Shown here: positions 1 through 64,000 of the stretch, in pieces
How positions within the stretch are numbered: position 1 is the first letter of the stretch
How the letters are laid out: every line of letters starts with the position of its first letter
From: Anaerolineales bacterium
GTDB lineage: Bacteria > Chloroflexota > Anaerolineae > Anaerolineales > Villigracilaceae
Reading direction: 5' to 3'
Assembly (NCBI GenBank): GCA_015075725.1
Contig: JABTTV010000001.1
Span: forward strand, 310,001-374,000
DNA length: 64,000 nt
Made by a program: the position numbers and the translations under genes
The notes under the pieces: model-generated
Seen by the model: only the letters and a program-made list of their open reading frames with translations
Databases searched by the model: none
Told to the model about the DNA's origin: nothing

Positions 1-270
1 CAGCGACCAGTTGGCATCGTCCTGCCTCAGCCAGGTCCAGCCGATACCGGGCGAAAGTTTGCCGTCGAACTCCTCGCGGATGGTGTTCGAAAATTGAGTA
101 GAACCTGCCAGTTGAGTCGGGTTCTGCGCCGCCGGGCTGGCGGCGAAGGGGATATCCGGCGTGGGCGGCAAGGCGTTGACAGTCGGTTCGGCGGGCGCCG
201 CAGAGGGCAAGCCGCATGCCAGAGCAGACAATAAAAGGACGACCACTGAAATAGAAATTCGGGATTTCAT
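1..270 (-). CDS. Lipoprotein, C-terminal part cut by window edge
   Basis: The gene starts at the ATG whose complement is at 268-270 and runs off the left edge, so only about 90 residues are visible. It opens with a lipoprotein signal: basic start, hydrophobic run, then the lipobox LSALAC with Cys19 as the predicted lipidated residue. A Pro/Ala/Thr-rich linker follows. The last visible part (EEFDG...GWTWLRQDDANWSL) resembles the opening of concanavalin-like or DUF1349-like beta-sandwich domains, which is inference. Its signal and linker are nearly the same as those of the next gene upstream (302-838), so the two are tandem relatives that differ after the linker. An AAGGAGAA-type ribosome site precedes the ATG. 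The substrate is unknown. Confidence 0.8.
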   Translation of the reverse strand, partial: MKSRISISVVVLLLSALACGLPSAAPAEPTVNALPPTPDIPFAASPAAQNPTQLAGSTQFSNTIREEFDGKLSPGIGWTWLRQDDANWSL

Positions 271-301
271 TTTGTTCAGTTCTCCTTGTTCATTTTAGGG
301 A

Positions 302-838
302 TTACTTGATTGTAACTACCAGTTCGAATGTCCCGCTGTTATCGGAGCATTCCCAATCGTTTACGGTAAAGAACAACTCGCCGTCTTTTTGGGCTGTAAA
401 CTCCACCGCGGTTCCCACGCGGAATGGCTGTAAATCTCCCAGCCTTCCAACCAAGGTACCGTATCCCGATCCCGGCAGGGGGCAATTCGCTTCGACACAG
501 ATATTCTGAGCCTGTCCGTTCGGGTCGTTGAAACTGATCGGGTTTTCATTCCATGTGTTAATCGTTCCTGAAGCGGTGATATTAATCACCTGCCCGGCAG
601 TTAAGGTAACATTCGGCCCCACCCAGCAGTCTGAGGCAGGGAGACTCACATTGAAAACCGATTGCGGCGTATCTGATTGCGCAGGAGAAGGTTGAGAAGT
701 CGGGGCCGCTGCGAAAGGAATATCAGGTGTCGGTGGCAGGGCAATTACCGTTGGCTCGGTAGTAGCGGCGGAAGGCAATCCGCACGCGAGGGTGGATGCA
801 AGTAATACAGCGAGCGAAAGAAGGGATTTGATTTTCAT
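302..838 (-). CDS. Small secreted lipoprotein
   Basis: This 178-residue protein starts at ATG 838, chosen because it begins the signal peptide and has AAGGAGAA just upstream. The lipobox is STLAC, with a GLPSAA linker after the Cys. The linker carries Pro/Thr/Gln repeats to about residue 60. The rest is a compact beta-rich domain with four Cys residues and phrases such as NVTLTAGQVINITASG and GELFFTVND. These resemble PA-IL/LecA-like carbohydrate-binding sandwiches, but that match is by eye only. The signal and linker closely match the partial gene at 1-270, which points to duplication followed by replacement of the functional domain. Likely anchored on the outer face of the cytoplasmic membrane. 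Confidence 0.82.
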   Translation of the reverse strand: MKIKSLLSLAVLLASTLACGLPSAATTEPTVIALPPTPDIPFAAAPTSQPSPAQSDTPQSVFNVSLPASDCWVGPNVTLTAGQVINITASGTINTWNENPISFNDPNGQAQNICVEANCPLPGSGYGTLVGRLGDLQPFRVGTAVEFTAQKDGELFFTVNDWECSDNSGTFELVVTIK

Positions 839-846
839 TTTTCTCC

Positions 847-1380
847 TTATTGAACGAACAGCCATCCGCCTGCAATCAACAGGAGGATGCCAACAACCGT
901 AATGATCAGACCGCGTAAACGAAAGCCAAGATCCGTCCAAGCGTTTCGTTCTTCGGGGCTGTGCGCGCTCCCGGTTATTAAACGGATCAGCCCGAAAAGC
1001 AGGGTGAAGAATCCGAAGACCATCAGGAAGACGCCCAAGCCGCGTTTGCTCTTCACGAATTCGCCGAGAAGTTCGCCCGCGTTATCTGGTGTGAACCAAT
1101 CCCATACGGCGAAGACGATCAAGCCTGCGCCGAAGAGGAAGATGATGACTCCCAATAGGCGGGCGGAGAGTCCCGAATAGGATTCGCGGCGGCTGTACAG
1201 GCGGTCGAAGAGTTGAATCCGTCCCTGGATGAGGGTATCCCCGCCGAGCAGGAGGGCGAAGACGCCGAAGATTCCGATGGCAAGCGGAATGAGGATCGGC
1301 ATATCGAACTGTTCGGAAAGATACGCCATCCCTCCCGCAATGACTATTACCGGAATCGCAAGTTTCTCGACGAATCGCAT
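847..1380 (-). CDS. Four-helix integral membrane protein, function unknown
   Basis: A protein of 177 residues when started at ATG 1380; an in-frame ATG at 1401 is possible but would overlap the upstream gene more. Hydrophobic stretches suggest four membrane helices: near residues 7-25, 29-48, about 75-95 and 108-130, with a final one near 155-175. The stretch between them is basic and polar. The start lies 3 bases past the stop of the lipoprotein gene 1383-2336, which suggests translational coupling. No family was recognised. The downstream neighbour is a lipoprotein, so this may be a helper for a surface protein set, but nothing in the sequence shows that directly. Confidence 0.7.
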   Translation of the reverse strand: MRFVEKLAIPVIVIAGGMAYLSEQFDMPILIPLAIGIFGVFALLLGGDTLIQGRIQLFDRLYSRRESYSGLSARLLGVIIFLFGAGLIVFAVWDWFTPDNAGELLGEFVKSKRGLGVFLMVFGFFTLLFGLIRLITGSAHSPEERNAWTDLGFRLRGLIITVVGILLLIAGGWLFVQ

Positions 1381-1382
1381 AG

Positions 1383-2336
1383 TCACGGTTTGCTCACGCA
1401 TACAAACGTGGTGTCGTTGATCTGCCACCAGTTGCAATTATTGGCGGTGCAAGTCCGCTGGTCGGTGAACGCGTTACAGGCATCGGTTTGACCGCCGGGA
1501 CTGCCGCCCGAGGACGAGCCACAAGCCTTCGCTTCGATATCCGGGTTGACCGGCGTGCGCAGCGATGTATCTCCGTCGCTTTGTTGAACGACGACCTGAT
1601 AGCCGATGATGGCAGAATCGAATGGGATCGAGTTTCCAAACAGCGCGGGCATGCTGATCGTGCCGCGATACAAGTCATTACCGATTGGGCTCATGCCGAC
1701 ACTTTGAAACTCACTGCCGTTGAATTGGTAGAACAGCGTCACAGCTGCGATTCCCTTCGAGGCGGTGGCGCGCGCGGTGACGACTGTCTCCTGCGGTCCG
1801 CACGATGAATCGCCGACATACACCACCCAAGTCGAAACTTCGGTGACGGTGAGTTCGTCTGGCACGGAAGGCACGGGTGTAAGGGTCGGTCTGGGAGTCA
1901 GAGTCAGGACCGGGTCCACGGGTTGAGGCGGGGCAACTTCCCCATCCGCGCCGGGGATGATGAAATAAGTCTCGGCGTATCCGCTCCAATCTCCAGAGTT
2001 ATCCTGCGCGCGTAATTGAAGCGCGTATGTGCCAGGTTCGGTGACGGCGCAGTCGCGGGTGAGTGTGACAAGCGATGCCGAAGTCTCTGGGCTGGGAACG
2101 GATGCCGCATTCCCGTTGATGAACAGTTCGAAAACCGCGATGCCATTCGGCGACGCGCCATGAGCGACGATGGCGCAGGGGTTGGGGGGCCAGAAGACCG
2201 TGCCGGGCAGGGGCGCATCGAACCAGGCTTGGGGCGAATCGGGTCCGATGAAATCGGAGGAATCAGCGGACGGGGAACAACCACCGAGTCCCAGCATCAG
2301 GATCGCCATCGTGAGGAAAATGTTTTTTGCTCTCAT
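1383..2336 (-). CDS. Lipoprotein with Ig-like domain
   Basis: A 317-residue exported lipoprotein. The signal peptide ends in the lipobox LGLGGC (Cys20). Residues of about 30-130 form an Ig-like or Big-type beta-sandwich (GIAVFELFING, then GTYALQLRAQD). A Thr/Pro linker (about 135-155) leads to a second beta-rich domain (about 160-270) with similar phrasing. A Gly/Ser stretch and a Cys-rich tail end the protein (CNAFTDQRTCTANNCNWW), probably disulfide-bonded outside the cell. GGAGGAG sits just upstream of the ATG. It is the upstream partner of the membrane protein at 847-1380 and lies 14 bases downstream of the LysM protein gene, so these probably form one operon. Binding target unknown. Confidence 0.8.
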   Translation of the reverse strand: MRAKNIFLTMAILMLGLGGCSPSADSSDFIGPDSPQAWFDAPLPGTVFWPPNPCAIVAHGASPNGIAVFELFINGNAASVPSPETSASLVTLTRDCAVTEPGTYALQLRAQDNSGDWSGYAETYFIIPGADGEVAPPQPVDPVLTLTPRPTLTPVPSVPDELTVTEVSTWVVYVGDSSCGPQETVVTARATASKGIAAVTLFYQFNGSEFQSVGMSPIGNDLYRGTISMPALFGNSIPFDSAIIGYQVVVQQSDGDTSLRTPVNPDIEAKACGSSSGGSPGGQTDACNAFTDQRTCTANNCNWWQINDTTFVCVSKP

Positions 2337-2350
2337 GGTCTCCTCCTTTC

Positions 2351-4402
2351 TTATGGAGGGGCAAAATAGTAGATGTCGAGTTGAAAATTACTCAATGCAG
2401 AGACGCACCACGAACTATTCGTCTTGTTCGAAGATGTGTCTGGAAGGGAGGGGAACCAGCCGCGCAGGACAAACCCGTGATTGCCGGAGGGATTCTTCAA
2501 CCATTTTTCCACGATCGCAGTGACATCCGCCTGGGGAGACGTATATTGATTGACCGAAACGCTAACGCCTTGATAGGGCAAAACGCCTTTCACCCAATGA
2601 TCGGCATCCACCATCCCGCTCCAGCTTTGATTCACCCCGGCGACAGAAATGACACAGGAACTCGGTTTGGGGCTGGCAGACGCGCCGGGATGATAAGCCT
2701 GCCAGACCGGCGTGAAGCGCAAGACTGCCTTTTGAATGACCGACCCGGACGGGATCTGCGTTGGGCTGGCGAATTTGATTCCGCCCTGATAATACTCATC
2801 CATATAACAGTAAGAGACGCCGATCGAGCCGTCCTGTTTGTGGATTCCCGCGCCGACGAAGACCTCCCCAATCTGACTCCCAAAGCCGGGCAGACTCCCC
2901 GGTCCGCCGCTGTGCAGCATGTGTTCCTGGGTATACCCGCAGCCTTCATCCGAGCCGTCGCGAAGCACATCCTCAGTCGTCAGCCAATCGGTGACCTGGG
3001 TCAGGGTGAGCTTGGTCGCATATTTATTATCGCCGGGGCAATACCAGGCCGCGACCGAAGGCAGGACGCTGGGCTTGTTCACATAGGCTTCGACCTGATA
3101 GCACTTCCCCCCGCCCCAGGGCAGGGGCACCGCCGCCACTCTATTTCCCTGCGGACCGATGTCGCGCAGAAGTTTTCTACTGAACGTCGCCGTGTCGTAT
3201 TCATAGACGCGATAACCGTCCACTTTGTCGTACCAAATGCAATAGCCGGGCCAGCAGACCTTCGGCGCCCACTCCCATTCGAGGATCAGGTATTGCTTCA
3301 CCTTGGCATTCAGCAAATTATTGCAAAGATAAGGCGTGATGATCAGGTTGCCGTGCGATTCGCAATCCTGGCTGTCCTTCGGCTCGCGCAGCAGAAAAGG
3401 CGGCGGGACGGCTTTGATCTCGTCTTCGAGGAACTGGTCTTCCTTGATCGGCGGGACTTTCGGGATGCCCGTCAATATGAATCCGCCGCCGTCTATCTTC
3501 ACTTCGTTGGGAGGCTTCAAGACATCGAATTGAGACTCGCCCTGCCCCAGGTATTTCAGCACGGAACCGATCCAACCCCAACATTGCGCTTGAATAACGC
3601 TTTTTTTGATCGGGAACGACACTTTGGTCTGGATATAGGGAATGAATTCATCGAGAAAACTGAACGGGGGTTTGGGCATCTTTATCCAAACGCCGTTCCC
3701 GGTGGACGTGTAGCAATATGATTTATCCACCGGTTCCTTGGGTTTGAAGGTCCATGTGATGACGGTGTAGATCGGGTCGAAGACCTGTCCCCCCTGTCCG
3801 CTTCCATTCCCGGACCCGTTCCCTGATCCCGCGCCCCCGACCGGAATCTGCACCGGATCCCCGCCCGGCAAAGGCTGGTTTGGATCCAGACCCGGATTCG
3901 CCGCCGCCATTTGATCCGGCGGGACGCCGTATCCCGCGCCGATCTGCCCCAATGTTTGGCCCTCGTTTGCATTGGTCTTCAGCAACCCATCGCCCGCCAG
4001 CACGTTGAGAACCACCACCTGCGAAAAACCGACCTGACCCTTGACATCCATCGCCTGCGCGTAGAAAGAATGGATTCCAAGAGGCCAGGCTTGCCACGTC
4101 CATGAGGCGGTGGAGGGCGCGTCCGTGACTTTGCCGAGGGATTGCCCGTCGAGAAAAAGTTCCACGCTTTGCAGCGCATCCGGCGCGGTGGATTGAACCG
4201 TCACAGATACGAAATCCCCAACGCTCACTTCATCGCCATCCGCCGGGGATGTGATGACCGAGATAATGGGAGAGGAAATAGCATGATCCAGCCCGGCGGA
4301 TCGGGAGCCAACCAGCCACCACGCTCCCCCGAGCAGGAGGAGCAGAAGCAGGATTCCAAGTCCGCCCAGCAAACATCCCCAGCGTGAAGAACGATTTTTC
4401 AT
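2351..4402 (-). CDS. Membrane-anchored surface protein with LysM domain
   Basis: A 683-residue protein with one N-terminal membrane helix (about residues 9-31) and no lipobox, so it is probably an uncleaved anchor. An Ig-like domain covers about 46-136. A LysM-like repeat follows at about 138-189 (GQTLGQIGAGYGVPPDQM, then NPGLDP), the type that binds peptidoglycan. A Gly/Asn/Ser linker leads to a large region rich in Trp, Tyr and Cys (about 215-450). The C-terminal third (about 460-683) resembles DNRLRE-type surface domains (VIQKAVLRF, then ADVTAIVEKWL). AAAGGAG precedes the start. It is the first gene of the minus-strand lipoprotein set that ends at the left window edge. Confidence 0.78.
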   Translation of the reverse strand: MKNRSSRWGCLLGGLGILLLLLLLGGAWWLVGSRSAGLDHAISSPIISVITSPADGDEVSVGDFVSVTVQSTAPDALQSVELFLDGQSLGKVTDAPSTASWTWQAWPLGIHSFYAQAMDVKGQVGFSQVVVLNVLAGDGLLKTNANEGQTLGQIGAGYGVPPDQMAAANPGLDPNQPLPGGDPVQIPVGGAGSGNGSGNGSGQGGQVFDPIYTVITWTFKPKEPVDKSYCYTSTGNGVWIKMPKPPFSFLDEFIPYIQTKVSFPIKKSVIQAQCWGWIGSVLKYLGQGESQFDVLKPPNEVKIDGGGFILTGIPKVPPIKEDQFLEDEIKAVPPPFLLREPKDSQDCESHGNLIITPYLCNNLLNAKVKQYLILEWEWAPKVCWPGYCIWYDKVDGYRVYEYDTATFSRKLLRDIGPQGNRVAAVPLPWGGGKCYQVEAYVNKPSVLPSVAAWYCPGDNKYATKLTLTQVTDWLTTEDVLRDGSDEGCGYTQEHMLHSGGPGSLPGFGSQIGEVFVGAGIHKQDGSIGVSYCYMDEYYQGGIKFASPTQIPSGSVIQKAVLRFTPVWQAYHPGASASPKPSSCVISVAGVNQSWSGMVDADHWVKGVLPYQGVSVSVNQYTSPQADVTAIVEKWLKNPSGNHGFVLRGWFPSLPDTSSNKTNSSWCVSALSNFQLDIYYFAPP

Positions 4403-4739
4403 AACCGTCTCCTTTTAGGAAATTCAAACCGAATCATTCTTAATCGAATGAAGCGCGCCTGAAATAGAACATTTAGACTCGTCATCAACCGAGTCTCGTC
4501 CGGAACCGATAGATAAGTTTTAGCGACAGATGGTGGGGCGATATGCAAGAGCGGAATTCCAACCGATAAATCAATTCCTTGGACTTTCTATATTTCAAAA
4601 TACTATAGCATTCACCCTCCGATTACAAGTCCCCCCGAGGTCATGGCATACATCGGCTTGGTGAAAATCCGGACAAAACTGACGGATTAATGTTTACGGA
4701 TTCATTCGGAAACGATTGAAAAGGGGGATTATCCATTCC
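4403..4739. other. Non-coding gap between two minus-strand genes
   Basis: This stretch of 337 bases holds no convincing gene on either strand. It contains the ribosome-binding site of the LysM protein gene at its left end and a more AT-rich centre near 4590-4620 that may include a minus-strand promoter (TATAGT near 4600), though the -35 spacing is not convincing. No terminator hairpin with a T-run was seen after the TIR-WD40 gene. Confidence 0.6.
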
Positions 4740-7679
4740 TTACGGCACAGGCAAAGAGGGACACAGCAGCCTGTATTCCTCGTCGTCGAAGAAAGATGCC
4801 CACTCCGCGGCGCTGAAGTTTTGAAGAAGGCGGCTGCAAGCCACAGTTACAATATTCGCTTCCGAGATCTCCGTCAATGAAGAAATATCGAAAAACCGCA
4901 ATGTTCGCATGGAAGCGGCGTACAGGGTTTTTCCATCGGCGGAGAAGGCTATGTCCACTGTATCACCGTTCTGACGGATGCGATGAACCTCCATGCCTGA
5001 CTGCGGATCGAAAATCAAAACGCGGTCGGTCCCGCCAAGGAACAGGCGCTGCCCATCGGGGGTGAACGAGATCGAAACGGCGGGATGACCCGTCACAGAA
5101 TTTTGCAACTTGAATTCGTTCCCTTCCATACGCCAAAAGGATATAGTCCCCGATAAGGAACTTGAAACCAGAAGATTCCCGTCGGGATGAAACGCCAGCA
5201 AGTGATTCAGGCCGGGCGATTCCAATTCGCCGATCACAGATTTTGCAGCCGGGTCGAAGAGCACGATGACATCCTCCATGCCGATGGCGAGAAGGTTAGC
5301 GGAAGAAACAGCAATGGCATAGACAGGCTGATCAGCTTCCCAGAGGAGCCCATCCTTCCCTGATACGATGCTGCGAGTCTGGATAAGCCCTTCCTCACTG
5401 CCCAGGTACAAGGAGGAGCCATCCGGGGAAAAAGCCAGGCTCTGAGAGGGACCATTATCGATAAGAGTTCCCGCCCTGCCTGAAGGAATCGCGATCGTGA
5501 CGACGTGTCCCTCCGCGGTCGAGACAGCCAACATTTTCCCCGCCGGGTCCATCACCATTTCCCAAACATCGTCGTCGAAGAAATCGATCAGCGGGTCGGT
5601 GGGCGGATCCGTCGGCTGGGGGAAATTTTCGGGGTCGAGCAACCAGACCTGGCCCCCGGTCGAAGCGGAGAACCAATCCCCTTGCGGGCTCATTTCCACT
5701 CTTTCGATAAATTCATCGAATCTCACATAACGTGTATTCGATTTGATGGTGGAAATATCCCACAAGGATACATGACCGAGCTCGTCCCCGGCGACAAGAT
5801 ACGAACCGTCACCGCTGAACTCCAAAACAATTCCCTCCCCTACGAGGGGAATTTGGAACATCTCAGCGCCGTCCGCCGCGCTCCAGACCCGCACGGTGCG
5901 ATCCGATCCGGTGGAGGCGATCCACAATCCGTCCGGGCTTATTTTGACATCGTTGACGATGCTGTCTTGTAGTAGTCGCAATCGCTCCTCGCCCGTTTCC
6001 GCATCCCAAACGCGGATGCGGAAATCGTTCGATGCTGTGACGAACCAGCTGCCATCCGGGCTGAATTCCACATCCTCTACCCAATCCTCGGCAAGGACTT
6101 TCAACATCTGTTCGCCTGTGGACGGGCTGGTCAGCACGGCGCAATTATCCGTGCCGCCCGATAGCAACGCAAAACCATCCGGGCTGAACGTGAGGTCGCG
6201 CACTTCGCCGGAATGCGCCCCACCGGTAATTATCTCTCTCGACTTCAGATCCCAAAATGTGACCGCGCCCGCGTCTGACCCTGCCGCAAAGAGATTTCCA
6301 TCGGGGCTGAACGCCGTCACGCTCAAACTGCCAAAGACTGAGAATTCACCTGCAAATTCATAGGATGACATTTTGACCAGGGAGATGCGCGCATCGTCAC
6401 GGGCAAGGGCAAGCAATTCGCCATCCGGGCTGATATTCACGCTGAAGACCGGGACGCCATAATTAAGTTCCTTAAGCACCTCACCCGATTCTGCATCCAG
6501 GACCAGAACTTGCCCTGAGGATGCGCTTGTGACCAGAACCTTCCCATCGGGACCGAATGCCGCATCCAAAACGGACCCGGAACTGGTCGAGCAAAAGAGG
6601 CTTTCCCCGCTCTCGAAGCGCACCAGACAGGCTGTGCCGTCATCGCTGGCGGTAACAAACGTATCCCCTCCGGGGCTGACTTTAATCGCAAGGATCGAAC
6701 CCTCATGCCTTATGTCTTTCACAGGCACCGGCAGCAGACTGATGTTTTCACGGAGAATTTCCTCCGCCTCAAAAGACGGAATCCTCTGAAATGAATCGAC
6801 GGCAAGCAGGGTGCTGGTGAACAATCCCCCGGTTCTCGATTGATAGATCTGGGCGCGCGCGGCGCTTCGTTGTGCATTGGCGATCGCCGCGTTCTTGTCC
6901 GCAGCGGCTTTTGCGATCAGGGCGGCGCGCGCATTGCTCTCGGCGGTCTTCTGATTGCTTTCGGCAATTGCGCGTTGATTTTGAGCTTCGTCGGCGTTTG
7001 CCAGCGCAACCTGCCGCTGGTTCAAAGCAAACAGGGAAAGAACAAGCATGATTAAAATGGCCAGCGCAGCTGAGATCCAGGTAACCGTACGTACCCGTTC
7101 GCTCCTCCGGCTAAACTGGACATATTGCCTTTGCAATTCGGACGGAGCCGGGTCTTTGCCCTCTTTCGTAAAGATCATCCGCGAGGTATTGCGCAGATCG
7201 CCGCCGCGTAAAAGCAGGCTGGGATCTTTTTTACGATCCCATTCCAGAGCGCGGACTTGCAGACGGCGGTGTTCCTGGAGCCAATCCAGATCGAGATTGA
7301 TCGCCACCTTCACTTTTTCCAAACCGGCGGCAAAATCCTCGTTCTCCCGCATGAAGATCCAGTTCAGGTTGCGAATGACATCACGGGTGGACTTTGGGTC
7401 CACATCCCGTACCACGATCGGGATGATGCGTTTTGCATTCTTGTGCGCATGTTCCAATTCCACGTTGCAGACTTCCGAAGCGACCGAATCCGGGCTGACG
7501 AGAAAAATGAATGCGTCAGCCTGTTCGATGCCCTGCAGGATCTGGTCCAACCACCCCACAGCAGGCGGGATATCCTCCCAATCCACCCAGACGTCCAACT
7601 CGATCGATCTGAAGGAGTTCATCAACGTATGCGCGACCTTAGAGTCTTTTCGCGAATAGGAAATAAAAATACCGGTCAT
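4740..7679 (-). CDS. TIR domain, membrane helix and WD40 propeller protein
   Basis: A 979-residue protein in clear modules. Residues 1-130 are a TIR domain: it opens with IFISYSRKDS and carries CNVELEHAH, where Glu74 fits the catalytic glutamate of NAD-cleaving TIR proteins. One membrane helix spans about 199-219. An Ala/Glu/Gln-rich coiled coil follows (about 221-290). From about 310 to 950 there are roughly a dozen WD40-type repeats with the phrase FSPDG and a Trp/Phe-Asp at the blade ends. The TIR domain would face the cytosol and the propeller the outside if the helix runs inside to outside. Bacterial TIR proteins are known in phage defence and in signalling, and the propeller is the likely sensor or ligand-binding part; its role here is inference. 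The partner-switching genes lie just upstream, 135 bases away. Confidence 0.85.
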   Translation of the reverse strand: MTGIFISYSRKDSKVAHTLMNSFRSIELDVWVDWEDIPPAVGWLDQILQGIEQADAFIFLVSPDSVASEVCNVELEHAHKNAKRIIPIVVRDVDPKSTRDVIRNLNWIFMRENEDFAAGLEKVKVAINLDLDWLQEHRRLQVRALEWDRKKDPSLLLRGGDLRNTSRMIFTKEGKDPAPSELQRQYVQFSRRSERVRTVTWISAALAILIMLVLSLFALNQRQVALANADEAQNQRAIAESNQKTAESNARAALIAKAAADKNAAIANAQRSAARAQIYQSRTGGLFTSTLLAVDSFQRIPSFEAEEILRENISLLPVPVKDIRHEGSILAIKVSPGGDTFVTASDDGTACLVRFESGESLFCSTSSGSVLDAAFGPDGKVLVTSASSGQVLVLDAESGEVLKELNYGVPVFSVNISPDGELLALARDDARISLVKMSSYEFAGEFSVFGSLSVTAFSPDGNLFAAGSDAGAVTFWDLKSREIITGGAHSGEVRDLTFSPDGFALLSGGTDNCAVLTSPSTGEQMLKVLAEDWVEDVEFSPDGSWFVTASNDFRIRVWDAETGEERLRLLQDSIVNDVKISPDGLWIASTGSDRTVRVWSAADGAEMFQIPLVGEGIVLEFSGDGSYLVAGDELGHVSLWDISTIKSNTRYVRFDEFIERVEMSPQGDWFSASTGGQVWLLDPENFPQPTDPPTDPLIDFFDDDVWEMVMDPAGKMLAVSTAEGHVVTIAIPSGRAGTLIDNGPSQSLAFSPDGSSLYLGSEEGLIQTRSIVSGKDGLLWEADQPVYAIAVSSANLLAIGMEDVIVLFDPAAKSVIGELESPGLNHLLAFHPDGNLLVSSSLSGTISFWRMEGNEFKLQNSVTGHPAVSISFTPDGQRLFLGGTDRVLIFDPQSGMEVHRIRQNGDTVDIAFSADGKTLYAASMRTLRFFDISSLTEISEANIVTVACSRLLQNFSAAEWASFFDDEEYRLLCPSLPVP

Positions 7680-7814
7680 TCGGAGCCTGCTTTCTGAAAC
7701 TTATATATCATGAGTTGGGATTATACCTGCCGATAAGCATGAAAATTCCCTCGATATCCGAATTAATGCTATGACAATTACGCTCGATTATAAAGATGAT
7801 CTGATCTAAATGAT

Positions 7815-10800
7815 TTACGCAACCATCCGAATCGCCATCATTGTCAAATCATCACTCAACGGAAGCGGGTCGACAAATTCATTGAGGCATTCTTCGATGG
7901 ATCGAATGACCTCCTCGGCGGTGTCAACCGTTAGCGACGCGATCACGTCCAACAGGCGTACTTCACCAAATAAGTCGCCGCCTGGAGAAAACGCCTCGGT
8001 GAGTCCATCGGTATACAACAACAAAATATCGCCTGCAGAAAACGCCAGGGTTTTTTCCTCGATCACCGGCTGTTCCACTACGCCGAGAGCAATCGAGGTG
8101 CGGGTCAATTTTTCCAATCCCCCGTCGGTCTTCACCCAGAATGGAGGATTGTGCCCTGCATTCACATAGGTAAAGGTCCCGGCTTTCAGATCCAATTCAC
8201 CGTACACGGCAGTGATGAACATGCCTTGATGCGTATCGGGCAGAAGAGAATCATTCACGCGGCGCAAGGCTTCCGCAGGCGATGATGTCTCCGTCACCGC
8301 TGCGCGGATGAGGGTGCGCGTCAACGCCATGAACAAGGCGGCAGGCATGCCCTTATCCGCCACATCCGCAATGAAGATTCCAAGTTTGTCATTCGGCAGG
8401 TCGATCACATCGTAGAAATCGCCGCCCACCTGCCGCGCAGTGCGCCAGCGTGCCGCGATCTGCCAATTTGGATGGGTCGGCAAAACGCTTGGGATGAATG
8501 TCTGCTGGATCTGGCGGGCCAGCTGCACTTCCGTTTCGAGCCGTTCGCGCACCACCATTTCCTGCTGAAGCAAATCATTTTGAATCGCAAGCGCAGCCTG
8601 CTGCGCGATCCCGTTGATGATCTCGAGCCGCCGCAAACGGAACCGGCGCGCATTCTCGTCCTCTTCGATCAACATCACGCCGAAGATATCGTTCTTGATG
8701 GTCAGCGGGACGGCGATCAACAACCGGTCTGCATTGACCGTATCCGCCTCGCGCCCCGCCGCGGGTTGAATCTCCAGCCAATCCTTCGGCTCCGCCCCAG
8801 GCTCGAGCGGATGCGTAACCAGGGAGTTCCGTTCCAATGCCCAGACCACAAAGGGAAACTCCGCAAGCGGAAGCCTTTTTTCCGTAAGTAAAGTCTCTTC
8901 CTCTTCAGAGAGACCATATTCCTGCGAAGCCTGTAAAGTCTGATATTCCATATCGATGCGGTACAACACGACGCGCTTGACACCGACAAGGATCGGCATG
9001 ATACGGATGATCGAACTGAGGATCTCATCCAATTCGCCGGGGCTGACGACCGCCTGCGCCACTTGCAGCAATGCCGCCGAGGCGTACGCCTGCTCCTGCG
9101 CCGAATCGAACAGACGGGTATTCTCGATGGCAACCGCCGCATAATTCGCAAAGGTGCTGGCAATGGCGCGCGCTTCATGTCCGTAACGTCCCGATGTGTG
9201 ATGCGCCAGAGTCAACACGCCAAGCGGGCGGTCGCCCACCCGAAGCGGCGCCACAATGGAGGAGTAATCCGTGTCGAAGCCGGCGGTTAGACCGGTCAAT
9301 CCCATTGGGTCTTCCGGGCGGCGGATCAACGGAAGGTCAGATTCAATAGCCTCCACCATCGCAAAAGCCGATTCGGGATTGGCAATGCACATGCGTTCAA
9401 GCTGGTTTCCGTCGATGCCGTGCACGGCAGAAAGACATAACTCCCCTTCCTGCAAAAGCCAGATGGACGAAATATCCACAGGCAGGTTGCGGTCCAATTC
9501 AACAAGGATCATTCCGAGTACTTCGTCCAAACCGGCATTGCTGGAAACAAGCCCCGCCACTTCGCGCAGACTATCTGCCACCTGCCGCCGCCATTGCTCG
9601 GAACGGTAGAGGTCCGCGTTGCGGATCGCGGCTGCCATCGTATCCGCCACGGCTTCGAACATCACGCGGTCGTCTTCGGTGAACGCATTCAGCTTATCCG
9701 ATTGAATATCGAGCAAGCCCATCACCTGATCGTTGAAAATCAAAGGGACGCACAGTTCGGATTTTGTATTCCTCGGCGGCAGCGGCGAGTGCACATAACG
9801 CTCGTCCTTGGATACGTCGTTGGCAAGGGCGGTCTTTCCATTCCGCCCCACCCAGGGCATGATGCCTATTTCACCATCGAGCGGAATGGTAAAACCTTCG
9901 AGATGTTTGCTCCGTTTGCCGCTCCCGGCTTCATACATGATCAAACGGCGGTTCGGGTGGACGGTGAAAAGTGAAACATGAGGATAGCCGAATTTTTCGT
10001 GGATAAGATTTGCCGCATCGCGCATCAATTGCGAAAGTTCAAGAGTGGAAGTGACGCTCTTACTGACTTCGGAAACGAGAGTCAATTGATTGGCGCGGCG
10101 GCGCAGGTCGCTGTATAGCTTTGCGCCGTCCACGGCGCGGGCGATGTTATCCGCCAGGGTACGCAGAATGAGCAGATCGATGGGATGGAATGCATTGAGC
10201 TGGTTGCTTTGCACATCCAGAGCGCCAAGCACACGGTCTTCGATCTTGAGCGGAATGACGACCTCGGATTTTGTTTCCGGCAGGCTGTCGATGAAGCGGA
10301 AACGCCTGTCGGCCTGGACGTTATCGCAGACGATCTCAGTCCCTGTGCGCGCGGCTTCGCCGATGAGCCCCTGACCTACCTCCACTTCGAGGGCGATCGA
10401 CGCTTTGCGCCTGCCCTTGCGCGGAGCGACGGCGCTGGCGCGGAATTTCAATTTTGTATCGTTCGGTTTGAGAGTGAAGAAGGCGACGTAATAAAAATTG
10501 AAGGTTTCCTGGATCAACTTGGTCACCTGGGCGGAAAGTTCATCCACATCGAGCACGTTGGCGATCTTTGCGCTGACCTCGCGGACAAGATTCAATTGAC
10601 GCAGGCGAAACTGTTCCACTTCAGCGCGGTGCGAAGCGAAAAGATTCACTGAGACGATCTGTCCCAAACCTTGCAGCAGGTTTAATTCGTCTTTTGAAAA
10701 TTCAGGTCCCTTGGGGCGGGTGATCTGAAGCGCTCCCAGCGTAACCCCCTGATCCCCGAGCGGGACCGAGGCAAAAGTCTGGCGTGCGGCGGCGGATTTT

Positions 10801-11072
10801 CCTCCCCCGTTTTTTTTGACCAGCTTTCCGGTTTTGATCGCCCGCTTCATCCCCTCGAGCGAGGGCTGGGACGGGAACAATCGACCCTCCTGCCAGTCAG
10901 GAAGGCGAAAGATCTCCTCCCGGATCCAGACATTCACCTGGCCTGCGATCAAACGACCCGCCATCTCGACGATCCGGTCGCATTGTGCGCCGAGGGAGGT
11001 CCCGCTGCGTAGCTGTCCGCCGAGGTTGGCGAGTTGAAGCCAATCCCATGAAGATCGGGTTGCGGCCCACAC
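7815..11072 (-). CDS. Multi-GAF SpoIIE/RsbU-type protein phosphatase
   Basis: A 1085-residue cytosolic regulator, read from a GTG start at 11072 with AAGGGAG six bases upstream. About five tandem GAF-like domains fill residues 1-850; repeated phrases include VPLIFNDQVMGLLDIQS and VIPLKIEDRVLGALDVQS. The C-terminal 235 residues are a SpoIIE/PP2C phosphatase: GGDFYDV and IADVADKGMPAALFM hold the metal-binding Asp residues, and LLLYTDGLTEA the last one. Known relatives remove phosphate from STAS antagonists, and both the STAS protein and the RsbW-like kinase are encoded immediately upstream, with a 3-base gap to the kinase gene. The GAF array probably integrates several small-molecule or redox signals. 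No membrane helices are seen. Confidence 0.92.
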   Translation of the reverse strand: MWAATRSSWDWLQLANLGGQLRSGTSLGAQCDRIVEMAGRLIAGQVNVWIREEIFRLPDWQEGRLFPSQPSLEGMKRAIKTGKLVKKNGGGKSAAARQTFASVPLGDQGVTLGALQITRPKGPEFSKDELNLLQGLGQIVSVNLFASHRAEVEQFRLRQLNLVREVSAKIANVLDVDELSAQVTKLIQETFNFYYVAFFTLKPNDTKLKFRASAVAPRKGRRKASIALEVEVGQGLIGEAARTGTEIVCDNVQADRRFRFIDSLPETKSEVVIPLKIEDRVLGALDVQSNQLNAFHPIDLLILRTLADNIARAVDGAKLYSDLRRRANQLTLVSEVSKSVTSTLELSQLMRDAANLIHEKFGYPHVSLFTVHPNRRLIMYEAGSGKRSKHLEGFTIPLDGEIGIMPWVGRNGKTALANDVSKDERYVHSPLPPRNTKSELCVPLIFNDQVMGLLDIQSDKLNAFTEDDRVMFEAVADTMAAAIRNADLYRSEQWRRQVADSLREVAGLVSSNAGLDEVLGMILVELDRNLPVDISSIWLLQEGELCLSAVHGIDGNQLERMCIANPESAFAMVEAIESDLPLIRRPEDPMGLTGLTAGFDTDYSSIVAPLRVGDRPLGVLTLAHHTSGRYGHEARAIASTFANYAAVAIENTRLFDSAQEQAYASAALLQVAQAVVSPGELDEILSSIIRIMPILVGVKRVVLYRIDMEYQTLQASQEYGLSEEEETLLTEKRLPLAEFPFVVWALERNSLVTHPLEPGAEPKDWLEIQPAAGREADTVNADRLLIAVPLTIKNDIFGVMLIEEDENARRFRLRRLEIINGIAQQAALAIQNDLLQQEMVVRERLETEVQLARQIQQTFIPSVLPTHPNWQIAARWRTARQVGGDFYDVIDLPNDKLGIFIADVADKGMPAALFMALTRTLIRAAVTETSSPAEALRRVNDSLLPDTHQGMFITAVYGELDLKAGTFTYVNAGHNPPFWVKTDGGLEKLTRTSIALGVVEQPVIEEKTLAFSAGDILLLYTDGLTEAFSPGGDLFGEVRLLDVIASLTVDTAEEVIRSIEECLNEFVDPLPLSDDLTMMAIRMVA

Positions 11073-11075
11073 GCA

Positions 11076-11483
11076 TCACTCCCTTCGTTTGGTCATGGTC
11101 AACAGATTGCCAGACCTCGAAGATTCGTAATAAACGGTGTCCATCAATTTCCGCATCAAATATACCCCCAGCCCGCCGATCTGGCGTTCAGACAGGTCGG
11201 CCTTGAGATTGGGTTCTTTCACCGAAGAGGGATTGAAGGATTTGCCTGTGTCGCGCATTGTAATGACGATTTGATCGCCCTTCATATCGCAGGTCATGAA
11301 TAGCGAGGCGTCGGATTCGCCTTCATAGGCATGTTCGATGATGTTAGATGCAGCTTCATCGGCGGCAAGCTGCAGGGAGTAAATGGACTTCTCCGAGAAT
11401 CCTCCACCGCGTGCGACCTCGGCGACCATGTCGCGGATCTCATCCAGAAATTCGAACCTGGCCGGGAATATGGATGCTGGCAT
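11076..11483 (-). CDS. RsbW-like anti-sigma factor / serine kinase
   Basis: A 135-residue protein with the GHKL ATPase fold of RsbW/SpoIIAB kinases. The N box is LQLAADEAASNIIEHAY (about residues 42-58), the Mg-binding region. The G1 box is RDTGKSFNP and the glycine-rich lid is QIGGLGVYLMRKLMD. Family members either bind a sigma factor or phosphorylate a STAS antagonist on serine. The STAS gene lies 65 bases upstream and the phosphatase gene starts 3 bases downstream, forming a complete switch. No sigma factor gene is next to the set, so the output may be another target elsewhere in the genome. The start at ATG 11483 has only a weak ribosome site. Confidence 0.9.
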   Translation of the reverse strand: MPASIFPARFEFLDEIRDMVAEVARGGGFSEKSIYSLQLAADEAASNIIEHAYEGESDASLFMTCDMKGDQIVITMRDTGKSFNPSSVKEPNLKADLSERQIGGLGVYLMRKLMDTVYYESSRSGNLLTMTKRRE

Positions 11484-11548
11484 AAAGAAATGACATGCCG
11501 CCTCTGAATCGTACGAGACGGCATCGCATGGTTCAGTGCGCCCCTGTA

Positions 11549-11884
11549 TCAGAAACTTCCCACAGCGGTCACGGGATCATCGAAGGTTTTGAAGAGTTCA
11601 GTGAATCCCGCCAGTTCCAACGCTTCACGGATGCGGTCAGGGACGCGGACGAGCACCACTTCACCGCGGTTGTATCGTTTGCAATTTCTCTGGGTGGCGA
11701 GCAGAGCACGGAAACCGGCGCTGGACATATACTCCAACTCTTTCATATCGAGGGCGATCTTAAAGCGGCCATTGTCAGTGGCTTTCTCGAGTGCTTTGGC
11801 GAATTGGGGCGCTGTTGCGCTGTCAACCCGTCCTTTGACAACAAATAGATCACAATGCTTGAATTCCTGAGTGGTGATTTCCAT
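11549..11884 (-). CDS. STAS-domain anti-anti-sigma factor (RsbV/SpoIIAA type)
   Basis: A 111-residue single STAS domain. The conserved phosphorylation site is in LEYMSSAGFRALL (about residues 50-62), where one of the two serines would be modified by the kinase encoded downstream. The opening (FKHCDLFVVKGRVDS) and length match the RsbV family. GGAGGAGAC lies upstream of the ATG. It is the first gene of the STAS, kinase, phosphatase operon. In the known mechanism the unphosphorylated form binds the kinase and releases its captive partner; the phosphatase at 7815-11072 resets it. Confidence 0.92.
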   Translation of the reverse strand: MEITTQEFKHCDLFVVKGRVDSATAPQFAKALEKATDNGRFKIALDMKELEYMSSAGFRALLATQRNCKRYNRGEVVLVRVPDRIREALELAGFTELFKTFDDPVTAVGSF

Positions 11885-12156
11885 AAATGTCTCCTCCGGC
11901 GGGGGATTGTCTATTGGTGAACGGCGAAATTATATCACGTCCCGCAATCAGGTTCATCGAAAACGCCGGACAGAGATCCTGCGACGAAACCAATGGAAGG
12001 ATGCGATCCCTTGAATAAAACCGACCATGCGTGGTTGTGTTCATTCTTATCGGAAACTGAAACGAACGATTCTTCGGAGAGCGAATAAAATTACCGTTTG
12101 AACCCGCCTTCTAAATTGTCAAATCGTTTACAATATGTCGAGTAACAGGAGAGAGT

Positions 12157-12597
12157 ATGATTGGTGAGCCGATTTTGGTCATGCTGGTCGAAGACAACGC
12201 GGATCACGCGGAGCTTGTGATTCGGACGATGGAGAATCATCCCATCCCGACCAAGATTCTTCATATCTCCGACGGGGAATCCGCCCTCGATTACCTCCTG
12301 CGCCGCAAATCCTACAGCGACCCCGATAACAGCCCCCGCCCGTATATCATTCTCCTGGACCTGCGCCTCCCCCGGGTGGACGGACTGGAAGTCCTGCGCG
12401 TGATCAAGGAAGGGGAAGAACTCCGCAACATTCCCGTGGTCATTCTGACCACTTCCGAGGCGGAAAAAGATGTCATGCAAGCCTACGATAACTATGTCAA
12501 CAGTTACCTCGTCAAACCTGTGGGATATGAAGAATTCAGCAATCTGATGAACGATCTGGGCGGTTATTGGCTGGGCTGGAATAAACGGATGCGATAG
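12157..12597 (+). CDS. CheY-like single-domain response regulator (Rcp1 type)
   Basis: A 146-residue receiver domain with no output domain. Glu12 and Asp13 form the acidic pocket, Asp68 (LLDLRLP) is the phosphate acceptor, Thr98/Thr99 and Lys120 (VKPV) complete the site. The insertion between helix 2 and strand 3 (residues about 50-62) is typical of Rcp1-like regulators that partner phytochrome or other hybrid kinases. GGAGAG precedes the ATG. It lies 10 bases ahead of the REC-PAS-HD-GYP gene, so the two are probably made together. No histidine kinase is encoded in the window, so the kinase must be elsewhere. Confidence 0.92.
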   Translation: MIGEPILVMLVEDNADHAELVIRTMENHPIPTKILHISDGESALDYLLRRKSYSDPDNSPRPYIILLDLRLPRVDGLEVLRVIKEGEELRNIPVVILTTSEAEKDVMQAYDNYVNSYLVKPVGYEEFSNLMNDLGGYWLGWNKRMR

Positions 12598-12607
12598 TCC
12601 CATTGTC

Positions 12608-13990
12608 ATGGCGAACGAGACACTGCAAATCCTCCTGGTTGAAGACGAAGACCCGCATGCCGAACTGATCCAACGCGCCTTCGAAGACCAAACTTCCGAG
12701 TTTCAAATCCATCGCGTCCGTTCCCTTTCGGAGGCGAGGGAATATCTACGCGTTCATCAACCGAATCTGATCATTGCGGACTGGCGGCTCCCGGACGGGG
12801 AAAGCATGGAACTGCTTCCGAACACGCGCGATCCCCTCGCCACACCCATCATCCTGATGACCAGTTACGGCAATGAACGCATCGCTGTGGAAGCGCTGAA
12901 GTCCGGCGCGCTGGATTATGTGGTGAAATCCCCCGAATCCATGCTGGACATGCCCCACGCCGCAAGAAACGCGATCGCCCATTGGAAGGCGCGGGCAGAC
13001 CGCATACGGATACAAAACGCCCTGACCGAAAGCGAAGCGCAGTTCCGTCTCCTCGCTGAGAACGCCACCGATATGATCGCACGACTCACCACCATCGGCG
13101 AACTGTTCTATGTTTCTCCAGCCTGTAAAACCATTCTGGGTTACCTTCCCAACGAACTCAAGGGGATGAAAATCTTCGACCTGATCCATGAAGAAGACCA
13201 CGCATCGATCAGGGAATTGTTCGAACAAAACCCCGGAGATTCTCCTTACACGGTAGCTTTTCGCGCACGACACAAAAAAGGCACCTTCGTGTGGCTCGAG
13301 ACCTCTGCCCGCGCGATTCTCGATCCCGTCACAAAACGGGCAGTGGAGATTCAATCCGCCTCCCGCGACATCACAGAACGGAAACACGCTGAAGAGGCGC
13401 TGCAATCCGCCCACAATCAACTGAGCGAAGCCTACGAGAGGACAATCGAAGGCTGGGTCCGCGCGCTCGACCTGCGCGACCGCGAAACCGAGGGACATAC
13501 TCAGCGGGTCACAGAGATCACACTCAAAGTCGCGCGCCAGCTCGGATTCAGTGAGGAGGAACTCTCCCACATCCGGCGCGGCGCACTCCTGCATGATATG
13601 GGCAAGATCGCAATCCCGGATGAGATTCTTCAAAAACCCGGACCTCTCAATGAAGCGGAATGGGAGACCATGCGCCGCCATCCCATTTATGCCTACGAGA
13701 TGCTCTCACCCATCGAGTACCTTCGTCCCGCCCTTGAAATCCCCTTCTATCATCATGAACGCTGGAACGGCTCAGGGTACCCGCACGGGCTCTCCGGGAA
13801 AAAGATCCCGCTTTCGGCGCGGCTCTTTGCGATCGTCGACGTCTGGGACGCGCTGCGAAGCGACAGACCGTACCGCAAAAAACTGCCGCGCGATCAGGTG
13901 ATCGATTACCTGCGGGAAAACTCAAACCTTCTTTTCGACCCTGAACTGGTGGATCTATTTCTCAGGTTCGTCGAGACCAATAGGCTGTAA
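12608..13990 (+). CDS. REC-PAS-HD-GYP cyclic-di-GMP phosphodiesterase
   Basis: A 460-residue regulator. Residues 1-125 are a receiver domain with Asp58 as phosphate acceptor. A PAS domain with a PAC tail covers about 138-255 (ending SRDITERKHAEEAL). A short coiled coil leads to an HD-GYP domain (about 275-460). Its HD pair is His329-Asp330, followed by GKIAIPDEIL; the second motif is His382-His383-Glu384, then NGSGYP. HD-GYP proteins open cyclic-di-GMP to pGpG or GMP using two or three metal ions; here Asn replaces the usual Asp before GxGYP, which is common. The small response regulator gene lies just upstream, so phosphorylation probably controls the activity. Confidence 0.92.
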   Translation: MANETLQILLVEDEDPHAELIQRAFEDQTSEFQIHRVRSLSEAREYLRVHQPNLIIADWRLPDGESMELLPNTRDPLATPIILMTSYGNERIAVEALKSGALDYVVKSPESMLDMPHAARNAIAHWKARADRIRIQNALTESEAQFRLLAENATDMIARLTTIGELFYVSPACKTILGYLPNELKGMKIFDLIHEEDHASIRELFEQNPGDSPYTVAFRARHKKGTFVWLETSARAILDPVTKRAVEIQSASRDITERKHAEEALQSAHNQLSEAYERTIEGWVRALDLRDRETEGHTQRVTEITLKVARQLGFSEEELSHIRRGALLHDMGKIAIPDEILQKPGPLNEAEWETMRRHPIYAYEMLSPIEYLRPALEIPFYHHERWNGSGYPHGLSGKKIPLSARLFAIVDVWDALRSDRPYRKKLPRDQVIDYLRENSNLLFDPELVDLFLRFVETNRL

Positions 13991-13991
13991 T

Positions 13992-14021
13992 TTGACACTC
14001 TTCCACCTCATCGGGTATGCT
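13992..14021 (+). promoter_or_regulatory. Sigma-70-type promoter of the SRP RNA gene
   Basis: TTGACA at 13992-13997 and TATGCT at 14016-14021 are separated by 18 bases. The expected transcription start is about 14028, which matches the 5' end of the SRP RNA helix. This is one of the best promoter matches in the window. Confidence 0.85.
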
Positions 14022-14026
14022 TGCAC

Positions 14027-14133
14027 CGTCCGGGCAGGCCCGGCGCGGCGAAACCTTTCGAACTCCGCCAGGATCGAAAGATAGCAACGGTAAGGAAGAG
14101 TCTTCGGGTGCCGCCGGTCTCCTGCCCGGATAT
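14027..14133 (+). ncRNA. ffs: Signal recognition particle RNA (4.5S type)
   Basis: A hairpin RNA of about 107 bases. The ends pair perfectly: TCCGGGCAGG at 14029-14038 with CCTGCCCGGA at 14121-14130, followed by a run of seven T as terminator. The tip holds the universal SRP domain IV signature: CCAGG, a GAAA tetraloop on an ATC/GAT stem, then AGCA (about 14067-14088), which is the Ffh binding site. The tetraloop is GAAA rather than the more usual GGAA; both are GNRA loops. The length fits the small bacterial form without an Alu domain. It is transcribed from its own promoter at 13992-14021 between the HD-GYP gene and the next gene. Confidence 0.9.
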
Positions 14134-14185
14134 TTTTTTATATATGCTCGTGAGGGAAAATATATCCGAAAGGTATAATCCATTC

Positions 14186-14545
14186 ATGTCCTCCTCGAAA
14201 TTAATAACGATTTTCGTCGTTCTCGTTATCGGCATAGCGCTAGGTATTGTCTATGGCTGGGTCATCGATCCGGTTCAATTCACCGACGTTACTCCGGACC
14301 TTCTTCGAGAAGATTATCGCGTCGATTATGTATTGATGACGGCGGAAGCCTATCAAAACGATTTCGATCCCGATGCTGCTGCGCGGCGGCTCGCATTGTT
14401 GGGAAGCGATTCACCCGCATCGTTCGTTGCTTCTGCCCTGGAATACGCGAGCCGGAATGCTTTTACACAGGATGAGATCCAGGCTCTGCAAAATCTTTTA
14501 ACCGCCATGCAAACCTATCAACCCGGCTCAATTAAAGCGCCATGA
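14186..14545 (+). CDS. Small membrane-anchored protein, paralogue of the next gene
   Basis: A 119-residue protein with one N-terminal membrane helix (about residues 5-25), then a short helical extracytoplasmic part. The start at ATG 14186 is chosen because earlier in-frame ATGs fall inside the SRP RNA gene, and because TATAAT at 14174-14179 ends 6 bases before it, with no ribosome site, as in a leaderless message. The phrase YGWVIDPVQFTDVTPDLLREDY is matched in the next gene by YSWFLSPVTYVDATPALLRADF; the two genes overlap by 4 bases (ATGA). They are ancient tandem duplicates. No enzymatic motif is visible. Confidence 0.82.
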   Translation: MSSSKLITIFVVLVIGIALGIVYGWVIDPVQFTDVTPDLLREDYRVDYVLMTAEAYQNDFDPDAAARRLALLGSDSPASFVASALEYASRNAFTQDEIQALQNLLTAMQTYQPGSIKAP

Positions 14546-15432
14546 CCCATCTTCCCCGGAATACAATCCTGCAGACCATCCTCGCGCTTCTTGCCGGATT
14601 TGGGCTTGGTCTGGCATACTCGTGGTTTCTTTCACCCGTCACCTATGTGGACGCCACTCCCGCGTTACTCCGCGCAGATTTCAAAGACCAATACCGAACC
14701 GTCATCGCTGCATCCTACGCCGCAAACCAGGATCTTGCGCGGGCGCAGGCGCGATTGAGTCTTCTCGGTGATGCAGACCCGGTTGCCGAACTCAGCGCGC
14801 AGGCACAGCGCATGCTCGCACAGGGAGAACCTTTTGAGAAAGTCCGCCCGCTTGCTCAGTTAGCCACCGACCTCCAACAGGGATTTGTGAGCGAGCCGTT
14901 CACTTCCACTCCTATTCCATCATTTAATACTCCCGACTCACCTCAAAACACGCCGACTGCAACAAATGCACAACAAGTGGATGAAGACGAAATTACCTTC
15001 ACGCCGCTTCCAACCATTCTCTTCGAACAAACCCCGTTGACTCCGCTTGCGCAGGACACTCTCACCCCGCGTCCCACGTTCACACCCACACCGGGACCGG
15101 GCACTCCTTTCGCTCTTGCGTCCCAGGAAACCGTTTGTGACCCGGGCATATCGAAACTGATGCAATTCATCTTCATGGATTCACGCCGCGATCAGGTTCC
15201 CGGTGTCGAGATCGTCGTCACCTGGAACGAGGGAGAAGACCGATTCTTCACAGGCTTCAAACCGGAGTTGGGAAACGGATACGCGGACTTCGTCATGGAG
15301 GCGGATGCAGTGTATAACATCCGCATCGTTACCGGCGGTGCATTCGTCCCCGATATCAGCCCGCCTGTCTGCACAGACCCCAATGGCGTGGAATATCCCG
15401 GCGCGATATTGCTCACCTTCCAACAGCCTTGA
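14542..15432 (+). CDS. Membrane-anchored protein with Thr/Pro linker and C-terminal beta domain
   Basis: A 296-residue protein. One membrane helix (about 10-30) is followed by the same helical domain as in the previous gene (about 30-115). A Thr/Pro-rich linker (about 115-195) leads to a compact beta domain with two Cys residues (CDPGISKLMQFIFMDSR, ending CTDPNGVEYPG), which looks like a carboxypeptidase-regulatory or Ig-like fold. The start overlaps the previous stop as ATGA. The arrangement of helix, stalk and head suggests display on the cell surface. No catalytic residues were recognised. Confidence 0.82.
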   Translation: MTHLPRNTILQTILALLAGFGLGLAYSWFLSPVTYVDATPALLRADFKDQYRTVIAASYAANQDLARAQARLSLLGDADPVAELSAQAQRMLAQGEPFEKVRPLAQLATDLQQGFVSEPFTSTPIPSFNTPDSPQNTPTATNAQQVDEDEITFTPLPTILFEQTPLTPLAQDTLTPRPTFTPTPGPGTPFALASQETVCDPGISKLMQFIFMDSRRDQVPGVEIVVTWNEGEDRFFTGFKPELGNGYADFVMEADAVYNIRIVTGGAFVPDISPPVCTDPNGVEYPGAILLTFQQP

Positions 15433-15495
15433 TCTCCTGCAACCAAATTAGTGTCCAATCGTTATATCCTGCAGGTCAATTTCAAGGAGTAATGA

Positions 15496-16005
15496 ATGAA
15501 CACAAACCAAACAGTACAAAAACCCGGGCTGGTCACCGCCATCGCCCTGATGACCCTTACAAGCGGAATCATCAACCTTTTCTGGGGCTTCGTCGCATCC
15601 GCAACGGCGCTCGGCACGATCATCGGCGTGGTCTGCCTGCCCATCACGATCCTCCCAACGATTCTTGGGGTGTTTGAAATCGTGTATGCCGCAAAGTTAT
15701 TGAGCGCACAACCTCAACCGGTTCAACCATCCACATCCATTGCGGTTTTCGAGATCCTCACCTTTTTGATGGGCAATATTTTTTCGATGGTGGCCGGCAT
15801 CCTGGCATTGATCTTCTATAACGACCTGGCCGTCAAGGAATATTTCGCCGCGTTGAATAGCGGATCCAACCCCCGTCCCTCCCCTGCAACGCCTCTTATC
15901 AACGAACCCGAGCCTGCGCCTCTCCCAGAACCCAAAGTGGAAGCAGTTCATCAAGAGCCTGCCCAGCCGGAAAAGATCAAACGACCCCGCAAACCATCGA
16001 AATAA
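15496..16005 (+). CDS. Small integral membrane protein with Pro-rich tail
   Basis: A 169-residue protein. Three or four hydrophobic segments (about 14-36, 38-62, 84-108) form a membrane domain; the remaining 50 residues are a Pro/Glu/Lys-rich cytosolic tail. AAGGAG lies about 9 bases before the ATG. The layout resembles DUF4064-like or other short four-helix proteins but no family was recognised with certainty. A strong terminator follows at 16020-16053, so this gene ends a transcription unit. Role unknown. Confidence 0.78.
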   Translation: MNTNQTVQKPGLVTAIALMTLTSGIINLFWGFVASATALGTIIGVVCLPITILPTILGVFEIVYAAKLLSAQPQPVQPSTSIAVFEILTFLMGNIFSMVAGILALIFYNDLAVKEYFAALNSGSNPRPSPATPLINEPEPAPLPEPKVEAVHQEPAQPEKIKRPRKPSK

Positions 16006-16019
16006 GTTTTATCCACGCC

Positions 16020-16053
16020 AGAACAACCGCCCAAGCGCGGTTGTTCTTGTTTT
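16020..16053 (+). terminator. Rho-independent terminator
   Basis: AGAACAACCGC (16020-16030) pairs with GCGGTTGTTCT (16037-16047) around a 6-base loop, followed by TGTTTT. It closes the unit that contains the small membrane protein gene. Confidence 0.88.
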
Positions 16054-16191
16054 AGAGGTTGTGTTATTTGGCTAAAAAGCTCCGAAATTGAAGTGCTCAT
16101 TAACCATTCCCTATGCATCCCATAATCTAGCGGGTAAAATATGGTTTCAAACGTCGTTTTGACCAACTTTTGTGAACAGGAGATTACCACC

Positions 16192-16851
16192 ATGAAATCA
16201 TTTCGAACTTTAATCGGCTTTGCCGCCTTGTTGTTGGCGGTGAGCCTGGCGTGCGGAGGTTCCACGCAACCCACGGCCAATCCCACCCTGCCCCCGGTTC
16301 CAACCAACCCGCCCGTCGAAACTGAACCTGAACCCCAGCCAACAGAGGAAGTGCAACAATCCACAAATGGTATCGTCACCTTCGTCGACCAGAATAACCT
16401 TCTGGGATTCGATCTGCCCGGTGATTGGACATATGAACATACCGATCACGGCAATTCGATCTACTCCGATACACAGGCATACACTGACACCTTCACCTCC
16501 CCCGATGAATCAGCAAAGATCGAAAGCCTGGTCATGTTCGCGGATGCAGGCGTGACAGTGAACAATTCCACCAGCCAGGCCGTCGCCCTGGATATTTTGA
16601 ACACCTACTACAGCAGCACCGGAACCAACAACGGCGACATCCGCATTTCGAGCGACCAGATCATGCAGGACGGTTCTGAACGCTTCGAATGGACATCCCG
16701 AGGCGGCAATTACTCCGGGGTTTCCTTCTTCGAGGTGCGCGGAGACGACAAACGCACCTGGCTGATGTGGACGGCCTGGTGGTCGAACGGCGCCGACCAG
16801 TCCGTGCTCGACATCATCGATAACGCCATTGCGACCTACTACATCCCGTAA
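16192..16851 (+). CDS. Secreted lipoprotein, possibly PsbP-like fold
   Basis: A 219-residue lipoprotein. The start at ATG 16192 is preceded by AGGAGA and opens the signal peptide; the lipobox is VSLAC (Cys19). A Pro/Thr/Glu linker (about 22-55) leads to an alpha/beta domain of about 160 residues. It begins GFDLPGDWTYE, like the openings of PsbP/Mog1-type domains, and contains WTSRGGNYSGVSFFEVRG. The similarity is judged by eye only. The gene stands alone between two terminators (16020-16053 and 16866-16896). Probable role: a ligand-binding or scaffold protein on the cell surface. Confidence 0.82.
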   Translation: MKSFRTLIGFAALLLAVSLACGGSTQPTANPTLPPVPTNPPVETEPEPQPTEEVQQSTNGIVTFVDQNNLLGFDLPGDWTYEHTDHGNSIYSDTQAYTDTFTSPDESAKIESLVMFADAGVTVNNSTSQAVALDILNTYYSSTGTNNGDIRISSDQIMQDGSERFEWTSRGGNYSGVSFFEVRGDDKRTWLMWTAWWSNGADQSVLDIIDNAIATYYIP

Positions 16852-16865
16852 GAAATAATTAATCC

Positions 16866-16896
16866 AAATCCCCGCGAAGCGTTCGCGGGGATTTTT
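16866..16896 (+). terminator. Rho-independent terminator
   Basis: AAATCCCCGCGAA (16866-16878) pairs with TTCGCGGGGATTT (16882-16894) over a 3-base loop, with T-rich sequence after it. It ends the lipoprotein gene. Confidence 0.92.
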
Positions 16897-16922
16897 CATT
16901 TCAAAAGTGCTACAATGAACAC

Positions 16923-17756
16923 ATGAACGCGCTCGACCTTCGCCCCTCCCCGATTGCCGGGACGTGGTACTCCGCCAATTCCAAAACGCTTGCCGCCAGC
17001 ATCGACGAATTTCTCGACGGCGCAGAACTTCCTGAACTTGACGGACAGGTAATTGCCGTCATTGCCCCCCATGCCGGGCATCGCTATTCCGGCGCGGTCG
17101 CCGCGCATGCTTTTGCCGCCCTGCAAGGATCAAATCCCGAACTCATCGCGGTCATCTCGCCATATCACAACTACGACCCGCGCCCGCTCCTAACCACAAA
17201 ACACCGGGCATATTCCACGCCGCTTGGTAATATCGAAGTTGATTTCACAGCGGTTGAAGAACTTCAATCCCATATAAATATCCCCATCACGCCCATCGCC
17301 AACGACCCGGAACATTCATTGGAGATCGAACTGCCCTTCCTGCAACGCGTCTTCGAGCAGGGATTCAAACTCCTGCCGGTCATGATCCGAGCGCAGGAAA
17401 AGGAGGTGGCTGAAAAACTCGGCGACGCGTTGTGGAAAACCCTTCAAAATAAAAACGCCGTCCTGGTCGCTTCCACGGATCTTTCACACTTTTACGATCA
17501 AAAAATTGCAAACCAGCTCGATCGGGAAATGCTCAAGCGCTTCGCGTCCCTCGAACCCGAAACGATCTTCGAAGCGGAACGTCAGGAAAAAGGATTTGCC
17601 TGCGGTCACGCCGCCGTCGCTGCGGTGCAATGGGCGGCGATCAAGCTCGGCGCAAACGAAGTCCAAATACTCAACTATGCCACATCGGGCGATGTCACCG
17701 GCGATCATTCCTCCGTTGTCGGTTATGGCGCGGCCGCCATTTTGAAAAAGATATAA
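16923..17756 (+). CDS. MEMO/AmmeMemoRadiSam system protein B family
   Basis: A 277-residue protein of the MEMO family, whose fold is shared with class III extradiol dioxygenases. Signature stretches are IAGTWYSAN near the start, IAPHAGHRYSG (about 43-53), NDPEHSLEIELPFLQ, STDLSHFYD, GFACGHAAV and SGDVTGDHSSVVGYG at the end. The histidines and Cys in these phrases line the metal pocket in known relatives. Partners usually found in genomes, an AMMECR1 protein and a radical SAM protein, are not adjacent here. TACAAT at 16911-16916 ends 6 bases before the ATG and there is no ribosome site, so the message may be leaderless. It lies 7 bases upstream of priA. The exact substrate of this family is not established. 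Confidence 0.93.
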   Translation: MNALDLRPSPIAGTWYSANSKTLAASIDEFLDGAELPELDGQVIAVIAPHAGHRYSGAVAAHAFAALQGSNPELIAVISPYHNYDPRPLLTTKHRAYSTPLGNIEVDFTAVEELQSHINIPITPIANDPEHSLEIELPFLQRVFEQGFKLLPVMIRAQEKEVAEKLGDALWKTLQNKNAVLVASTDLSHFYDQKIANQLDREMLKRFASLEPETIFEAERQEKGFACGHAAVAAVQWAAIKLGANEVQILNYATSGDVTGDHSSVVGYGAAAILKKI

Positions 17757-17763
17757 TCAAGGC

Positions 17764-20208
17764 ATGTTCGCCCGCCTTGCCGTAAACATCCCCGCAATTT
17801 CCGGAATATTCGATTACACCATTCCATCGAAACTCGTCCCGCAAATTCGGGCGGGATGTCTTGTCACAGCCCCGTTCGGGAATCAAACCGTGCAGGGCAT
17901 CGTCGTCGAGTTGACCGAATCTTCCTCCATAGAGAATCCCAAACTACTCCTCGACCTGCTCCACCCTGCCCCGCTTCTGACTCCTCCGTTGTTGAATCTT
18001 GCCATGCGGCTGACTGATTCTACGCTGAATCCTTTGTCCGCCATCATCGGCATGATGATTCCGGTGGGGTTATCACAACAAGCGGACGTTCTTTACGAAT
18101 TACGGATTATCAATTACGAAGAACGATCCTCCAGGATCACAACCCGCCTCATCGATTTGCTCCGCGAGCGCGGATCACTCCGCGGACGGCAGATCGACTC
18201 TCACTTCGCCAAAGTCGATTGGCGTAAGACTGCGGGCCTGCTTGTGAAAAAGGGCGTGCTTTCTTCAAGGAACATCCTGCCCCCGCCGCGGGTGAGACCA
18301 AAGCACATTCGTGTTGCCCAGCTCGCAGTCACGCCGGAAGCTGCAGGGAAGGAAATCGATTCGCTCGGGTCCACAAAACAAACCCAGGTGCGAAGAGAAT
18401 CTGCCCTGCGATTTCTAATCCAACAACCTGAGCCGATCAATCTATCCTGGGTTTATGCTCAAACCGGGTGCAACCTCGCCGATTTGCAGGAACTCGAAGA
18501 GCGCGGATTGATCCGCCTGTTCGAGAACGAGATCTTTCGCGATCCGCTGATAAAAATAAAGAATGGAGAATTGGAGAATAGGGAGCCGCTGGTCCTTTCC
18601 AATGAACAGAGTTTCGCATTAGATCGAATTATCGGCTCGATCACGAACCATCCGATCTCCGATCTCCAATATCTGTTATACGGTGTGACGGGTTCCGGCA
18701 AAACGGAAATATACCTGCGCGCGGCGGAGGAAGCGATCCGACATGGCAAACAGGTTTTGATCCTCGTTCCTGAAATCGCATTGACGCCTCAAACTGTCCG
18801 GAGATTCATCTCGCGCTTTCCGGGACAGGTGGGGCTTGTCCATTCGAAACTCTCCGAAGGCGAACGCTACGATACCTGGCGGCGTGCCCGGGATGGAAAG
18901 CTCAATATCATCATCGGGCCGCGTTCAGCGCTTTTTTCGCCACTGCAAAATATCGGTTTGATCGTGGTGGATGAATGCCACGACAGTTCGTATCATCAAT
19001 CCGAGCCTCCCTGCTACAACGCAGTGACCGCCGCACAGGAATATGCGAAGCTTTGCGGCGCAGTCTGCGTGCTGGGTTCAGCGACGCCAAAGGTCGAGCA
19101 GCGATACATGGGAGAGCAGGGACGAATTCAAGTCATCGAACTTCCCAACCGGGTGACCGACTCGACACTCCCTCCTGTGCAGATCGTCGATATGCGCGAC
19201 GAGTTGAAGAATGGCAACCGCGGGATCTTCTCCCGCGCCTTGAGCGAGTCGCTGGCGGAGGTGATCGAACGCGGCGAACAGGCAATCCTCTATCTCAATC
19301 GGCGCGGATCAGCGACTTATATTTTCTGCCGCGATTGTGGTTATGTGTTGAAATGTCCCAACTGCGAAACGCCGTTGACGATGCATGTTGAAACGTTGAA
19401 TCGTTCGAACGGTCAAAACTTGTTGTGCCATCGCTGCGGTTACACCCGACAGACACCCAAGACCTGCCCAAACTGCAAAAGCAGCCAGATCCGTGAATAT
19501 GGATTGGGAAGCGAACGCGTCGAGGCGGAGGTCAAAACCATGTACCCCGGGGCGCGCACATTACGTTGGGATTGGGATACGACCCGCCAGAAGGATGCGC
19601 ATGAGATCATCCTGACCCACTTTGCGAATCACCAGGCAGATGTCCTGGTCGGCACGCAAATGCTGGCGAAAGGGCTTGACCTGCCGCTGGTCACTTTGGT
19701 CGGGGTCGTTCTGGCGGACGTCGGCTTGAACCTGCCGGATCCGTTTGCCAATGAAAAAGTGTTCCAAACTCTGACTCAAGTCGCCGGGCGGGCGGGACGG
19801 TCATCGCGCGGAGGCAGGGTGATCATGCAGACATTCAACCCCGATCATTATTCCCTTCAATTCGCCGCAGACCACGACGTGAACGGATTCTATGCGCGCG
19901 AGCTGGAATATCGCCGTAAACTTGGATACCCGCCTTTCGCAAAACTGGTCCGGTTGGAATATCGAAATGTGAACAATGACAAGGCGAAGGAGGAAGCCGT
20001 GAAGATGGCGGACAAACTCAAGGTCAAGTTGGAGGCGGAAGGGTTTCGTCAAACGGAGATGGTCGGTCCCGTTCCATGTTTCTTTGCAAAGGAAAACGGC
20101 GAGCATCGCTGGCAGATCGTTTTACGCGGACCTGATCCGACAGCCGTCTTAAAGGGGGCGAGATTCAATGAGTGGCGGATCGAAGCCGACCCGATCGATT
20201 TGCTATAA
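17764..20208 (+). CDS. priA: Primosomal protein N' (replication restart helicase PriA)
   Basis: An 814-residue protein of normal PriA length. The N-terminal DNA-binding part is followed by a superfamily 2 helicase core: Walker A GVTGSGKT (307-314), Walker B DECH (403-406), and motif V/VI phrases (VGTQMLAKGLDLP, then QVAGRAGRSSRGG). Between them, paired zinc-binding cysteines start at about Cys522 (CRDCGY, CPNC, CHRCGY, CPNC). PriA reloads the replicative helicase at stalled forks. TATAAT at 17752-17757 lies 6 bases before the ATG with no ribosome site. Two AT-rich stretches inside the gene (18092-18124 and 18549-18590) look like intergenic repeat sequence that has been read into protein as linkers. 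Confidence 0.96.
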   Translation: MFARLAVNIPAISGIFDYTIPSKLVPQIRAGCLVTAPFGNQTVQGIVVELTESSSIENPKLLLDLLHPAPLLTPPLLNLAMRLTDSTLNPLSAIIGMMIPVGLSQQADVLYELRIINYEERSSRITTRLIDLLRERGSLRGRQIDSHFAKVDWRKTAGLLVKKGVLSSRNILPPPRVRPKHIRVAQLAVTPEAAGKEIDSLGSTKQTQVRRESALRFLIQQPEPINLSWVYAQTGCNLADLQELEERGLIRLFENEIFRDPLIKIKNGELENREPLVLSNEQSFALDRIIGSITNHPISDLQYLLYGVTGSGKTEIYLRAAEEAIRHGKQVLILVPEIALTPQTVRRFISRFPGQVGLVHSKLSEGERYDTWRRARDGKLNIIIGPRSALFSPLQNIGLIVVDECHDSSYHQSEPPCYNAVTAAQEYAKLCGAVCVLGSATPKVEQRYMGEQGRIQVIELPNRVTDSTLPPVQIVDMRDELKNGNRGIFSRALSESLAEVIERGEQAILYLNRRGSATYIFCRDCGYVLKCPNCETPLTMHVETLNRSNGQNLLCHRCGYTRQTPKTCPNCKSSQIREYGLGSERVEAEVKTMYPGARTLRWDWDTTRQKDAHEIILTHFANHQADVLVGTQMLAKGLDLPLVTLVGVVLADVGLNLPDPFANEKVFQTLTQVAGRAGRSSRGGRVIMQTFNPDHYSLQFAADHDVNGFYARELEYRRKLGYPPFAKLVRLEYRNVNNDKAKEEAVKMADKLKVKLEAEGFRQTEMVGPVPCFFAKENGEHRWQIVLRGPDPTAVLKGARFNEWRIEADPIDLL

Positions 20209-20239
20209 TCGAGCCATATCCTCGAAAGGAGAATGTATC

Positions 20240-21139
20240 ATGCAAAGTTTTTCGCGCGGCTGGTCTTTCCTGAAACAAGCCTGGAGTATGGCGTTCAAGG
20301 ATAAGGACCTTTTGAAACCGTCTTTCTATGCTTTATTGGTGGGCGGCATAATTTCCGTGATCGGGATCATCCCGATCGCGATTGCGGCGATCTTTTTGGG
20401 CGATTCGGATATCGGCAACATCGTTCTTATCGGCATGGGGGCTGTTTTGATGTTCGTACAATTCGTGGTGACGTATGTTTTTTCCGGGATGACGGTGTAT
20501 TTGATCTACGGGTATCTCACCAAGGGCGACGGGCGAATGGATCATGCCTGGGCGATCGTCAAGCGGGATTTCTTCGACATCCTGACCCTTGCGGCTGCGT
20601 CAACGGTTGTGGGGCTGATCCGCAATGCGGCGCAGCGCAACCGCCGGGGAGGCATGGGAGCAAGCATCGCGCGCCAGGCAACGGGCCTGCTTGAAACCCT
20701 GTGGACGGAAGCCGCGGCGCTCGTCCTGCCGGTGATGATCATCGATGACATGAATCTCAAGAACGGCTTGCAGCGGGTCTGGAAGATCACGAAAGAGAAT
20801 CTTCTCCTGATCGGCATCAGCACCGTCGGCGTGCGTTTCGTGACCGGGCTGATCGGGTTTATCTTTGGAGTCATTGGTTTGATCATCGCATTCGTCATCG
20901 GCGGGGGTTTGGCGTTCGCCTCCGGCGGCGAAATGACCCTTACTGTAATCGGCGTTGTGCTCGGCGGGTTGATCTTCTTCGCCTTTGTAATGCTGGCAAG
21001 TGTCTTCAGTTCCTACACCAACACGGCGTATCACACCTGTTTGTATCTATGGGCAAAGGAAGTGGAGAAGGCGACTGCGGAAGGCAGGGCTCCTGCGCAA
21101 GTGCAGGCTCCCGCGCCATTGGCGGCGGTTTTGGTATAA
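20240..21139 (+). CDS. Integral membrane protein, DUF6159-like
   Basis: A 299-residue protein with about six membrane helices. It opens with MQSFSRGWSFLKQAWSMAF, the amphipathic lead common to DUF6159-like proteins, then hydrophobic segments near 30-55, 62-90, 160-190 and 195-260. The start at ATG 20240 is supported by AAAGGAG 10 bases upstream; longer in-frame starts would run into the end of priA. A TATAAT at 20203-20208 overlaps the priA stop and could drive it separately. A bidirectional terminator follows at 21146-21184. Function not known. Confidence 0.82.
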   Translation: MQSFSRGWSFLKQAWSMAFKDKDLLKPSFYALLVGGIISVIGIIPIAIAAIFLGDSDIGNIVLIGMGAVLMFVQFVVTYVFSGMTVYLIYGYLTKGDGRMDHAWAIVKRDFFDILTLAAASTVVGLIRNAAQRNRRGGMGASIARQATGLLETLWTEAAALVLPVMIIDDMNLKNGLQRVWKITKENLLLIGISTVGVRFVTGLIGFIFGVIGLIIAFVIGGGLAFASGGEMTLTVIGVVLGGLIFFAFVMLASVFSSYTNTAYHTCLYLWAKEVEKATAEGRAPAQVQAPAPLAAVLV

Positions 21140-21145
21140 ATAATG

Positions 21146-21184
21146 AAAGTCCCTCTTGAAGGCAAACCTTCAAGAGGGACTTTT
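21146..21184. terminator. Strong palindromic terminator
   Basis: A 17-bp perfect stem (21146-21162 with 21167-21183) closes on a 4-base loop and is flanked by A and T runs on both sides, so it can stop transcription in either direction. It ends the DUF6159-like gene. Its presence rules out an in-frame ATG at 21143 as the start of the next gene. Confidence 0.92.
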
Positions 21185-21199
21185 GATACAATACCCCAT

Positions 21200-21715
21200 A
21201 TGAAACCCGAACCGCGTCGTCAGGAAGCCATCTCGTGGGAGGAAGTGGATAGATTGATCGATCACTTGATTCCCCAATTCAAACGTGAGTTTACGGCGAT
21301 GGTGATGATCACACGCGGCGGAATCATCCCCGGCGGTTTGCTGGCAGACGCGATGGATATTACCCACATCCTTACCGCCGCTGTGGACTTCCCGGCTCAG
21401 ACGGAAAGTGAGCGTAGTTCCCCCCTGATGGTATGGCCCGAGTTCATTCAATTCCCTGCCGAGGATAAACTGCGCGGACGCCCCACCCTGATCGTGGACG
21501 ATGTCTGGGGGTCGGGGCGCACCATCACCGCGGTAAAGAACCGCGTGTCGGCAGCGGGTGGATTTCCGGAAACGTGCGTCCTGCATTTCAATCCATACCG
21601 TAACCTGTTTGGGAGCGTCCGCCCGGATTATTATGCCGCGATAACGGATGCCTTCATCGTTTATCCATGGGAAATCGACCGCGGACCTGACCATGTTTTG
21701 CTCGGCGAAGTATGA
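21200..21715 (+). CDS. Phosphoribosyltransferase family protein
   Basis: A 171-residue type I phosphoribosyltransferase. The PRPP-binding signature is TLIVDDVWGSGRTITAVKNR (about residues 98-117), with the two adjacent Asp residues and the GSGRT loop. The flexible-loop and hood regions are short. MITRGGIIPGGLLAD (about 33-47) is the usual PPi-binding loop region. The family transfers a phosphoribosyl group between PRPP and a base; the short hood with Trp/Tyr-rich C-terminus resembles xanthine/hypoxanthine-type enzymes, but the substrate cannot be fixed from sequence. The start at ATG 21200 follows TACAAT (21187-21192) by 7 bases with no ribosome site. The Crp/Fnr gene starts 6 bases after its stop. 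Confidence 0.9.
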   Translation: MKPEPRRQEAISWEEVDRLIDHLIPQFKREFTAMVMITRGGIIPGGLLADAMDITHILTAAVDFPAQTESERSSPLMVWPEFIQFPAEDKLRGRPTLIVDDVWGSGRTITAVKNRVSAAGGFPETCVLHFNPYRNLFGSVRPDYYAAITDAFIVYPWEIDRGPDHVLLGEV

Positions 21716-21721
21716 CATCCA

Positions 21722-22405
21722 ATGAAAACCATCGAATCCAATCTTAAACAAAAGATCGAAGCGCTGCGGGGAAATCCATACTTCGACGATCTGAAAGAAT
21801 CCATGCTGAAGGACATTGCCGGGCACATGCAGCTCAGGGAATACCAGCGCGGAGATGTCCTCTTTTGGGAGGGCGATCCCTGCGAGGGTTTGTTCATCCT
21901 CGAACATGGCAGCGCCAAGATCTTCCGCATCTCGGCGCAGGGACGGCAGTACATCGTCCGCATTCTTCAAGAAGGCGACACTTTTGCGGAGGTGCCCGCA
22001 TTCGATGAGGGCGCCAGCCCCGTCAATGTCGAAGCCCTGGAAACCTGCCGGGTGTGGATCATCGACAAGAACAAACTGCACGCGTTGGTGATGGAACACC
22101 CGATGTTCGCCCAAAAAGTGCTTGCCAACTTCGGCACGATGCTGCGTGGCATGGTACGCATGGTGAGCGAGATGGCGTTCTACCAGGTGACTCATCGCCT
22201 CGCCCGCCTGATCGATGCAGAACTGCCGCAGGATAAGTCCCAGCACTGGACTCAGGAACAACTGGCGGCGCGATTGGGAACCGTGCGTGAGGTGGTGGCG
22301 CGTTCCCTCAAAGAAATGGAACGCAGCGGAGCCATCAAACTGGAAGACCGCCGCATTCAGATCGTCGACCGCGAGATCTTCGACCAGTGGGTCATGCCGA
22401 ATTAA
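21722..22405 (+). CDS. Crp/Fnr-family transcriptional regulator
   Basis: A 227-residue regulator. Residues about 20-125 are a cyclic-nucleotide-binding-type beta barrel (RGDVLFWEGDPCEGLFIL, then GDTFAEVPAFDEG). A dimer helix follows, then a winged helix-turn-helix (about 155-220). The recognition helix reads TVREVVARSLKEM: Arg189, Glu190 and Arg194 match the DNA-reading Arg-Glu-Arg set of CRP, predicting a TGTGA half-site. The N-terminal cysteine cluster of FNR is absent, and the cAMP-contacting Arg-Ser pair of CRP is not evident, so the ligand is unknown. A perfect TGTGA-N6-TCACA site lies in front of nrfH, 2.6 kb away. A diverged repeat carrying a terminator follows the stop. Confidence 0.92.
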   Translation: MKTIESNLKQKIEALRGNPYFDDLKESMLKDIAGHMQLREYQRGDVLFWEGDPCEGLFILEHGSAKIFRISAQGRQYIVRILQEGDTFAEVPAFDEGASPVNVEALETCRVWIIDKNKLHALVMEHPMFAQKVLANFGTMLRGMVRMVSEMAFYQVTHRLARLIDAELPQDKSQHWTQEQLAARLGTVREVVARSLKEMERSGAIKLEDRRIQIVDREIFDQWVMPN

Positions 22406-22412
22406 AAGCAAA

Positions 22413-22567
22413 CCAATTAACCCAGAATCTAATTTGAGAAACGGATGAGCGCTGATGAACGCGGAAAAGGACTACAAAATCCTCGTTTTCAGCGTTCATC
22501 CGTGTTCCATTTGCTCTTAAAACGGACTCACCCACGAAACCTAAATTTCAGAGTGAGTCATGTTTTT
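22413..22567 (-). repeat. Dispersed repeat, copy A (about 155 bp)
   Basis: The reverse complement of this stretch aligns along its whole length with 54701-54853 at roughly 80 percent identity by eye. Shared blocks include AAACATGACTCA, GGTTTCGTGGGTGAGT, AACGCTGAAAACG and CTTTTCCGCGT. The plus-strand reading ends in a hairpin (GACTCAC with GTGAGTC) and seven T, so this copy probably terminates the Crp/Fnr gene. Both copies sit between the ends of two converging genes. Confidence 0.85.
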
Positions 22568-22630
22568 TTAAGTATCCTGCATACGCGCTCCCGCCGCCGG
22601 AAACAGGAACGCCGCCTTGAGCCAAGAAAT

Positions 22631-23071
22631 CTACTGCAGGATTTCGAAGTTCGTCACCCGCCATGATAACTCATCATCCATCGCAAGTTTGATGACGTCA
22701 ATTGAAACTTCGGCAGGGAAGCCGTATTGTTCGTCGTAGGTTACGATGGCTTCTTCGGCTTCCATCATCTCCGAATTTAGTTCGTCAAAAAGACCATCGA
22801 TGGTTGCGTATCTGACGTAATATTCGTAATTGGGGTCTGAAGCATCGACCGGGGTTCCATCCACGCGGGTGATGGAGACCACTTCCCCGTTTTCAACTTC
22901 GATGGTCAGGGGCATATCTTGATAGAACGGGCAAAAGCAGCCGATCACAAGGTCGTAACGATAGTGAGATACCCCAGCCTCCCCCCATTTATTGAGATTT
23001 TGCTCGTACTCTGAACCGGCAGAACAGGCAGACAGAATAAGCGCCAAAACGACTAAGATAAATTTTCTCAT
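22631..23071 (-). CDS. DUF6174-like lipoprotein
   Basis: A 146-residue lipoprotein started at ATG 23071, which has GGAGAAC upstream and opens the signal peptide; the lipobox is LILSAC (Cys18). The mature part has the pattern YRYDLVIGCFCPF, then LTIEVENGEVVSIT, which matches the DUF6174 family of small exported proteins. The two Cys of CFC are the notable conserved residues. A strong terminator at 23122-23152 separates it from nrfA, so it is probably transcribed on its own. Role unknown. Confidence 0.85.
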   Translation of the reverse strand: MRKFILVVLALILSACSAGSEYEQNLNKWGEAGVSHYRYDLVIGCFCPFYQDMPLTIEVENGEVVSITRVDGTPVDASDPNYEYYVRYATIDGLFDELNSEMMEAEEAIVTYDEQYGFPAEVSIDVIKLAMDDELSWRVTNFEILQ

Positions 23072-23121
23072 GATGTTCTCCTTTTCTATGTAAACGAATT
23101 TTCCCATGAATTGTTCCCAAA

Positions 23122-23152
23122 TAAAAACTCCCCGTCTCTTCAGGCGGGGAGT
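23122..23152 (-). terminator. Rho-independent terminator of nrfHA
   Basis: On the minus strand ACTCCCCG (complement of 23145-23152) pairs with CGGGGAGT (complement of 23127-23134) and is followed by TTTTTAT. It lies 14 bases after the nrfA stop. Confidence 0.9.
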
Positions 23153-23165
23153 ACTTTCGGGTGAA

Positions 23166-24497
23166 TTATTTATTCTCGTAGAAAGTGCCCGTTGCAAGCA
23201 GGGACGGGTCATTCACTGATTGCGCCGCAAGCATCTGCGATTGCCGCGCCAAATTCGTGGACTTGGCAAGCACCTCAAGCGCATACTCGGGATTGTGGAA
23301 ACCGGTCGAATTCTCGGCAGAGATGAAATCCCACATGAACTGCGCTTCTCGGTGCAGTTTGCGCGCTTCATCGAGCAGAGCCGGATCGGCATCCCCCGCA
23401 GCGACGGCCGCCTTGATGGCGTTCATCGCATCGATGATGGCATCTTCAGCGCTGATCTTTGTATCCGCCACCTGCTGTTGAATGATGGCAACGCGTTCGA
23501 CGACATATTCAGTGTTGGTATGGCATTGTCCGCAGGCTACTTCGGGGTTAAGCAGCGGACTGTGGACATCATGCGTAGAATACTTGGCTGCCCCATCACG
23601 CACGTAAGGCATGTGGCAGTCGGCGCAGGAGACGCCCGCCTCGTAGTGCGTGCTTCCCGCGGTAAAGAATTCGAATTCGGGATGCTGTGCCTTGAGCATG
23701 GGGCTGTCCGTTTCGGGATACGCCCAATCCTTGAAGCCGGCTTCTTCATAATAAGCGATGATCTCTTCGACCTTGGTGCCGTTGTCCCAGGGGAAGGTCA
23801 GATACTTTCCATCCCCTTTGAAATAGTATTCCACATGGCAGTTGGCGCAAACGACTGTGCGCATTTCCTGGCGGGTGAAGGTCGTCCAGTCCTTGCCCTG
23901 CCGTTCGAGAGCCTCTGCGAGTGCGGGGTTGGTGACGATGAGCCGCATGGTTTCAGCCTCATGGCAGTTGGCGCAGCCGATCGGGTTACTGATCTCAGGG
24001 GTCAACTCATTAAAGGACAATGCATCGTAGGCTTCCATTCCGAGCCTGTCCCACAAGCCGGGGTTATCGGATGATTTGCAGGAATAACAAGTTCCTGGCG
24101 TATGTTTGGGGTCTTCATCGTTCAAATTCAAACGCTTGGTCGCGCGGACATCTTCCAGCGCATTGGCATGACCGCGGTCATCGTTGTAATCCTTGCTGAA
24201 GGGATATCCTCCAAACAAGATCACCTGGCGCGGATCGCGTTCCAGCCAAGAGAATGCCGAAGAGCCGCCGTAGGTCGTATCGATGTTATTCGTCTCAGTC
24301 TTCATGAACGTATCGTATTGATTGGGATAGTTAATACCCCACCTGGCAGAATCCGGCTCCATCGCCGCGATCTCCACCAACGGCTGCACAGCGCGCGCTT
24401 CTGCAGGCTGGTTCTGGATGTATACCATCACGCCAATCAACACCGCGGCGAGCACTACTACCAATCCAGCAAGAATGAGGGTGATATAGTTTTTCAT
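23166..24497 (-). CDS. nrfA: Ammonia-forming cytochrome c nitrite reductase, catalytic subunit
   Basis: A 443-residue pentahaem cytochrome. The catalytic haem has the NrfA-specific CYSCK motif (about 137-141), with lysine as haem ligand. Four further CxxCH motifs follow: CANCH (175-179), CANCH (217-221), CADCH (291-295) and CGQCH (322-326). The N-terminus is an uncleaved or cleaved export signal (about residues 5-27). The start is placed at ATG 24497; the ATG two codons earlier directly abuts AGGAGA, too close to be used well. NrfA reduces nitrite to ammonium with six electrons, outside the cytoplasmic membrane. It lies 11 bases downstream of nrfH in the same operon and ends at a strong terminator. 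Confidence 0.97.
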   Translation of the reverse strand: MKNYITLILAGLVVVLAAVLIGVMVYIQNQPAEARAVQPLVEIAAMEPDSARWGINYPNQYDTFMKTETNNIDTTYGGSSAFSWLERDPRQVILFGGYPFSKDYNDDRGHANALEDVRATKRLNLNDEDPKHTPGTCYSCKSSDNPGLWDRLGMEAYDALSFNELTPEISNPIGCANCHEAETMRLIVTNPALAEALERQGKDWTTFTRQEMRTVVCANCHVEYYFKGDGKYLTFPWDNGTKVEEIIAYYEEAGFKDWAYPETDSPMLKAQHPEFEFFTAGSTHYEAGVSCADCHMPYVRDGAAKYSTHDVHSPLLNPEVACGQCHTNTEYVVERVAIIQQQVADTKISAEDAIIDAMNAIKAAVAAGDADPALLDEARKLHREAQFMWDFISAENSTGFHNPEYALEVLAKSTNLARQSQMLAAQSVNDPSLLATGTFYENK

Positions 24498-24508
24498 TTG
24501 CATTCTCC

Positions 24509-24994
24509 TTACTTGGTCGGATAAATTAACGAATCTTGATACGGAGCCCCTGTCGCGCCGCGCTCCCCATGCGCAACACTACGATGACACTCCCAGCAGT
24601 AGCGGTCCAAAGGCTGTGCGCCCGCCAGCATGGATTCCACAGTATCTTCGTGGCAATGGATGCAATTCTCCTGCACGATCTCCTTCGTCTTCTCTTCGGC
24701 GCGAATCATGGCCGGAATATTTCCCGTCACAAAGGCAAATGTATCTTTCGCGCCTTGCCTTCCTTTTTCCATGTAGTACGAAACAAAGTTGTCGTGAGGC
24801 AGGTGGCAATCGGTGCATTTCGCCACTTTGGCATGACCCCCGTGCGCCCAATTTTCATACTGCGAGTCCATCGAATGGCAGTTCGCGCATGTCTCGGGCG
24901 CGTCCCCACCGTACGCCGCCGCATCCGAAACCAGCGCAAAATACCCGAGCGCCAGCACCGCGATCACAATGGCAATTAAAGGGAGTTTGGACAT
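24509..24994 (-). CDS. nrfH: Cytochrome c nitrite reductase, quinol-oxidising subunit
   Basis: A 161-residue NapC/NirT-type tetrahaem protein. One N-terminal membrane helix (about 4-22) anchors it. The four haem motifs are CANCH (36-40), CTDCH (60-64), CIHCH (111-115) and CWECH (133-137). NrfH takes electrons from the menaquinol pool and passes them to NrfA. It is the first gene of the nrfHA operon. A GAGG ribosome site lies 8 bases before the ATG. The upstream region carries a class II CRP-type promoter (25025-25068), so expression is likely switched on by a Crp/Fnr regulator. Confidence 0.97.
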   Translation of the reverse strand: MSKLPLIAIVIAVLALGYFALVSDAAAYGGDAPETCANCHSMDSQYENWAHGGHAKVAKCTDCHLPHDNFVSYYMEKGRQGAKDTFAFVTGNIPAMIRAEEKTKEIVQENCIHCHEDTVESMLAGAQPLDRYCWECHRSVAHGERGATGAPYQDSLIYPTK

Positions 24995-25024
24995 GGATTA
25001 ACCTCGCATTAATGGCTTTTGTAA

Positions 25025-25068
25025 AATATACCGAAACTTGCCAATATTTCTTGTGACTTATATCACAA
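25025..25068 (-). promoter_or_regulatory. Class II CRP-type promoter of nrfHA
   Basis: TTGTGACTTATATCACAA at 25051-25068 is a perfect TGTGA-N6-TCACA palindrome with arms of 6 bases. On the minus strand a TATATT -10 box occupies 25030-25025. A start 7 bases after it (25018) puts the palindrome centre at exactly -41.5, the class II spacing used by CRP and FNR activators. No good -35 box is present, as expected for an activated promoter. nrfH starts 24 bases downstream of the inferred start. Confidence 0.8.
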
Positions 25069-25250
25069 AGGAAGCGATGAGTGACAATCCTCATGCCTGT
25101 TTGTGACAAATGAAGTCATCAGACATGAATAAATTCTACAAAAACTATCCAAGTTTCGGAATTGACATACGTCCTGAGTTGAAGATGACACAACCCCGCC
25201 TCCCCCTTCGGGACAACTGACCTGGCGTTGCAAGCCTGCGCCAATCATTT

Positions 25251-25282
25251 AAAAAACGCCCCACCGAGAAAGACGGCGGGGC
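25251..25282 (-). terminator. Rho-independent terminator of the copper chaperone operon
   Basis: On the minus strand GCCCCGCCG pairs with CGGTGGGGC (complements of 25274-25282 and 25258-25266) over a 7-base loop, and TTTTTT follows. It lies about 31 bases after the chaperone gene stop. Confidence 0.88.
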
Positions 25283-25313
25283 AAAAGGAGAATGCGCCAG
25301 CGAAGCGCAGAAC

Positions 25314-25781
25314 CTACGGCATATTATGTCCATCCATGCCCGAGCCGCCCATATTGGCAGCATCCATCACAGGGACAGTCATAGTTACATCCTCATACCC
25401 ATCGAAATGCAAGGTCAACGTGATCTCATCGCCGACGTCCAAGTCCCTGGTCAAGCCGATGAACATGATGTGATAACTGCCCGGCTTCAATTCCAATTCC
25501 TCCCCGGCAGGTATCGCAACCGAATCCTGTTTGACCATTTGCATGGTCCCGTCTGCGCTCATCGAGCTTAAGTGAACCTCCACCGCAGCCGCCACATCGG
25601 ACGAAGCGCCGATCAATGCCACTTCCGAGTCGGTGAAATTGGTCAACATCATATACGCTGCGCTGTTGCCGTCCTTCAAACCGGAGCGCACCCAGGGCTC
25701 GTTCGCTTCCACGCCTTCCCCGCCCCCGCATGCGTTCAACAAAATCATCCCTGCCACAAATATTGCAACTATTTTCTTCAT
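25314..25781 (-). CDS. PCu(A)C-family periplasmic-type copper chaperone, lipoprotein
   Basis: A 155-residue lipoprotein. The signal ends in LLNAC (Cys18). The Cu(I) motif of the PCu(A)C family is present: His70, Met80/Met82, His104 and Met106 (HLSSM, TMQM, then YHIMFIGL). The tail is Met/His-rich (MGGSGMDGHNMP) and could add copper ligands. Family members carry Cu(I) to the CuA or CuB sites of cytochrome oxidase. The start at ATG 25781 has GAGAGGAAAA upstream; an in-frame ATG four codons earlier overlaps that site. It lies 28 bases downstream of the HTH-NosL-like regulator, almost certainly in one operon. Confidence 0.93.
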   Translation of the reverse strand: MKKIVAIFVAGMILLNACGGGEGVEANEPWVRSGLKDGNSAAYMMLTNFTDSEVALIGASSDVAAAVEVHLSSMSADGTMQMVKQDSVAIPAGEELELKPGSYHIMFIGLTRDLDVGDEITLTLHFDGYEDVTMTVPVMDAANMGGSGMDGHNMP

Positions 25782-25809
25782 TTTTCCTCTCAAATCATTG
25801 GTTTCTGAA

Positions 25810-26379
25810 TCACATACCCGTTTGCACGTGCATCATTCCGTGTAAATACCTGACCGTTTCTTCCATATCAGACACTCGTCCCCCGAATCCTTTTTGGAAT
25901 TTTTCGGCGTCCTGGTTCGAGCCGAATGCCAGTACGCTCGGCACGCAACAAATATTCACGTCGCTTCCGCTAACATAGGTGGCCTGCCCTGCGCTGATCA
26001 TGTGTCCAAACAGATAATCCGCCGTCAGTGACTGCCAGATATTTTTCCCGCGGCTTACCATCATCAATCCGCAATGGGCACAACATGCGCGCTTCTCCTC
26101 CCCATTCTCGTATTTGACGATGAACACCGTCCGTTGGGATACCAGTTTTCCGCACATCGCGCATAAAGAAATTTCTTCCTGCAGCTTATTGCCTTTGCTG
26201 GGCAGAGTAGCTCCACCGTGTTTCTTGAGGATACGACCCGCTTGGGCAAGTTTGTTCAGGTCCCGATGGATCGTCATATTGGAAACGCCAAACGCATCCG
26301 CCAATTGTTGAATGGAGGCGCTCCCTTTATTTTGCAAATATTCAAGGATTTGTTTTTCGCGGTCGAGTGAGACAGTCAT
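25810..26379 (-). CDS. HTH regulator fused to a NosL-like metal-binding domain
   Basis: A 189-residue protein of two parts. Residues 1-55 are a DeoR-type helix-turn-helix (IQQLADAFGVSNMTIHRDLNKL). The rest resembles NosL-type copper-binding proteins: CAMCGK (Cys73, Cys76), CCAHCG (Cys99, Cys100, Cys103), SGSDVNICCVP (Cys144, Cys145) followed by the NosL-like phrase AFGSNQDAEKFQKGFGG, and a His/Met tail (LHGMMHVQTGM). It lacks a sugar-binding DeoR effector domain. The gene precedes the copper chaperone gene and has an inverted repeat right at its own start (26382-26423). Inference: a copper-sensing autoregulator. No Shine-Dalgarno-like site is visible before ATG 26379. Confidence 0.8.
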   Translation of the reverse strand: MTVSLDREKQILEYLQNKGSASIQQLADAFGVSNMTIHRDLNKLAQAGRILKKHGGATLPSKGNKLQEEISLCAMCGKLVSQRTVFIVKYENGEEKRACCAHCGLMMVSRGKNIWQSLTADYLFGHMISAGQATYVSGSDVNICCVPSVLAFGSNQDAEKFQKGFGGRVSDMEETVRYLHGMMHVQTGM

Positions 26380-26381
26380 AT

Positions 26382-26423
26382 GTTATATTTTGTTATCTTT
26401 AACAAGAGATGACGAAATATAAC
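26382..26423 (-). promoter_or_regulatory. Candidate operator of the HTH-NosL-like regulator
   Basis: GTTATATTT at 26382-26390 is repeated in inverse at 26415-26423 (AAATATAAC). The arms extend imperfectly to TGTT and GACG. The left arm stands 3 bases from the start codon and occupies the space where a ribosome site would be, so binding could block transcription or translation. It is the only such repeat upstream of the operon. Confidence 0.6.
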
Positions 26424-26454
26424 GAACTTGACCTTAATTAATCAAGGACTTTTA

Positions 26455-27621
26455 TCACAATCCCGGTTGGTACTTTCTTCCCCGCCAAGTGACCCCTTGC
26501 CCCGAAATTACCTTCCAGGCAGAGGTCAACATCATCGCGGCGAACACCCCCGCTCCCAACGGGGTGGTCAACGCATACCATCGTGGAATTTCCATTCCCT
26601 GTGCAATTCTGGCGCGGATGACGATCAAATATCCCCATACAAGCAACGCCTCAAGGATCACCCCAAAAGCCATCCAACCACCGCCATGCAGATGCCAAAT
26701 CAGGCCGAGCAGAGGCCACACCGGGAGGAACAAGGCTGCCATCAATGCCAGCGTTGCGCCAAAAGCGCCCAAGAGCAATAGATAAGGCTGATCCCGCAAG
26801 CCGAGATAAATATTCTTCGTCCAGCCCTCCCACATTTCCGGCAGGGATGTATACATACGCGTGCCGACCACTTGCGCCCCGCCCGCAACGATCAGCCGGT
26901 AACCGCTCCATTTTATATTTTCAGAAAGCGCCTTATCTTCCACGATCTGATCCCTGATTCTTTCATGTCCGCCCACCGCATCATAAGCACTTCGCCTAAT
27001 GAAGATAAATTGTCCGTTCGCGATCGCATCCCGGCGGTTGGGATCGTTCACTTTCCGTGGAGAGAATCCCACGGAGAGCGCTGTCATTACCAACGGCATG
27101 ACGGTCCGCTCCCAAAATGTGCCGAGGATTTGTTTGGTCATCACAGTGAACAGGTCCGCGTTCGTCTCGACGGCTTTTGCATACACTGATGAAAGCGCGT
27201 TCGGCTCGAGGAAGGTATCGGAATCCACGAAACAGAGCCACTCGCCTTTCGCAAAAGCCGAGGCTTGGTATAAGGCATGGGGTTTGCCCGCCCAGCCATC
27301 GGGCAGGTCCGAGCCGCTGAGGATTTTAAGTCCGTCATTCTGAGCTGCAAGTTGGCGAAGAATCTCGGATGTCGAATCGGTGGAGCGATCATCCAGAACG
27401 ATGAGTTCGAAGTTCGGGTAATCCTGACGAAGAACCGCCTCGACGCAGCGCCGGATGTTGTTCTCTTCGTTCCGGGCTGGGATGCACACCGAAACCATCG
27501 GCGCGGACCCGGGCGGCGGCGCGGGTGTGACGACAATTTCAAGATGATATTGGTTGTGAATCCAATAAATGATGATGATGGCGAGGACGAACAGAATAGT
27601 GGAGATGATGAGATAAAGCAT
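26455..27621 (-). CDS. Family 2 glycosyltransferase, membrane-bound
   Basis: A 388-residue protein. One N-terminal membrane helix (about 2-22) is followed by a GT-A catalytic domain: VCIPARNEENNIRRCVEAVL, VLDDRSTDST and a DSD (FVDSDTFLEPNAL) that should bind the metal and nucleotide sugar. GGHERIRDQIVEDKAL holds the catalytic Asp-type motif, and three or four membrane helices near 285-375 end it. The layout resembles HpnI- and CrtQ-like glycosyltransferases that act on lipid acceptors; the acceptor here is unknown. The start at ATG 27621 is chosen because longer reading would translate a palindromic repeat (27622-27676). It lies downstream of sbcC. Confidence 0.88.
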   Translation of the reverse strand: MLYLIISTILFVLAIIIIYWIHNQYHLEIVVTPAPPPGSAPMVSVCIPARNEENNIRRCVEAVLRQDYPNFELIVLDDRSTDSTSEILRQLAAQNDGLKILSGSDLPDGWAGKPHALYQASAFAKGEWLCFVDSDTFLEPNALSSVYAKAVETNADLFTVMTKQILGTFWERTVMPLVMTALSVGFSPRKVNDPNRRDAIANGQFIFIRRSAYDAVGGHERIRDQIVEDKALSENIKWSGYRLIVAGGAQVVGTRMYTSLPEMWEGWTKNIYLGLRDQPYLLLLGAFGATLALMAALFLPVWPLLGLIWHLHGGGWMAFGVILEALLVWGYLIVIRARIAQGMEIPRWYALTTPLGAGVFAAMMLTSAWKVISGQGVTWRGRKYQPGL

Positions 27622-27676
27622 GTTGAAGGTTCGAAGTTGACGGTTATAAGTTCGATCCTGACTTTCAACCTTCAAC
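27622..27676. repeat. Palindromic repeat between sbcC and the glycosyltransferase gene
   Basis: GTTGAAGGTT (27622-27631) is repeated in inverse as AACCTTCAAC (27667-27676); inner sequence is also partly symmetric (TCGAAGTTGACGG). If translated it would give an unnatural N-terminal extension of the glycosyltransferase. Confidence 0.65.
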
Positions 27677-27692
27677 TTGCAACCTGATCTTT

Positions 27693-30254
27693 TTACACCA
27701 CCCGCACCGAACTCCCCCGCTCCGTCTTTTCGACCTCGATGCGATTCGGAAATGCATCCTTTAGCTCATCGAGATGGGTGATGATGAAGATCTTGGCAAA
27801 ATCATTTCTGACCGTATTGATGGCTTCGACAAGGCGCTGACGGCCGAGAGCATCCTGCGAGCCAAAGCCTTCGTCGATGACCAGGGTCTGCAGGCGCGCG
27901 CCTTTTCTCTGAGCAAGGATTTCAGAAAGCGCCAGCCGGATCGCAAAGTTGACCCGGAAGGCTTCGCCGCCGGAATACATTTCATAATCGCGCATGCCCG
28001 ACGAATCGCTGATGTGAATATCGAGAGTCTCCTTCAGGTCATCGCGTTTCTTGTCTTTATATTCCGCTTGAGTAACGAATTGAATCGTCATCGCACCGTC
28101 ACTGAGGCGTTCGAGGATGTCATTGGCTTTCTGCTGAATTTGCGGAAGCGCCTGCTCGATCAGCAGAGCGGGAACGCCATCCCTGCCAAAGGCACGCTCC
28201 AGCGAACGATGACGCATAATATTTTGATTGATCTCCTCACGCTGACGTTCATACTCTGCGCGGCGGGAACGCAGCGTGGACAAAACATCCACTCGCTGAC
28301 GCGCCGCCCCGGCTTCATCGCGGATACGGTTCTCGTCTTCGCGCAATTCGAAGAGTTTGCTCTCGGCTTCCTGTAAATTCGGCGCGCCGGACTCGGATTC
28401 AGCCAGAACCCTCTCTGCCTCCGCAAAGGATTTTTCCGCTTCGATAACTTCCCCTTTCCTCTTTCCTCTTTCCTCCGCTAGATCTTCTATCTCCCTGCCG
28501 ATCATCCTGCTCAACTCGCGCGCTGACTCCAACTTACGGGCTTCCTCTTCCGCGCCGCGCAATTCGTTCTCCTCCCTGCGTTTGGCTTCATGCGCAGAAA
28601 CATCGTAGCCAAGGTTGGAAAGTTCCTTGTTCAATTTTGCAAGCGCTTTATGCGCCTCGCTCGCGTACTTTCCACTTTCTAATATCTTTTCCATTTCCTT
28701 TAAACGTTTCGCGCCGGTCTTTTCCCATTCCTTACCTTGTTGCTGGATCGACTCCATTTGCAAAGTGAGTTGCGAAATGGAATTAGAGAAGCGCAGGCGC
28801 TCATTTTCGGCATTGGCGAATTGGGTAATGCGTGTCGCGTAATCCGCGATTTCCTTCTCGCTGTCATCGATGACCTTCTTATTGGCGCGGAATGTATCGC
28901 CTTTCTCCCTGCCGGTCTTCTCCAATTCCTTGAGCGTCGACTTTCGGTGACTTTCGCTCAAGGGTTGGCCACACAACGGACACTCAGCGCCTTCGGCGAC
29001 TTTCAAGGCATCGATGCGGCTTTTGAGTTCATCCATCTCCCGCCGCAGAGACTCATTCTCCGCTTTTAAAGCGGCTTGCCGCTCACGCGCCGAATTGTGC
29101 TGAGTTTCCAACTCGGTTCGCTCTTTGAGCCTGGCTTCCGTTTCTTTCAAAGTTTTTTGCGCCGCGGTTAATTGTTTTTCTAGATCATCCACCAACGATA
29201 ACTGGTCACTGATCACTACATGCCGCTTACCAAGTTCTTCCCTCTCCTGCTCCAATTTCGCTCTTTCCACCTCGATCTCTCGCAGCAAGGGCTGGCGTTT
29301 CTCATCATGCCCGCGGAATTGTGCCGCGTTATTTTCGAAGTCCTCCAGTTCCCTACGCGCCTTCTGCAAAGCCTTATGCGTGGATTCGATTTCTTTCGCG
29401 CGTTCCAGCAGGTCCGAATATTCGGCGCGTTCCACTTCCTTGCCTGCGATACGCGATTCGATGGACGCGAGCGCATCCCGCGCGCGATATAATTGCGACT
29501 CAGCCGAAGCGACATTCTTCCTCTGTTCATTGAGAAGCGCCGCATTTCGACGGATGTTTTCCAGGGCAGATTCCTGCGCCTCTCGCGCCCTTGTCAACTG
29601 TTTCAGCGATTCCTCCAACTCCCCCAGCCTGCGCCGGCGTTCGTCCTCTTCAGAAAGTTCAGCGTCAATTTCAGCAACCCGCCCGTCGATCTCATTGATC
29701 TCCAATTCCAATGTCCGTCGACGTTCTGCCGCGCGATCCTTATAGGTATCCCAGATCTCCAGCCCAAGGATCGAACTCAGGACCGCTTTGCGGTCGCTGG
29801 CTTTCTTCTGCGTGAACTGGTCGGCTTTACCCTGCAAAAAGAACGAAGCATTGATGAATGTTTCGTAATCGAGCCGCAAAGTCTGTTCGATACGCGATTG
29901 TGTCTCGCGCGTCGTTTTCTCCGTCAACGGACGCCATAGATCGCCGTCCTGCACCTGAAACTCCAGTACCGTGCTCTTATTGCGCGGCAGAGTTCGTTGA
30001 ACGCGATACACATTCCCTTCGTATTCGAATGTCAATGCGACTTCCGCGGCTTTCACATCCTGGTTGAGATTGATGATTTCGGTCCCTTTGCCGCGCGCCT
30101 CACCGAACAAGGACCACGTGAAGGCATCCAATAGGGAGGACTTGCCAGCCCCGTTCTGACCCGAGATGCAGGCAAGTTGGATCGAATCAAAACCAAGCTC
30201 GACCGGATCGCGGTATGAAAGAAAACCGGCAATGCGTAAATGAAGAGGAATCAT
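27693..30254 (-). CDS. sbcC: SbcC/Rad50-type DNA repair ATPase
   Basis: An 853-residue SMC-like protein. Walker A is SGQNGAGKSSLLDAF (about 30-44). Two long coiled-coil arms (about 170-420 and 430-680) flank a zinc hook, CPLC at Cys425-Cys428. The signature motif YSGGEAFRVNFAIRLALSE and Walker B LVIDEGFGSQD lie at the C-terminus. SbcC works with the nuclease SbcD to open hairpins and trim DNA ends. No sbcD gene is adjacent or elsewhere in the window, which is unusual since the two are normally neighbours. The start at ATG 30254 begins the conserved MIPLHLRIAGFLSY lead. Minus-strand sequence within the second arm has a run of repeated TTTCCTC (near 28450-28475, plus strand). Confidence 0.94.
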   Translation of the reverse strand: MIPLHLRIAGFLSYRDPVELGFDSIQLACISGQNGAGKSSLLDAFTWSLFGEARGKGTEIINLNQDVKAAEVALTFEYEGNVYRVQRTLPRNKSTVLEFQVQDGDLWRPLTEKTTRETQSRIEQTLRLDYETFINASFFLQGKADQFTQKKASDRKAVLSSILGLEIWDTYKDRAAERRRTLELEINEIDGRVAEIDAELSEEDERRRRLGELEESLKQLTRAREAQESALENIRRNAALLNEQRKNVASAESQLYRARDALASIESRIAGKEVERAEYSDLLERAKEIESTHKALQKARRELEDFENNAAQFRGHDEKRQPLLREIEVERAKLEQEREELGKRHVVISDQLSLVDDLEKQLTAAQKTLKETEARLKERTELETQHNSARERQAALKAENESLRREMDELKSRIDALKVAEGAECPLCGQPLSESHRKSTLKELEKTGREKGDTFRANKKVIDDSEKEIADYATRITQFANAENERLRFSNSISQLTLQMESIQQQGKEWEKTGAKRLKEMEKILESGKYASEAHKALAKLNKELSNLGYDVSAHEAKRREENELRGAEEEARKLESARELSRMIGREIEDLAEERGKRKGEVIEAEKSFAEAERVLAESESGAPNLQEAESKLFELREDENRIRDEAGAARQRVDVLSTLRSRRAEYERQREEINQNIMRHRSLERAFGRDGVPALLIEQALPQIQQKANDILERLSDGAMTIQFVTQAEYKDKKRDDLKETLDIHISDSSGMRDYEMYSGGEAFRVNFAIRLALSEILAQRKGARLQTLVIDEGFGSQDALGRQRLVEAINTVRNDFAKIFIITHLDELKDAFPNRIEVEKTERGSSVRVV

Positions 30255-30328
30255 AGTTTCTCGAAAACGCCGCCGGGGACGGCGGCGCGAGCCAATGAAC
30301 AATTTCTATGGATTATAATCTACGCATT

Positions 30329-30823
30329 ATGCTGGAAGCCGACACCCCCCAAGCCCGACGCCGCCTGAGGCTTCTGGTTGCCATTATCGCCACCATTCCT
30401 TGTTATTGCGCCGGGTTTGTCTGCCTTTCATTCGCTCCAAATCCGCGCGATGCCACTCCCACCCCGACTTTTACAATCACCGTCACGGGAACCATCACGC
30501 CCGCCACCGCCACGGTCAGCGGCACGCCACAGGTCATCACTCCAACCATTTCTCTTACACCGAGCATAACCCCGAGTCCCACGATCTCGGTCACACCGTT
30601 CCAGCCGCCGTCAAACACTCCAACTCATACGCCTTCATCGACGCCGACAAAAACGAGCACACCTACGAGCACATCCACCAATACTCCAACCTCCACGCCG
30701 ACATCGACGCCGACGAATACCGCCACCAATACGTCGACTCCAACCTCCACGCCCACCAGCACACCCACCGCCACACCGACCAGTACTCTCACAGCATCCC
30801 CAACCGCGTTCGGTGGTCCATGA
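30329..30823 (+). CDS. Membrane-anchored Thr/Pro/Ser stalk protein
   Basis: A 164-residue protein. One membrane helix (about residues 14-36) is followed by about 120 residues made almost only of Thr, Pro and Ser, in units such as TPTSTPTSTPT. No folded head follows; the protein ends AFGGP. The start at ATG 30329 is chosen because TATAAT at 30314-30319 overlaps the earlier in-frame ATG (30308) and ends 9 bases before this one. Such stalks are likely glycosylated outside the cell in this group, which is inference. The next gene, an M42 peptidase, starts within its stop codon (ATGA), so the two are translationally coupled. Confidence 0.75.
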   Translation: MLEADTPQARRRLRLLVAIIATIPCYCAGFVCLSFAPNPRDATPTPTFTITVTGTITPATATVSGTPQVITPTISLTPSITPSPTISVTPFQPPSNTPTHTPSSTPTKTSTPTSTSTNTPTSTPTSTPTNTATNTSTPTSTPTSTPTATPTSTLTASPTAFGGP

Positions 30824-31887
30824 GCGATATTCTCCCTTTTCTCAAATCCCTAATTTCTGTTTCAGGTCTTTCAGGGGATGAAACTCCCGCGGCGGATCTC
30901 ATCAAAAAGCAGTGGACTCCGCTGGTGGACGAGATTTCTCAATCCGCTCTCGCCTCGGTCCATGGACTGAAGCGGGGTACGCTAAAGAAAAGCCGCCGCC
31001 CCTCTGTGATGATCGCCACCCACATGGACGCCATCGGCATGATGGTCGTCCGCATCGTGGACGGGTTCATTTACATCACCAACGTCGGCGGCATCGACGC
31101 AAGAGTCTTACCGGGCACACCGGTCACCGTCCACGCTTCGGGGACGAAGGAAGAACTTTACGGCGTGATTGCCATGCCACCCGCAAACCTGCTGCCCGAC
31201 GGCGAAGGGAGCGGAGTTGTCGCGATGAAGTATCTTTTTGTCGATACAGGACTAGCTCCCGGTGAAGTCTTGAGGCGGGTTCGCGTCGGCGACAGAGTCT
31301 CCTTTGGCACGGAACCCATCGAATTGTCCGGGGGAACCGTGAGCGGTCACACATTGGATAACCGCGCATCCGTTGCCGCGCTTACCGTTTGTCTCGAAGA
31401 ACTTCGGTCCAAATCACATGTGTGGGATGTTTGGGCAGTGGCATCCGCGCAGGAGGAAGTCAATCTTGGCGGGGCGCCAACCAGCGCATTTCAACTTCGC
31501 CCAACCATTGCAGTCGTCGTAGATATGACCTTCGGGAAAGGCGCGGGCGCGAACGGATACCAAACATTCGCCATAGGCAAGGGCGTCACGCTCGGCATCA
31601 GCCCGGTTGTGCATCCTTTCTTGTACAAGCGTTTCAAGGAAGTCGCCGAGCGCATTGAGATCCCCGTTTCAGACGATCTCATGCCCGAAGAAACCTCCAC
31701 CGACGCCGATACATTGCAGCTCACCGCCGAAGGGATTCCCACCATGGTGATTAGCATCCCACAACGGTATATGCACACTGCCGTGGAATTGATCGCAGTT
31801 AAAGACGTACAGCGGGCGGGCAGATTACTTGCTGAATTTATCGCCTCACTCGAAGCGGATTTCATGGAAAAAATTTCCTGGGATTAA
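30820..31887 (+). CDS. M42-family metalloaminopeptidase (first of three)
   Basis: A 355-residue M42 peptidase. Metal ligands are in HMDAIGMM (His), TLDNRASV (Asp), AQEEVNLGGA (the catalytic Glu and ligand Glu), VVDMTFG (Asp) and RYMHTAVE (His). The family includes PepA/TET enzymes that form large dodecamers and remove N-terminal residues from short peptides in the cytosol. The start at ATG 30820 overlaps the stop of the stalk protein. It is the first of three tandem M42 genes that share about 30-35 percent identity by eye. In this copy the region before the second Asp differs most (PEETSTDADTLQ). Confidence 0.92.
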   Translation: MSDILPFLKSLISVSGLSGDETPAADLIKKQWTPLVDEISQSALASVHGLKRGTLKKSRRPSVMIATHMDAIGMMVVRIVDGFIYITNVGGIDARVLPGTPVTVHASGTKEELYGVIAMPPANLLPDGEGSGVVAMKYLFVDTGLAPGEVLRRVRVGDRVSFGTEPIELSGGTVSGHTLDNRASVAALTVCLEELRSKSHVWDVWAVASAQEEVNLGGAPTSAFQLRPTIAVVVDMTFGKGAGANGYQTFAIGKGVTLGISPVVHPFLYKRFKEVAERIEIPVSDDLMPEETSTDADTLQLTAEGIPTMVISIPQRYMHTAVELIAVKDVQRAGRLLAEFIASLEADFMEKISWD

Positions 31888-31888
31888 A

Positions 31889-31986
31889 TGTCATTGCGAG
31901 GAGCGCACTTGATTTTTGCGACGAAGGAATCCCCCGCGGATACAAAGATTGCTTCGGGCGGAAGTACGCCGCCCGAAGCAATGACA
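31889..31986. repeat. TGTCATTGCGAGG-type palindromic repeat, copy 1
   Basis: Begins TGTCATTGCGAGGAGCG and ends CCCGAAGCAATGACA, with inner GATTGCTTCGGGCGG and CCGCCCGAAGC forming a hairpin. A second member is at 59142-59234. It fills the gap between two M42 genes. Confidence 0.8.
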
Positions 31987-31998
31987 TAAAACTCTTCT

Positions 31999-33045
31999 AT
32001 GCTAACCATCGGCTCACCTCAACTCAAATTGCTCGAAAAACTCTGCAACGCCATGTCCGTCTCCGGCGATGAAGGCGAGGTGCGCCGCATTGTCCTTGAA
32101 GAGGTCAAACCCTTCGCCGATGAAGTAAAGGTGGACGCGCTCGGCAGTGTATTAGTACGAAAAAAGGCAAAATCAAAAAAAACGCTGCGCGTTTTGTTCG
32201 ACGCTCACATGGACGAAGTTGGTTTCATGATCGTAAAGGACGACGGCGACGGATTTTATGAGTTCCGCACCGTCGGCGGGATCGACGAGCGGCATCTGGT
32301 TGGCAAGCAAGTCATCGTCGGCAAAGACCACACACCGGGCGTCATCGGCGCAAAACCCATTCACTTAACCGATGCGGGCGAGCGCAGTCATACCGTCAGC
32401 GTCGAATCCATGCGCATCGACCTGGGTCCCGACGGCAAAGCCAAAGTGGGCGACCGCGCCACGTTTGCGACAAAGTTCAAGCGGGTCGGTCCGTCCATCA
32501 TGTCCAAATCCATCGACAACCGGATCGGTGTCGCAATCCTGATCGAATTGTTGAAAAACGCGCCTTACGATGTGGAGCTTTGTCTCGCCTTTAGCGTTCA
32601 GGAAGAGATCGGTCTGCGCGGCGCGAAGGTGGCGGGATATTTCTTCGACCCCGACCTTGCCATCGCAGTGGATTCAACCCCCGCGCGCGACCTGCCTGAT
32701 TACGAAGGCAGGGAAAATTATTCGTACAACACAAAACTCGGGCTGGGTCCTGCCATTTATCCGGCGCACTCGCCCGTTATCAGCGATCCGCGGCTCGTTA
32801 AATTCCTTCAGGATGTGGCTGCGAAACGGAAGATTCCCTATCAACTTCGCCAGCCCGGCGGCGGTGGAACGGACGCTGGCGCGATCCAGCAGGCGCGTTC
32901 AGGCGTGCCGGTGGTCTCGGTTTCGGTGCCGCATCGGTATACACACAGCCCCATCAGTATTTCGCGCCTGGACGATTGGAAGAATACGTTGAATTTATTG
33001 CACGCTGCTTTACAGGAAATGACCCCGATCATATTGAAAAGATAA
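31999..33045 (+). CDS. M42-family metalloaminopeptidase (second of three)
   Basis: A 348-residue paralogue of the previous gene. Ligands: FDAHMDEVGFM (His), SKSIDNRIG (Asp), FSVQEEIGLRGA (Glu pair), IAVDSTPA (Asp) and HRYTHSP (His). GGGTDAGAIQQ is the usual loop near the active site. The 5' region is not preceded by a strong ribosome site. A palindromic repeat (31889-31986) separates it from the first M42 gene. The S51-type peptidase gene starts 4 bases after its stop, so this looks like one operon of peptidases for peptide scavenging. Confidence 0.93.
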   Translation: MLTIGSPQLKLLEKLCNAMSVSGDEGEVRRIVLEEVKPFADEVKVDALGSVLVRKKAKSKKTLRVLFDAHMDEVGFMIVKDDGDGFYEFRTVGGIDERHLVGKQVIVGKDHTPGVIGAKPIHLTDAGERSHTVSVESMRIDLGPDGKAKVGDRATFATKFKRVGPSIMSKSIDNRIGVAILIELLKNAPYDVELCLAFSVQEEIGLRGAKVAGYFFDPDLAIAVDSTPARDLPDYEGRENYSYNTKLGLGPAIYPAHSPVISDPRLVKFLQDVAAKRKIPYQLRQPGGGGTDAGAIQQARSGVPVVSVSVPHRYTHSPISISRLDDWKNTLNLLHAALQEMTPIILKR

Positions 33046-33049
33046 ATTT

Positions 33050-33769
33050 ATGAATGGACTGATCGCTTTACTTGGTTCCGGCGAATACCTGCCTGTGATG
33101 AACGATGTGGACAAATATCTGCTCGCCCATTGCGGCGCGGACGGACACACACCGCGCGTGGTTTGTCTGCCTACAGCGGCCGGTCAGGAGGGCGATGCGA
33201 GCGTTAATCGTTGGATGAAAATGGGCGTGGACCACTTCACATCGCTTGGCGCGGAGGTTCAGGGCGTTCCGGTCACAGACAAGGAAACCGCCAATGATGT
33301 GAATCATGCCGAGGCGGTGAACGAGGCGGATCTCGTCTATTTTTCCGGCGGCGATCCGGTTTATCTGTATCAGACCATGAAAGACAGCCTGGTCTGGCGG
33401 GCGGCTCAGAAAGTATGGGAACGCGGCGGGGCTTATGCAGGATGTTCGGCGGGCGCGATGATCCTCGCGCGCGAGGTGCCGGACTTTCGAATGCTCGGCT
33501 CGCGGACGATCCCGGTCTTTGGTCTTGTGCCCGCGGCATTTATCATGCCCCATTTTGATGCCATTCCGATATTCTTCAAACCGTTGGTGACCATGTCGCG
33601 CAAACGCCTTCACGAAAATGAAGTGATGGTGGGCATCGACGAGAATACCGCCATCGTTGGAAAAGCAGACGAACCTTGGACGGTGATGGGCGAGGCAAAA
33701 GCGCACGTGTTTACAAGAAATGACACCAAGAGTTATGCCGCAGGCGAGACATTCACTTTGGGAAAATAA
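33050..33769 (+). CDS. S51-like/cyanophycinase-type class I amidotransferase-fold peptidase
   Basis: A 239-residue protein of the S51 fold. The nucleophile elbow is AGCSAGAMIL with Ser133; an earlier stretch LVYFSGGDPVYLYQ gives the usual GGD signature. HFDAIP near residue 165 offers the expected catalytic His. Known relatives are aspartyl dipeptidase PepE and cyanophycinases. No cyanophycin synthetase is in the window, and the surrounding peptidase genes make a dipeptidase role more likely; this is inference. It starts 4 bases after the second M42 gene and stops 1 base before the third one. Confidence 0.85.
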   Translation: MNGLIALLGSGEYLPVMNDVDKYLLAHCGADGHTPRVVCLPTAAGQEGDASVNRWMKMGVDHFTSLGAEVQGVPVTDKETANDVNHAEAVNEADLVYFSGGDPVYLYQTMKDSLVWRAAQKVWERGGAYAGCSAGAMILAREVPDFRMLGSRTIPVFGLVPAAFIMPHFDAIPIFFKPLVTMSRKRLHENEVMVGIDENTAIVGKADEPWTVMGEAKAHVFTRNDTKSYAAGETFTLGK

Positions 33770-33770
33770 A

Positions 33771-34772
33771 ATGAAATCATTACTCAAAACATTGACCGAA
33801 ACATTTGGACCTTCAGGCCACGAAGACACCGTCCGCAAGTTGATCCAGAAGGAAGTAAAACCGTTCGCCGATGAAACGCGCGTGGATGCGATGGGCAGTC
33901 TGATCGTCCGCAAAGCGCCGACCGTGGACGTGGAGGACTCCAAACGCATCATGCTCGCGGCTCATATGGATGAGATCGGCGTGATCGCCAGCCACATCGA
34001 CAAGAACGGTTTTGTACGCTTTGCAAGCAACGGGGGCGTGTTCGGGCGCTACGCCCTCGGCGCGCGCATCCGTTTCATGAACGGCGCCACCGGCGTGATC
34101 GGGTTCGATAAATTCGAAAATGTTGACCAGGCTCCCGCCATGAATAAGATGTACATCGACGTGGGCGCGACCAGCCGAAGCGACTGCCCGGTGAAGGTTG
34201 GCGATTTCGGCGCGTTCGAGCGTAATTATATGGAAATGGGAAACCGTCTCGTCGCCAAGTCGATGGATGACCGCGCGGGGGTGGTGGTTTTGATCGAGAC
34301 ATTGAAAGCCATCAAGTCCACGCCGCATGAACTGTATTTTGTTTTTACCACGCAGGAGGAGGTCGGCGTGCGAGGTGCAGGGACAGCCGCCTACAGCATC
34401 GACCCGCAGATCGGTCTTGCTGTCGATGTGACCGCGACAGGCGACACGCCCGCTTCGTCGAAAGTAAACATGGAATTGGGCAAGGGTCCGTGCGTAAAAG
34501 TCCGTGACCCGGGCATGCTCTCGGACCCGCGCATCGTCGAATGGATGATCAACACAGCGGAGAAGGCGAAGATCCCCTACCAGCGCGAAGTCCTGCTCAT
34601 GGGCAGCACCGACGCGCGCGCGATCCAGCTCACACGCGCAGGCGTAATGGCGGGCGCTTTGTCGATCCCATGCCGTTACGTCCATTCCGCATCAGAGATG
34701 GTGGATTTGGATGATTTGAAGAATTCGGTGAAATTACTGACGGCGATGTTGAGCAAGCCGGTAAGGTTCTAA
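33771..34772 (+). CDS. M42-family metalloaminopeptidase (third of three)
   Basis: A 333-residue M42 peptidase. Ligands: AAHMDEIGVI (His), SMDDRAGVVV (Asp), TTQEEVGVRGAG (Glu pair), LAVDVTATGDTP (Asp) and RYVHSASEM (His). The active-site loop is GSTDARAIQLTRAG. It starts 1 base after the S51-like gene, at ATG 33771, which opens the conserved lead. It is closer to classic PepA/FrvX-like enzymes than the first copy. Three different M42 subunits in one operon could assemble as mixed complexes, but sequence alone does not show this. Confidence 0.93.
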   Translation: MKSLLKTLTETFGPSGHEDTVRKLIQKEVKPFADETRVDAMGSLIVRKAPTVDVEDSKRIMLAAHMDEIGVIASHIDKNGFVRFASNGGVFGRYALGARIRFMNGATGVIGFDKFENVDQAPAMNKMYIDVGATSRSDCPVKVGDFGAFERNYMEMGNRLVAKSMDDRAGVVVLIETLKAIKSTPHELYFVFTTQEEVGVRGAGTAAYSIDPQIGLAVDVTATGDTPASSKVNMELGKGPCVKVRDPGMLSDPRIVEWMINTAEKAKIPYQREVLLMGSTDARAIQLTRAGVMAGALSIPCRYVHSASEMVDLDDLKNSVKLLTAMLSKPVRF

Positions 34773-34793
34773 TGTCCTTCTGAGCGAAACGAC

Positions 34794-35267
34794 ATGGGCG
34801 ATTACAACCGTTCCACCAAAGAGATCGTTTTCAACGACATTCCTGCGAATGTGATTAATAGCATCCGCGCTTATATCGAGAAGCATACGCTGGGCGATAT
34901 CCTTGCCAACCCTGTGATGTGCGTCGTCTCCACGTCCGAAAAAATCAAAAAGGGACTCTTCGGCGGCGGACCGGGCCCGAAGTTGTTGATCCAAACCGCC
35001 ATCCTCACCGACCGCTGGCTGATCCTCGCCGATAACGTGGACCAAAACGCGCTGTATATGAAGTCGATGCAGCTGCGGGATATTACGGTGGAGGATTATG
35101 AGAAAAGTTCATTCCATGCCATGATCCCCGATACCGGGATGAACATCAGCGGTCAATTTACAGATGCGAGTGATTTGGGGACAATCTTCCTGCCGTTGGG
35201 AAAGGATACAGCAGGAGAAAAATTCAAATCCGCGTTGATGGATGCGGCGCAGGAAGCGAAGAAATAA
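34794..35267 (+). CDS. Conserved protein of unknown function
   Basis: A 157-residue cytosolic protein without signal peptide or membrane helix. The middle reads as alternating beta strands (LLIQTAILTDRWLILADN, then YMKSMQLRDITVEDY), which resembles PH-like domains, and the C-terminus is helical. It follows the third M42 gene by 21 bases and begins inside a remnant of the TGTC...GACA repeat family, so its start at ATG 34794 is slightly uncertain. It is followed by a repeat and a strong terminator. Function not recognised. Confidence 0.75.
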   Translation: MGDYNRSTKEIVFNDIPANVINSIRAYIEKHTLGDILANPVMCVVSTSEKIKKGLFGGGPGPKLLIQTAILTDRWLILADNVDQNALYMKSMQLRDITVEDYEKSSFHAMIPDTGMNISGQFTDASDLGTIFLPLGKDTAGEKFKSALMDAAQEAKK

Positions 35268-35275
35268 GTAATAAT

Positions 35276-35346
35276 GTCAACCTAAGCACAGCGAAGAGCC
35301 TCTCCCTCTGTCGTAAAGATGCTTCGCTATCGCTCAGCACGACATG
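35276..35346. repeat. GTCA...CAGCGAAG palindromic repeat remnant
   Basis: Outer parts GTCAACCTAAGCACAGCGAAG and GCTTCGCTATCGCTCAGCACGACAT are related to the common TGTCATTCTGAGCGAAG element. It lies just before the terminator at 35352-35387. A shorter remnant lies at 34773-34797. Confidence 0.6.
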
Positions 35347-35351
35347 GTTGT

Positions 35352-35387
35352 AAAACGGGCTTGACCTTCGAAGGTCAAGCCCGTTTT
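35352..35387. terminator. Bidirectional palindromic terminator
   Basis: A perfect 36-base inverted repeat with AAAACGGGCTTGACCTT on one side and its complement on the other, flanked by T-rich sequence on both strands. It separates the converging plus-strand peptidase operon and the minus-strand gene at 35389. Confidence 0.93.
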
Positions 35388-35388
35388 A

Positions 35389-35679
35389 CTATTTCTTCTT
35401 CGCCTCTTTGGATTCTTCCTCTTCCTTCTTCCTCATGAACTGCATCACCAATGCTGTGCCTGCACCGAGGGCGAACATGCCCATTGAGGCTGGGCTGGAA
35501 AAACGCGTCAACCCGATGAGCAGGAGGATGAATCCAACCGAGAGGGCGACCTGTACCTGCCAGACGGCCTTGTAATAAGCATCCAAAAAGAAGCGGGCGG
35601 TTCCGAATCCGAGCACGAGGAAACCGATGGCGCGGATCATAAAACCAATGATGTTCAAGACTTCTTCAAAGGTATCCAT
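35389..35679 (-). CDS. Small membrane protein with basic C-terminus
   Basis: A 96-residue protein with three hydrophobic segments (about residues 10-30, 42-60 and 66-80) and a charged tail (RKKEEEESKEAKKK). AAAGGAG precedes the ATG at 35679. No family was recognised. It is the last gene before the bidirectional terminator on this strand and follows the DUF456-like gene by 40 bases, which may be its operon partner. Confidence 0.8.
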   Translation of the reverse strand: MDTFEEVLNIIGFMIRAIGFLVLGFGTARFFLDAYYKAVWQVQVALSVGFILLLIGLTRFSSPASMGMFALGAGTALVMQFMRKKEEEESKEAKKK

Positions 35680-35719
35680 TGTTTTCTCCTTTTTACATTA
35701 TATGACAATCATCCGGTCC

Positions 35720-36247
35720 CTACGCAGTCGTCCAAGCCCACAAGCCCCAGAAAATGATCATGACCACGCCAATTCCCATCCTCGCGGCAATCGCCCAACC
35801 CCAACCGGTCATCCAGGCTTTGGTGTTGGCGAGCGCCGTATCCCTTACTTTGAGCCTGCGCCATTCTGCAAGGAATAATGCCACGGGCGAGGCGATGATC
35901 CCCATGATCGGCGTGAAGAACAAACTGACGACGATGCCCGCCGCGAAAGACCAGAGGATCGAACTCCAAGGGATGTCCTTGTCGCGCATGTGCTTGGCAA
36001 TGATGAAGTTATCCGCCACATTCCCACCGATCATCAATAGGGTAATGAGCACGAAGAGCAGCCAGCCCACCCAGGTCATATTATCGAGGGAAGCCTGAAT
36101 AATGGCATAAACCAGGATGGCTAGCCACATCACGGTCAGACCGGGAAAAACGGGAATCAACAAGCCGAGCAAACCGAAAACAAGCACGGCAAAGGTAATC
36201 ACTTCAAAGAAAACCTGCAAAAACAGTTCCAATGTTTTTGGATCCAC
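35720..36247 (-). CDS. DUF456-family membrane protein
   Basis: A 175-residue protein with four or five membrane helices. The opening hydrophobic run (VLVFGLLGLLIPVFPGLTVM) and the repeat-like second half (AAGIVVSLFFTPIMGIIASP) are typical of DUF456. The start is a GTG at 36247: AAGGAGAGG lies 5 bases before it, whereas the ATG ten codons earlier has no such site. The gene lies downstream of serS beyond a likely terminator at 36271-36304. Function unknown. Confidence 0.87.
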   Translation of the reverse strand: MDPKTLELFLQVFFEVITFAVLVFGLLGLLIPVFPGLTVMWLAILVYAIIQASLDNMTWVGWLLFVLITLLMIGGNVADNFIIAKHMRDKDIPWSSILWSFAAGIVVSLFFTPIMGIIASPVALFLAEWRRLKVRDTALANTKAWMTGWGWAIAARMGIGVVMIIFWGLWAWTTA

Positions 36248-36270
36248 TAGTCCTCTCCTTGCCAGATGAA

Positions 36271-36304
36271 AAGGCACCGGAAATCACACAACTCCCGATG
36301 CCTT
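36271..36304 (-). terminator. Likely terminator after serS
   Basis: On the minus strand AAGGCATCGG pairs with CCGGTGCCTT (one mismatch) around a 14-base loop, followed by TTTC. The T-run is short, so this is less certain than the other terminators. Confidence 0.55.
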
Positions 36305-36337
36305 ATTTACGAATATTAACCCATTTTCGTTTTGCCG

Positions 36338-37609
36338 TCACGGCGTGATAACGTCGATACCGCCCATCCACGGGCGCAGGACATCCGGCACTACAATAGA
36401 ACCGTCGGCCTGCTGATAATTTTCCATGACGGCGATCATCGTGCGCGGCAAACCCAAGCCAGAGCCGTTCAAAGTATGCGGGAAGCGGACTTTGCCGCCA
36501 TCTGCCGGGCGGTATTTGATGTTCGAACGGCGCGCCTGAAAATCCGTATCGTTCGAGACCGATGAAACCTCGAGCCATTCGTCACAGCCGGGCGCCCATA
36601 ATTCGAGGTCATAGGTGATCGTCGCGCCAAAGCCGATATCACCGGTACATAACTGTTTAACGCGATAAGGGATTTCCAACCGGGCGCAAGTCTCCTCGGC
36701 ATCCTTCAGCATTTTCTGGTGCATGGCTTCGGACTCTTCCGGTTTGCAATAGACATACATCTCGACCTTGTCGAACTGATGTCCGCGCTTGATGCCGCGC
36801 ACGTCGCGCCCGGCGCTCATCTTTTCGCGGCGGAAACAAGGAGTATATGCCGTGTAAAGTTTTGGCAGCTCAGCTTCGTTGAGGATTTCGTCCATGTGCA
36901 GACCGGTGAGCGGAATTTCCGCCGTCGGCACGAAGTAATAATCCTCTTCATGGTCTTTGTAGAGATTATCGGCAAACTTGGGCAATTGACCCGCGCCGTA
37001 GACCGTCGCCGTCTTGACCATGAACGGCAGATACTCTTCCTGATATCCCTGGCGGACATGCAGGTCGAGCATCCACGCAATGAGAGCGCGCTGTAATCTC
37101 GCGCCCGCTTTCTGCAGAATGTAGAATCGCGAGCCGGTTAGCTTGGTGCCGCGCTCAAAGTCGATGATGCCGAGCGCAGGCCCGAGGTCCCAGTGCGGAA
37201 GCGGTTTGAAATCGAATCTGCGCGGCTCACCGACTGTTTTGATCACGGGATTCTCGCTGTCATCCTTGCCAATGGGCGTGCGGGGATCGGGGATGTTCGG
37301 CAGGGTGGACATCAAATAATTCAGTTCGGATTCGACTCCTGTCACATCCTTATCCAACTCTGCGATCTTATCGCCCACCAGGCGCATCGCCTCGATCTTC
37401 GACTGGCGTTCTGCTTCGTCTTTCATCTTGCCGATCTCTTTCGAGACGGTGTTGCGCTCCGCTTTGAGTTGCTCCACCTGTGAGAGCAGTGACCGGCGCT
37501 TCTCATCCAATTGCAAAATGGAATCCACCCGCGCCGGGTCGTCCTGCCGGTCAGTTAGCGCTTTGCGGACGATCTCCGGGGTTTCACGAAGCAAATTGAT
37601 GTCGAGCAT
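36338..37609 (-). CDS. serS: Seryl-tRNA synthetase
   Basis: A 423-residue class II synthetase of normal length. The N-terminal long coiled-coil arm (about 30-110) binds the tRNA-Ser variable arm. Class II motif 2 is [21 protein letters not shown] and motif 3 is [35 protein letters not shown] is the serine-binding TxE loop. It attaches serine to tRNA-Ser. GGAGGTG precedes the ATG. A T-box leader (37635-37860) lies upstream on the same strand and should raise expression when uncharged tRNA-Ser accumulates. Confidence 0.97.
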
Positions 37610-37634
37610 GTTGCACCTCCGCGTGCATTAAACA

Positions 37635-37860
37635 AAATACGCCCCGGTCCGTTTGCAGGACGAGGGGCGTCTCGTGGTGCCACCTGCTTTCGTCATTCAA
37701 TTCCGAATGACCTTGGGTTGTACTATAACGGGTACTGCCCGGCTCCTTTATGACGACAGTCTCTCCAGGAGCGACTTGGCAAAGTGGATTTCATCCTCTG
37801 GCGGGTCGCCTCGCACTGACCGGCGACTCTCTGAACCGTTGCTGAATTACTTGTCTTTGC
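37635..37860 (-). promoter_or_regulatory. T-box riboswitch of serS
   Basis: Read on the minus strand, the leader has a distal stem I segment CAGAGAGTCGCC...GGCGAC matching the AGAGA-type T-box stem, then GATGAAATCCACTT, where UCC in the GAA-UCC-A context fits a serine specifier. The antiterminator motif GGTGGCACCACGAG is near 37673-37688. The terminator follows: ACGCCCC pairs with GGGGCGT, then ATTTTG. The downstream gene is serS, as expected. The boundaries are approximate. Confidence 0.88.
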
Positions 37861-37877
37861 GCTTGTCTTTATTAAAG

Positions 37878-37950
37878 TGCCCCCACGGGGATTCGAACCC
37901 CGGTCGTGGCCTTGAAAGGGCCGCGTCCTAGTCCACTAGACGATGGGGGC
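37878..37950 (-). tRNA. tRNA-Glu (anticodon TTC)
   Basis: A 73-base cloverleaf on the minus strand. The acceptor stem pairs GCCCCCA with TGGGGGC, then A as discriminator. The T arm is GGGGTTCGAATCCCC. The anticodon loop CTTTCAA gives TTC, reading glutamate codons GAA and GAG. The 3' CCA is not encoded. It lies just upstream of the serS T-box on the same strand, behind a clear promoter (37968-37996). Confidence 0.97.
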
Positions 37951-37967
37951 ATTTCTTAAGCGGGCGG

Positions 37968-37996
37968 ATTTTATCATCCACTTCACCCCCGGTCAA
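37968..37996 (-). promoter_or_regulatory. Promoter of tRNA-Glu (and possibly the serS leader)
   Basis: On the minus strand TTGACC (complement of 37991-37996) and TAAAAT (complement of 37968-37973) are 17 bases apart. The tRNA begins 18 bases after the -10 box, leaving about 11 leader bases. No terminator stands between the tRNA and the T-box. Confidence 0.82.
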
Positions 37997-38002
37997 GAAA
38001 AT

Positions 38003-38557
38003 TCAAGGATGGATTTCAGGTTTGACCCGCTGGGTCAGCACCGCCACCAAATCGATCAGACGCCGGTTGACCAGGATCCCAGCAGTTTGAACCCGCAGGC
38101 TGGGAATCAGGATGGCGGATAAAGTTGCGTTCAGTACGGGAAGAAATTCGCGCGTCCCTTCAGCGACCAGGCCGTTGAAATCGAAGCGGCCCGGCAGTTC
38201 CATCGTCCCATCGACTTCGAACATGGAAGTCGTCACGCGGACCGTGTAGTCATTCACATTGGTGAACCCCCCGCGCACCATCGCCTGCGGACCCAGGTCT
38301 TCGCGCCGCGCAAGACAAATCGCATGAATCTGTTTCTTTGTGGTGCGCACGATCTCGAAGTGATCGATCAGCTTGGTCGGCATGTGCAGACGCGCCATGC
38401 GCGCGTCGTGAATTTCGAGGATGGAATGAGTCGGATCATTCAGGAACCCCATCGCCCCATTGGACGTTACAGCGATCTTGCCCGCCACACGATAGCCCGA
38501 TGTCAGGATATCGGCGAGGACAAAACGGTACGTGCGCGGTGAAGTGTCAAGAGACAT
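38003..38557 (-). CDS. Conserved protein of unknown function
   Basis: A 184-residue cytosolic protein without signal or membrane segments. It has a beta-rich opening (YRFVLADILTSGYRVAGKIAVTS), a central RREDLGPQAMVRGGFTN part and a C-terminal half with more helices. It is translated from ATG 38557 and lies 15 bases downstream of a small zinc-finger gene, so they probably share an operon with lepB. No motif of known function was recognised. Confidence 0.75.
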   Translation of the reverse strand: MSLDTSPRTYRFVLADILTSGYRVAGKIAVTSNGAMGFLNDPTHSILEIHDARMARLHMPTKLIDHFEIVRTTKKQIHAICLARREDLGPQAMVRGGFTNVNDYTVRVTTSMFEVDGTMELPGRFDFNGLVAEGTREFLPVLNATLSAILIPSLRVQTAGILVNRRLIDLVAVLTQRVKPEIHP

Positions 38558-38572
38558 GGGATCAACATTCCG

Positions 38573-38863
38573 CTAGGATTTGGGCATGGGCGGGCGAATC
38601 CCGCTTTGAGGCAGGGGACGAGGCGGGGTGCGTCGATTCTGAGAGGTGGGTTTCCCCGCGTTCGGATCGAGCAAAATGTTCAACCACTGGATCGCGCGTT
38701 CATCATATTCGCAGCGGCCGCAAACATCGCAGACCCAGGCTGGGAAATGGGGCACCGTGATCAATTCTCCGCCCAGCCAGGTAAAGTAGGTGACATGCCG
38801 CGGTCGAAATACGCCCGCATGGCATTCGTTACAGGGAATCAGTTCGTCGCCGGGATTGTTCAT
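38573..38863 (-). CDS. YgiT-type zinc finger protein
   Basis: A 96-residue protein with paired CxxC motifs: CNECH (about 11-15) and CDVCGRCEYD (about 45-54), the spacing of YgiT/MqsA-type zinc fingers. It lacks the C-terminal helix-turn-helix of MqsA; a Pro/Arg-rich tail follows. Such short proteins are often antitoxin relatives, but no toxin gene is next to it. It lies between signal peptidase I and the gene at 38003, with short gaps, so it is probably part of that operon. Confidence 0.8.
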   Translation of the reverse strand: MNNPGDELIPCNECHAGVFRPRHVTYFTWLGGELITVPHFPAWVCDVCGRCEYDERAIQWLNILLDPNAGKPTSQNRRTPPRPLPQSGIRPPMPKS

Positions 38864-38874
38864 TATGATGCACC

Positions 38875-39459
38875 TTATTGAGATGCGGATGCGGCCGTGT
38901 GTTCAAGGACCGACCACATGGGCGGGGGCCAATAGATCAACACAGCCCTGCCCACAACATTTTCCTGGGGCAGGAGCCCCCAATCCTTCGAGTCGTTCGA
39001 GTTGTTGCGGTTATCGCCAAGCACAAAGAGAAAGCCATCCGTCACCGTCCATTCACCGGAATAGAGCGGGGCTTCGAATATGTATTCTTCGTTCAATACT
39101 TGCCCGTTGACATACACTTGATTCCCCTCCACTTTTACCTGATCGCCGGGCAGGCCTATCACGCGTTTGATCAATTCCTCTTTCGGGTTGAGCGGAAAAT
39201 GAAAAACGATAATGTCGCCGCGTTCATACTCACCGAACCTGTAACTCAGTTTACTTACCAGCACGAACTCGCCGTCTTCGAGGGTGGGCCGCATGCTGTA
39301 GCCATCCACGCGGACACGCGCTGAGACCGCATTGATCCCGACAAACAGGACGACCGCCAACAGGAGCGTCTCAAGCATATCGCGGACAAATCGTTTCCAA
39401 TGCGTCCCTTCCTGTGTTTGGGCGGCTTCCTCCGTCGTGACTTGTTCCAATGTTTCCAA
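38875..39459 (-). CDS. lepB: Signal peptidase I
   Basis: A 194-residue type I signal peptidase. One membrane helix (about 30-46) is followed by the catalytic Ser55 in DGYSMRPTL and Lys98 in ELIKRVIGLPGD. GDNRNNSNDSKDWG is the usual box E. The active site faces outside and removes signal peptides during export. The start is a TTG at 39459, with GGAGG four bases upstream; no in-frame ATG is better placed. The many exported proteins in this window are its expected substrates (lipoproteins excepted). Confidence 0.95.
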   Translation of the reverse strand: METLEQVTTEEAAQTQEGTHWKRFVRDMLETLLLAVVLFVGINAVSARVRVDGYSMRPTLEDGEFVLVSKLSYRFGEYERGDIIVFHFPLNPKEELIKRVIGLPGDQVKVEGNQVYVNGQVLNEEYIFEAPLYSGEWTVTDGFLFVLGDNRNNSNDSKDWGLLPQENVVGRAVLIYWPPPMWSVLEHTAASASQ

Positions 39460-39658
39460 AATACCTCCAACTGCTGTGAAAATTATACTTCCAATTTCAA
39501 GGCAGCCTCCCCCAACTTATGTCCTGTTAACGACTACCCGCCTCATTCCAGACCCGGGTCTGATCCAGTTCCCCATACCTTATCTCTGCCCGATGTTAAC
39601 CCTGTTCTGCGCATTGCGCTTCCACCTGCAACGAAGTTTCAACCTCCAGCCCCCTTTG

Positions 39659-40189
39659 TCAGGGTGCAGGTGATTCGCGCCAATTCCGCACAAAATCGAA
39701 TTGCTCTTGTGTTTCGGGGGAAGTACGCAGGAAAATATCGCGCGGACGGGTTTTATACAACACATCCAGGCGTTCCAGGGCCTGCTTTGCAGACATCCCT
39801 CTGCGTACAAAATAACACCCCACCACCGTGCCCGTCCGCCCCACTCCGCCCCAACAATGGACGTAAACCGGGCTGTTGTCTTCGATCGCAGAATCGATCG
39901 TATCCAGAATAAGTCCCATGGTCTGCGCCGAAGGGATGCTCCCATCGCGGATGCTGATGCGGTGATATTCAGTCTTACACTCGTAAATCCGCGCTTCTTC
40001 CTTCAGGATCGACTCATACGGGACAAGTTCGTGCGGCTGGGTCAGATCGATGAAGGTGCGGATTCCGCTTTCCAAAAACGAGTCGATCTTCTTTCGCGCC
40101 TCGTCCGGATTAAAGCTGCCGGGATATTCACCAGCCAGGAAGAGGTTTTCCTCCACCCAGTAGGATTCGATGATGGGGATTTTTGCCAT
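39659..40189 (-). CDS. Dual-specificity-type protein phosphatase
   Basis: A 176-residue Cys-based phosphatase. The catalytic loop HCWGGVGRTGT gives His111, Cys112 and Arg118; RDGSIPS around Asp82 supplies the general acid. The length and motifs fit the atypical dual-specificity/tyrosine phosphatases related to CDKN3-like enzymes. The start at ATG 40189 lies 5 bases after the stop of the upstream HExxH gene, so they are probably co-translated. The target could be a phosphoprotein or phosphoinositide; nothing here tells which. Confidence 0.9.
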   Translation of the reverse strand: MAKIPIIESYWVEENLFLAGEYPGSFNPDEARKKIDSFLESGIRTFIDLTQPHELVPYESILKEEARIYECKTEYHRISIRDGSIPSAQTMGLILDTIDSAIEDNSPVYVHCWGGVGRTGTVVGCYFVRRGMSAKQALERLDVLYKTRPRDIFLRTSPETQEQFDFVRNWRESPAP

Positions 40190-40194
40190 GAGCC

Positions 40195-41238
40195 TTATTG
40201 CGGGAAGTTCGCGCACAAGTTGGAAAGGATCTCCGAACGCAGCGCTACGAGTTCCGGATATTTATAGAAAAACAGAATCTTCTGTTCGGCGATCGTGTCG
40301 CCTGCGGGTTTCGGGCTGAAGATGAAGAACGCCCAACTTTCAGCGATATCCTCTTCGGAGTTCGTGGCGGCGTAGTCGGTCAGGAACCGATCCTGATATT
40401 TTTGATAGAACGCGTCCTGTTTTTCGAGACGGGTATCCTCATCCTCTTCGAGGTTGATCTCGTTCCACTCTTCGCGGAGTTCATCCCAGAATTGATGGTA
40501 AAAATCGTCAACATAGGAATCGGCATCCGCGCAGCCCTCGCCGGGGAAGTAATTGGGGCAGGCCGATACCTCCTGAAGGTAGATATTGTTATCTTCCGGG
40601 TTGTTGAAAACGGCAAGACTAGGTGTGACCTGATCAGGTCCCAGAGTGAGCAGGTGAGCAAACTCATGAACGAGTGTATAGGTCAGGTTTGCGCGGTTTG
40701 CGATATCGGCAATATCCACATTCAATTTCCACACAGCCGGGTCCGATTCGGTCTGCACAACGGAGGCAAGCGTGTTGTCCGCACCGTCGGTGGTGATGGC
40801 GAATTCGCCGATCATGCCGCGGTTCTCGGCAGGGATGAGCGCGATGAAATAATTCCAGATCTCAAGATGCGCGGCTTCATCCTCCTGTTTATCCTGCAAT
40901 TCAGAAGGAACATCCTCAAAAGCAGGCTCGGAAATTTCATCCCCGTTCACGATATAGTTGACCAGGGTCACTTCGTCATCGGTTGCTTCGGATCCTTCCC
41001 CTTCAAGGGGTGCTGTGGCGATCTTGAGTATTTCCTCGGCGACCGCCGGGCATGAGCCGCCTTCCCCTGCAGCCGGTTCAAGGTCCTGAGCCGGGGCTTC
41101 TTCCGTGACCTCCGCGGATTCTTCCGAGAAAAATTCCTCCCCTTCGTAATCATCGAATTCGGCGCCTGTATCAACCCCGCAACCAAGAACGAATAAAAAC
41201 GCCGCGGATAAAACCAACAACAACTCTAACCGGGTCAT
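40195..41238 (-). CDS. Exported HExxH metallopeptidase-like lipoprotein
   Basis: A 347-residue lipoprotein with lipobox VLGC (Cys20). The signal is followed by an acidic linker (about 25-60). LVHEFAHLLTLGPDQVTP holds the zinc motif His191-Glu192-x-x-His195, and EEDIAESWAFFIFSPKP about 110 residues later could supply the third ligand Glu. The next gene upstream is a paralogue with the same layout. GAGGAG precedes ATG 41238. No family name was recognised with certainty. Such proteins could be peptidases working outside the membrane. Confidence 0.82.
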   Translation of the reverse strand: MTRLELLLVLSAAFLFVLGCGVDTGAEFDDYEGEEFFSEESAEVTEEAPAQDLEPAAGEGGSCPAVAEEILKIATAPLEGEGSEATDDEVTLVNYIVNGDEISEPAFEDVPSELQDKQEDEAAHLEIWNYFIALIPAENRGMIGEFAITTDGADNTLASVVQTESDPAVWKLNVDIADIANRANLTYTLVHEFAHLLTLGPDQVTPSLAVFNNPEDNNIYLQEVSACPNYFPGEGCADADSYVDDFYHQFWDELREEWNEINLEEDEDTRLEKQDAFYQKYQDRFLTDYAATNSEEDIAESWAFFIFSPKPAGDTIAEQKILFFYKYPELVALRSEILSNLCANFPQ

Positions 41239-41300
41239 CAAAAACTCCTCATAAGATTTTTCCAAGGATAACACAGGGAATTGGCGCTCGAGCGCACTTC

Positions 41301-42293
41301 TTAGTTATTTGACGAACATGTCCCCTTCAGGATCTCGCTCCGGATCCGGACCAGTTCCGGGTATTCGTAAAAGAAGCGGATCTTCTGCTCCCGAATGGAA
41401 TTCCCCATCGGTTTCGGGCTGAAAACAAAATAAGTGAACGACTCGGCAATATCCTCGGTGGGATGCGTGACGGCGTAATCGCCCACGAATTGGTCGCGAT
41501 GAGTTCGATAGAAATCATACAAGGCATTGTAATAATTCACATTTGCGTCCGACTGGTATTGAATGGCGTCGACATCCTCCCACTCGTCATTGATGCCTGT
41601 CCAGAAGCGTTTATAGAATGCATGAATGTACGAATCGGGGTGGCTGCATCCCATACCGGTGAAGTAACTGGGGCAGAGAACCGCTTTCTCGGTTTGCAGC
41701 ACCAGGCTGTACGGGTCGTTCGCCAGGTCTTGATCCGGTGTAACCTGCGAAGAATCTAGGGTCAGCAGGTGGGCATATTCGTGGATCAACGTAAAGATGA
41801 AGGCATCCTTGTTTTCGAGATCGGCGATATCGACTTCGAGTTTCCAGGACGAGATATCGTCCTGAATCACATCCACAGCGGCGAGCGTGTTATCCACCCC
41901 ATCGGTAAAAACGTTGAACTGCGCCACCATCTGGCGATTCCCGGGGGGAATCAATTCGGTGAACACTTCCCAGGCGTGATTTTGCAGGGAGAGGTCATTC
42001 TGTTCATCCTTCAAATCCGCTGGAACGGATTCGAACACCGGGTCTGTGATGACATTCCCTTCGACTCGATACAATGCCAGATTGTAAACATCGGGTTCCT
42101 CGAACTCCTCGACGCCAGCAAAGTCATAGACATCCCCCTGCCCGCCTGCAATGATCCGTTCCATGGATCGCGCGCAAACGGAATAAAATTCGACCCCCAA
42201 GACGGGAGTGTACTGCCTGCCGAGATATATTCCCAGCGCCAGAAAGACGACCAGAACAACCAGGGCGATCAGAAAGTTGGGATTTTTATACAT
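41301..42293 (-). CDS. Membrane-anchored HExxH metallopeptidase-like protein
   Basis: A 330-residue paralogue of the previous gene, with an uncleaved N-terminal helix (about 8-26) in place of a lipobox. The motif is FTLIHEYAHLLTLDSSQVTP (His171, Glu172, His175), and TEDIAESFTYFVFSPKP matches the second conserved block. The ends of both proteins align (KIRFFYEYPELVRIRSEIL against KILFFYKYPELVALRSEIL). Two such proteins side by side imply duplication. Substrate unknown; the position downstream of the modification locus permits, but does not show, a role in cutting its product. Confidence 0.82.
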   Translation of the reverse strand: MYKNPNFLIALVVLVVFLALGIYLGRQYTPVLGVEFYSVCARSMERIIAGGQGDVYDFAGVEEFEEPDVYNLALYRVEGNVITDPVFESVPADLKDEQNDLSLQNHAWEVFTELIPPGNRQMVAQFNVFTDGVDNTLAAVDVIQDDISSWKLEVDIADLENKDAFIFTLIHEYAHLLTLDSSQVTPDQDLANDPYSLVLQTEKAVLCPSYFTGMGCSHPDSYIHAFYKRFWTGINDEWEDVDAIQYQSDANVNYYNALYDFYRTHRDQFVGDYAVTHPTEDIAESFTYFVFSPKPMGNSIREQKIRFFYEYPELVRIRSEILKGTCSSNN

Positions 42294-42315
42294 ATCGACT
42301 CTAAGAGTACGCGCA

Positions 42316-43329
42316 TCAATTCACAGGGAAGGTGATCCAGCCCGCATCCAAAAAATACAGGTAAAGATATCCGAACAACAGGATCATCCACAACGCCAGT
42401 TGGATCTGGTCCATCAGGTTCTCCCACGAGATGGAAAGATTGTCCTTGATGGTCTGGACGATGCTTTCCAGGTTATCCAGCTTGGCGCGGACGCTGTCCT
42501 TCCAATCCTTCAAGTAAAGTTCGGATTGGATGGCTTCGTAAAGTTTTGCGGTATACCAATCACCGATCAGCAGCAGGGTCTGCTCGGTGCGCTCGAAATC
42601 CAGCATCACCTCGAGCTTGTGCTCCGCGATCTGTCGGATCAACCCGCGGGTGGCGCGCGGACGGCGCCGGTTTTGAAAGAACGATTCATTGATCTTATCG
42701 AGCAGCTGTTCGATGGAATTGTCGAGCATGCGGTAACGCAGCAATTGATAGTTGCCGATCTTCAACAGGACAATATCGGATTCATAATCCGCATTCGGGG
42801 CGATGATGACGGCACCCTCCCAATCCACCAACGTGAGTTCGGTGGCGGAATACCGGGTGCGTGACATCACGATCTCGTCGATTTCGTTCTTGTCGAAAGT
42901 ATCCCTCTGTGAACGGATAAACCGTGAGATCTCGAGCGCATTTCGGTCGATCCATTTGTCTGGTGTCTGCTTGATCGCGTCCACCAACAGGATCGTATAT
43001 TCCTCGAACAACCCGCTCTGGCGATATTCCACCGGTATATATTTACTCTTCAAAGTATCTTCGATCTTTATCCTCTCCTGCAATGCCGCAGAATCGAACG
43101 GGTCCTTCAATGAAAAACGCGCCTCCACCATCTGCGCTTGTTCGTCGTATTGATGGCGCATCACAGAAATGGCGTATCCTTCGATCAACACCGTCTCATC
43201 GCCAAGGCTGACCACGTCGATATCCACCGGCTGAAAGTATGGCGCGTCCTTCAACCCCTTGATGGACTCTTTTAAGGGCGCAACTTTGGTTTCAGTGTCG
43301 GGAAAAGCGATGAGATAACAAATTTCCAT
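42316..43329 (-). CDS. Membrane-associated protein with C-terminal helix, family not recognised
   Basis: A 337-residue protein. The N-terminal 230 residues are a mixed alpha/beta domain (VSLGDETVLIEGYAISVM, then VLLKIGNYQLLRYRML). A helical region with coiled-coil character (about 225-305) follows, and a single membrane helix near residues 310-328 ends it. This layout recalls RMND1/DUF155-like proteins, but the match is weak. TACACT at 43336-43341 (complement) ends 6 bases before the ATG with no ribosome site, so it may be leaderless. It lies between the methyltransferase gene and the HExxH genes on the same strand. Confidence 0.7.
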   Translation of the reverse strand: MEICYLIAFPDTETKVAPLKESIKGLKDAPYFQPVDIDVVSLGDETVLIEGYAISVMRHQYDEQAQMVEARFSLKDPFDSAALQERIKIEDTLKSKYIPVEYRQSGLFEEYTILLVDAIKQTPDKWIDRNALEISRFIRSQRDTFDKNEIDEIVMSRTRYSATELTLVDWEGAVIIAPNADYESDIVLLKIGNYQLLRYRMLDNSIEQLLDKINESFFQNRRRPRATRGLIRQIAEHKLEVMLDFERTEQTLLLIGDWYTAKLYEAIQSELYLKDWKDSVRAKLDNLESIVQTIKDNLSISWENLMDQIQLALWMILLFGYLYLYFLDAGWITFPVN

Positions 43330-43353
43330 CCCGTAAGTGTAGCATGGAAAATT

Positions 43354-44082
43354 CTACTTTTGCCCCCATGCAAAATACGTCGGCACATACAACACACGCC
43401 CTCCCTTCGCCCAGGCTTCATCATCCAATGCTTTCATTTTTTGGATTTCCTCCCCGGAAACGACTTCGCCCAAATCGGCGTTGATCACCGCCCATTCCAT
43501 CTCCCGCTCCCGGGCAGACGGCTCATTGACTCCGCCTTGAATGGTTCCCGCTTCTTTGAGTTGGATCCCGGCCTGAAAGAAAGTCTCCGCAAGTTTTGCG
43601 CCGAATCCCGGATCCGCGCCCTGACGTTTTAACGCGTCTCTCTGCCACTCCCCCAGTGGACGTAATGCGTCAGGCTTGTCCACTCGCGCATAATAATCCG
43701 GTTCTGCCAATGCAAGGATGTGACCGCCGCGTTTCGTCACACGCTTCATTTCGAGCACAGCTTGCAACGGGTCTTTCACCCACAACAAGTAGTAATGGCA
43801 AAAGACAATATCGAATAAGTTGGAATGATATGGAAGGGAAAGCCCGTTTCCGCAAGTCAATGAAGCCGCTGGAGCGTTGACCGAAGCCTGGGTCAACGCG
43901 ATAGGATTCAGGTCCAAGCCGTGAGGCGGGGCGGGGGTTTCGAGTCCGCACAGGATGGCGCCCGTGCCGCATCCAACTTCAAGCACGTGTTTCGCTTTCT
44001 TTAGTCCCGCCTTGTCAAAAAGATAAGCAGACAGGTCACGAGTCCATGCGGCTTGCTGGAGGTATCGAGCGTGCCAGTTCAT
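43354..44082 (-). CDS. Class I SAM-dependent methyltransferase
   Basis: A 242-residue methyltransferase. The SAM-binding motif I is VLEVGCGTGAIL (about residues 35-46); motif II is HGLDLNPIALTQA; FDIVFCHYYLLWVKDP is the motif IV region. The C-terminal part has a helical lid. The start is placed at ATG 44082; a slightly longer N-terminus from another start cannot be excluded since the open frame continues upstream. It is the third gene after the DUF2207-like protein gene and lies 49 bases downstream of the degenerate radical SAM gene. It may act on the same substrate, as methyltransferases often do in RiPP loci. Confidence 0.87.
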   Translation of the reverse strand: MNWHARYLQQAAWTRDLSAYLFDKAGLKKAKHVLEVGCGTGAILCGLETPAPPHGLDLNPIALTQASVNAPAASLTCGNGLSLPYHSNLFDIVFCHYYLLWVKDPLQAVLEMKRVTKRGGHILALAEPDYYARVDKPDALRPLGEWQRDALKRQGADPGFGAKLAETFFQAGIQLKEAGTIQGGVNEPSAREREMEWAVINADLGEVVSGEEIQKMKALDDEAWAKGGRVLYVPTYFAWGQK

Positions 44083-44131
44083 AAATTGCTCAGGCGGCGT
44101 CCCCGCCGCCGGGGCCTGCGGCGGGAGAAAA

Positions 44132-45277
44132 TCAACGATAGATGCTTTCCCAATTGTCTTCGAGCAGATTGCCAAGGACGTTTTCCGCCATGCCCTGCGC
44201 GGGAAGGACATCGCCGTCGGGTTCGACATATAACCAGGCTTTGCCCGCACCGGTGGGAACTCCATCCTCCTCAGTTTCGAGCGCGACAGGATTCTGAGCC
44301 GAGTACGGGACGGGCAGATCGAAATTGACCTTGATATTGAGGTCGGCGGCTTTTTGGGTGACCGCATCGAGTTCATTTTTCAAAGAAAGGTCTGCAAGGC
44401 TGAATGAAATGCTTTTGACCTGAAGCGCGGCAAGTTTCTCGAGCGTTGCGGTGATATTGGCGGCAATTTGTTTATTGATGGTGATATGAACGGTGACGAA
44501 AAGGTCATCGGGCATGATGGCTTCAAGCGCCTGCCATGACCTTTCATTTTCAGGTTGGAGCAGGAAGAGCAAATGGTCAAGCCCGGTTTGCAAAAGCAAT
44601 TGACGATAATCCTTGTCGGCGAGTTTCAAGCCGTCGCTGAGCAAGCCGCAGACTTGACCGTTCTTTTCGGCATGGGCGATGAGTTCGGGCAGGTCTTCGC
44701 GCAAGGTGGGTTCGCCGCCCGTGAAAGTGACATGCGGGACTCCCATGCGCCAGGCGGTATCTAGAATGGATTTCCATTCATCGGTGGTCAATTCGCGGTC
44801 AACGCGTTTGACAGGCGCATATTCCGCTTGAGTGTCTTCCGGGAGTCTATACGTCAACGCACAGTCCAGGCGGAGCGGGGCGGGCAAGTCTGCTGAATGG
44901 GGAGAAACTCTTTCGAATCCCAGATAGGAAACGGGGTCGACATCCTGCGATGTGACAAGAGTTTCGATGCGGTCGAGAAAATCCTGGTAATCTTCGAGCG
45001 CGATGTTTTTCCTGACACGATAGCGGGAGGCGATCTGTTTTGCGGCTTCGGCAGGCTCGGTGCCTTTGATGAAGTGATAGGCATATTCCGCGGCAGTCGG
45101 GTTGAGGTGCAATACCGTGGCGGCGTTGACGATGAACACGCCGGAACCATCCCCGCGCAGGCGGAGATGGACGCGGTACGGTTTTTTATCCGCCGATTCA
45201 GATTGCAGGTGATGCATTCCTTCGGGCAGGGGCGTGACCTTTGCGAAACGGTCTGCAAGACGATTGAAGATATTCAT
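44132..45277 (-). CDS. PqqD-like plus degenerate radical SAM protein (cluster cysteines lost)
   Basis: A 381-residue protein with a PqqD-like N-terminal domain (about 35-110; FIVNAATVLHLNPTAAEYAY) and a radical-SAM-type barrel (about 135-381). Aligned with the neighbour at 45274-46644, the cluster motif RCNNDCAHCY is replaced by RLPEDTQAEY, so the three cysteines are Leu145, Thr149 and Glu152. The GGE motif is kept (VTFTGGEPTL). The SPASM cysteines are also absent; the protein ends soon after YVEPDGDVLPAQG. It keeps the overall length and no frameshift is seen, so it is probably a stable pseudoenzyme. The start ATG 45277 has GGAGGCATC upstream and overlaps the previous stop as ATGA. Confidence 0.9.
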   Translation of the reverse strand: MNIFNRLADRFAKVTPLPEGMHHLQSESADKKPYRVHLRLRGDGSGVFIVNAATVLHLNPTAAEYAYHFIKGTEPAEAAKQIASRYRVRKNIALEDYQDFLDRIETLVTSQDVDPVSYLGFERVSPHSADLPAPLRLDCALTYRLPEDTQAEYAPVKRVDRELTTDEWKSILDTAWRMGVPHVTFTGGEPTLREDLPELIAHAEKNGQVCGLLSDGLKLADKDYRQLLLQTGLDHLLFLLQPENERSWQALEAIMPDDLFVTVHITINKQIAANITATLEKLAALQVKSISFSLADLSLKNELDAVTQKAADLNIKVNFDLPVPYSAQNPVALETEEDGVPTGAGKAWLYVEPDGDVLPAQGMAENVLGNLLEDNWESIYR

Positions 45278-46644
45278 GATGCCTCCAAATGGATGACAGG
45301 AAGGTCCACAAGATTCGATTTCCGGTAACCCTCCGCCGTGAGCGGACAGCCGCCGCCGCATTCAGCGACGACAGGACAGCCTGCGCATTTGGCAGGCAGG
45401 TTCTGCCGCTCGCGCAGCTGGACAGAAAGTTTGTGATTCCAGATCGAGTCCCAGGAGTCAGCCAGCATATTGCCGAGGGGATGATAATAGGATTGGCAGG
45501 GTAAAACGTTTCCATTCGACTCAATGCACATGCTGTATAACGCGGCAGTACAACCTTTGACTCCCAGGTTATTGGCGGTCGGGTCGAATTGACAATACTG
45601 CGTCGGCGTATACCAGATGAGGCGTTGCCCGCGTTGGCTGGTCTTCTGCGTGGCGATATCGAGGATGGGTTGGAGTTCGCTCTCTTTGAGCCCCGTTCCC
45701 ACTGTGATCCCGCTACCTGAATAAATAAGCGCATTCAAACCGACGGTCGGCACGCCGAGGTCTGCCAGAAAATCGAGCGTGGCGGGGATGCTGTGGACAT
45801 TCGTCCTCAGCATGGTGGTATTGGTCATCACATAAAGCGGCGAACGCAGGACGTTGTTCAACCCTGCGATCGTCTGGCGGAATGCGCCTTTGGCGCGCAT
45901 CATCTCGTCGTGGATCTCGGGCACGCAGGACTCAACCGTGATCTGCACATGGTCGAGACCGGCATCTACCAGTTCTTTGACGTAATCCATGTCCATCAAT
46001 CGGCGGGCGTTGGTGTTGAGTCCGGTGATCTGTCCGTTCGATTCGGCATGGCGGATCAACTCTGGGAGGTCGTTTCGCAAAGTCGCTTCACCGCCGGTGA
46101 AGACGACGTGCGGCACGCCCAACGCCCAGAGTTGATCGAGGATCTTGAACCATTGCCCGGTTGTCAGCTCGGGGAAGTTCCGCTCGCGGGCGTTGTAGCA
46201 ATGAGCGCAGTCATTATTACAGCGGTAGGTGACAGCCAAATCCATGCGGTAAGGCGCGGTGGGACGGGCGCTGAACGGCATGTCCATTTCAAGTTCGAGA
46301 TCGTGGATGGCGCATGCGCCGTCGGGGCGAATCAGCTCATCGAGTTGAATGTTGAAGTTTGAAAGGTCGTTCTCTGCCTGCTTTTTCGAAACCGAATAAC
46401 GCGAACATAAAGCGAAGATTCTTTCCTCTTTCGTCTTTCCTTCAAGAATCAACCATGCCATGAAAGCTGCAGTTGGATTCAGATGCATGACACTGTTGGC
46501 ATTGACGATCAAAGTGCCATCCCCGCCCGGGTCGATGCGCAGGTGGATGCGCGATTTCTCGGGTCCGTTCTCGCGGGTGTAATGATGAAGACCGGATTTT
46601 GGATATTCGATCTTAGATTGCCGATTGAACAGATCAGTTAACAA
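45274..46644 (-). CDS. PqqD-like plus radical SAM/SPASM protein
   Basis: A 456-residue protein. Residues of about 30-105 form a PqqD-like (RiPP recognition) domain (TLIVNANSVMHLNPTAA). The radical SAM core has Cys142-x3-Cys146-x2-Cys149 (YRCNNDCAHCYN) and GGE in VVFTGGEATL. The C-terminus is a SPASM-type auxiliary cluster region (CIESNGNVLPCQ, then CAGCPVVAECGGGCPLT). Family members modify peptides, for example by thioether or C-C bonds; the gene immediately upstream encodes the likely substrate. The start appears to be a TTG at 46644 with GAGGA upstream. It overlaps the degenerate paralogue by 4 bases. Confidence 0.92.
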   Translation of the reverse strand: MLTDLFNRQSKIEYPKSGLHHYTRENGPEKSRIHLRIDPGGDGTLIVNANSVMHLNPTAAFMAWLILEGKTKEERIFALCSRYSVSKKQAENDLSNFNIQLDELIRPDGACAIHDLELEMDMPFSARPTAPYRMDLAVTYRCNNDCAHCYNARERNFPELTTGQWFKILDQLWALGVPHVVFTGGEATLRNDLPELIRHAESNGQITGLNTNARRLMDMDYVKELVDAGLDHVQITVESCVPEIHDEMMRAKGAFRQTIAGLNNVLRSPLYVMTNTTMLRTNVHSIPATLDFLADLGVPTVGLNALIYSGSGITVGTGLKESELQPILDIATQKTSQRGQRLIWYTPTQYCQFDPTANNLGVKGCTAALYSMCIESNGNVLPCQSYYHPLGNMLADSWDSIWNHKLSVQLRERQNLPAKCAGCPVVAECGGGCPLTAEGYRKSNLVDLPVIHLEAS

Positions 46645-46677
46645 AGCCGTTTTTCCTCATTTACCAATTACCAATAA

Positions 46678-48345
46678 CTATCTTCCCCCGCCCGCACAGG
46701 CGCAGGCGCAGCCGGCGCAGGCACATGCACAGGCACAGGAACGTCCTCCACCGCCGCGGGAGCGACCACCGCTGCTCTTGGGCGGAGGCGGAGGCGGGTT
46801 GGTCACATTCGTGATCTTACCTGTGAACTCCTGAACGTTTCCGATGACTCCCGCAGCGAAGCCCTGCACACCATTGACCATGGACGCGGCAAAGTCTGCT
46901 CCGGGGAGCCCGGTTGAAGATGGGCCTCTGCCTGAGGATGAAGGCAGAGATACGGGCGTAGATGAAGAGCCGCCGCCTCCTCTCCAGGCTGGGTCATACC
47001 GCCCCCACCAATTCGGCACGATGATCGGACCGGTGAACGTGCGTCGCGTGCGGTCGTCGTAATCCTTGTCGAGCATCGTCCATTCGAGGGCTTCGTCGAA
47101 TTTCTGGCTTTTCACTTCGGGCGTATCGGCAGCTTCGACCTGCGCCCAGGCTCTCTCCATGATGTTTTTGTAATACTCGATCGTTTCGCGGCGGCTGAAG
47201 CCCTTCATTTTTTCAGAGACGCTTTTTACAAGCGCAACAGTCATGTCCTGCAACAACTTGCGGCGGGCTTTTTTATCGTTCTCGCCAAAAGCCTTGAGAA
47301 AATTGATTTCGTATTCGTGCAGTTTTTCCGGCAACGGCGAAGCAGCCTTCAACTCCAACGGATCGCGCGTCGTCACGGACGCGGCGTTCTTCTTGACCGC
47401 GCCGAACAGGATCATCGTCATGACCTTATCGAGCGGCTGTTCCATCAACAGGGCCGCTTCGACAGCAGTCAGCCCGCGTTTGATCCCGTGACCTTCGATG
47501 GAGATCTTGGGCGGCAGGTATTGCAATTTTCTGCGGTTCGCAGCGCGGACACCGAGGATGGGAAGACCGACAAAGAGGAAGCCAAATCCGCCTAGGCAAA
47601 GCAAAATGAAGAACGTTTCCGGGTCGATCAGGGGCCGCGGCGGCGGAGTGTAAATGGATTCCGCCGGAACATACGTGCGCGGAAAGGATGCGCCGAAGTT
47701 ATGGAATTTGGAAGCGTTCGCAACGGGTGAATACCATGTATAGGTGATGCGTCCTTCTTCATCGAATCCGGTTTGCGGCTCTGCGGGAAATCCCTCCGGC
47801 GCTTCGTGCCAGCGCGGCTCTTCGGGATCCATGTTCGGCGGCAGGTGGAAGGTCATGGTGAAATCGGTTGTACCGCTGACGTATTCAGAGCCGAACCACG
47901 TGGGAGCAAACGAAGCGCTGGCGTAGGCATCATCTTGATCGGGATAAAGAACGCTGCGAATGCCCGGGATGAAAACATGCACGGTTCCTCTCCCCCCCGC
48001 AGGGATGGTCTGGTTCCCCATTACGATCGCAAACCCCGAGCCGCTCCCAGCGTAATCGCTCCAAGAAACGGAAACAGGCGTCCCATCCACATCCGCGCGG
48101 ACATCGGATAGCTCGAACGTCGAGTTGACCGTGCCCACATCCACATAATCGATCGGATGAGAGCCGGGCAGGTTTGTAAAGGTCCATGTGTAATCGAGGT
48201 CCAATGTGCCATCTTCGTTCCAATAGGCATGCACAACTTCCTTATTTACCTCGAAGAGATACGGCAAGTCCTGCGCGAAAGCGTTCAACGTAAAAGATGG
48301 AAGCGCGAATAACACAAGAAAGGCAAAAAGAAGTTTTCGTTTCAT
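46678..48345 (-). CDS. DUF2207-like membrane protein with C-terminal Cys-Ala ladder
   Basis: A 555-residue exported protein. A signal peptide (1-24, ending NAFAQ) leads to an extracytoplasmic DUF2207-like beta domain (about 30-225). One membrane helix (about 244-267) and a cytosolic helical domain follow (about 280-430), then a Gly/Ser/Pro linker with PPPPPPK and GGRSRGGGGR. The last 20 residues contain seven Cys in CACACACAGCACACA and end GGGR. The ladder uses mixed codons (TGT and TGC; GCC, GCA and GCG), so it is held by selection on protein sequence. The membrane topology puts the ladder in the cytosol, where the two PqqD/radical SAM proteins encoded 33 bases downstream could act on it. 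Ladder function is inference. Confidence 0.9.
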   Translation of the reverse strand: MKRKLLFAFLVLFALPSFTLNAFAQDLPYLFEVNKEVVHAYWNEDGTLDLDYTWTFTNLPGSHPIDYVDVGTVNSTFELSDVRADVDGTPVSVSWSDYAGSGSGFAIVMGNQTIPAGGRGTVHVFIPGIRSVLYPDQDDAYASASFAPTWFGSEYVSGTTDFTMTFHLPPNMDPEEPRWHEAPEGFPAEPQTGFDEEGRITYTWYSPVANASKFHNFGASFPRTYVPAESIYTPPPRPLIDPETFFILLCLGGFGFLFVGLPILGVRAANRRKLQYLPPKISIEGHGIKRGLTAVEAALLMEQPLDKVMTMILFGAVKKNAASVTTRDPLELKAASPLPEKLHEYEINFLKAFGENDKKARRKLLQDMTVALVKSVSEKMKGFSRRETIEYYKNIMERAWAQVEAADTPEVKSQKFDEALEWTMLDKDYDDRTRRTFTGPIIVPNWWGRYDPAWRGGGGSSSTPVSLPSSSGRGPSSTGLPGADFAASMVNGVQGFAAGVIGNVQEFTGKITNVTNPPPPPPKSSGGRSRGGGGRSCACACACAGCACACAGGGR

Positions 48346-48378
48346 GGCATTCCTTTTATCGGTATCAAGTGGTATCAG

Positions 48379-48420
48379 GTGTCAGGTGTCAACTATCAGG
48401 AAAAACCTGACACCTGACAC
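48379..48420. repeat. CAGGTGTCA-type palindromic repeat
   Basis: GTGTCAGGTGTCA (48379-48391) is repeated in inverse at 48408-48420. The unit CAGGTGTCAGGTGTCA is itself a direct repeat. It fills the gap between the zinc-ribbon gene and the DUF2207-like gene. Confidence 0.7.
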
Positions 48421-48439
48421 TCCGCACCTGAAACTTTCC

Positions 48440-48841
48440 CTACCACTTCGGTTCTTCGGTCAGTTGATATGTCGTGCCGCAGTACGGGCATTCCACAGTC
48501 GGCGCACCGGCAACGAGCTTGATATTCTCCGACTTCAACACCCCGCCGCAGGACTGGCACTTCATCTGCTCGATCTTCGTCTCGCCGGGCAGGTCCACTT
48601 TCATGGTCACCTGCTGGACGATTTCGGTTTTCGACCCGCGCTGCGCGGCGTAGACCATCCATGCCCCGCCGCCGAGGAACAACACGCCTGCACAGCCAAA
48701 ACCTAGTCCAAAGGTCAGCCAGTTGGAATCACCCTGGGCGGAGGTCGAGCCAACAACACTCAATACGCCGTATCCGAACAGACACAATCCGATCAAGAAT
48801 AGAATCCCCGCGCCGATATAAAGTAGTGTTTTGCTTCCCAT
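48440..48841 (-). CDS. Two-helix membrane protein with C-terminal zinc ribbon
   Basis: A 133-residue protein. Two membrane helices lie at about 6-28 and 42-65. The C-terminal part carries a zinc ribbon: CQSCGGVLK (Cys94, Cys97) and CPYCGTTY (Cys118, Cys121). The ribbon should face the cytosol. It is the first gene of the minus-strand run that includes the DUF2207-like protein, with a 94-base gap that holds a palindromic repeat. A role as membrane scaffold or zinc-dependent partner for the modification proteins is possible but not shown. Confidence 0.82.
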   Translation of the reverse strand: MGSKTLLYIGAGILFLIGLCLFGYGVLSVVGSTSAQGDSNWLTFGLGFGCAGVLFLGGGAWMVYAAQRGSKTEIVQQVTMKVDLPGETKIEQMKCQSCGGVLKSENIKLVAGAPTVECPYCGTTYQLTEEPKW

Positions 48842-49024
48842 GTCAATCTCCTGAAGGAATATATATCAAGTCTAGCATTTTGGCTGGTGTGACACAATTG
48901 ACATTCGTCTTAAATAATACCGATTCGGTGTGATTTGATATGCGACAAAACATTATCTTCATCCGTATGGCAGCCGGTTGATTGGCATTACAATTGAAAC
49001 CAATCCCCAACCTTCAGGTGAGAC

Positions 49025-50677
49025 ATGACAAAAAGCGATCATTACCAAACATGGCAGGAAACCACCCTAAAAAAATCACTCGATAAATTCAAGGAGCGGA
49101 GGGACCGCTTCGAGACGACCTCCGGAATCGAAATACCGCGCCTCGCGACCCCGCCCGGGCCTGATTCGGCCTACGAGGAGAAGTTGGGCTACCCCGGAGA
49201 ATATCCCTTCACCCGCGGAGTCCAGCCGACGATGTACCGTTCACGCTTCTGGACGATGCGCCAATACGCAGGTTTTGCAACTGCTGAAGAAACGAACAAA
49301 CGCTACCGATACCTGCTCGCAAATGGACAGACAGGTTTGAGCGTCGCGTTTGACCTCCCCACTCAGATCGGCTACGATGCGGATGACCCCATCGCGCAGG
49401 GAGAAGTCGGCAAAGTCGGCGTGTCCATTTCTTCCATTGTTGACATGCAACAGTTGTTCGACCAGATACCGCTCGACAAAGTTTCCACATCCATGACAAT
49501 CAACGCGCCCGCGGGGGTTTTGCTCGCGATGTACATCGCCGTTGCCAAGCGCCAGGGCGCGGACATGAAGCAACTGCGCGGCACGATCCAGAACGACATT
49601 CTCAAGGAATACGTGGCGCGCGGAACGTATATCTTCCCGCCTGCGCCGTCGATGCGGCTGATTACGGACATCTTCCAGTTCTGCTCGAAGGAAGTGCCGT
49701 ATTGGAACACGATCTCGATCTCGGGCTATCACATCCGCGAAGCCGGTTCGACCGCCGTGCAGGAAGTAGCCTTCACCCTTGCGAACGGAATCGCCTACGT
49801 CGAAGCGGCATTGAAGGTCGGTCTCAATATAGACGATTTCGCGGGTCAGCTTTCGTTCTTCTTCAATGCGCACAACAACCTGCTCGAAGAAGTTGCCAAA
49901 TTTCGCGCGGCAAGACGCATGTGGGCACGCATCATGCGCGAACGTTTCAAAGCGCAGAAGCCGTCTTCTTGGCAGTTGCGCTTCCACACTCAAACCGCCG
50001 GTTCGACTCTCACCGCACAACAGCCGGAAAATAACGTGGTGCGTGTGACCTTGCAAGCGCTTTCTGCCGTCCTCGGCGGGACGCAAAGTTTGCACACCAA
50101 CAGCATGGACGAAGCCTTGTGGCTGCCGACCGAAAAATCCGTCCGTGTGGCGCTGCGGACCCAGCAAATCCTCGCGCACGAATCCGGTGTCGCGGACTCG
50201 GTTGATCCGCTCGCGGGTTCGTATCTCATCGAGCATCTCACCGACGAGATCGAAAAAGGCGCGCTCGATTACATCGCTAAAATTGACGAAATGGGCGGAG
50301 CCTTGCCCGCCATCGAGCGCGGATTCATGCAGAACGAAATCCAAAATGCAGCGTATGCCGCCCAGCAAGCCATTGAAAAGAAAGAACAAATTATTGTCGG
50401 CGTCAACGCGTTTGAAGTGAAAGAAGAAAGAAGTTTGGAAAGACTGGTGGTTGATCCCGCCATCGAGGCAGTTCAACGAGCGGAGTTAAAGCATTTACGC
50501 GAGACAAGAGACGAGGGACGAGTGAACGAGTTGCGCGGAAGGTTGGTCACAGCCGCGAAAGGGACGGAGAACCTGATGCCGCTGTTTATTGAATGTGTGG
50601 AACATGACATGACCCTCGGCGAGATTTGTAATACGCTGAGAGGGGTGTGGGGTGAGTATGTGGCGGAAGGGTTTTAG
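49025..50677 (+). CDS. Methylmalonyl-CoA mutase, catalytic alpha-type subunit
   Basis: A 550-residue mutase without the C-terminal B12-binding domain, which in this type is a separate small protein not found in the window. It opens with the substrate-channel region [21 protein letters not shown] and holds [39 protein letters not shown] and [19 protein letters not shown], all typical of alpha subunits. It interconverts methylmalonyl-CoA and succinyl-CoA. The retained Tyr in PTMY fits methylmalonyl rather than isobutyryl substrates, but related CoA mutases cannot be excluded. It has its own start 183 bases beyond the divergent zinc-ribbon gene. The AT-rich nuclease-like gene follows 42 bases downstream. 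Confidence 0.93.
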
Positions 50678-50719
50678 ACCGCCCCCACCTGTCATTCCTA
50701 AAATACAAGGCAGCAAAAG

Positions 50720-52435
50720 ATGTCAGATAAGAAAAAGAGAAGACGCCGGAGAAATGGGAACTCTAGAAATGAGTTTATTGCATTTGAATACTATTCGAGA
50801 CCTTTTTTGTTACTCGGGGATGAAATTACACGTTTTGGATATGACAATAGAAAGCCGCATGAAATTAGAAAAAGGTTTTGGAGTTTACTCCCCGATCGAA
50901 CGTATGCATCTCTCGAAATAAGCCCATTACTAAAACATTATATCAATTCTATAGAAGACAATCTGAAAGAAATTATTAGCAAACGCTCATTGGCATACTG
51001 GTTGCACGTATACAGAAGAATTGGACCCTACTCAGCAGGGATAGATGAACAACCAATAACAATTGGATTGGTGCGAGCAGCATTCGAAATGGCTTTTTTG
51101 AAGTATGCTAACTTTGCCCCATGCCATTCAATAGGCATAAGCAAAGAAACTCCAATTGAAAATATTTTATCTGGACTATTAATGTCAGAGGAATTCGAAT
51201 TAGAGAGAAATCTCATCAATGAAGCATCAAAACAAATGGTCTTAACCGATTTTAATTCCCTAAATTTGCTTGAAATATATAATGCAGAAAAATTAGCATA
51301 TGAACTTTGGAGGAGCACAGCAAGCTTAAGAATTGCTGGAAAAGGGGCTTCTTTTACGATAAGTCAGTCAGAGCCCTATATTTTCGACAATCGAAACGAC
51401 GAACTTGATAAACTTGTCCAAATATATGACAGCAGACATCATGGTATATCGTCTACATCATTGACAGGAACTTCATTCAGCAACCTCTCCAACCTAGAGG
51501 ACTCTGGAAAAATCATTATCCCAACATATAATATGGGGCACTTACCATCCGAAAAATTCAATGAATTATTCAGAGGGGTTTTTAATCTCAACATTCAGAA
51601 CTCAATGGTTTTTAATTTTTTGTGGGCGCCGTTTGAAATTGGTAAATACAGAAAATCTCACATCCCATATTCAGAAAAGTTCTTAGAAATCCACAATGTG
51701 GAATTAGACTCAGTTTTACTAACAATAACCGCGCTATGCAATCGGGTACTTCTCAATATGAAAAACGACTCGTTACATGCAATTCATAGATACTATCAAA
51801 GAGCTTATGAGGGTCCAAGTAAAAAATCATTGGTAATTGAAGAAATATTTAAATATCTACCAATAGCAGCTAGAACTCTTAATATTCCCGAAGAACAAAT
51901 ATCTCAAGAAAAGATTTTAAGCGCTATTGGTTTCTTAGAGCTATCAAAAAGCAAACAAGTTGATCTAAATTTACAATATCCTGGTCCGCATATGGTATTC
52001 CTACCTTACGCAGAAGATCGTTGGTTTATTGATTATGCATGGCTTAACAGTCTACTTTACAATCTCTTCATTGGTGTTTCACCCGACGATCAAAAATTCA
52101 AGGGTGATATTCTTGAAAAAGTTGTTAATTTTAGACAATCAATATTACCAACAAAACCATGCAAATCAACTTCAGGGCAATTTAAACAAATAGATGCATC
52201 ATTTAAAGTCGGAAGCCGATTGGTAATTGTTGAATGTAAAGCAATCAATAAATCAGTCGCTTTTGACAAAGGTGACCCTAGTTCAATTCAATTCAGAAAT
52301 AATAAATTTACTGATGCATTAAATGAGGTCGACGAGAAGGCGCAATGGCTAGCAAATAACCCATTGGGAACAAATTATGATATACGTAATTTTAGCGAGA
52401 TATTGCCTATAGTAATATCTCCTTTTGTAGAATAA
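50720..52435 (+). CDS. AT-rich PD-(D/E)xK nuclease-like protein
   Basis: A 571-residue protein, lower in GC than anything else in the window, with codons such as AAA, ATT and TTA dominant; this suggests recent transfer. Near the C-terminus QIDASFKVGSRLVIVECKA gives Asp492, Glu505 and Lys507, the spacing of the PD-(D/E)xK nuclease core. The rest is helical with no recognised domain, and the N-terminus is very basic (KKKRRRRR). The frame stops at TAA 52433-52435, but the same frame continues for 46 more sense codons to a second TAA, so the C-terminus may be truncated. Functions such as restriction or defence nuclease are possible. AAGG-type ribosome site. Confidence 0.75.
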   Translation: MSDKKKRRRRRNGNSRNEFIAFEYYSRPFLLLGDEITRFGYDNRKPHEIRKRFWSLLPDRTYASLEISPLLKHYINSIEDNLKEIISKRSLAYWLHVYRRIGPYSAGIDEQPITIGLVRAAFEMAFLKYANFAPCHSIGISKETPIENILSGLLMSEEFELERNLINEASKQMVLTDFNSLNLLEIYNAEKLAYELWRSTASLRIAGKGASFTISQSEPYIFDNRNDELDKLVQIYDSRHHGISSTSLTGTSFSNLSNLEDSGKIIIPTYNMGHLPSEKFNELFRGVFNLNIQNSMVFNFLWAPFEIGKYRKSHIPYSEKFLEIHNVELDSVLLTITALCNRVLLNMKNDSLHAIHRYYQRAYEGPSKKSLVIEEIFKYLPIAARTLNIPEEQISQEKILSAIGFLELSKSKQVDLNLQYPGPHMVFLPYAEDRWFIDYAWLNSLLYNLFIGVSPDDQKFKGDILEKVVNFRQSILPTKPCKSTSGQFKQIDASFKVGSRLVIVECKAINKSVAFDKGDPSSIQFRNNKFTDALNEVDEKAQWLANNPLGTNYDIRNFSEILPIVISPFVE

Positions 52436-52576
52436 ATTCCTAGCTTAAACAATTTTTATTGGATTGATTATGAAACTCCAAGAATAATTACGCCCGAAGA
52501 GTTGAAATTATTTTTGGATAATGAAAAATTTTCTGGAAATTTATTCAATCTTGTAACAGTCAAACAATTATCCTAA
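52436..52576 (+). pseudogene. In-frame continuation after a nonsense codon of the nuclease-like gene
   Basis: Directly after the TAA at 52433-52435 the same frame reads on for 46 codons (IPSLNNFYWIDYETPR, ITPEELKLFLDNEK and so on) and ends at TAA 52574-52576. The composition matches the gene before it. This looks like the original C-terminus, lost by one point mutation, or reached by read-through. Confidence 0.65.
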
Positions 52577-52664
52577 TAAAAATAACTATAGGGAAGGTGT
52601 AGAAAGAGGGTGAGTGCTGCCCCGTCCATCCTAGCAGGCACCACCCAAAAAATAGGATGCATCC

Positions 52665-52702
52665 AAAGTGACAGTCACCTAAGAGGTGACTGTCACTTTT
52701 TC
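52665..52702. terminator. Palindromic terminator
   Basis: AAAGTGACAGTCACCT (52665-52680) pairs perfectly with AGGTGACTGTCACTTT (52684-52699) over a 3-base loop, followed by TTTC and preceded by A-rich sequence. It ends the AT-rich gene region. Confidence 0.9.
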
Positions 52703-52851
52703 TACTTCATACAAACCTGACAAGTCTGCCTTCGCGAAAGACTGGGGGAATGCAATTGAACCGGCTTTCAGTGACGTTTGACACGGTCTGCTTTTCAGGA
52801 AGATGCTTATAATTTCTTCTGGCATAAAAACTACATTTGGAGGCAATACCC

Positions 52852-53226
52852 ATGAATCCACTTGCTGTGATCATTATCAACCTTGCCCTGGTGTTCTACT
52901 CTATTGGTGTGTGGAGCGAAAGGCTTCAGGGAAGGCTCAAAGTCTGGCATACCGTTTTCTTTTATCTGGGATTGGTTTGCGACACCTGGGGCACCGGCAT
53001 GATGTTCGAGTATGTGGGCGGCATGGCTTTCGATGTTCATGGAATATCAGGTTTGCTGGCGATCATCCTGATGTTCATCCATGCCGTCTGGGCGACGGTT
53101 GTCCTGATGAAGAAGGACGAAAAGATGATCGTCAACTTCCACAAGTTCAGCATTTTCGTGTGGCTGGTGTGGTTGATCCCCTACTTCAGCCCGATGGTGT
53201 TTCAGATTGCTCAGGCGGCGAAATGA
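52852..53226 (+). CDS. HsmA-like four-helix membrane protein
   Basis: A 124-residue protein with four membrane helices (about 2-18, 34-52, 60-82, 95-118). The phrases SIGVWSERLQGRLKVWHTVFF, DTWGTGMMFEY and FSIFVWLVWLIPYFSP match the HsmA family (TIGR03987-like) of small membrane proteins. The start at ATG 52852 has TTGGAGG 7 bases upstream; an earlier TTG is unlikely. It is flanked by a terminator on the left and stands alone. Function of the family is not well established. Confidence 0.85.
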   Translation: MNPLAVIIINLALVFYSIGVWSERLQGRLKVWHTVFFYLGLVCDTWGTGMMFEYVGGMAFDVHGISGLLAIILMFIHAVWATVVLMKKDEKMIVNFHKFSIFVWLVWLIPYFSPMVFQIAQAAK

Positions 53227-53423
53227 CGTCACAGGGGAATCGCCCAGGTGATTGAACATATAGTCAAGCCAGTCAGAACGAGGCAATCATCAACATGTGA
53301 CTGCCTCGTTTTATATTTCATCGCAGCATGGAGCATCGAAAACGATTCCCCCGCTTGAATTCCACTTCCCCCCGCCGTACAATTTAATACGAGAAGCGTC
53401 CTTGACATGACGGGAGGGCTGTC

Positions 53424-54092
53424 ATGAAGAAGAGAGCATACCCGGGGTGGATTGGGGCGATTTTGATATTGATTCTCCAATTGGCTTGCACCATTGCGGA
53501 TACCCTGCCCGATTACTTCTGTGAGATGAACGGCGGGACATGGCATCCGTCCACGTTGGATGAAGACGCCTGGTGCGAGAAAGCCAAACCCAATCCGAAG
53601 GCAACGCCCGATGCGGGGGAGACAGATCCAGCCGGGAACGAGGCGGGGGAGAATCCACCCACAGAAGGCACGGAAGAATACATCCCGCCCATGAACGCTC
53701 CTGCACAGGATTGCAACGCGACGCTTTACATCCAAACATCAATCGAAATCGTCAAAGATATTCAAGAACCTTATTACCGGGAATGTGATTACAAATTGAC
53801 GGGGAGAAACATCAACCCGGGCGAAGGGATATGGATCGCCCGCCGCACGAACGTCAGCGTGCATAGCAACCAAACGAATTCAGACAGCAGTTACTGGTAC
53901 TCCGACCTGCTCGTGCCCGGGCAGGACTGGGAAGAGCAATTCCGCTCCACCTACATTACAAACGGAGGGACCAGCCAATGGCGAGTGGACAAAGTTGCCG
54001 GTGTGTTCAACCGGCCCGAATGTTTGTACCTGCTCACTTCAACGGAGGTGGAGTCCATCAGCGTGCCCGTCGAGTGGGCATGCGGCCCGTAA
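53424..54092 (+). CDS. Secreted lipoprotein
   Basis: A 222-residue lipoprotein with lipobox LQLAC (Cys22). An N-terminal Cys pair (CTIADTLPDYFC, then WHPSTLDEDAWC) and a Pro/Glu linker (about 60-95) precede a beta-rich domain with further cysteines. GGGAGGG precedes the ATG. The next gene, also a lipoprotein, starts 11 bases after its stop, so they are likely co-expressed. The beta domain has a fibronectin-like look (VSVHSNQTNSDSSYWYSDLL) but no match was recognised. Role unknown. Confidence 0.82.
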   Translation: MKKRAYPGWIGAILILILQLACTIADTLPDYFCEMNGGTWHPSTLDEDAWCEKAKPNPKATPDAGETDPAGNEAGENPPTEGTEEYIPPMNAPAQDCNATLYIQTSIEIVKDIQEPYYRECDYKLTGRNINPGEGIWIARRTNVSVHSNQTNSDSSYWYSDLLVPGQDWEEQFRSTYITNGGTSQWRVDKVAGVFNRPECLYLLTSTEVESISVPVEWACGP

Positions 54093-54103
54093 GGAGATGA
54101 CCC

Positions 54104-54697
54104 ATGAAACCCGATAAACAAATCTATATGTGGAGTCTCACTTTGGTGTTGATGATCTTCCTTTCCCTCGGCTGCATCGTGTGGGACCTGGTCGGGTACG
54201 ATATCTCAAAAGACGTTTACTCAGGGACGTACACCGCCATCGCCAGGGAATTGACTCAAATACAGATAGATTACGAATTGGAAATCGCGGAAAAGACAGA
54301 GTGGGCGGATTACAACAACGCCAGATACACCAGTGAAGCCGCCACGTACGTGGCTTTCCTCAGCGCCACCGCCCCGCCGCCGGTTCCCCCGGTCATCATT
54401 ACCATTGAATTTCTCAGCACGATCATCGGCGATGGAAAAACGAATTATGGGAATCTCTACTTCCGCGATGGAGATGGGGATGTGAACCGCCTCACTCTTG
54501 ACGTTGTGTCTGCCACCAACTTCGGCGGCGCGGACTACAACCCAAGACCCTATCTCATTGCAGGCGATTATTACTCAGGAGTGTTTCAACTCTATATCTG
54601 GTGCGAAGGCTCGCAGGACGTGACCCTGCGTGCGACCCTTTATGATGAAGCCGGACTGAAGAGCAATTCGATGAATTTCTCGTTTACGTGTGAGTAA
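54104..54697 (+). CDS. Secreted lipoprotein with beta-sandwich-type domain
   Basis: A 197-residue lipoprotein. Lipobox FLSLGC (Cys24). A helical linker (about 30-85) is followed by a Pro-rich turn (PPPVPPVIITIEF) and a beta domain (about 100-197) with two cysteines, one near the end (WCEGSQDVTLRATLYDEAG). GGAGATGACCC precedes the ATG. It is the last gene before dispersed repeat copy B, converging with the methyltransferase operon on the minus strand. No enzyme motif is visible. Confidence 0.82.
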   Translation: MKPDKQIYMWSLTLVLMIFLSLGCIVWDLVGYDISKDVYSGTYTAIARELTQIQIDYELEIAEKTEWADYNNARYTSEAATYVAFLSATAPPPVPPVIITIEFLSTIIGDGKTNYGNLYFRDGDGDVNRLTLDVVSATNFGGADYNPRPYLIAGDYYSGVFQLYIWCEGSQDVTLRATLYDEAGLKSNSMNFSFTCE

Positions 54698-54700
54698 ATG

Positions 54701-54853
54701 AAACATGACTCATCCCGAAATTAAGGTTTCGTGGGTGAGTTCGTTTTTAAGAACAGATGGGACGCTGATAAACGCTGAAAACGCGGATTTGTAATCCCTT
54801 TTCCGCGTAAATCTGCGCTCGTCCGCGTCCCAAATTAAATTCGGGGTTAATCA
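54701..54853 (+). repeat. Dispersed repeat, copy B (about 153 bp)
   Basis: Aligns with the reverse complement of 22413-22567 over its full length. Its inner part forms a hairpin (AACGCTGAAAACGCGG with complementary sequence nearby). In both copies the element runs away from the same kind of gene end, so it may act as a mobile terminator. The copy here faces the methyltransferase operon on the minus strand. Confidence 0.85.
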
Positions 54854-54866
54854 TGTTTATGCTGAT

Positions 54867-55493
54867 TTATGCTTTTTGGAATATAAACGACACCAGCCTC
54901 GGCGGCTTGCCTACATCGTCCGCGTGCCAGACCTCATCGAACTTGAATAATTCCAACCCATTCCTCTCGGCAGTGAGGATGAACTCTGAGATGTGATGGA
55001 TGAAGACACCCACTTCGACGATCTGCGCGCCGCGCTCGAAACGAGCCTTTGTCCCACCGTATTGTTTGAAAGGATGCAGCTCATTGACGAGAAACTGCCC
55101 CCCGCTGCGCAATGTCCGCGCGGCTTGGGTGAAGATGTGATTCAAGTCCTTGATGTGTTCCAAAACCAGATTGCAAGTGATAAGGTCGAAGGAATTATCC
55201 GCGCAATTCCAGGGCTGGGTGATGTCTGCCAAAGCAAATCGGACATGGTCTGCCGTCACTTTTTGGCGGGCTCTGGCAAGCATCTTTTCGGAGAAATCGA
55301 TTGCCAGGACAGAATCGCCCAGCGTGGCAAGGAACTCGGTGTTCTTCCCCGTCCCGCAGCCGATCTCCAAAATGGATGGGAAGCGCTGTCCCGTAAGGAG
55401 GAGGCGCGTCACCTGGGCGTCGAGGTCACGGGTGGGATTCGTGTTCGAGTCGTAGATATCCGACCATTCGTTGTAAGCGTCTTGTATGTTCAC
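54867..55493 (-). CDS. Class I SAM-dependent methyltransferase
   Basis: A 208-residue methyltransferase. Motif I is ILEIGCGTGKNTEFLA (about residues 41-56), motif II is AIDFSEKMLARARQK, and FDLITCNLVLEHIKD is the motif IV region. VNELHPFKQYGGTKARF near residue 135 resembles the SmtA/UbiE-like lid. The start is a GTG at 55493 that overlaps the stop of the zinc-ribbon gene (GTGA). Substrate unknown. It is the last gene of a four-gene minus-strand run. Confidence 0.88.
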   Translation of the reverse strand: MNIQDAYNEWSDIYDSNTNPTRDLDAQVTRLLLTGQRFPSILEIGCGTGKNTEFLATLGDSVLAIDFSEKMLARARQKVTADHVRFALADITQPWNCADNSFDLITCNLVLEHIKDLNHIFTQAARTLRSGGQFLVNELHPFKQYGGTKARFERGAQIVEVGVFIHHISEFILTAERNGLELFKFDEVWHADDVGKPPRLVSFIFQKA

Positions 55494-55729
55494 GCGGGCA
55501 AACCGTAGAACTCCACAAATCCGCATTCATCACAGCAATACGCCGCGAGAGGCTTGCGTTCCTTCGAGAGCGGCTTGCCGGAAAATGCCTTCGATAGATC
55601 TGGAGCCGATTCTTCATCCGGCGCAAAGACATACACATATTTCGATTTGAGCGTATATTCGTTGAATTTCATGATGCGCCCCTGTTTCATCGAGCCTTTG
55701 CATTTTGGACAAATTTTTGCTTCTGCCAT
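55490..55729 (-). CDS. Small double zinc-ribbon protein
   Basis: A 79-residue protein with CPKCKGSM (Cys8, Cys11) near the start and CCDECGFVEFYG near the end (Cys67-Cys71 region), forming one zinc site with a long insert between. It resembles DUF6487-like zinc ribbons. It lies 25 bases downstream of the PPOX gene and is coupled to the methyltransferase gene by a GTGA overlap. Probable role: nucleic-acid or protein binding. Confidence 0.82.
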   Translation of the reverse strand: MAEAKICPKCKGSMKQGRIMKFNEYTLKSKYVYVFAPDEESAPDLSKAFSGKPLSKERKPLAAYCCDECGFVEFYGLPA

Positions 55730-55754
55730 TGTTCCTCTTTTCCACCGATAAAAC

Positions 55755-56180
55755 TCAATCCGCTTTCGATACCCACGGACCGACGCCTTCGACCCGCTCC
55801 ACGCGGATGCGGGTGATATAGCCGGGCGGAGGATTCTCCATCGGCGGGAATTTCACGCCGGGACCCATGTACACGTAGGCAAGTTTTTGCAGCAACGCCG
55901 CCGCGCCTCCTTCTGTGATGCGGGCTGTGCCGTACACCACGGCATATTCCCTCAGCCCGAAGCTGCTTAACGTGCTCGCTTCGAGCGAGAGAACGACACG
56001 CCCATCCCGCTCGATGTTGCGGACCTTTTGGTTGCGCGGCAAATGCGCAGCGACGATCTCATCATCTTCGACGCCGACCCACACCACGGTCACATGCGGA
56101 GTGCCGTCCTTGTTCATCGTCACAAGATGCGCATGCGCGCCGGAGGCGATCAGGTCAATGAGAGATTGGGGGATTTGCAT
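55755..56180 (-). CDS. PPOX-class flavin/F420-type oxidoreductase
   Basis: A 141-residue protein of the split-barrel PPOX fold. It opens LIASGAHAHLVTMNKDGTPHVTVVWVG, typical of PPOX-class F420-dependent enzymes, then DDEIVAAHLPRNQKVRNIERDGRVVLSLE. Members reduce or oxidise small molecules with FMN or F420; short versions of this type are often F420-linked. The ATG at 56180 abuts the stop of the upstream GIY-YIG-like gene. No other F420 genes are seen in the window, so the cofactor is an open question. Confidence 0.87.
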   Translation of the reverse strand: MQIPQSLIDLIASGAHAHLVTMNKDGTPHVTVVWVGVEDDEIVAAHLPRNQKVRNIERDGRVVLSLEASTLSSFGLREYAVVYGTARITEGGAAALLQKLAYVYMGPGVKFPPMENPPPGYITRIRVERVEGVGPWVSKAD

Positions 56181-56705
56181 TCAAGACTCCTGCGATAAAT
56201 TCTGCAACCAAAGTTTCGCATCCTCCGCTTTGACCGCCCGCTCGGCTTCATGGATGAGCGCGTTCAAACTTCGTCTGCGCCTGAACGGCGCATTCGGCGG
56301 CAGGTAGGAAGCGGGCAATGGCGTCGGCTCTACGTTTAGCGATACATTGAAACACGGCGACCAACGCTGGATGAGTAATCTTTCAGAAGCGTCCAAATCG
56401 TTTCCGGCTTCGTCGAAATGCGGCGACTTGGAACTCAGCAATTCTATAGTGAAACTCATGGATTTGGGCCAGTTGCACCAGATGAACCGCCCGACGATGG
56501 AGTGTCCGTGAAAACCACCCAGCAAATGCTCCCAGACACGGGCAAACGCAAGCTGGGATTGCCCGACGTAGAATGCGACCTCGTCATCGCGAAACATGTA
56601 AAGGTCGAAGTGACTCCATTCCGCCGGGCATTGCTCGACGAGCAGGAAGCGTTTGAGTGGAATCGCGATGGGTTCCATCTTCACAGTATGGTTATTTTGG
56701 TTCAT
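56181..56705 (-). CDS. GIY-YIG-like nuclease domain protein
   Basis: A 174-residue protein. DEVAFYVGQSQLAFARVWEH matches the GIY-YIG pattern (YVG, then Arg and His a few residues later), and ASERLLIQRWSPCFNVSLN supplies the Glu and Asn late in the fold. The first Tyr motif is changed from GIY to VAFY. The C-terminus is Arg/Pro-rich. It could be a nuclease or a relative that has lost activity. The start could also be the ATG nine codons later (56678). The PPOX gene follows without a gap. Confidence 0.7.
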   Translation of the reverse strand: MNQNNHTVKMEPIAIPLKRFLLVEQCPAEWSHFDLYMFRDDEVAFYVGQSQLAFARVWEHLLGGFHGHSIVGRFIWCNWPKSMSFTIELLSSKSPHFDEAGNDLDASERLLIQRWSPCFNVSLNVEPTPLPASYLPPNAPFRRRRSLNALIHEAERAVKAEDAKLWLQNLSQES

Positions 56706-56913
56706 TGAAGTTAATGACCGTACATTATGGAAAACCAAATATGGTTTTTCGGAATTGCTGTTTAACCAAACGATTTACCGATTATACGCCAGCCATTTCG
56801 CCAAACAATAACCAATCTCTAATTCTCCAATTCTCTAATTTCTCCCCCTCCCTAATGAATCTGTAATCCAACCTCACGAACCCCACTCAACCCCAACGGG
56901 TATAATCGCCCGC

Positions 56914-57273
56914 ATGGATTTTTTCTTTCCCGAGGACAATCTCACGCGCGCAGTGCCCGAAGAGACGCGCATCACGTCGCTGACCGCCGAAGCCTGGCCC
57001 GATGGTCGGCGGCTGCGGGTCAATTTGGAGATCACGCCGTTCCAAAAACGACCCTACATCGAAGTGACATTGAACGATGCTGACGGCGAAGAAGTGGCTT
57101 CGACAAGCATCGTCGAGCCGTTGAGCTGGAAACTGGAATTCACCATGCACATCCGCGGCGAGTTGCGGAACCCATACACGCTCCATGCGCGGTTGTATTA
57201 TCCGGATGACGGTCCCTCTGATGAGCCGCGTCAATTCACTTTTGAAGTACATCCCCAGGCGGATACAAATTGA
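56914..57273 (+). CDS. Conserved protein of unknown function
   Basis: A 119-residue cytosolic protein with no signal peptide. It reads as an eight-strand beta-type domain (MDFFFPEDNLTRAVPEETRI, then VNLEITPFQKRPYIEV and ELRNPYTLHARLYYP). TATAAT at 56901-56906 ends 7 bases before the ATG, with no ribosome site, as in several genes here. The next gene starts 1 base after its stop. No motif was recognised. Confidence 0.72.
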   Translation: MDFFFPEDNLTRAVPEETRITSLTAEAWPDGRRLRVNLEITPFQKRPYIEVTLNDADGEEVASTSIVEPLSWKLEFTMHIRGELRNPYTLHARLYYPDDGPSDEPRQFTFEVHPQADTN

Positions 57274-57274
57274 C

Positions 57275-59134
57275 ATGATTCTACATGGCATCTGTCATTC
57301 TTCGGTCGCTTCGCTCAGAGTGACATGGATCGTTATATTCATAAGTCTCCTGCTCGGAGCGTGCGTCCAGCCTGAAGCGCAAGCGACAGGCGTCCCGACG
57401 GAAGAGCCGCAGATCGTCGAAGAGACTCCAGTACGGGTCATCGATCCTGCCAGTGAAGCCGCCTTCCTTTCCATCGAAGAGAACGGGTTCGCCCATCTCT
57501 TTCTTTTCCGCTCGCACGACCTGACGTTTGCGCGCATCACATCCGGGGATTCAAACGACATCACTCCGGCGTTCAACGCGGATGGGACCAAAATTGCATT
57601 CGCGTCAGATCGCGACGGCGATTGGGACCTGTACGTGATGGCGCTCGATACCGGCGAGATCAAGCAGGTCACCAATTCGCTGCAATATGATTCGGCTCCA
57701 TCGTGGTCGCCGGATGGGCAATGGCTGGCATTCGAAACATATCAAAACGATAACCTCGAGATCGCGGTTGTCAATGTCGACTCAGGCGAGATCGTCCCGC
57801 TCACCCAGCATCCCGCGTCGGATCATTCCCCCGCCTGGGCGCCGGACGGGCGGCATGTGGCTTTCATCTCCACGCGCGGCGGCGACAGCGACGTCTGGCT
57901 TGCAGACCTCGACCTCGCCGGCGACGACCGCTATCAAAACCTGAGCAACACGCCGTTCGCATCCGAGAACTTCCCATTTTGGAATCGCGACGGCTCGCAA
58001 TTGTTGTGGTCGTCCATTTCGCAAACGGTCGGTTTTAGCGGCCTGTATATCTGGAATGCCGCTGAACCGAATCGCTCTGCGCATTGGGTCGGCGACGGAA
58101 GCATCGGCACATGGAACGAAGCCGAAGACCGCGTGCTCGCGGCAGTCAGCGCTCCGAACCAAACCTTCCTGACCTTGTACAATCTTCAAGGGGACATTCT
58201 CATCTCATCGATTCCCCTCAGCGGACGCGTGCGCGGCATGACCTGGGGAAGCGCGGCTCTTCCCCAGCCTCTGCCTGATTCGTGGACCCAGGCCGCGGAG
58301 CAAACGCCGGGAGCGCTTTGGTCTCCCATCGTCACCCCGGGCGGCGATGTTCCGAATCAACGCTTCACTGTTGTGCCCATCAACGATGTGCAGGCGCCCT
58401 TCCCTCAATTGCACGATCTCGTCGATGAATCGTTCAACGCCCTGCGCCAGCGCGTTTCTCAAGAGGCAGGCTGGGATGCGCTTGCAAGTCTGGAGAACGC
58501 ATTCGTCCCCTTGACGACCTCCCTCGAACCGGGCTTGGACGATGACTGGCTTTATACCGGTCGCGCGTTTGCGATCAACTCGTTAATGTCAAACGCCGGT
58601 TGGATGGTCACACTACGCGAAGATGTTGGCGCATTGACCTATTGGCGTGTTTACATCCGCTGCGCCGTGCAGGACGGTTCTCTCGGCGAGCCGATCCACA
58701 ATGCGCCGTGGAATCTCAATGCGCGTTACGACCTTGACCCGCGCACGTACGAACAGGGAGGCGATTATGCGCCCGTCCCCGCCGGGTATTGGGTGGATGT
58801 CACATCCCTCGCGCAAGCCTACGGCTGGGAACGATTGCCTTCATTACCGACCTGGCGCACTTATTACAAAGGCGCGCGCTTCACCACCTATGCAATGACC
58901 GGCGGATTGAATTGGTACCAAGCCATGCAGGAGTTGTATCCGGTCGAAGCGCTCGTCACACCGACCAAAGTTTTGGCTCCGACGTTAACTCCCACGAACA
59001 CTGCAACTCTCACACCGACGAAACGTCCCACCCGCACTCCGCGCATGACCTTCACGCCGTCGTTGACTCCCACGATCACAACCACACCGCCTCCGCCTAC
59101 ATCCACGCCGACCCCGCCGACGGTGATTCCATAG
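57275..59134 (+). CDS. TolB-like (PD40) beta-propeller lipoprotein with Thr/Pro tail
   Basis: A 619-residue lipoprotein with lipobox LLLGAC near residue 30. About five PD40/WD40-like repeats follow (PAFNADGTKIAFASDRDGDWD, SWSPDGQWLAFET, AWAPDGRHVAFISTRGGDSD and FWNRDGSQLLWSS). A middle region of about 250 residues of unknown fold is next. The C-terminal 60 residues are Thr/Pro repeats that could form a stalk. The N-terminal signal includes translated palindromic repeat (57293-57325), so a shorter start is possible. GTTAC-like ribosome site is weak. It probably binds a ligand outside the cell. Confidence 0.82.
   Translation: MILHGICHSSVASLRVTWIVIFISLLLGACVQPEAQATGVPTEEPQIVEETPVRVIDPASEAAFLSIEENGFAHLFLFRSHDLTFARITSGDSNDITPAFNADGTKIAFASDRDGDWDLYVMALDTGEIKQVTNSLQYDSAPSWSPDGQWLAFETYQNDNLEIAVVNVDSGEIVPLTQHPASDHSPAWAPDGRHVAFISTRGGDSDVWLADLDLAGDDRYQNLSNTPFASENFPFWNRDGSQLLWSSISQTVGFSGLYIWNAAEPNRSAHWVGDGSIGTWNEAEDRVLAAVSAPNQTFLTLYNLQGDILISSIPLSGRVRGMTWGSAALPQPLPDSWTQAAEQTPGALWSPIVTPGGDVPNQRFTVVPINDVQAPFPQLHDLVDESFNALRQRVSQEAGWDALASLENAFVPLTTSLEPGLDDDWLYTGRAFAINSLMSNAGWMVTLREDVGALTYWRVYIRCAVQDGSLGEPIHNAPWNLNARYDLDPRTYEQGGDYAPVPAGYWVDVTSLAQAYGWERLPSLPTWRTYYKGARFTTYAMTGGLNWYQAMQELYPVEALVTPTKVLAPTLTPTNTATLTPTKRPTRTPRMTFTPSLTPTITTTPPPPTSTPTPPTVIP
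57293..57325. repeat. TGTCATTC...GAGTGACA repeat within a signal-peptide-coding region
   Basis: TGTCATTCTTCGGTCGC and its partner GCTCAGAGTGACA form a short imperfect palindrome of the common TGTCATTCTGAGCGAAG family. It lies inside the start of the TolB-like gene and contributes residues ICHSSVASLRVT. Confidence 0.65.
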
Positions 59135-59141
59135 CTAACTC

Positions 59142-59234
59142 TGTCATTGCGAGGGCGCTTTTGCTCTTCGCCCGAAGCAATCTCATCAAATGGCTATCAA
59201 GATTGCTCCGCCCGTTTCACCCGCTCGCAATGAC
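59142..59234. repeat. TGTCATTGCGAGG-type palindromic repeat, copy 2
   Basis: TGTCATTGCGAGGGCG at the left end pairs loosely with CTCGCAATGAC at the right end; the inner CCCGAAGCAATCTC and AAGATTGCTCCGCC are partly inverted. It belongs to the same family as 31889-31986 and fills the gap before the M23 peptidase gene. Confidence 0.75.
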
Positions 59235-59243
59235 GAAGAAAAA

Positions 59244-60326
59244 ATGACTCTCAAACGCCTTCTTTCCTCTATCTTGTTTCCTCTTTTCCTCGTCTCCTGC
59301 ACTTACGAGATCGGTTCATCCACGCCCACGCCGGTGATCCAGCCCGAAGCGCTGAGTCAGTCCGAGGTCCCGTTCGAGGCGGTGATCACTCCATCGCCCC
59401 AGCCGTTTCAGTTCAGCCTTCCCACACCCGGCGCGGAACCGATCACGAACTGGCGTCCGCCTCTTTACCCGGTGCCGTGGGCGATCTCTCCCTACGATCA
59501 TTTCTTTTTCACACGTCCCATTGCCGCAAACCAGACCAACTGGCCCGTTGCGGATTATCGTTATGGCGGCGTGTTCTTTGGGCGCAATATCGTGCATACC
59601 GGTGTGGACATTCCTTCGCCCGAAGGCACACCGATTTTGGCGGCAGGACCCGGGACGGTGGTTTGGGCTGGTTGGGGTTTGTTTCTTGAAACGCCCGGCG
59701 ATACGACCGACCCGTATGGTTTGGCTGTGGCGATCCGGCATGACTTCGGTTATAACGACCAGCAGTTATATACGATCTATGCCCACATGAGCCTGATGAA
59801 CGTGATCGTCAGCCAGCATGTGGAAACGGGCGAAGTCATCGGCTTCGTCGGTTCGACCGGCGCGACGACGGGTCCGCATCTGCATTTTGAAGTGCGCTTC
59901 CCGAATAATTCCTTCTTCTATACATATAATCCAGAACTTTGGATCGCTCCCCCGCAGGGATGGGGCGTATTGGCGGGACGCATCGTCAACGAAAAGGATG
60001 AACTGATTCAGCAGATGGAAGTTTTGGTCGCGCCCGAACGCGCCTCGCGCACGTTCACGGTCCGCACTTACGGCAAGGGCGGCGCGGTCAACCCGGACCC
60101 GTACTATCAGGAGAATTTAGTCCTGGGCGACCTGCCTGCAGGCATTTATAAAGTCTCGTTCAAATATGACGATGAGCGCGTGCAGACCTGGGTGGAGATC
60201 TTCCCCGGTCAGGTCACGTACTTCACGTATAAGAACGAAGAAGGTTTTACCGTCGCCCGTCCCCCCGCGCCGACGCTGGAGTTTTTGCCGGAGGTTTTGC
60301 CGCCCACACCAACTCCCAAACCATAA
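59244..60326 (+). CDS. M23-family peptidoglycan endopeptidase, lipoprotein
   Basis: A 360-residue lipoprotein with lipobox FLVSC (Cys17). A linker is followed by the M23 domain: HTGVDIPSPEGTPILAAGPG holds the first zinc His and Asp, YAHMS and HLHFEVRF the others. LytM-type enzymes cut peptide bridges of peptidoglycan. After the catalytic domain comes an extra beta domain (about 255-345; GRIVNEKDELIQQMEVLVAP), then a Pro/Thr tail. The start at ATG 59244 is chosen because the longer frame reads through a palindromic repeat. It probably sits at the cell wall. Confidence 0.92.
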   Translation: MTLKRLLSSILFPLFLVSCTYEIGSSTPTPVIQPEALSQSEVPFEAVITPSPQPFQFSLPTPGAEPITNWRPPLYPVPWAISPYDHFFFTRPIAANQTNWPVADYRYGGVFFGRNIVHTGVDIPSPEGTPILAAGPGTVVWAGWGLFLETPGDTTDPYGLAVAIRHDFGYNDQQLYTIYAHMSLMNVIVSQHVETGEVIGFVGSTGATTGPHLHFEVRFPNNSFFYTYNPELWIAPPQGWGVLAGRIVNEKDELIQQMEVLVAPERASRTFTVRTYGKGGAVNPDPYYQENLVLGDLPAGIYKVSFKYDDERVQTWVEIFPGQVTYFTYKNEEGFTVARPPAPTLEFLPEVLPPTPTPKP

Positions 60327-60327
60327 T

Positions 60328-60385
60328 CGCAAAGACGCGAAGGCGCTAAAAAACCACTTAAACTTTGCATCCTTGCGACTTTGCG
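60328..60385. repeat. CGCAAAG-type inverted repeat after the M23 peptidase gene
   Basis: CGCAAAG (60328-60334) and CTTTGCG (60379-60385) are inverted. Inner parts (GCGAAGGCG, CCTTGCGAC) are also related. It follows the stop codon by two bases and belongs to the dispersed palindromic type seen in this window. Confidence 0.65.
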
Positions 60386-60465
60386 TTAAAAAACCTTCCT
60401 ATCAGACCCTTTAGCGCCTGAACCTAACACTTGGAACCTGAAACTTGGAACCTCTTTTCGACCTC

Positions 60466-60493
60466 TTGACGTTTAGAACAACTGTGCTATACT
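60466..60493 (+). promoter_or_regulatory. Promoter of recA with candidate LexA-type box
   Basis: TTGACG (60466-60471) and TATACT (60488-60493) are 16 bases apart. Between them GAACAACTGTGC matches the GAAC-N4-GTTC SOS box of Gram-positive LexA in 7 of 8 fixed bases, so damage induction is plausible. recA starts 73 bases downstream of the -10 box. Confidence 0.7.
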
Positions 60494-60566
60494 CGCCGTA
60501 CCTTAACCCACCCGACCCCTGTCGAACCTGTATCCTTTGTGGTTAAGAAAAAATGGAGAAAAACAC

Positions 60567-61676
60567 ATGGCCAGAAAACGCGCCGCAGCCGCAGAGTCTG
60601 CACCCTCTCAAAACATCGATAACGCAAAACGCGCCGTTTTAGATAAAGCAGTCGGCGACATCCTCAAACGCTACGGCGACGGTTCCATTATGCGCCTCGG
60701 CGAAGCGCAAGGCATGGTGACCGAGATCATCCCCACCGGCTCGCTCTCCCTCGACATTGCCCTCGGCGTCGGCGGCGTTCCGCGCGGGCGTGTGATCGAA
60801 ATCTACGGGCCTGAATCTTCCGGCAAGACCACGCTTTGTCTGCACATCGTCGCCGAAGCGCAAAAGGCGGGCGGCACGGCCGCTTTCATAGATATGGAAC
60901 ATGCGCTCGACCCCGTCTATGCCGCGCGCCTCGGTGTGGATATTGACAACCTGCTCGTCTCGCAACCCGATACTGGCGAACAGGCGCTCGAAATTGCCGA
61001 GACCCTTGTCCGTTCGGGCGCGGTTGACGTTGTCGTCGTTGACTCCGTCGCCGCGCTCGTCCCGCGTTCCGAGATCGAAGGCGATATGGGCGACGCCACA
61101 ATGGGTGTTCAGGCGCGGCTCATGTCTCAGGCTTTGCGCAAACTCTCCGGCGCGATCAACCAGACCAAGACCTCCGTCATCTTTACAAATCAACTCCGCC
61201 AGAAGATCGGCGTCATGTTCGGCAACCCCGAAACCACCACCGGCGGTCAGGCTCTCAAGTTCTACGCCTCGCTCCGTCTCGACGTGCGCCGCATCCAGTC
61301 CATCAAACTGGGCGAGGAAGTCATCGGCAACCGCACCCGCGTCAAGGTCGTCAAGAACAAAGTCGCACCGCCGTTCCGCACCGCCGAGTTTGACATCATG
61401 TTCAACGAAGGCATCTCGAAGAGCGGCGATGTGCTCGACCTGGCGACCAAGTTCGAGGTCATCCAGAAGCGCGGCGCGTTCTTCTCCTACGGCGACATCC
61501 GCATCGGTCAGGGGCGCGAAAACGCCAAGGATTACCTGCGCTCCAACCCCGACCTGATGAACGAGATCGAGAGCGTCATCCGCCAGAAATCGTTGAGCGG
61601 CGAGATCGCCCTTCCGCTAGACATGGGCGACGGCGGAGGCGAAGAAGTCCCAGCCGGGAATGAAGAAGAAGCGTAA
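60567..61676 (+). CDS. recA: Recombinase RecA
   Basis: A 369-residue RecA of normal length. Walker A is GPESSGKT (81-88), Walker [11 protein letters not shown], and the DNA-contact loop 1/2 phrases are [22 protein letters not shown] and [23 protein letters not shown]. RecA forms filaments on single-stranded DNA, exchanges strands and triggers LexA cleavage. The start at ATG 60567 opens with the basic [11 protein letters not shown] lead. A terminator directly follows (61682-61709). The promoter upstream has a possible LexA-type box. Confidence 0.98.
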
Positions 61677-61681
61677 AATAC

Positions 61682-61709
61682 AGTGGACACGGAAACGTGT
61701 CCACTTTTT
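61682..61709 (+). terminator. Terminator of recA
   Basis: AGTGGACACG (61682-61691) pairs with CGTGTCCACT (61696-61705) over a GAAA loop, followed by TTTTTC. It lies 6 bases after the recA stop. Confidence 0.93.
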
Positions 61710-61712
61710 CTT

Positions 61713-62246
61713 ATGATGTCGTCCCGCTTCGTTCTTAGCCGATTCCTGATTCTCCCCTCCATCCTTTGTTTCGCTGCTGCTTGTTCCCCTCAACCCACGC
61801 CGACGCCTTTCCGCCCGCCGACAGCGATACAACCGACGGCGATTCCTCCAACGCCAACATCCACGCCCACACCCACCCTCCCGCCGACTCTGACTCCAGA
61901 CCTCGGTCCCTGCACAAATGAATTGACCTTCCTCGACGACCTGACCGTCGAAGACGGCACAACCTTCACCCCGGGCGCAGCCATTGATAAACAATGGCTC
62001 GTCCAAAACGACGGCACCTGCGATTGGGACTCAACCTACAAACTGAAATGGGTCGGCGGTTATACATTGGGCGTCAGCGAAGAACAGCCGTTATTCCCCG
62101 CCCGATCCGGGGTGCAAGTCACATTGCGCATCGTTTTCACCGCTCCCACCGAACCGGGGACGTATCAAACCGTCTGGCAGGCTCTCGACCCGGATGGGAA
62201 TATATTTGGCGATACTGTATACATGGAAATTATTGTAACGCCTTAA
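61713..62246 (+). CDS. Lipoprotein with NBR1-Ig-like domain
   Basis: A 177-residue lipoprotein. The lipobox is FAAAC (Cys24 when started at the first ATG 61713). A Pro/Thr linker (about 27-65) leads to an NBR1-type Ig-like domain: LTFLDDLTVEDGTTFTPGAA, then KQWLVQNDGTCDWDSTYKLKW and TEPGTYQTVWQALDPDG. In bacteria such domains occur in exported proteins of Chloroflexota and bind unknown partners. It starts 3 bases after the recA terminator, so it must have its own promoter further upstream or depend on read-through; none was seen with confidence. The permease gene follows 11 bases downstream. Confidence 0.87.
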   Translation: MMSSRFVLSRFLILPSILCFAAACSPQPTPTPFRPPTAIQPTAIPPTPTSTPTPTLPPTLTPDLGPCTNELTFLDDLTVEDGTTFTPGAAIDKQWLVQNDGTCDWDSTYKLKWVGGYTLGVSEEQPLFPARSGVQVTLRIVFTAPTEPGTYQTVWQALDPDGNIFGDTVYMEIIVTP

Positions 62247-62257
62247 TCGGATATCTG

Positions 62258-64000
62258 ATGACCTTGGAACAGTGGCTTGTCTTTGGCACGCTTTTACTCA
62301 CCCTCGTCCTTTTCGTCACCGGGCGCTGGCGGTATGACGTGGTTGCCTTGCTGGCGCTGCTTATCGTCACATTGACCGGGCTGATTCCAATCGAACAGGC
62401 TTTTATTGGCTTTGGCAACCCCGCCGTTGTGACGGTAGCGGCTGTACTTGTCCTCAGTCGCGGCTTGCAGAATTCGGGCATTGTTGGCATGATCGGATAC
62501 TGGCTTTCCAGTCTTAAGGGGGGTGTAATTATTCAACTTGCAGCCTTGACAGCCATTGTGGCATTTTTATCGGCATTCATGAATAATGTAGGTGCCTTGG
62601 CTTTAATGCTGCCGGTTGTGCTGCAGATATCGAAAACGAAAAAGATCCCCGCCTCAACGCTGTTGATGCCGCTGGCTTTCGCATCCCTGCTTGGCGGCAT
62701 GACCACTCTGATCGGAACACCGCCGAATATCATTGTTTCATCCTTCCGCGAGAGCACAGGCGCGCCACCTTTTGCCATGTTCGATTTCACGCCTGTCGGT
62801 ACGGGTGTAGCGGTTGCAGGCATTCTGTTCATTATTCTCATCGGCTGGCGGCTCATCCCCGCCCGTAAAAGCAGATCGGATGTCGAGGGCTTGTTCGATA
62901 TCGAAAACTACATCACCGAAGTAAAAATCCCCAAGAAATCAAGTGTGGACGGTAAAAGGTTGCACGAAATCGCAGATTTTTCCAAATCCGAAGTGATCGT
63001 GATCGGGTTGATTCGCGGCAGCGAGCGCCGTATGGAGCCGTCCGCACAGACCAAGCTGCTTTCGGGGGACATCCTCATTGTCAGCGCCGATGCTGAGAAC
63101 ATCAAAAAACTGATTGAAACTTCAGGACTGGAACTCGTTGGTGACAAGGAGATCCCGCCGTCAGAGCTCGATTCCGATGACGTCACCCTCTTCGAAGGTG
63201 TGGTGATGCCAAACTCGATCATGATTGGCGGCACGCCGCGTACGCTCAATCTGCGCGGAAGTTATGGTGTCAATCTGCTGGCGATCTCTCGCCAGGGAAA
63301 ACTTTTACGTGCCAGGCTCGATAGCACCCGTTTCCAAAATGGGGATGTATTGCTTTTGCAAAGCCATGTGGATACTCTTAAAGAAGTCATGGATCGGCTT
63401 GGATGCCTGCCGCTTGCCCAACGCGATCTGCGCCTCGTTACTCCAAAGGGACAGCTGTATCTTGCCCTCGGTATTTTTATTTCCGCCTTGATCATTTCTG
63501 CCATTGGGCTGCTCCCTGTGCAAATGGCATTCACTGCTGCCGTGCTCCTGATGGTTTTGACCAGGATCGTCAACCTGCGAGAAGCCTATGAAAGCGTGGA
63601 CTGGTCAATTATTATCCTGCTCGGTGCGATGATCCCTGTCGGTACAGCGCTGGAAACGACCGGTGGTGCGAAATTGATCGCTGAGTCGATCCTGCAAGTA
63701 TCGGCGGGACTGCCTCCTGCGGCAGCTTTGATCATTGTTTTAGTGGTCACCATGTTCCTTTCGGATCTGGTGAATAATGCGGTTGCGGTCGTGCTGATGG
63801 CGCCAATTGCCATTGGCATCGCGCAGGGAATGTCCGCTTCGGTTGATCCATTTTTGATGGCGATCGCGATCGGTGCGTCATGCGCGTTCCTCACGCCGAT
63901 TGGACATCAATCCAATACGTTGGTGATGGGACCCGGTGGATATAAGTTCGGTGATTACTGGCGAATGGGATTGTCGTTGGAAGCCATCGTTCTATTGGTT
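62258..64000 (+). CDS. SLC13/DASS-type permease with TrkA-C domains (cut by window end)
   Basis: At least 581 residues are visible and the frame runs off the window end. The first part has about five membrane helices (about 1-195), ending in the SLC13-type signature LIGTPPNIIVSS (about residues 152-163). Two TrkA-C-like regulatory domains follow (about 215-375; KSEVIVIGLIRGSERR, then GDILIVSADAENIKK). A second helix bundle begins near 395 and has SDLVNNAVAVVLMAP and a second signature, LTPIGHQSNTLVMGPGGY. Family members carry dicarboxylates, sulfate or related anions with Na+; the substrate is not given by sequence. ATG at 62258 has no strong ribosome site and follows the lipoprotein gene by 11 bases. 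Confidence 0.93.
   Translation, partial: MTLEQWLVFGTLLLTLVLFVTGRWRYDVVALLALLIVTLTGLIPIEQAFIGFGNPAVVTVAAVLVLSRGLQNSGIVGMIGYWLSSLKGGVIIQLAALTAIVAFLSAFMNNVGALALMLPVVLQISKTKKIPASTLLMPLAFASLLGGMTTLIGTPPNIIVSSFRESTGAPPFAMFDFTPVGTGVAVAGILFIILIGWRLIPARKSRSDVEGLFDIENYITEVKIPKKSSVDGKRLHEIADFSKSEVIVIGLIRGSERRMEPSAQTKLLSGDILIVSADAENIKKLIETSGLELVGDKEIPPSELDSDDVTLFEGVVMPNSIMIGGTPRTLNLRGSYGVNLLAISRQGKLLRARLDSTRFQNGDVLLLQSHVDTLKEVMDRLGCLPLAQRDLRLVTPKGQLYLALGIFISALIISAIGLLPVQMAFTAAVLLMVLTRIVNLREAYESVDWSIIILLGAMIPVGTALETTGGAKLIAESILQVSAGLPPAAALIIVLVVTMFLSDLVNNAVAVVLMAPIAIGIAQGMSASVDPFLMAIAIGASCAFLTPIGHQSNTLVMGPGGYKFGDYWRMGLSLEAIVLLV

Follow-up and report, generated by a model that had tools for sequence, protein, structure and literature searches.

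Near-invariant Cys-Ala tails of membrane proteins and their paired radical SAM enzyme: a candidate thioether modification in bacteria and Asgard archaea

Most known radical SAM enzymes with an RRE domain make short peptide products. Among described systems, the TIGR04222 membrane proteins, whose C-terminal low-complexity, Cys-rich tails are proposed in PMC12452194 to be substrates of an adjacent MNIO (DUF692) enzyme, share with the ladder protein (LAD) analyzed here the membrane protein, the Cys-rich C-terminal tail and the adjacent RiPP-type enzyme. However, the TIGR04222 tails are Ser/Gly-rich with interspersed Cys and are predicted to be periplasmic, the enzyme paired with LAD (RS1) is a radical SAM protein, and 490 of 1372 TIGR04222 genomes are without MNIO, whereas the pairing of LAD is near-complete. 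In PMC7876137, QhpD is described as linking Cys of QhpC to Asp/Glu of the same protein with the help of QhpG, and thus resembles RS1 and LAD in its protein-subunit substrate, several Cys thioethers (predicted for LAD), single operon and a helper that improves the reaction. QhpC differs in its cleaved leader, in its Asp/Glu acceptors and in not being a membrane protein with a Cys-Ala ladder, and QhpG is a flavoprotein whereas RS2, the second protein encoded here, is a dead radical SAM protein. SkfB (6efn), which forms a thioether at the Met12 alpha-carbon in its substrate SkfA (PMC6231123), shares with RS1 an N-terminal RRE, a radical SAM barrel and an auxiliary cluster domain, but acts on a peptide and has a Twitch domain with one auxiliary cluster, in contrast to the eight conserved SPASM Cys of RS1.

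In the window, i.e. the whole stretch of 64,000 nucleotides that was analyzed, the ORF translation of LAD has the C-terminus CACACACAGCACACAGGGR, ending in ...GGGGRSCACACACAGCACACAGGGR with seven Cys within the final 19 residues, so that the Cys-rich ladder and GGGR noted in the original prediction are indeed present (Table 1). The tail DNA pattern had a single match in the window and none in 100 shuffles, and a chance origin was rejected. In the AlphaFold2 model of LAD (mean pLDDT 86; <50 for residues 524–555), the winged-helix/helical domain is predicted to be cytosolic, and the ladder would form the cytosolic end of the protein. The label “DUF2207-like” did not hold, as Pfam DUF2207 (PF09972/PF20990) did not match the window LAD at E≤1. 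TIGR04222 (NCBIfam, cut-off 43 bits) did not match it at E≤1 either. Of 76 aligned LAD-type proteins, one matched DUF2207 (at 0.0015) and eight matched TIGR04222 weakly at E≤0.01 (best 7.8e-5), and the Hungatella homolog P0167 scored 23.0 bits against DUF2207, below the gathering score of 24.4; any likeness to DUF2207 is distant at best. M1 peptidases and oligosaccharyltransferase subunits among the 50 Foldseek matches listed for the model were set aside for their low TM-scores (0.22–0.27 by model length), and the LAD profile gave a single, chance-level match to PDB sequences (E 0.065).

Table 1. Features of the ladder locus, in positions of the window.
Feature	Position	Strand	Remarks
NXT, conserved neighbor with C-terminal TM	42316..43329	-	lineage-specific
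Class I SAM-dependent methyltransferase	43354..44082	-	accessory; Methyltransf_11 2.5e-17
RS2, PqqD-like plus degenerate radical SAM barrel	44132..45277	-	predicted substrate-binding partner
RS1, PqqD-like (RRE)/radical SAM/SPASM	45274..46644	-	456 aa; predicted modifying enzyme
RS1 SPASM region, C351 to C433	45346..45594	-	
RS1 CxxxCxxC (C142, C146, C149)	46198..46221	-	
LAD	46678..48345	-	ORF, 555 aa
C-terminal GGGR	46681..46692	-	LAD residues 552-555
Cys-Ala ladder CACACACAGCACACA	46693..46737	-	LAD residues 537-551; predicted modification site
LAD domains			signal helix; beta-sandwich ectodomain 31-222; TM helix 242-276; winged-helix/helical domain 294-436; disordered C-terminal tail (AlphaFold2 model, hydropathy, charge)
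ZNR, two-TM protein with C-terminal zinc ribbon	48440..48841	-	

LAD homologs were selected by word matches to residues 1–500 only, so with the tail excluded, and among the best 120 the last 19 aa were identical in 118. In these 120 homologs, the mean column majority was 0.999 for the ladder, compared with 0.74 for the ectodomain, 0.82 for the cytosolic domain and 0.68 for the linker; the Ala of the ladder were as fixed as the Cys, and GGGR was invariant in 76 diverse proteins. A DNA search with a tail-only pattern that did not include GGGR returned at least 119 loci from many bacterial phyla and from Asgard archaea, a wider spread than the earlier reading had given, in membrane proteins of about 300–750 residues. 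The ladder was in frame in all 119 tail loci listed, 117 of which had the exact GGGR-stop end. The 57-nt tail DNA gave 117 distinct sequences among 117, which together with the near-fixed tail of the best 120 homologs shows that the tail is selected as protein, as first proposed.

Among 400 genomes of the source phylum, the ladder protein was found in 28, and RS1 lay directly downstream on the same strand in every one (17–656 nt between alignment ends), whereas strong matches to both were absent in 371 of the other 372 (Fisher p 3e-42, a value that is too strong because the genomes are related). The pairing was also seen in 38 of 40 relative stretches. The expectation that the pair is always adjacent thus held in these 28 genomes; among the 119 tail loci listed, the enzyme was near the ladder in 104, and for 12 it was encoded in the same genome but on a different contig, so that adjacency is usual and not universal, with both present in the genome for 116. 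The remaining three (L135, L151 and L174) are on short or cut contigs. Sigynarchaeota L094 and Lokiarchaeota L137 are among the 12 loci whose only strong enzyme match was on another contig. For four of the 12 (L090, L131, L167 and L173) the separation may be due to a contig end; for the other eight (L074, L093, L094, L109, L110, L137, L154 and L189) the flanking DNA examined contained no active enzyme. In G057 the enzyme is ~127 kb away from the ladder gene, and in L087, L096, L181 and L147 it is on the opposite strand. Gene order varies: the enzyme gene follows the ladder gene in type A, lies upstream of it in type B (L083, L112) and directly abuts it on the upstream side in Hungatella. Additional hydrophobic stretches in the type B and Lokiarchaeota-type bodies make the cytosolic placement of their tails uncertain. 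In L213 and L216 a related enzyme adjoins a tail-less LAD-like ORF.

RS1 starts at TTG 46644, 33 nt past the LAD stop, exactly where the original prediction had placed the first PqqD/radical SAM gene. Pfam matches were to Radical_SAM (9.5e-25), SPASM (1.1e-9) and PqqD (5.7e-7), and CxxxCxxC and the eight SPASM Cys were kept in 39 of 39 active rows of the RS1 alignment. RS1 thus combines the PqqD/RRE domain, CxxxCxxC and SPASM clusters of an RRE-guided radical SAM/SPASM enzyme, and on the substrate side a gene-encoded conserved core is linked to it, usually though not universally. The best solved relatives were SkfB (2.3e-20, the top PDB match) and PqqE (3.1e-17). Scores against the NCBIfam sactisynthase models were all far below cut-off (SkfB 93.7 of 300 bits, AlbA 65.4 of 850, StsB 98.3 of 625), and the score against the PqqE model was below cut-off as well (127.7 of 381.35 bits). 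ACGX (TIGR04340), for which no paper was found in open-licence PMC, is similar, in a comparison by name only, as a radical SAM/SPASM model whose name refers to a motif with Cys; it gave 67 bits for RS1 and 91 for an (HSAC) enzyme (see below), with a cut-off of 400. HxsC gave 66 bits where 267.9 are needed, and the suggested likeness to the His-Xaa-Ser (Hxs) systems was not supported, membership of them being rejected. RS2, which overlaps RS1 by 4 nt as first described, if it starts at ATG 45277, is without CxxxCxxC and the SPASM Cys (LDCALTYRLPEDTQAEYAPV), and both motifs were missing in 80 of 80 RS2-type ORFs. This loss makes RS2 a pseudo-enzyme, so that of the two PqqD/radical SAM proteins claimed earlier only RS1 stands in full, the PqqD match of RS2 (20.4 bits) also falling below the Pfam cut-off of 23.4. 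The structure model of RS2 (pLDDT 86, pTM 0.86) was nearest to PqqE, SkfB and SuiB.

The same ladder, followed by AGCSxKDFY, was found on a different body in Hungatella and its homologs. The Hungatella body gave no meaningful BLAST match to the window LAD (best E 0.09), and the LAD profile aligned to the Hungatella protein only at its ladder. In both such loci read (Hungatella L245 and G625 L244) a radical SAM gene adjoins, and in fact abuts, the ladder gene, and the ORF lists held neither a methyltransferase nor a zinc ribbon, which suggests that the ladder and enzyme genes are the core. Some relatives carry (HSAC)n tails, and the enzymes alongside in L190–L192 are 30–32% identical to RS1. 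In a radical SAM tree, to be taken as a rough guide (long branches, one Hungatella row left out, L222 mislabelled type B), the three HSAC enzymes formed one group and most type-B enzymes clustered. A regular hairpin that pairs Cys with Ala around the central Gly can be drawn; it was not relied on because the center varies, with (CA)6 without Gly in G625 and S, SS or SH in some Hungatella homologs. In a phage collection, the Hungatella body had a single weak match (29%).

Taken together, RS1 probably modifies the predicted cytosolic tail of LAD, its likely substrate, by joining Cys to Ala through thioether bonds. Of the original proposal, a long membrane-protein ladder as substrate of an adjacent PqqD/radical SAM enzyme is supported by the pairing in the 28 genomes, and the two radical SAM proteins and the Hxs parallel are not. 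Thioether chemistry was chosen for the kinship of RS1 and the invariance of Ala, which is more than bare thiol or metal binding would need. The PqqD-like domain of RS1 would dock the tail, possibly by GGGR or the Gly/Ser-rich linker and helped by catalytically dead RS2 where present; RS1 would then take hydrogen from the ladder and join Cys sulfur to an Ala carbon, repeating this along the ladder, and the methyltransferase might add a later, optional mark, e.g. on a thiol that stayed free or on the carboxylate at the C-terminus. The product may be a stiff, Cys-rich, membrane-tethered element that is read or used by ZNR, perhaps in metal/redox sensing, the weakest step of the proposal. RS1 could instead change the tail by other chemistry, namely alternate-residue epimerization, conversion of Cys to formylglycine or a different change at an alpha- or beta-carbon, any of which might be accompanied by methylation; this reading is possible but unlikely. 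Alternate-residue epimerization has precedent. It would suit a strictly alternating two-residue ladder; SPASM/RRE chemistry is varied, RS1 matching the PqqE, NirJ, AhbC, SkfB and mycofactocin models, none above cut-off, and EpeE, an epimerase, and anSME are among the structure matches of RS2. However, the Cys of every ladder unit is as fixed as the Ala, which argues for a reaction using both, and anSME target motifs are not seen. A role of the unmodified ladder as metal-thiolate or Fe-S ligand, with the enzyme acting elsewhere or only helping a cofactor, is improbable. Seven Cys at two-residue spacing near a zinc-ribbon membrane protein, in a tail disordered in the model, would fit such a ligand, but metal sites rarely fix spacer residues and here both the ladder Ala and GGGR are fixed; moreover, the enzyme goes with the tail onto another body and into other phyla, and no RS1 or RS2 match was present in the stretches around the tail-less LAD-like bodies L193, L196 and L197. 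The fixed motif at the C-terminus, preceded by a Gly/Ser-rich linker, resembles a sorting signal. A sorting or anchoring function, with the pairing as inherited operon order, is nevertheless very improbable given that the pairing persists across phyla despite rearranged gene order, that the strong matches are absent together from most genomes of the phylum and that the enzyme is retained even where the genes are apart.

The predicted thioether ladder (CA)n-G-(CA)n-GGGR may well represent a widespread new class of radical-SAM modification of envelope proteins, shared between Asgard archaea and bacteria of many phyla; the same module would sit on the Hungatella-type body, and a sister system would act on (HSAC)n tails. 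In the portion of open-licence PMC covered, neither a report of any modification of the Cys-Ala tail nor a description of a ladder-tail/radical SAM system was found, and a search of open-licence PMC for DUF2207 together with radical SAM found no paper. A near-identical tail on membrane proteins in Chloroflexota, Asgard archaea and Hungatella suggests that the product has a cell-biological job rather than being an antibiotic or cofactor. The system offers a clear substrate/enzyme pair for testing, with a predictable mass for the tryptic C-terminal peptide of LAD (SCACACACAGCACACAGGGR; computed unmodified [M+H]+ 1708.56) and named strains that carry it (Bellilinea caldifistulae GOMI-1, Levilinea saccharolytica KIBI-1, Ornatilinea apprima P3M-1 and Leptolinea sp. 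HRD-7). It may also offer a starting point for explaining the odd low-complexity tails of DUF2207/TIGR04222-type envelope proteins.

The remaining neighbors are less constant, some loci being without methyltransferase, RS2 or ZNR. The class I methyltransferase reported after RS2 is present, but the ORF listed for it from 44376 is too long; the start is likely ATG 44082, since in most alignments of relatives the match sets in at about residue 25 of that longer version. Among the matches listed, it was found in 58 of the 119 tail-locus stretches, many of them themselves incomplete, and ZNR in 77. ZNR also adjoins the tail-less LAD-like bodies in L193 and L196 and is perhaps a partner of the LAD body rather than of the tail. 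NXT had 22 matches across the 40 relative stretches and frequently lay between the RS1 and RS2 genes.

The ladder protein (LAD, 555 aa), a membrane protein with a Cys-Ala C-terminal tail, was found in a minus-strand cassette read in the order ZNR-LAD-RS1-RS2-methyltransferase, in agreement with the original prediction of a ladder tail on a membrane protein with a PqqD/radical SAM gene and a methyltransferase alongside. Of 40 relative stretches, 14 carried a homolog of the first ORF of a nearby HEYAH/HEFAH pair close to the ladder cassette.

Coordinates of the cassette genes and of other features in the window and in compared records
Feature	Record	Coordinates	Strand	Remark
ZNR, two-TM zinc-ribbon protein	window	48841-48440	-	first in order; ORF and domain search
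ZNR-LAD intergenic sequence	window	48346-48439		TCAGGTGTCA-like sequence repeated in direct and inverted orientation; may form a hairpin (by eye)
LAD, ladder protein	window	48345-46678	-	second; C-terminal end CACACACAGCACACAGGGR
RS1, PqqD/radical SAM/SPASM enzyme	window	46644-45274	-	third
RS2, second PqqD-bearing protein	window	45277-44132	-	fourth
Methyltransferase	window	likely 44082-43354	-	fifth
Two related HExxH ORFs (HEYAH, HEFAH)	window	41301-42293; 40195-41274	-	weak Peptidase_Mx matches
Mutase-like ORF	window	49025-50677
571-aa ORF	window	50720-52435	+	after mutase-like ORF; function unassigned
Tail-less LAD-like protein	L196	1686-6046	-	ZNR nearby
Tail-less LAD-like protein	L197	5741-9970	-
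(HSAC)n/VHDAC repeat-tail membrane proteins	L190; L191; L192	9093-10808; 4792-6645; 4049-5824	-; +; -	directly upstream of RS1-like enzyme
Hungatella-type ladder protein	L244	6783-7793	+	(CA)6, no central Gly; abuts radical SAM gene
Match to Hungatella ladder-protein body	MT837216.1	2869-3384	-	weak (29%, E 1e-9); deposited as phage from human faecal samples

The conservation of the tail was assessed in homologs retrieved with words from the first 500 residues of LAD only, so that candidates (7999 scored, 4677 matches) were picked without the tail. In the best 120 of the 4677 matches, the last 19 residues were identical in 118, the exceptions being a partial-labelled record without the final GR and a protein with an altered repeat. 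Mean column majority in these 120 was 0.999 for the ladder, 0.74 for the ectodomain, 0.82 for the cytosolic domain and 0.68 for the linker, with 19/19 tail columns reaching 0.99 versus 116/536 in the body. When 76 proteins (28-81% identity to the window LAD) were aligned, 14 of 24 invariant columns fell within the last 17 residues; since 67 of the 76 came from a tail-pattern scan that fixes CACACAGCACA, independent evidence there comes only from the last repeat and GGGR.

That scan, using a degenerate DNA pattern for CACACAGCACA on one genome per GTDB species, gave at least 119 loci, and in all 119 examined the match was in frame. Tails were of the form (CA)4G(CA)3GGGR (68 loci), (CA)5G(CA)3GGGR (17), (CA)3G(CA)3GGGR (17) or (CA)3G(CA)4GGGR (15), the remaining two being one ending in GGGGGR and one extended (Hungatella hathewayi). 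Tail parts beyond the search pattern thus recurred alike, with an exact single GGGR end in 117/119 loci, encoded by 117 distinct DNA sequences. The tail is genuine and under selection, as protein, as had been proposed. Among the matches listed, bacterial titles included Chloroflexota (most), Fermentibacteraceae/Sabulitectum, Aminicenantes, Planctomycetes, Zixiibacteriota, Coatesbacteria, Edwardsbacteria, Armatimonadetes, Acidobacteriota and Hydrogenedentota, archaeal titles included Hodarchaeota, Heimdallarchaeota, Sigynarchaeota and Lokiarchaeota, and named strains included members of Ornatilinea, Bellilinea, Levilinea, Leptolinea and Hungatella; single taxon assignments may err because most records are metagenome-assembled genomes.

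Among 400 Chloroflexota genomes, LAD (E < 1e-100) was detected in 28, all of which also carried RS1 (E < 1e-60); RS1 occurred in one further genome (G192). The resulting Fisher p of 3e-42 for co-occurrence is too strong as the genomes are related. In 28/28, LAD was followed downstream by RS1 on the same strand of the same contig, with 17-656 nt between alignment ends, and the enzyme adjacency proposed as a check in ladder-bearing Chloroflexota was thereby borne out; weaker LAD matches in G200, G203, G270, G424 and G434, and second weaker ones in G070, G256 and G310, were left uncounted. G192 is no exception to the pairing because its enzyme adjoins a membrane protein with another repeat tail, (HSAC)n, as is likewise the case in G434 and at a second site of G070. 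Twenty homologs of this second tail type were found, several of them partial. In 40 relative stretches (39 genomes), the ladder was present in 38 and an active enzyme, judged from motifs, in 38; the L064 and L068 stretches end before the ladder. L064 stops at a contig edge, and its genome encodes the enzyme at another site. In G057 (L060), ~127 kb separate the enzyme gene from the ladder gene.

Across the 119 tail loci, an active enzyme was present in the fetched stretch (≤8 kb) in 91 (88 on the same strand; L162 and L163 as low-scoring pieces), and within 300 nt of the ladder (stop-to-stop ORFs) in 84. A genome-wide search for all 28 others placed the enzyme, or its cut end, near the ladder on its own contig in 13 (L080, L089, L097, L098, L114, L123, L126, L129, L140, L149, L180, the Hungatella locus L143, abutting at E 1.5e-43, and L147, ~3 kb away on the opposite strand). 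Another 12 had a match < 1e-70 on another contig only, with the ladder at a contig end in four (L090, L131, L167, L173) and flanking DNA without an active enzyme in eight (L074, L093, L094, L109, L110, L137, L154, L189); L135, L151 and L174 gave only matches of 2e-33 to 2.7e-36. Adjacency was therefore frequent rather than invariable: of the at least 119 loci, the 119 examined had the enzyme nearby in 104, elsewhere in the genome in 12 and as weak matches alone in 3. In Sigynarchaeota L094 and Lokiarchaeota L137, the ladder and a ZNR-like gene were on one contig and the enzyme and a methyltransferase-like gene on another; Lokiarchaeota L159 had an active enzyme within the fetched stretch.

Searching the fetched stretches around the tail-less LAD-like bodies L193, L196 and L197 at E 1e-3 gave no match to RS1 or RS2, and the same held for L194, where a LAD-like part belongs to a kinase-like ORF. 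Two of the three tail-less bodies adjoin a ZNR. This suggests that the ZNR accompanies the protein body and that the enzyme accompanies the tail, although in the counter-cases L213 and L216 an RS1-type enzyme lies next to a LAD-like ORF that lacks the tail. A protein near the L196/L197 ORFs may resemble the SPFH/YdjI kind.

The tail was also found on other bodies. G009 has a second ladder ORF of 255 residues beside the first (L041), and outside the ladder, sequence and profile comparison detected no similarity between the Hungatella protein and LAD; weak DUF2207 matches occur among homologs of the Hungatella protein. In the best 120 of its at least 2021 homologs, retrieved with a query that included the tail, the ladder was present in 119, with CACACACA directly before the Gly stretch in 119 and GGGRAGC[S/T]xK[D/E] following in 108. 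At both Hungatella-type loci read, L245 (Hungatella) and L244 (G625), a radical SAM gene lay directly upstream, and neither a methyltransferase nor a zinc ribbon was seen in their ORF lists. The core thus seems to be the ladder protein and the radical SAM enzyme, with RS2, methyltransferase and ZNR as accessories. Hungatella-type proteins occurred in 2/146 genomes of the order of Hungatella. In the metagenome protein P0199, one ORF fuses a partial radical SAM enzyme to a ladder-protein end; the fusion may reflect misassembly or a deletion but is consistent with gene adjacency.

Of the two radical SAM proteins originally predicted, RS1 stands, whereas RS2 has LPEDTQAEYAP in place of CxxxCxxC and has lost the SPASM cysteines, so that by its motifs it is not a working radical SAM enzyme. 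Both CxxxCxxC and the SPASM CxxCx5CxxxC were absent from 80/80 ORFs best fitting the RS2 profile in the fetched loci, a count in which some genomes entered more than once. In the RS1 alignment, CxxxCxxC was retained together with eight SPASM cysteines in 39 of 42 rows; the remaining three were pseudo-enzymes of type B loci (enzyme upstream of the ladder gene), keeping only the last four SPASM cysteines. The predicted RS2 fold (pLDDT 86, pTM 0.86) was still nearest PqqE, SkfB and SuiB in structure comparison.

The LAD model (pLDDT 86) comprised a signal helix, a beta-sandwich, a long TM helix (242-276) and a winged-helix/helical domain, with the tail disordered (pLDDT < 50). In the 33/84 relatives with a single predicted TM, net charge averaged -0.9 on the N-terminal side of the TM and +4.0 on the C-terminal side, a bias that predicts a cytosolic tail, as first proposed; this location is less sure for type B and Lokiarchaeota-type bodies, which have extra hydrophobic stretches. 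Beyond pairing and conservation, what we infer from sequence is the chemistry: near-total fixation of Ala alongside Cys suggests that both would take part and favours thioether links between them over a metal site, and the RRE and SPASM architecture of RS1 and its kinship to SkfB and PqqE would fit thioether formation.

The ladder proteins scanned matched no NCBIfam or Pfam model at its cut-off, and no description of this system was found in the literature searched. A modified Cys-rich tail on a membrane protein has been proposed before, for TIGR04222 with MNIO enzymes (PMC12452194), and QhpD is a known radical SAM enzyme that acts on a protein, showing that such a substrate is feasible (PMC7876137). 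A DUF2207 protein of Streptococcus mutans, a distant relative of LAD at best, affects stress tolerance and biofilm (PMC10457818).
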